Below are positions 1-7,978 of a stretch of DNA of 7,978 nucleotides, piece after piece. The notes under the pieces were generated by a model, which was not told the origin of the DNA, made no database searches, and was given only the letters and a program-made list of their open reading frames with translations. Position 1 is the stretch's first letter. Each line of letters starts with the position of its first letter. Source of the DNA: a bacterium (GTDB lineage: Bacteria; SM23-31; JAUVVT01); NCBI GenBank assembly GCA_030616165.1, contig JAUWXV010000173.1, forward strand, positions 1 to 7,978, given 5' to 3'. The translations under genes were made by a program, and so were the position numbers.

Positions 1-2
1 CT

Positions 3-341
3 ATCGTTGCATTCCATGATGTTCTGCACGGTTTTGAGGGACCCGTTCGGGTAATGACAGAGCACATACTGCTGTCTGACCAGTTTGGTGCCTGCGGAGT
101 TTGCGGCTCAATCGGCTGGTCACAGTATCTCGGAAAGTCACGGGAAACTCAAGTCTATTGGGAATCTAAGTTACGACTTTACAAACGGCTTATCCGACTC
201 GTGCCCCATGGGGCATTGCACAGAAAAATAAAAGGTCTCGAACGTCATATCTATAAGTTGAAGCGTGCCTTAATTCCTCACGGAGAAGTCAATCCAACTC
301 GATGGATTGAAAATGTAAAATTTTTCGATATTAACAATTAA
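3..341 (+). CDS. C-terminal part of an unrecognised protein, open at the left window edge
   Basis: A reading frame is open from the first bases of the window to the TAA at 339-341. An internal ATG lies at 54, but the frame stays open upstream of it and no ribosome binding site precedes it, so the gene probably starts outside the window. The visible part is about 112 residues. It carries a CxxC pair (ACGVCG), then a basic, Lys/Arg- and Leu-rich stretch that could be helical and bind nucleic acid. The first residues include FHDVLHGF, which resembles a motif I recall from a group of bacterial reverse transcriptases (HDxLHGF followed by RGTGTA). The RGTGTA part is absent in this frame, so this may be a broken remnant. 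The stretch is richer in G+C than everything to its right. I do not recognise the family; it may not be a functional gene. Confidence 0.4.
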   Translation: MVAFHDVLHGFEGPVRVMTEHILLSDQFGACGVCGSIGWSQYLGKSRETQVYWESKLRLYKRLIRLVPHGALHRKIKGLERHIYKLKRALIPHGEVNPTRWIENVKFFDINN

Positions 342-360
342 CCGCCTATAAACTAATTAA

Positions 361-573
361 AGACTTCTAAAAAATTTTTACACATTTTGTTAATATTTTG
401 TCCCACAGTCTCGGGATTATTTTTAGTTTGTTTGTTTAGATCGATTTTACTAAATTAAGAGCGTCATCTTCATAACCTCCCACTGCTATTATAAATTCAT
501 CACAAATTGGGAGAATGGAAGTAATTGGCTCAACAAATGGGTAATCGTTTTTTCTTGGTCAGATTAAAAATTT
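361..573 (-). pseudogene. Decayed family 2 glycosyltransferase fragment
   Basis: Read on the minus strand from 573 down, one frame gives a glycosyltransferase-like segment. The core at 546-439 reads DYPFVEPITSILPICDEF, then IIAVGGYEDDALNLVKSI. This matches the N-terminal pattern of a GT2 subgroup (DYPFVEsIrSILPicDEfivavG.seD.TleliksI). After a TAA at 436-438 the same frame continues with KIIPRLWDKIL...KIF, consistent with the family's next block (KIkIIdtvWDenLrkggkIl). In-frame stops occur at 559-561 (TGA), 436-438 (TAA) and 367-369 (TAG), so it cannot make a product. The catalytic DxD region is not recoverable. It lies divergent to the intact glycosyltransferase at 705, which belongs to a different GT2 subgroup, so it is not a simple duplicate. 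The ends are approximate. Confidence 0.65.
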
Positions 574-635
574 ATAAATTTCCAATTTATCCTGAATATT
601 AGGGGTGGATTGGAAATAGGTATAAAGTTTCTTTG

Positions 636-661
636 CCCACTTTCTTTGAAAAGAAAGTGGG
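636..661. repeat. Perfect short hairpin upstream of the glycosyltransferase gene
   Basis: The arms CCCACTTTCTT (636-646) and AAGAAAGTGGG (651-661) are exact reverse complements around a TGAA loop. This is an 11-bp stem with a GC-rich base. No T-run follows on either strand, so it is not a canonical intrinsic terminator. It lies 14 bases before a TATAAT box and 43 bases before the gene start. It could be a dispersed palindromic repeat, an operator, or a roadblock insulating the gene from upstream decay. Only one copy is present in the window. Confidence 0.75.
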
Positions 662-674
662 TGAAAAATAGATA

Positions 675-680
675 TATAAT
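675..680 (+). promoter_or_regulatory. Candidate -10 box for the glycosyltransferase gene
   Basis: An exact TATAAT lies 24 bases before the ATG at 705, which would give a leader of about 18 bases. There is no recognisable -35 at the expected spacing; that position falls inside the hairpin ending at 661. In such AT-rich DNA a chance match is quite possible. Confidence 0.25.
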
Positions 681-704
681 AAAATAAAAAGGTATATATT
701 TCAA

Positions 705-1514
705 ATGAAAACTGAGTACAATCAAGATAAAAAAAAAGGTGGGTCGCTTTCCTTATGTATGATAGTAAAGAATGAGGAGGAAAATTTTAAGAGGTTTTTG
801 CCATCTATTATTGATATTGTTGATGAATTGATAGTGATTGATACTGGTTCAATGGATGATACCATAAGAATAGCAGAGGAATTTGGTGGGAAAGTTTACA
901 ATTCTCCTTGGGAAGGAGATTTTGCAAAATTGAAAAACGAGGCAGGGAGTTATGCATACTCTGAATGGCTATTGATAATTGATGCAGATGAGAAGATATC
1001 GAAAGGATTAAAAGATGAAATTATTCAAATAGTTAAAAACGGCAGTGAATTCAATGGATATTATATGCCCAGGAAGAATTATTACCTTGGAAAATGGCTA
1101 AAATTTGGAGGCAACTACCCTGATTATCAATTAAAGTTTTTCAGAAGAGGAAAAGGTGTGTATCATCCTCCGCCTCTCCATCCAAAAGTTATTATCGATG
1201 GAAAAATCGGCTATCTCAAAAATCCACTTGAACATTTTCCGTATGAAACTGTGGGTGAATATTTAAAAAAGTTTGAACTCTATACTACTTATGATGCCTT
1301 ATTTTTAGAAAGGAAAAATGTTAAAGTTAATTTTATAAATTCAGTAAGATGGATTGTAATTAAACCTTCTATCAGGTTTATAAAGAGATATTTTTTGAAG
1401 TTGGGCTTTTTGAATGGAATTCCAGGCTTATTTGCTTGCATTTTTGATGCTTTAAATTATGCTGTAAAGTATATTAAGTTATGGCATATATATGAAAATA
1501 AAAAATATGGATAA
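705..1514 (+). CDS. WaaE/KdtX-like family 2 glycosyltransferase
   Basis: A cytoplasmic or membrane-associated GT-A glycosyltransferase that probably transfers a sugar from a nucleotide sugar to a lipid-linked acceptor, as in lipopolysaccharide core or other surface-glycan assembly. The nucleotide-binding start LSLCMIVKNEE is at residues 15-25 and VIDTGSMDDT at 44-53. WEGDFAKLKNEA at 69-80 and the metal-binding DADE at 93-96 follow in the usual order. The second half carries blocks typical of the WaaE-like subgroup: YPDYQLKFFRRGKG (138-151), a hydrophobic-basic tail with RYFLKLGFLNG (228-238) and YIKLW (256-260). The tail probably sits on the inner membrane face. At 269 residues it is close to the full family length. 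The start at 705 has only a weak AAAAAGG upstream. No partner transferase or lipid A gene is in the window, so the donor and acceptor are unknown. Confidence 0.9.
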   Translation: MKTEYNQDKKKGGSLSLCMIVKNEEENFKRFLPSIIDIVDELIVIDTGSMDDTIRIAEEFGGKVYNSPWEGDFAKLKNEAGSYAYSEWLLIIDADEKISKGLKDEIIQIVKNGSEFNGYYMPRKNYYLGKWLKFGGNYPDYQLKFFRRGKGVYHPPPLHPKVIIDGKIGYLKNPLEHFPYETVGEYLKKFELYTTYDALFLERKNVKVNFINSVRWIVIKPSIRFIKRYFLKLGFLNGIPGLFACIFDALNYAVKYIKLWHIYENKKYG

Positions 1515-1553
1515 GTAATTTTGTAAATTAAAAACTTATTTTTTTATTAATAA

Positions 1554-1580
1554 ATGTAGGGGCTCGATTTATCGAAGCCG
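1554..1580. repeat. REP-like imperfect palindrome
   Basis: GGCTCGAT (1561-1568), a TT loop and ATCGAAGCC (1571-1579) form a stem with a single bulged A, preceded by ATGTAGGG. The shape (TGTAGGGGC, a short variable stem, then GCC) is like intergenic palindromes scattered in many copies in some environmental bacterial genomes. No T-run follows, so it is unlikely to be a terminator. Only one copy is visible here, so dispersal is not proven. Confidence 0.55.
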
Positions 1581-1609
1581 TCCTTTATTCAAAATTAATC
1601 CTTGTATTT

Positions 1610-1615
1610 GAGGAG
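1610..1615 (+). promoter_or_regulatory. Ribosome binding site of the TldD-like gene
   Basis: GAGGAG lies eight bases before the ATG at 1624. It fixes this start, which also places a complete signal peptide at the N-terminus. Confidence 0.8.
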
Positions 1616-1623
1616 TAAATCCT

Positions 1624-3360
1624 ATGAGAAAGACTAAAATTATTATATTATTTTTGACAATTTGCTTATTTTCAGGATATTTGCAAAATATAAAATATAG
1701 TGTCTGTTTTGCCGGACAAAGTGATTCAAGAGAAATAATAATAGGCGCGATGAAGAAAGAACTGCAGAGGTCAATGAAAAAACTAAGGATGGAGGGATTT
1801 GAATTCCCTTATTTTATAAGTTATTGGATAAAAGAGGAACACTTGATATCTATTTCAGGCAAATTTGGCTCGGTAACCTCTAATTCAGAAAGGGAAAGAA
1901 GGTCGGTTTATGTGGAAGTGAGAGTGGGTGATTATGAGTTTGATAATACTGAAAGGAAAGGCGGTCGCTATGATTTCAGCAGTTTCGGACTTATTCCGAT
2001 GTCTTCATATACTGTTCCCCTTGAAGATGACGAAATTTCCATTAGAAGCGTTTTGTGGTATCTGACAGATATGAAATATAAAGAGGCTCTTGATAATTAC
2101 CTGAAAAAGAAAGGAGAAAAGATTTTTTCTGTTGAAGAAGAACACATTGATGATTTTTCAAGAGAAGATAAATATATTTATTACAGTGAACAAAAGAAAT
2201 TAGAACTGGAAAAAGATAAGTGGCTGAAAATTGTTCGTGATATAACAGATTATTTAGGAAAGATTGAAGGTCTTTATGAATCTAATATGAATGTTTCTGG
2301 AGAAAAGGTTGTTGATTATTTTGTGAATTCAGAGGATTCAGAGATTGCTGATGAATATATTAATTATTCAGTTAATATTTCAGCAAAAATAAAATCCGAG
2401 GATGGAATGTCTATAGAAAACTTCAGGAATTATAAGGTAACAGAGTATGATGAGATTCCGGATTATGAAAAATTAAAAAAAGACGTGGAAAAGATGGTGG
2501 ATGAACTTCTACAATTGCAAAAGGCGGATGAGATGAAACCCTATACAGGACCAGCGATTCTTGACCCAAGTGTTACTGGAGTGATTTTTCATGAGGCTAT
2601 TGGTCATAGGCTTGAAGGAGAAAGACAAAAAAGGGAAGAGTCAGGACAGACATTCAAAGATAAAATCGGTGAAAAGATTGTTCCTGAGTTCTTGACTATA
2701 ATTGATGACCCCACTTTGAAGAGATTTAATGGTGAATCACTTTTTGGCTATTGTAAATTTGACAATGAGGGGATTCCTGCTCAAAAGGTTGTGTTGATAG
2801 AAAACGGAATTTTGAAAAATTATCTTCTATCAAGAACTCCAATTAAGGGATTTAGTAAATCTAATGGACACGGCAGAAGCGATGGGTCACCATTTCAGGG
2901 TGACCCTGTTGGAAGAATGTCAACATTTATTATAAAATCTAAAAAAGAATTTAGTTATGATGAATTGAAAAATAAACTTATCGAAGAATGCAAAAGGCAG
3001 GATAAACCATATGGTTTTATCATAAAAAAGGCAATCGGAGGAGAAACATATACCCAAAGGGGTGGAATGCAGGTTTTTAAAGAATCACCAATCCTTGTCT
3101 ATATTGTTGATGTTGATAGTGAAGAAGAAAAATTGGTAAGGGGAGTGGAAATTGTTGGAACGCCACTCTCCAGTATAAATAAGATGATTGCTTCAAGTAC
3201 AGAATATGAAGTTTATAATGGATACTGCAGTGCAGAGTCAGGTGTTATTCCTGTATCGACAATTGCTCCATGGATATTGACAAGCGAAGTTGAAATGCAA
3301 AAAAGTTCTTCCAGAAAAAGTAAACCGCCAATTTTGCCGTCACCTGTGTTTGATGAATGA
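1624..3360 (+). CDS. Exported TldD-family putative zinc metalloprotease
   Basis: A member of the TldD/PmbA (peptidase U62) family. TldD-TldE is a zinc protease heterodimer known to process modified peptides (microcin B17) and unfolded substrates. Zinc ligands are visible: HEAIGH at residues 323-328 gives the HExxxH histidines, and C535 in NGYCSAESGVIPV corresponds to the Cys ligand near the C-terminus of TldD. Other family blocks are DPSVTGVIFHEAIGHRLEGE (314-333), GSPFQGDPVGRM (421-432) and GGETYTQRGGMQVF (472-485). Two features are unusual. Residues 1-31 form a signal peptide (basic start, hydrophobic core, likely cleavage after CFA), whereas classical TldD is cytoplasmic. The protein is also about 100 residues longer than E. 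coli TldD, mostly in a charged region at ~100-300. A GAGGAG ribosome binding site supports the start. No TldE partner is present. The gene ends exactly where an integrase relic begins. The family and active site are secure; substrate and location are inferred. Confidence 0.93.
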   Translation: MRKTKIIILFLTICLFSGYLQNIKYSVCFAGQSDSREIIIGAMKKELQRSMKKLRMEGFEFPYFISYWIKEEHLISISGKFGSVTSNSERERRSVYVEVRVGDYEFDNTERKGGRYDFSSFGLIPMSSYTVPLEDDEISIRSVLWYLTDMKYKEALDNYLKKKGEKIFSVEEEHIDDFSREDKYIYYSEQKKLELEKDKWLKIVRDITDYLGKIEGLYESNMNVSGEKVVDYFVNSEDSEIADEYINYSVNISAKIKSEDGMSIENFRNYKVTEYDEIPDYEKLKKDVEKMVDELLQLQKADEMKPYTGPAILDPSVTGVIFHEAIGHRLEGERQKREESGQTFKDKIGEKIVPEFLTIIDDPTLKRFNGESLFGYCKFDNEGIPAQKVVLIENGILKNYLLSRTPIKGFSKSNGHGRSDGSPFQGDPVGRMSTFIIKSKKEFSYDELKNKLIEECKRQDKPYGFIIKKAIGGETYTQRGGMQVFKESPILVYIVDVDSEEEKLVRGVEIVGTPLSSINKMIASSTEYEVYNGYCSAESGVIPVSTIAPWILTSEVEMQKSSSRKSKPPILPSPVFDE

Positions 3361-3362
3361 GT

Positions 3363-3500
3363 TATTTCTAATCTATGTATTTTATTATGGAAAAGACTGA
3401 AGCGTTTGATCAAATGAAGGTGTGCTTCTTCCATTCTGATGCTAAAATGTTTAAGCCGAATAATGTTATGGACTTTATCTAATAATTTTGCTTTTGACAT
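3363..3500 (-). pseudogene. N-terminal relic of an integron-type tyrosine recombinase
   Basis: Starting at an ATG at 3500 on the minus strand, 46 residues read as the N-terminal core-binding (SAM-like) domain of integron integrase-type tyrosine recombinases. The residues KLLDKVHNIIRLKHFSIR and EEAHLHLIKRFSLFHNKIH match the family pattern (KLLDqVrdaiRlkHYSiRTEqaYvhWIkRFilFHgKRHP). The similarity stops at about 3363, three bases short of the tldD-like stop codon at 3358-3360. Beyond that the frame is merely the reverse of the protease gene. The catalytic domain (R...HxxR...Y) is missing, so this is a dead fragment. Changes such as M for T and L for W at conserved positions fit decay. The junction indicates a deletion or insertion that fused the recombinase locus to the end of the protease gene, and it marks the operon to the right as possible mobile cargo. 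Confidence 0.8.
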
Positions 3501-3539
3501 AATTATAAATTTTTTTAGTTTTTTTATTGAAATCTTACA

Positions 3540-3568
3540 TTGAATATTGTATACTTATTTAATAAGAT
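3540..3568 (+). promoter_or_regulatory. Candidate sigma-70 promoter for the helicase-dprA operon
   Basis: TTGAAT (3540-3545), a 17-base spacer and TAAGAT (3563-3568) fit a vegetative promoter. Transcription would begin near 3575, leaving a leader of about 150 bases before the ATG at 3728. The leader holds no convincing gene; the 23-codon frame at 3613-3684 has no good ribosome binding site. The region is very AT-rich, so other promoters are possible. Confidence 0.35.
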
Positions 3569-3727
3569 ATTTCCTATATACCGTGATAAAAAATAGTAGA
3601 TTAAAATAAAAAATGCAGGAGAATTATACTACAGATACTCGTTTGATAACACAGAATCCAGTAATGTATTTGCTGGTTAAGTAACTATTATAAGACCTAT
3701 AAAATTCACATTTATAAGGCATACTAT

Positions 3728-6247
3728 ATGAACAGAAATCAAGCCAAACAAACACTAAGAAATATCTTCAATTTAAACCATTTTTATGAAGACCAATGGG
3801 AAACTATTGAGCGAATATCGAACGGTGAAAGAATTCTCCTTATAGAAAAAACTGGTTTTGGAAAATCGCTCTGTTATCAATTTCCAGCAACGCAATTTCA
3901 TGGACTAACTGTTGTGTTCTCCCCTCTTATCGCTTTAATGCGTAATCAGATTAAATACCTCAAATCTATCGGAATATCTTCTGAATGTGTTAACAGCGAA
4001 CAAGAACCTGAAGAAAATTCTGAAATATTTGAAAAAGCCAAACAAAGTAAAATTAAAATCCTTTATATTGCACCAGAACGACAGGAAAATCAAGAATGGT
4101 TAGAGGCGGTTCGAAAAATGAAGCTTTCAATGGTTGTTGTTGATGAAGCCCATTGTATTTCAGTATGGGGACACGACTTTCGACCAGCATTTCGAAGAAT
4201 CATCAGCCTTGTAAAATTATTACCCTCTAACTTCCCAGTTTTAGCAACCACCGCCACTGCTACGGAAAGAGTTGCAAATGACATCATTGCTCAAATGGGT
4301 GGGAATGTTAAACTGATTCGTGGTAATCTGCTTCGTGAAAACTTCTATCTGAGTGTTGTTCGAGTTGATAGTGAAGAAGGAAAAATGGCGTGGTTAGCAG
4401 AATTTCTTAAAAACCAAAATGGGAATGGATTAATTTACACAGGAACCCGTGTAAACACAGATTTATTTGCATCATGGTTACAATTTGTTGGGATAGATGC
4501 CGCTAACTACAACGCTGGTCTTGATGCTGATTCAAGAAAAGAAATTGAAGATGGCTTACTGTCCAATCGGTGGAAATGTATTGTTTCCACTAATGCTCTT
4601 GGGATGGGATTTGACAAGCCCGATATTCGTTTTATCATTCACACTCAAATTCCTCAATCCCCAATACACTATTATCAAGAAATCGGAAGAGCGGGTCGTG
4701 ATAGTTTGCCGACAAAAATTGTTCTTTTATACAATCCTGTTGATAGAGAATTGCCGGAACATTTTATTAATAACAGCCGACCATCAATTAATAAATACCA
4801 ACGTGTAATTAATGCGCTTAAACAAGAACCATTAAGTATACACAATTTAATGCGTAAAACGAATTTGACTCAAATACAAGTTCGGGTTATCAAAACCGAC
4901 TTAATTGACCAGAGGATTATTCGCGAAGTAATGTATGGTAAGAGTAAAAAATATGAATATCAATTCCGTGCCCCTCAATTGGATACCAGACCATTCGAAA
5001 TATTACGCCAGTTCAAAATCGCTGAACTTAAACAAGTAATTGAATATGCTGAAGCGGCAACCTGCCGGATGGATTTCCTTTGTAAATATCTTGGTGATAA
5101 CTCTGTGGGAAGGTGTGGAAAATGTGATAACGATTTGCAAATTATAAATAAATTTACATTAACCGATAACTGGAAAAATAAAATCAAAGAATTTATAGAA
5201 TGTTATTTCCTAGAACTGAAAGTCGAATCCAGAAACTCAAATATTGTAAACGGTGTTGCTTCAGGATATTATGGTTTTTCCAACATTGGCTCTGTAATTC
5301 ATCGATGTAAATACGAAAATGGCGGTGATTTCCCCAATCATCTTTTAATACAAACATTAAGAGCATTCAGACATAAATTTGGAAAAGAGAAATTTGATTT
5401 GGTCGTGTATGTACCACCGACAGAATCCGGTGATTTGGTAAAAAATTTTGCTGAAAAAATTGCGAAAATTTTGGGATTTCCATTTTCCAATGGATTGAAG
5501 AAAATTTCCAAAACAGAGCCTCAAAAAGTATTTGAAAATTATATTTTAAAAAGGGAGAATGTTAAAGGCGCTTTTACCTTTGAAAATTCTGCTGAAATTA
5601 TTGGAAAGTCCATTCTATTTGTCGATGATATATTTGATAGTGGAACAACAATCAAAGAAATTGGCAAAATGTTCACATACTTAGGTACCGCAAAAATTGC
5701 TCCACTGGTGATTGCAAAAACGATTGGCGGTAGTTGGGATGATATAACCAAACCTGCTGGTCTGACAAAAAGAATAGTGAATACGAAAAAGGATAATTTG
5801 AAAATTGATTTGTATAAAATATTAAGGCGATGGCGGGTGCGAAAAGCGAAAGAATTGTCGATTCCTGCTTATTGTATATTATCTAATGCAGCGTTAAAAA
5901 ACATTGCTGAAATGAAACCAGAAAATTTTATGGATTTATTGGAAATCCACGGTCTTGGGAAAATTACGGTCAAAAAATACGGTGAAGATATTTTGAGACT
6001 GGTCAATAAAGGTTTTGAAACAAAGTCGGAAGAAACTACAAAAAAACCTAAAATCCCATCCTATATTGAAGAAAATCGAAAAATTTACCCGAATGCTTAT
6101 AAACCATGGACCGAAGAAGACAATAAAAAGTTGTGGCAATTGTATAACAGGGGCATGAAAGTTGAACATCTATCTCATTTTTTCAAAAGGACTAAAGGGG
6201 CGATTTCTTTAAGAATTAATAAATTATATATCAAGTATGGCAAATAA
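3728..6247 (+). CDS. RecQ helicase fused to a ComF-type phosphoribosyltransferase, HRDC and a Myb-like domain
   Basis: A 3'-5' SF2 DNA helicase with extra domains. RecQ core: Q-motif FYEDQ (19-23), Walker A TGFGKS (42-47), DEAHC (139-143) with the RecQ aromatic loop ISVWGHDFRP (144-153), ATTATAT (173-179), NALGMGFDKPD (289-299) and YYQEIGRAGRD (315-325). A winged-helix-like stretch (~355-415) comes before the zinc module (C446, C463, C466), whose fourth Cys position is D469. Residues ~535-670 are a phosphoribosyltransferase: KTEPQK (595-600) and NVKGAF (611-616) are ComF-like, and FVDDIFDSGTT (631-641) is the PRPP loop. ILRRWRVRKAKELSIPAY through IHGLGKITVKKYG (698-752) is HRDC. A Myb/SANT-like WTEEDNKKLWQLYNRG starts at 794, ending in RTKGAISLRI. 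E. coli RecQ has about 610 residues and lacks the PRTase and Myb parts. AAGG lies eight bases before the ATG. The gene is co-transcribed with the dprA-like gene. Catalytic motifs look intact. The role in defence or DNA uptake is inferred. Confidence 0.92.
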   Translation: MNRNQAKQTLRNIFNLNHFYEDQWETIERISNGERILLIEKTGFGKSLCYQFPATQFHGLTVVFSPLIALMRNQIKYLKSIGISSECVNSEQEPEENSEIFEKAKQSKIKILYIAPERQENQEWLEAVRKMKLSMVVVDEAHCISVWGHDFRPAFRRIISLVKLLPSNFPVLATTATATERVANDIIAQMGGNVKLIRGNLLRENFYLSVVRVDSEEGKMAWLAEFLKNQNGNGLIYTGTRVNTDLFASWLQFVGIDAANYNAGLDADSRKEIEDGLLSNRWKCIVSTNALGMGFDKPDIRFIIHTQIPQSPIHYYQEIGRAGRDSLPTKIVLLYNPVDRELPEHFINNSRPSINKYQRVINALKQEPLSIHNLMRKTNLTQIQVRVIKTDLIDQRIIREVMYGKSKKYEYQFRAPQLDTRPFEILRQFKIAELKQVIEYAEAATCRMDFLCKYLGDNSVGRCGKCDNDLQIINKFTLTDNWKNKIKEFIECYFLELKVESRNSNIVNGVASGYYGFSNIGSVIHRCKYENGGDFPNHLLIQTLRAFRHKFGKEKFDLVVYVPPTESGDLVKNFAEKIAKILGFPFSNGLKKISKTEPQKVFENYILKRENVKGAFTFENSAEIIGKSILFVDDIFDSGTTIKEIGKMFTYLGTAKIAPLVIAKTIGGSWDDITKPAGLTKRIVNTKKDNLKIDLYKILRRWRVRKAKELSIPAYCILSNAALKNIAEMKPENFMDLLEIHGLGKITVKKYGEDILRLVNKGFETKSEETTKKPKIPSYIEENRKIYPNAYKPWTEEDNKKLWQLYNRGMKVEHLSHFFKRTKGAISLRINKLYIKYGK

Positions 6248-6252
6248 GGGGA
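6246..6252 (+). promoter_or_regulatory. Ribosome binding site overlapping the helicase stop codon
   Basis: AAGGGGA begins inside the helicase TAA (6245-6247) and sits seven bases before the ATG at 6260. Ribosomes ending on the helicase gene would uncover or occupy this site, so the two proteins are probably translationally coupled and made together. Confidence 0.75.
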
Positions 6253-6259
6253 TTTTGTA

Positions 6260-7357
6260 ATGAGTGATTACCCATATTGGATGGCACTTGCCCATTTACC
6301 AAATTGGCTAACGGAAAAAATTAACAGCCTAATTGTTGAAATCATACAAAATCGTAGAATTTCATTTGTAGAATTCTTTGAACTCAATAAGAATGAATGG
6401 CAAAATGAATTCCAGTTAAATGAAAAAGAAGTAGAAGATTTGCAAAATACTAAATTAGAGCTTCCAAATTACTCATTTCTTGCAGAAAGTTTACTTGAAC
6501 AAGGTTTTAGTATTATCACAATCAACTCTGAAGAATATTCAAAAACCCTTAAACAAAACCTTAAAATGAAATACTCCCCACCACTCCTATATACTAAAGG
6601 AAATATAAAATTATTAAACGAGTCTTCTGTTGCAATCGTGGGTTCGCGAAAGGCATCAGATATTGCTTTGGAGTTCACTAAAACCATTGCTAAAAACTTT
6701 GCAAAGAACTATCAGATTGTTGTGAGTGGTTTTGCTAAAGGCGTGGATAAAACAGCGCTTGATGCAACACTGGAAGTTCATGGTCATAGTATCATCGTTT
6801 TACCTCAAGGTATTATGACTTTTACCAGTGGCTTTAAGAAGTATTATGCCCAAATCATTGAAGGTGATGTTCTTTTGTTAAGCACTTATCATCCCAATGT
6901 GCCCTGGAGCGTAGGATTGGCAATGGGTCGCAATATTTACATTTATGGATTGGCTGATAAGATTTATGTTGCTGAAACTGATTTAAAAGGCGGGACATGG
7001 ACAGGTGTAATGGATGGTTTAAAAAAAGATCGTACAATTTATGTGCGTGAGCCGGAATCAGATGAAAAAAATGCAAATTATTTGTTGATTGAGAAAGGTG
7101 CTATACCTGTAGATATGGATGGTAAACCTATTCAGGTTGAAGATAAAAAATATTTTGAACTACAAATTAAGAATATTCTTTCATCAAAGCCTCTTACAGC
7201 AAAACAAATCAAGGATTGTTTACACCTTGATATTGATACTCTAAAATTATCACAGTTGATATCTAGTATGGATTTCATTGTATCGGAAAAGATTAAAAAA
7301 GTAAAAAGTTTTCGCTTAAAGAACAAAAAAAAATTGCAAGGTAACTTATTCGAATAA
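6260..7357 (+). CDS. Divergent DprA/Smf-like protein (SLOG fold)
   Basis: A DprA homologue. In natural transformation DprA binds incoming single-stranded DNA and loads RecA. The wider SLOG fold also includes nucleotide-binding proteins of conflict systems. The Rossmann-like core is clear: VAIVGSRKAS (124-133), VVSGFAKGVDKTALDATLEVHG (154-175), VLPQGI (180-185), GRNIYIYGLAD (223-233) and IYVAETDLKGGTWTGV (235-250). These correspond to the DprA blocks VAIVGSR, VSGlArGIDaaAH, RNRIIaGLS and VVEA..SGsLiTA. Several are altered: MGRNIYIYGL for RNRIIaGL, GGTWTGV for SGsLiTA, and STYHPNVPW where DprA has SE.P.G. An N-terminal helical region (1-~75) and a C-terminal winged-helix-like segment (~305-353, TAKQIKDCL then LSQLISSM) complete the DprA layout at normal length. 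It follows the helicase gene by 12 bases. The family is secure. Its divergence and partner suggest a dedicated accessory role rather than the housekeeping competence protein. Confidence 0.9.
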   Translation: MSDYPYWMALAHLPNWLTEKINSLIVEIIQNRRISFVEFFELNKNEWQNEFQLNEKEVEDLQNTKLELPNYSFLAESLLEQGFSIITINSEEYSKTLKQNLKMKYSPPLLYTKGNIKLLNESSVAIVGSRKASDIALEFTKTIAKNFAKNYQIVVSGFAKGVDKTALDATLEVHGHSIIVLPQGIMTFTSGFKKYYAQIIEGDVLLLSTYHPNVPWSVGLAMGRNIYIYGLADKIYVAETDLKGGTWTGVMDGLKKDRTIYVREPESDEKNANYLLIEKGAIPVDMDGKPIQVEDKKYFELQIKNILSSKPLTAKQIKDCLHLDIDTLKLSQLISSMDFIVSEKIKKVKSFRLKNKKKLQGNLFE

Positions 7358-7550
7358 ATCACAGTAATTCACATAGTATTGATTACAAAAATAAACTCAA
7401 ATTTAAACCAGACTAAATAACCCCCAATGTACCTGTTACTTATAAGCATGGACTTTTGATGATTTTGAGTTTTCCATTTCGTTTAATAGTAAAGGTAAGT
7501 TACTGGTGAGATTTTTCGTTAAATAAGAAATTAAACTATGATATTCAAGA

Positions 7551-7585
7551 GTGTTATACTGCATATAGCCGTGTTATAATACGGC
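7551..7585 (+). promoter_or_regulatory. Direct repeat pair, extended -10 box and hairpin
   Basis: GTGTTATA occurs at 7551-7558 and 7571-7578, exactly 20 bases apart, about two helical turns. The second copy is part of TGTTATAAT (7572-7580), a perfect extended -10 element pointing right; there is no good -35. The same bases lie in an inverted repeat, GCCGT (7568-7572) against ACGGC (7581-7585), extendable by a G-T and a T-A pair around TATA. It could be a repressor-controlled promoter or a recombination site. It begins about 300 bases before the next gene. Confidence 0.35.
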
Positions 7586-7779
7586 GTTTAGTAATGTGTT
7601 TAATATTTAGGCTGAAATCGATACTTCTATATTGTAACTTAGCAGTTCCTCGTCGCACGGATCCAATGTTTAGTCAGTTTCCTGCAGCATAATCTTGTCT
7701 AAAAGAAAATATTAACTGCTCACAATTAAAACTATAGTTGTAGGTTGTGGAACTCGTCTATTGTTTATGAATAACTATG

Positions 7780-7826
7780 ATCCCTCTATATTTAATACAT
7801 CGTTGCACGAAAAGACAAAGAGGGAT
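7780..7826. repeat. Inverted repeat in the leader of the GxxExxY gene
   Basis: ATCCCTCT (7780-7787) and AGAGGGAT (7819-7826) are perfect reverse complements separated by 31 bases. The loop contains a smaller stem, TCGT (7800-7803) with ACGA (7807-7810). It ends about 50 bases before the gene start and might form a structured leader or bind a dimeric regulator. Confidence 0.5.
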
Positions 7827-7868
7827 AAATGCCCGCTCTATGGTAATGTCAAAAGTTCTATGAAAAAC

Positions 7869-7873
7869 GAGGA
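7869..7873 (+). promoter_or_regulatory. Ribosome binding site of the GxxExxY gene
   Basis: GAGGA lies six bases before the ATG at 7880 and supports that start for the partial gene. Confidence 0.7.
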
Positions 7874-7879
7874 TAAAAT

Positions 7880-7978
7880 ATGAAACCACAGAGGAATACT
7901 CTGTGTACTCCAAAAGAATTTCCTTTAAAAGATATAACAGAAAGAATAATTTCTTGTGCAATTGAGGTTCATTCAACA
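7880..7978 (+). CDS. GxxExxY-family protein, N-terminal part only
   Basis: The frame opens at an ATG with a good ribosome binding site and is still open at the right edge after 33 residues. Residues PLKDITERIISCAIEVHST match the N-terminus of GxxExxY proteins (LTekIIgcAIEVHrtLGPGLLEsaYe), a family of small, roughly 125-residue proteins with a PD-(D/E)XK nuclease-like fold and no settled function. The GxxExxY motif itself would lie just beyond the window, so whether the gene is intact cannot be judged. Its first codons contain a perfect inverted repeat, CACAGAG/CTCTGTG (7887-7905). Genes of this family are common in accessory regions of environmental genomes, often as isolated genes. It is separated from the dprA-like gene by over 500 bases and is probably its own transcription unit. 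Confidence 0.85.
   Translation, partial: MKPQRNTLCTPKEFPLKDITERIISCAIEVHST
7887..7905. repeat. Hairpin inside the first codons of the GxxExxY gene
   Basis: CACAGAG (7887-7893) and CTCTGTG (7899-7905) pair perfectly around a GAATA loop. The stem starts five bases after the start codon, close enough to affect initiation by the ribosome. It could instead be an inserted short palindromic repeat that supplied the N-terminal codons. Confidence 0.6.

Follow-up and report, generated by a model that had tools for sequence, protein, structure and literature searches.

A PsyrTA (RqlHI) toxin-antitoxin gene pair with an HRDC and Myb-like extension on its helicase-phosphoribosyltransferase protein

The two-gene pair found in the window (the whole stretch of DNA that was analysed, an entire contig of 7,978 bases) is the known toxin-antitoxin and anti-phage system PsyrTA, also named RqlHI, in a variant with an extra C-terminal tail. 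In PADLOC, the first gene was identified as PsyrT with E=1.7e-279, residues 1-667 of the protein matching model positions 1-686 of 689, and the second as PsyrA with E=2.4e-81; the window thereby shares with PsyrTA (PDLC03928/PDLC03927) a RecQ-phosphoribosyltransferase (PRTase) toxin upstream of a DprA-like antitoxin, with a near full-length profile match. PsyrTA is said to go back to Sberro 2013. The original prediction had taken the pair for an undescribed module, which had to be abandoned, since PADLOC and publications already name it: RqlHI was reported in 2015 (PMC4670107), and the coupling of a helicase-PRTase to DprA was discussed in 2017 (PMC5512222). A catalogue entry is indeed what that prediction had named as evidence against itself, but the pair is catalogued as a toxin-antitoxin/defence system and not as a competence set.

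The functional frame is provided by RqlH and RqlI of E. coli, a genotoxic, PRTase-dependent toxin and the DprA-like partner that holds it back (PMC4670107). In that system the toxicity requires the PRTase domain and is abolished by the PRPP-pocket mutations D663A and DIVD to EVME, while RqlI, encoded in the same operon, counteracts RqlH and physically interacts with it (PMC4670107). A two-gene system of DprA and PRTase has also been found to guard against phages T7 and lambda (PMC9122126).

Both open reading frames of the window pair are complete, lie on the forward strand and occupy the positions originally assigned to them. The psyrT/rqlH-like gene (3728-6247; 839 amino acids, by ORF, Pfam, PADLOC and AlphaFold2) encodes a RecQ motor, a winged-helix-like segment, a zinc domain, a ComF-type PRTase, an HRDC domain and a Myb/SANT-like tail, and the psyrA/rqlI-like gene (6260-7357; 365 amino acids, by PADLOC, Pfam, model and PDB matches) an N-terminal helical domain, a DprA/SLOG Rossmann domain and a C-terminal winged helix. 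The DprA-like partner thus lies directly downstream of the RecQ-PRTase gene on the same strand, as is characteristic of PsyrTA/RqlHI. The TAA stop codon of psyrT (6245-6247) is followed 12 bases on by the ATG of psyrA at 6260, and in the junction sequence, aaaTAAGGGGattttgtaATG, a purine-rich stretch resembling a ribosome-binding site (AAGGGG, within 6245-6259) overlaps the stop codon; the closely spaced genes and shared stop/ribosome-binding region noticed at the outset were thus borne out by the coordinates and the junction. A scan of the window for structured RNA gave none at the Rfam gathering score, promoter and terminator sites were no commoner than in shuffles, and the repeats at the locus were weak, chance-like pairs only.

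The domains of PsyrT were delineated by Pfam (DEAD 4.8e-25, Helicase_C 9.3e-21, RecQ_Zn_bind 3.3e-8, Pribosyltran 2.9e-6, HRDC 1.1e-18) and on an AlphaFold2 model with a pLDDT of 88.5. The RecQ-type SF2 helicase motor (amino acids 1-340; 3728-4747) retains intact Walker A (TGFGKS), DEAH and motif VI (QEIGRAGR) sequences, and the top Foldseek match of the model was RecQ 4tmu (E=3.9e-31), a result that speaks for the motor and not for the PRTase or the tail, as the match list was taken up by RecQ structures. Between the motor and the zinc domain, the linker of amino acids 354-411 (4787-4960) comprises, by DSSP of the model, three helices followed by two strands, and may be read as winged-helix-like on this prediction. 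The RecQ zinc-binding domain (4988-5134; Pfam match at amino acids 428-469) has all four cysteines, C446, C452, C463 and C466. Behind it lies the ComF/GntX-type PRTase domain (amino acids 509-668; 5252-5731), recognized by Pfam and by NCBIfam GntX (2.4e-7) and ComF (4.2e-7) and visible in the model. Its PRPP loop, ILFVDDIFDSGTTI (amino acids 629-642; 5612-5653), is intact by alignment and motif table and contains DDIFDSGTT; D633 is invariant in 48 sequences, D634, S638 and T641 are nearly so, and D634-D637 are the counterpart of the DIVD stretch of RqlH. The complete RecQ motor and the ComF-like PRTase with an intact loop, as first proposed, were therefore upheld by both Pfam and the motif table.

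The second protein was likewise correctly recognized as DprA-like, with Pfam DNA_processg_A at 2.7e-42 and PDB fold matches of its model (pLDDT 94) to DprA (3uqz, 1.1e-16) and ShosA (8zva, 1.2e-16). Its DprA/SLOG Rossmann core (amino acids 84-284; 6509-7111) bears the GSR, SGFAKGVD, AMGRN and KGGTW motifs, and its C-terminus is a winged helix (amino acids 295-353; 7142-7318), with helices at 295-307, 314-321 and 327-335 and strands at 340-353 by DSSP.

The tail is what sets this PsyrT apart. The HRDC domain (amino acids 690-761; 5795-6010), placed behind the PRTase by Pfam, the model and a tail census, is missing from most PsyrT. It is followed by a Myb/SANT-like three-helix domain (amino acids 778-838; 6059-6241), predicted from the model, from a weak Myb match in a 75% homologue (L007) and from its occurrence in L063 and L065. 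The three-helix unit itself was confidently predicted at amino acids 796-837, with pLDDT of 91-96 across most of it; the Pfam search of the window PsyrT gave no Myb match, and in L007 the Myb matches were below threshold (0.0044 and 0.0085). An HRDC and/or Myb tail was present in 4 of the 92 other PsyrT collected: HRDC plus Myb in one member of the same class, HRDC alone in a Bernardetiaceae MAG, and Myb only in one Omnitrophota and one Dehalococcoidia MAG. All tailed PsyrT fall in a single, fully supported clade. A literature search, with most subscription papers beyond its reach, found no description of an HRDC-tailed PsyrT. An association of the Myb-type tail with loss of the PsyrA winged helix, suggested by L063 and L065, was dropped, as both are present in the window and the winged helix is also missing from several tail-less systems. 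Comparison of the window with L007 gave dN/dS values indicative of purifying selection throughout (motor 0.08, PRTase 0.15, Myb 0.24, HRDC 0.48); the HRDC is the least constrained part of PsyrT, which counts against the reading preferred below. Most likely, the HRDC and Myb-like domains would strengthen or redirect DNA binding by PsyrT, tuning which DNA is patrolled or attacked.

Comparison with known systems places the pair more exactly. Classical PsyrTA has DS[G/R]WT in its PRPP loop, whereas the window has DSGTT and adds the HRDC and Myb-like domains, the identity being only 30-35%. With RqlH-RqlI of the ExPEC E. coli strain F11 (PMC4670107) it shares gene order, operon, domains, the putative PRPP-pocket aspartates and a partner ending in a helix-turn-helix; in F11 RqlH, however, the PRTase is C-terminal (residues 509-690; PMC4670107), whereas the window protein runs about 170 amino acids further, through HRDC and Myb-like domains. 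ShosTA (PDB 8zva, 9vzo) shares a DprA-fold antitoxin and a PRTase, and PsyrA resembles ShosA structurally (Z 25.2), but in descriptions of ShosTA the toxin is a PRTase, whereas here the PRTase forms one protein with a complete RecQ motor and does not stand alone; ShosTA was therefore rejected, and PADLOC also scored the second protein at 2.4e-81 for PsyrA versus 4e-36 for ShosA. Canonical RecQ has the same motor, zinc domain and HRDC, but the window protein differs by a PRTase inserted between the latter two, and this assignment was likewise rejected, its NCBIfam recQ score of 427.5 bits lying below the cut-off of 640.2. The Mycobacterium smegmatis RqlH of Ordonez 2012 reportedly consists of a RecQ-like motor, a linker, a tetracysteine zinc domain and a ComF-like PRTase, without HRDC. 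It also has no RqlI (PMC4670107), whereas the window protein has both a partner and an HRDC.

In the PsyrT tree, the window belongs to an 11-row clade with 100/100 support that spans five named phyla, namely Bacteroidota, Ignavibacteriota, Chloroflexota, Omnitrophota and that of a Methanosarcinales archaeon, and whose PRPP loop is the classical DSGxT, versus DS[G/R]WT in the usual PsyrT. This subfamily is divergent and horizontally mobile, and its tails are patchy. PsyrA adjoins PsyrT in every clade member whose contig continues (window, L007, L038, L059-L063, L065, L096). Defence neighbours include type I restriction-modification (RM) specificity and AAA PDC-S06 genes at L065, Hma at L067, AbiE at L066 and TdeIII RM at L060, and more distant PsyrTA copies adjoin BREX and type I RM. 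The search for the pair across genomes that had been recommended thus found the two genes side by side in unrelated loci, often rich in defence genes, in keeping with the early guess of a self-contained conflict or defence module. The remaining genes of the window itself (a glycosyltransferase and a TldD-like gene) are non-defence, which counts against the defence reading. PsyrTA occurs in 2 of the 6 genomes of the window's class, where the pair is 75-76% identical, whereas canonical DprA compared between families reaches 46-51% and RecA 71%. A phage-borne origin was rejected, as IMG/VR and phage records held no close clade member; IMG/VR contigs carry only two full-length PsyrT, both distant (L142, L143).

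On these observations (identified domains, intact motifs, a pairing that is conserved, neighbouring defence genes, spread by horizontal transfer and patchy tails), we consider it probable that the pair is a PsyrTA (RqlHI) toxin-antitoxin/anti-phage system, belonging to the divergent and horizontally mobile subfamily described above. PRTase-dependent genotoxicity, restraint by the partner and physical interaction would carry over by analogy from E. coli RqlHI. Most likely, the pair serves defence as a toxin-antitoxin module that senses genome integrity and whose DNA-binding tail can be swapped. PsyrT would be a RecQ-type 3'-5' motor bearing a ComF-type PRTase as its toxic part, and PsyrA, with its DprA/SLOG fold, would bind PsyrT and keep the PRTase harmless while the complex scans DNA that is single-stranded or branched. 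The complex may be disturbed by replication or recombination intermediates that are abnormal, for instance those arising when a phage infects; the released, DNA-tethered PRTase would then damage the genome, leading to SOS response and growth arrest, and infection would be stopped at the cell's cost.

It is unlikely, though the strongest of the alternatives, that the pair is instead a selfish addiction module that secures its own persistence, or that of a mobile element, and plays no real part against phages. RqlHI behaves as a toxin-antitoxin (PMC4670107), plasmid-borne copies exist, and in one E. coli host no protection was detected from native PsyrTA, whose overexpression slowed growth (PMC12409345); its repeated occurrence within RM, Hma, BREX and AbiE loci or next to them nonetheless speaks against this reading. 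Less probable still is a chromosomal DNA-repair pair, in which PsyrT would be the cell's RecQ, made more RecQ-like by a regained HRDC, and PsyrA a DprA-like mediator, toxic only on imbalance. The HRDC is indeed a classic RecQ module, the 90%-complete genome holds no second RecQ-like helicase that scores comparably (the next has 25% identity, E=1.6e-11), and most Gram-positive RqlH homologues have no partner (PMC4670107), so that RqlH may additionally act in repair. However, the pair is patchy even within its class, only 13 full-length PsyrT were found in 386 genomes, the spread crosses phyla with RM, AbiE, Hma and BREX neighbours, and the PRPP loop is conserved although the RqlH-type PRTase is reportedly dispensable for helicase activity (PMC4670107). 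A fused ComFA/ComFC-like protein acting with DprA on incoming single-stranded DNA in natural transformation is very improbable: despite the ComF/GntX-type PRTase and the DprA fold of PsyrA, the PRTase is fused to a motor of RecQ and not ComFA type, PsyrA scores 115.3 against an NCBIfam dprA cut-off of 191.15, a separate canonical DprA is encoded elsewhere in the same genome, as it is in members of the class that lack the pair, and PADLOC and publications group the pair with toxin-antitoxin systems.

Tail and PRPP loop aside, the locus is an ordinary instance of a catalogued system. We propose, tentatively and with more doubt than confidence, that the defence system found here represents a distinct PsyrTA subfamily, combining a classical PRTase site, probably competent for catalysis, with a C-terminal DNA-binding cassette that can be swapped (absent, HRDC, Myb-like or the two together) and would direct the toxin to the DNA structure or element that it patrols or modifies. 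If so, tail exchange in PsyrT would amount to a change of sensor specificity. Tailed and tail-less variants with the textbook PRPP loop would be good enzymes, and natural controls, for studying how the PRTase that RqlH/PsyrT joins to a helicase acts on DNA, and the subfamily allows one to ask whether a defence toxin owes its trigger to DNA-binding modules.

The two genes of the original prediction were indeed both complete and on the + strand, exactly where it had placed them (psyrT, 3728-6247, 839 aa; psyrA, 6260-7357, 365 aa), with 12 bases between them and an AAGGGG stretch overlapping the psyrT stop codon. PsyrT matched the Pfam families DEAD, Helicase_C, RecQ_Zn_bind, Pribosyltran and HRDC, and PsyrA matched DNA_processg_A; PsyrT retains intact helicase motifs, all four of its zinc cysteines and an intact PRPP loop (ILFVDDIFDSGTTI). 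The module had been proposed as undescribed, which is wrong, since PADLOC identified the two proteins as PsyrT (E=1.7e-279, covering positions 1-686 of the 689 in the profile) and PsyrA (E=2.4e-81), and since extraintestinal E. coli carries the same pair as RqlH/RqlI (PMC4670107) and a helicase-PRTase fusion coupled to DprA was discussed in a 2017 analysis (PMC5512222). In the absence of RqlI, RqlH provokes DNA stress and the SOS response through its PRTase domain, an effect that PRPP-pocket mutations abolish and that RqlI counters; the two proteins interact, their genes form an operon, and orthologues occur in 240 genera, rqlH always being upstream of rqlI where both are present (PMC4670107). 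A system of DprA and PRTase gave E. coli protection against both T7 and lambda (PMC9122126), and the suggestion of a conflict module agrees with this literature. Within the known PsyrTA system, the window pair belongs to a divergent, mobile subfamily, of which it is a variant with a tail.

The predicted structure of PsyrA (pLDDT 94) begins with a helical domain, continues with a Rossmann/SLOG core and ends in a winged helix. Its best solved matches were DprA (3uqz; 1.1e-16, Z 26.9) and the antitoxin ShosA (8zva; 1.2e-16, Z 25.2); Moco carriers, LOG enzymes and ThsA SLOG domains came next. The PsyrT model (pLDDT 88.5) ran in the order motor, winged-helix-like linker (aa 354-411), zinc domain, PRTase (aa 509-665), HRDC (aa 690-761) and three-helix tail, and its motor matched the RecQ structure 4tmu (3.9e-31). 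In the 90%-complete genome of the window, no second RecQ-like helicase scored comparably, the next match having 25% identity (E=1.6e-11). Low-confidence linkers join the PRTase to the HRDC (aa 669-691) and the HRDC to the tail (aa 765-775), and their looseness in the model suggests a flexible attachment of both the HRDC and the Myb-like unit. For the proposed Myb domain, the model gave a confidently predicted three-helix unit (aa 796-837); its sequence support was weak, the window copy having no Pfam match and the 75% identical homolog L007, from another family of the same class, having matches below the cut-offs (E=0.0044 and 0.0085).

The window PsyrT extends about 170 residues beyond aa 667, where the PsyrT profile stops. 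Among 92 further PsyrT-like sequences complete at the C-terminus, gathered in a GTDB-wide scan and from genome samples, plasmids and viral contigs (a few loci being represented twice, the distinct proteins are slightly fewer), 88 end within 26 residues of the PRTase and four are longer, in a collection biased towards relatives of the window. The four are L007 (HRDC and Myb), L059 of Bernardetiaceae (HRDC only, E=1.9e-22), and L063 of Dehalococcoidia and L065 of Omnitrophota (Myb-like only). In a domain-wide sample, 13 of 386 genomes had a full-length PsyrT, with tails only in those of the window and L007. Between these two, the HRDC was the fastest-evolving part of PsyrT (dN/dS 0.48, against 0.24 for the Myb-like part and 0.08 for the motor), and its role may thus be auxiliary or fast-adapting. 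It is to be noted that PsyrA in both Myb-only systems (L063:2396-3310 and L065:8030-8971) stops directly after the Rossmann domain, lacking the C-terminal winged helix. Separately, a Melainabacteria protein (L070:5980-8127) has its RecQ parts reordered, namely HRDC at aa 7-72, RQC at 109-192, DEAD at 242-409, Helicase_C at 443-550 and the zinc domain at 647-690, so that it resembles a RecQ that has been circularly permuted; it has no PRTase.

In a maximum-likelihood tree of the PsyrT core, the window, L007, L038 and L059 to L066 formed a single clade (100/100); L067, L068 and L069 branched just outside it, and classical PsyrT/RqlH lay across a long branch. Tail states were scattered on the tree; the HRDC-plus-Myb pair grouped (100/100) and the two Myb-only proteins did not. 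The PRPP loop of the clade and its three neighbors is of the classical form, mostly DSGxT, and their PPi-loop region is of the VPPTESG or VPSTKSG type, whereas the classical PsyrT group nearly always has a tryptophan in the PRPP loop (DS[G/R]WT); from these motifs, we infer a more conventional PRTase in the clade. The tail-less members L060, L061 and L062 have lost some of the zinc-domain cysteines (S,C,F/Y/K,C), and a separate group (L037, L087, L092, L126, L142) has none of them. In a Mariniphaga member (L096:6001-7684), PsyrT is split over two reading frames beside an intact PsyrA, reflecting either a degraded gene or a sequencing frameshift.

Since the hosts span Bacteroidota, Ignavibacteriota, Chloroflexota, Omnitrophota and one Methanosarcinales archaeon, the clade has moved between phyla. 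Within the class of the window, carriage in two of six genomes, and 75-76% identity of the pair, where canonical DprA has 46-51% between families and RecA 71%, point to transfer of the pair, although not decisively because the genomes are incomplete. The dS (NG86) between the window and L007 was about 0.84 for psyrT (3728-6244) and about 2.0 for partial psyrA (6260-7354), a difference that may be noise or may reflect separate histories of the two genes.

PsyrA adjoins PsyrT in every clade member whose contig runs past PsyrT. Among the neighbors are a gene for type I restriction specificity and an AAA protein of the PADLOC candidate PDC-S06 (L065), AbiE (L066), a TdeIII restriction enzyme (L060) and, just outside the clade, HmaA and HmaC (L067). 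On plasmids, more distant, classical copies of PsyrTA are inserted into a BREX operon, with pglX and pglZ on either side (L027:1435-12079), and into a type I restriction operon, with hsdS and hsdR on either side (L028:1694-11773). The window is an entire contig, and the visible neighborhood of its pair is limited to 8 kb. Just upstream of psyrT, it holds a TldD/PmbA-like protease gene with a hydrophobic N-terminus (1624-3360); a tldD-pmbA pair lies likewise in L062, with 22-33% similarity to the window gene over parts only, which may be coincidence. Next to PsyrTA in L059, one ORF (6036-8327) fuses a group 1 glycosyltransferase with a radical SAM-SPASM domain.

In the most likely mechanism, with RqlHI as the model, PsyrT would travel along single-stranded or branched DNA while PsyrA holds its PRTase in check; abnormal DNA or DNA-protein states would disturb the complex, and the released PRTase would cause DNA damage and cell arrest. 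Several systems based on a helicase or on DprA are known or proposed to sense phage SSB or replication intermediates (PMC10732053), which are only candidate triggers for the window pair. The tail, for its part, probably adds grip on, or preference for, certain DNA.
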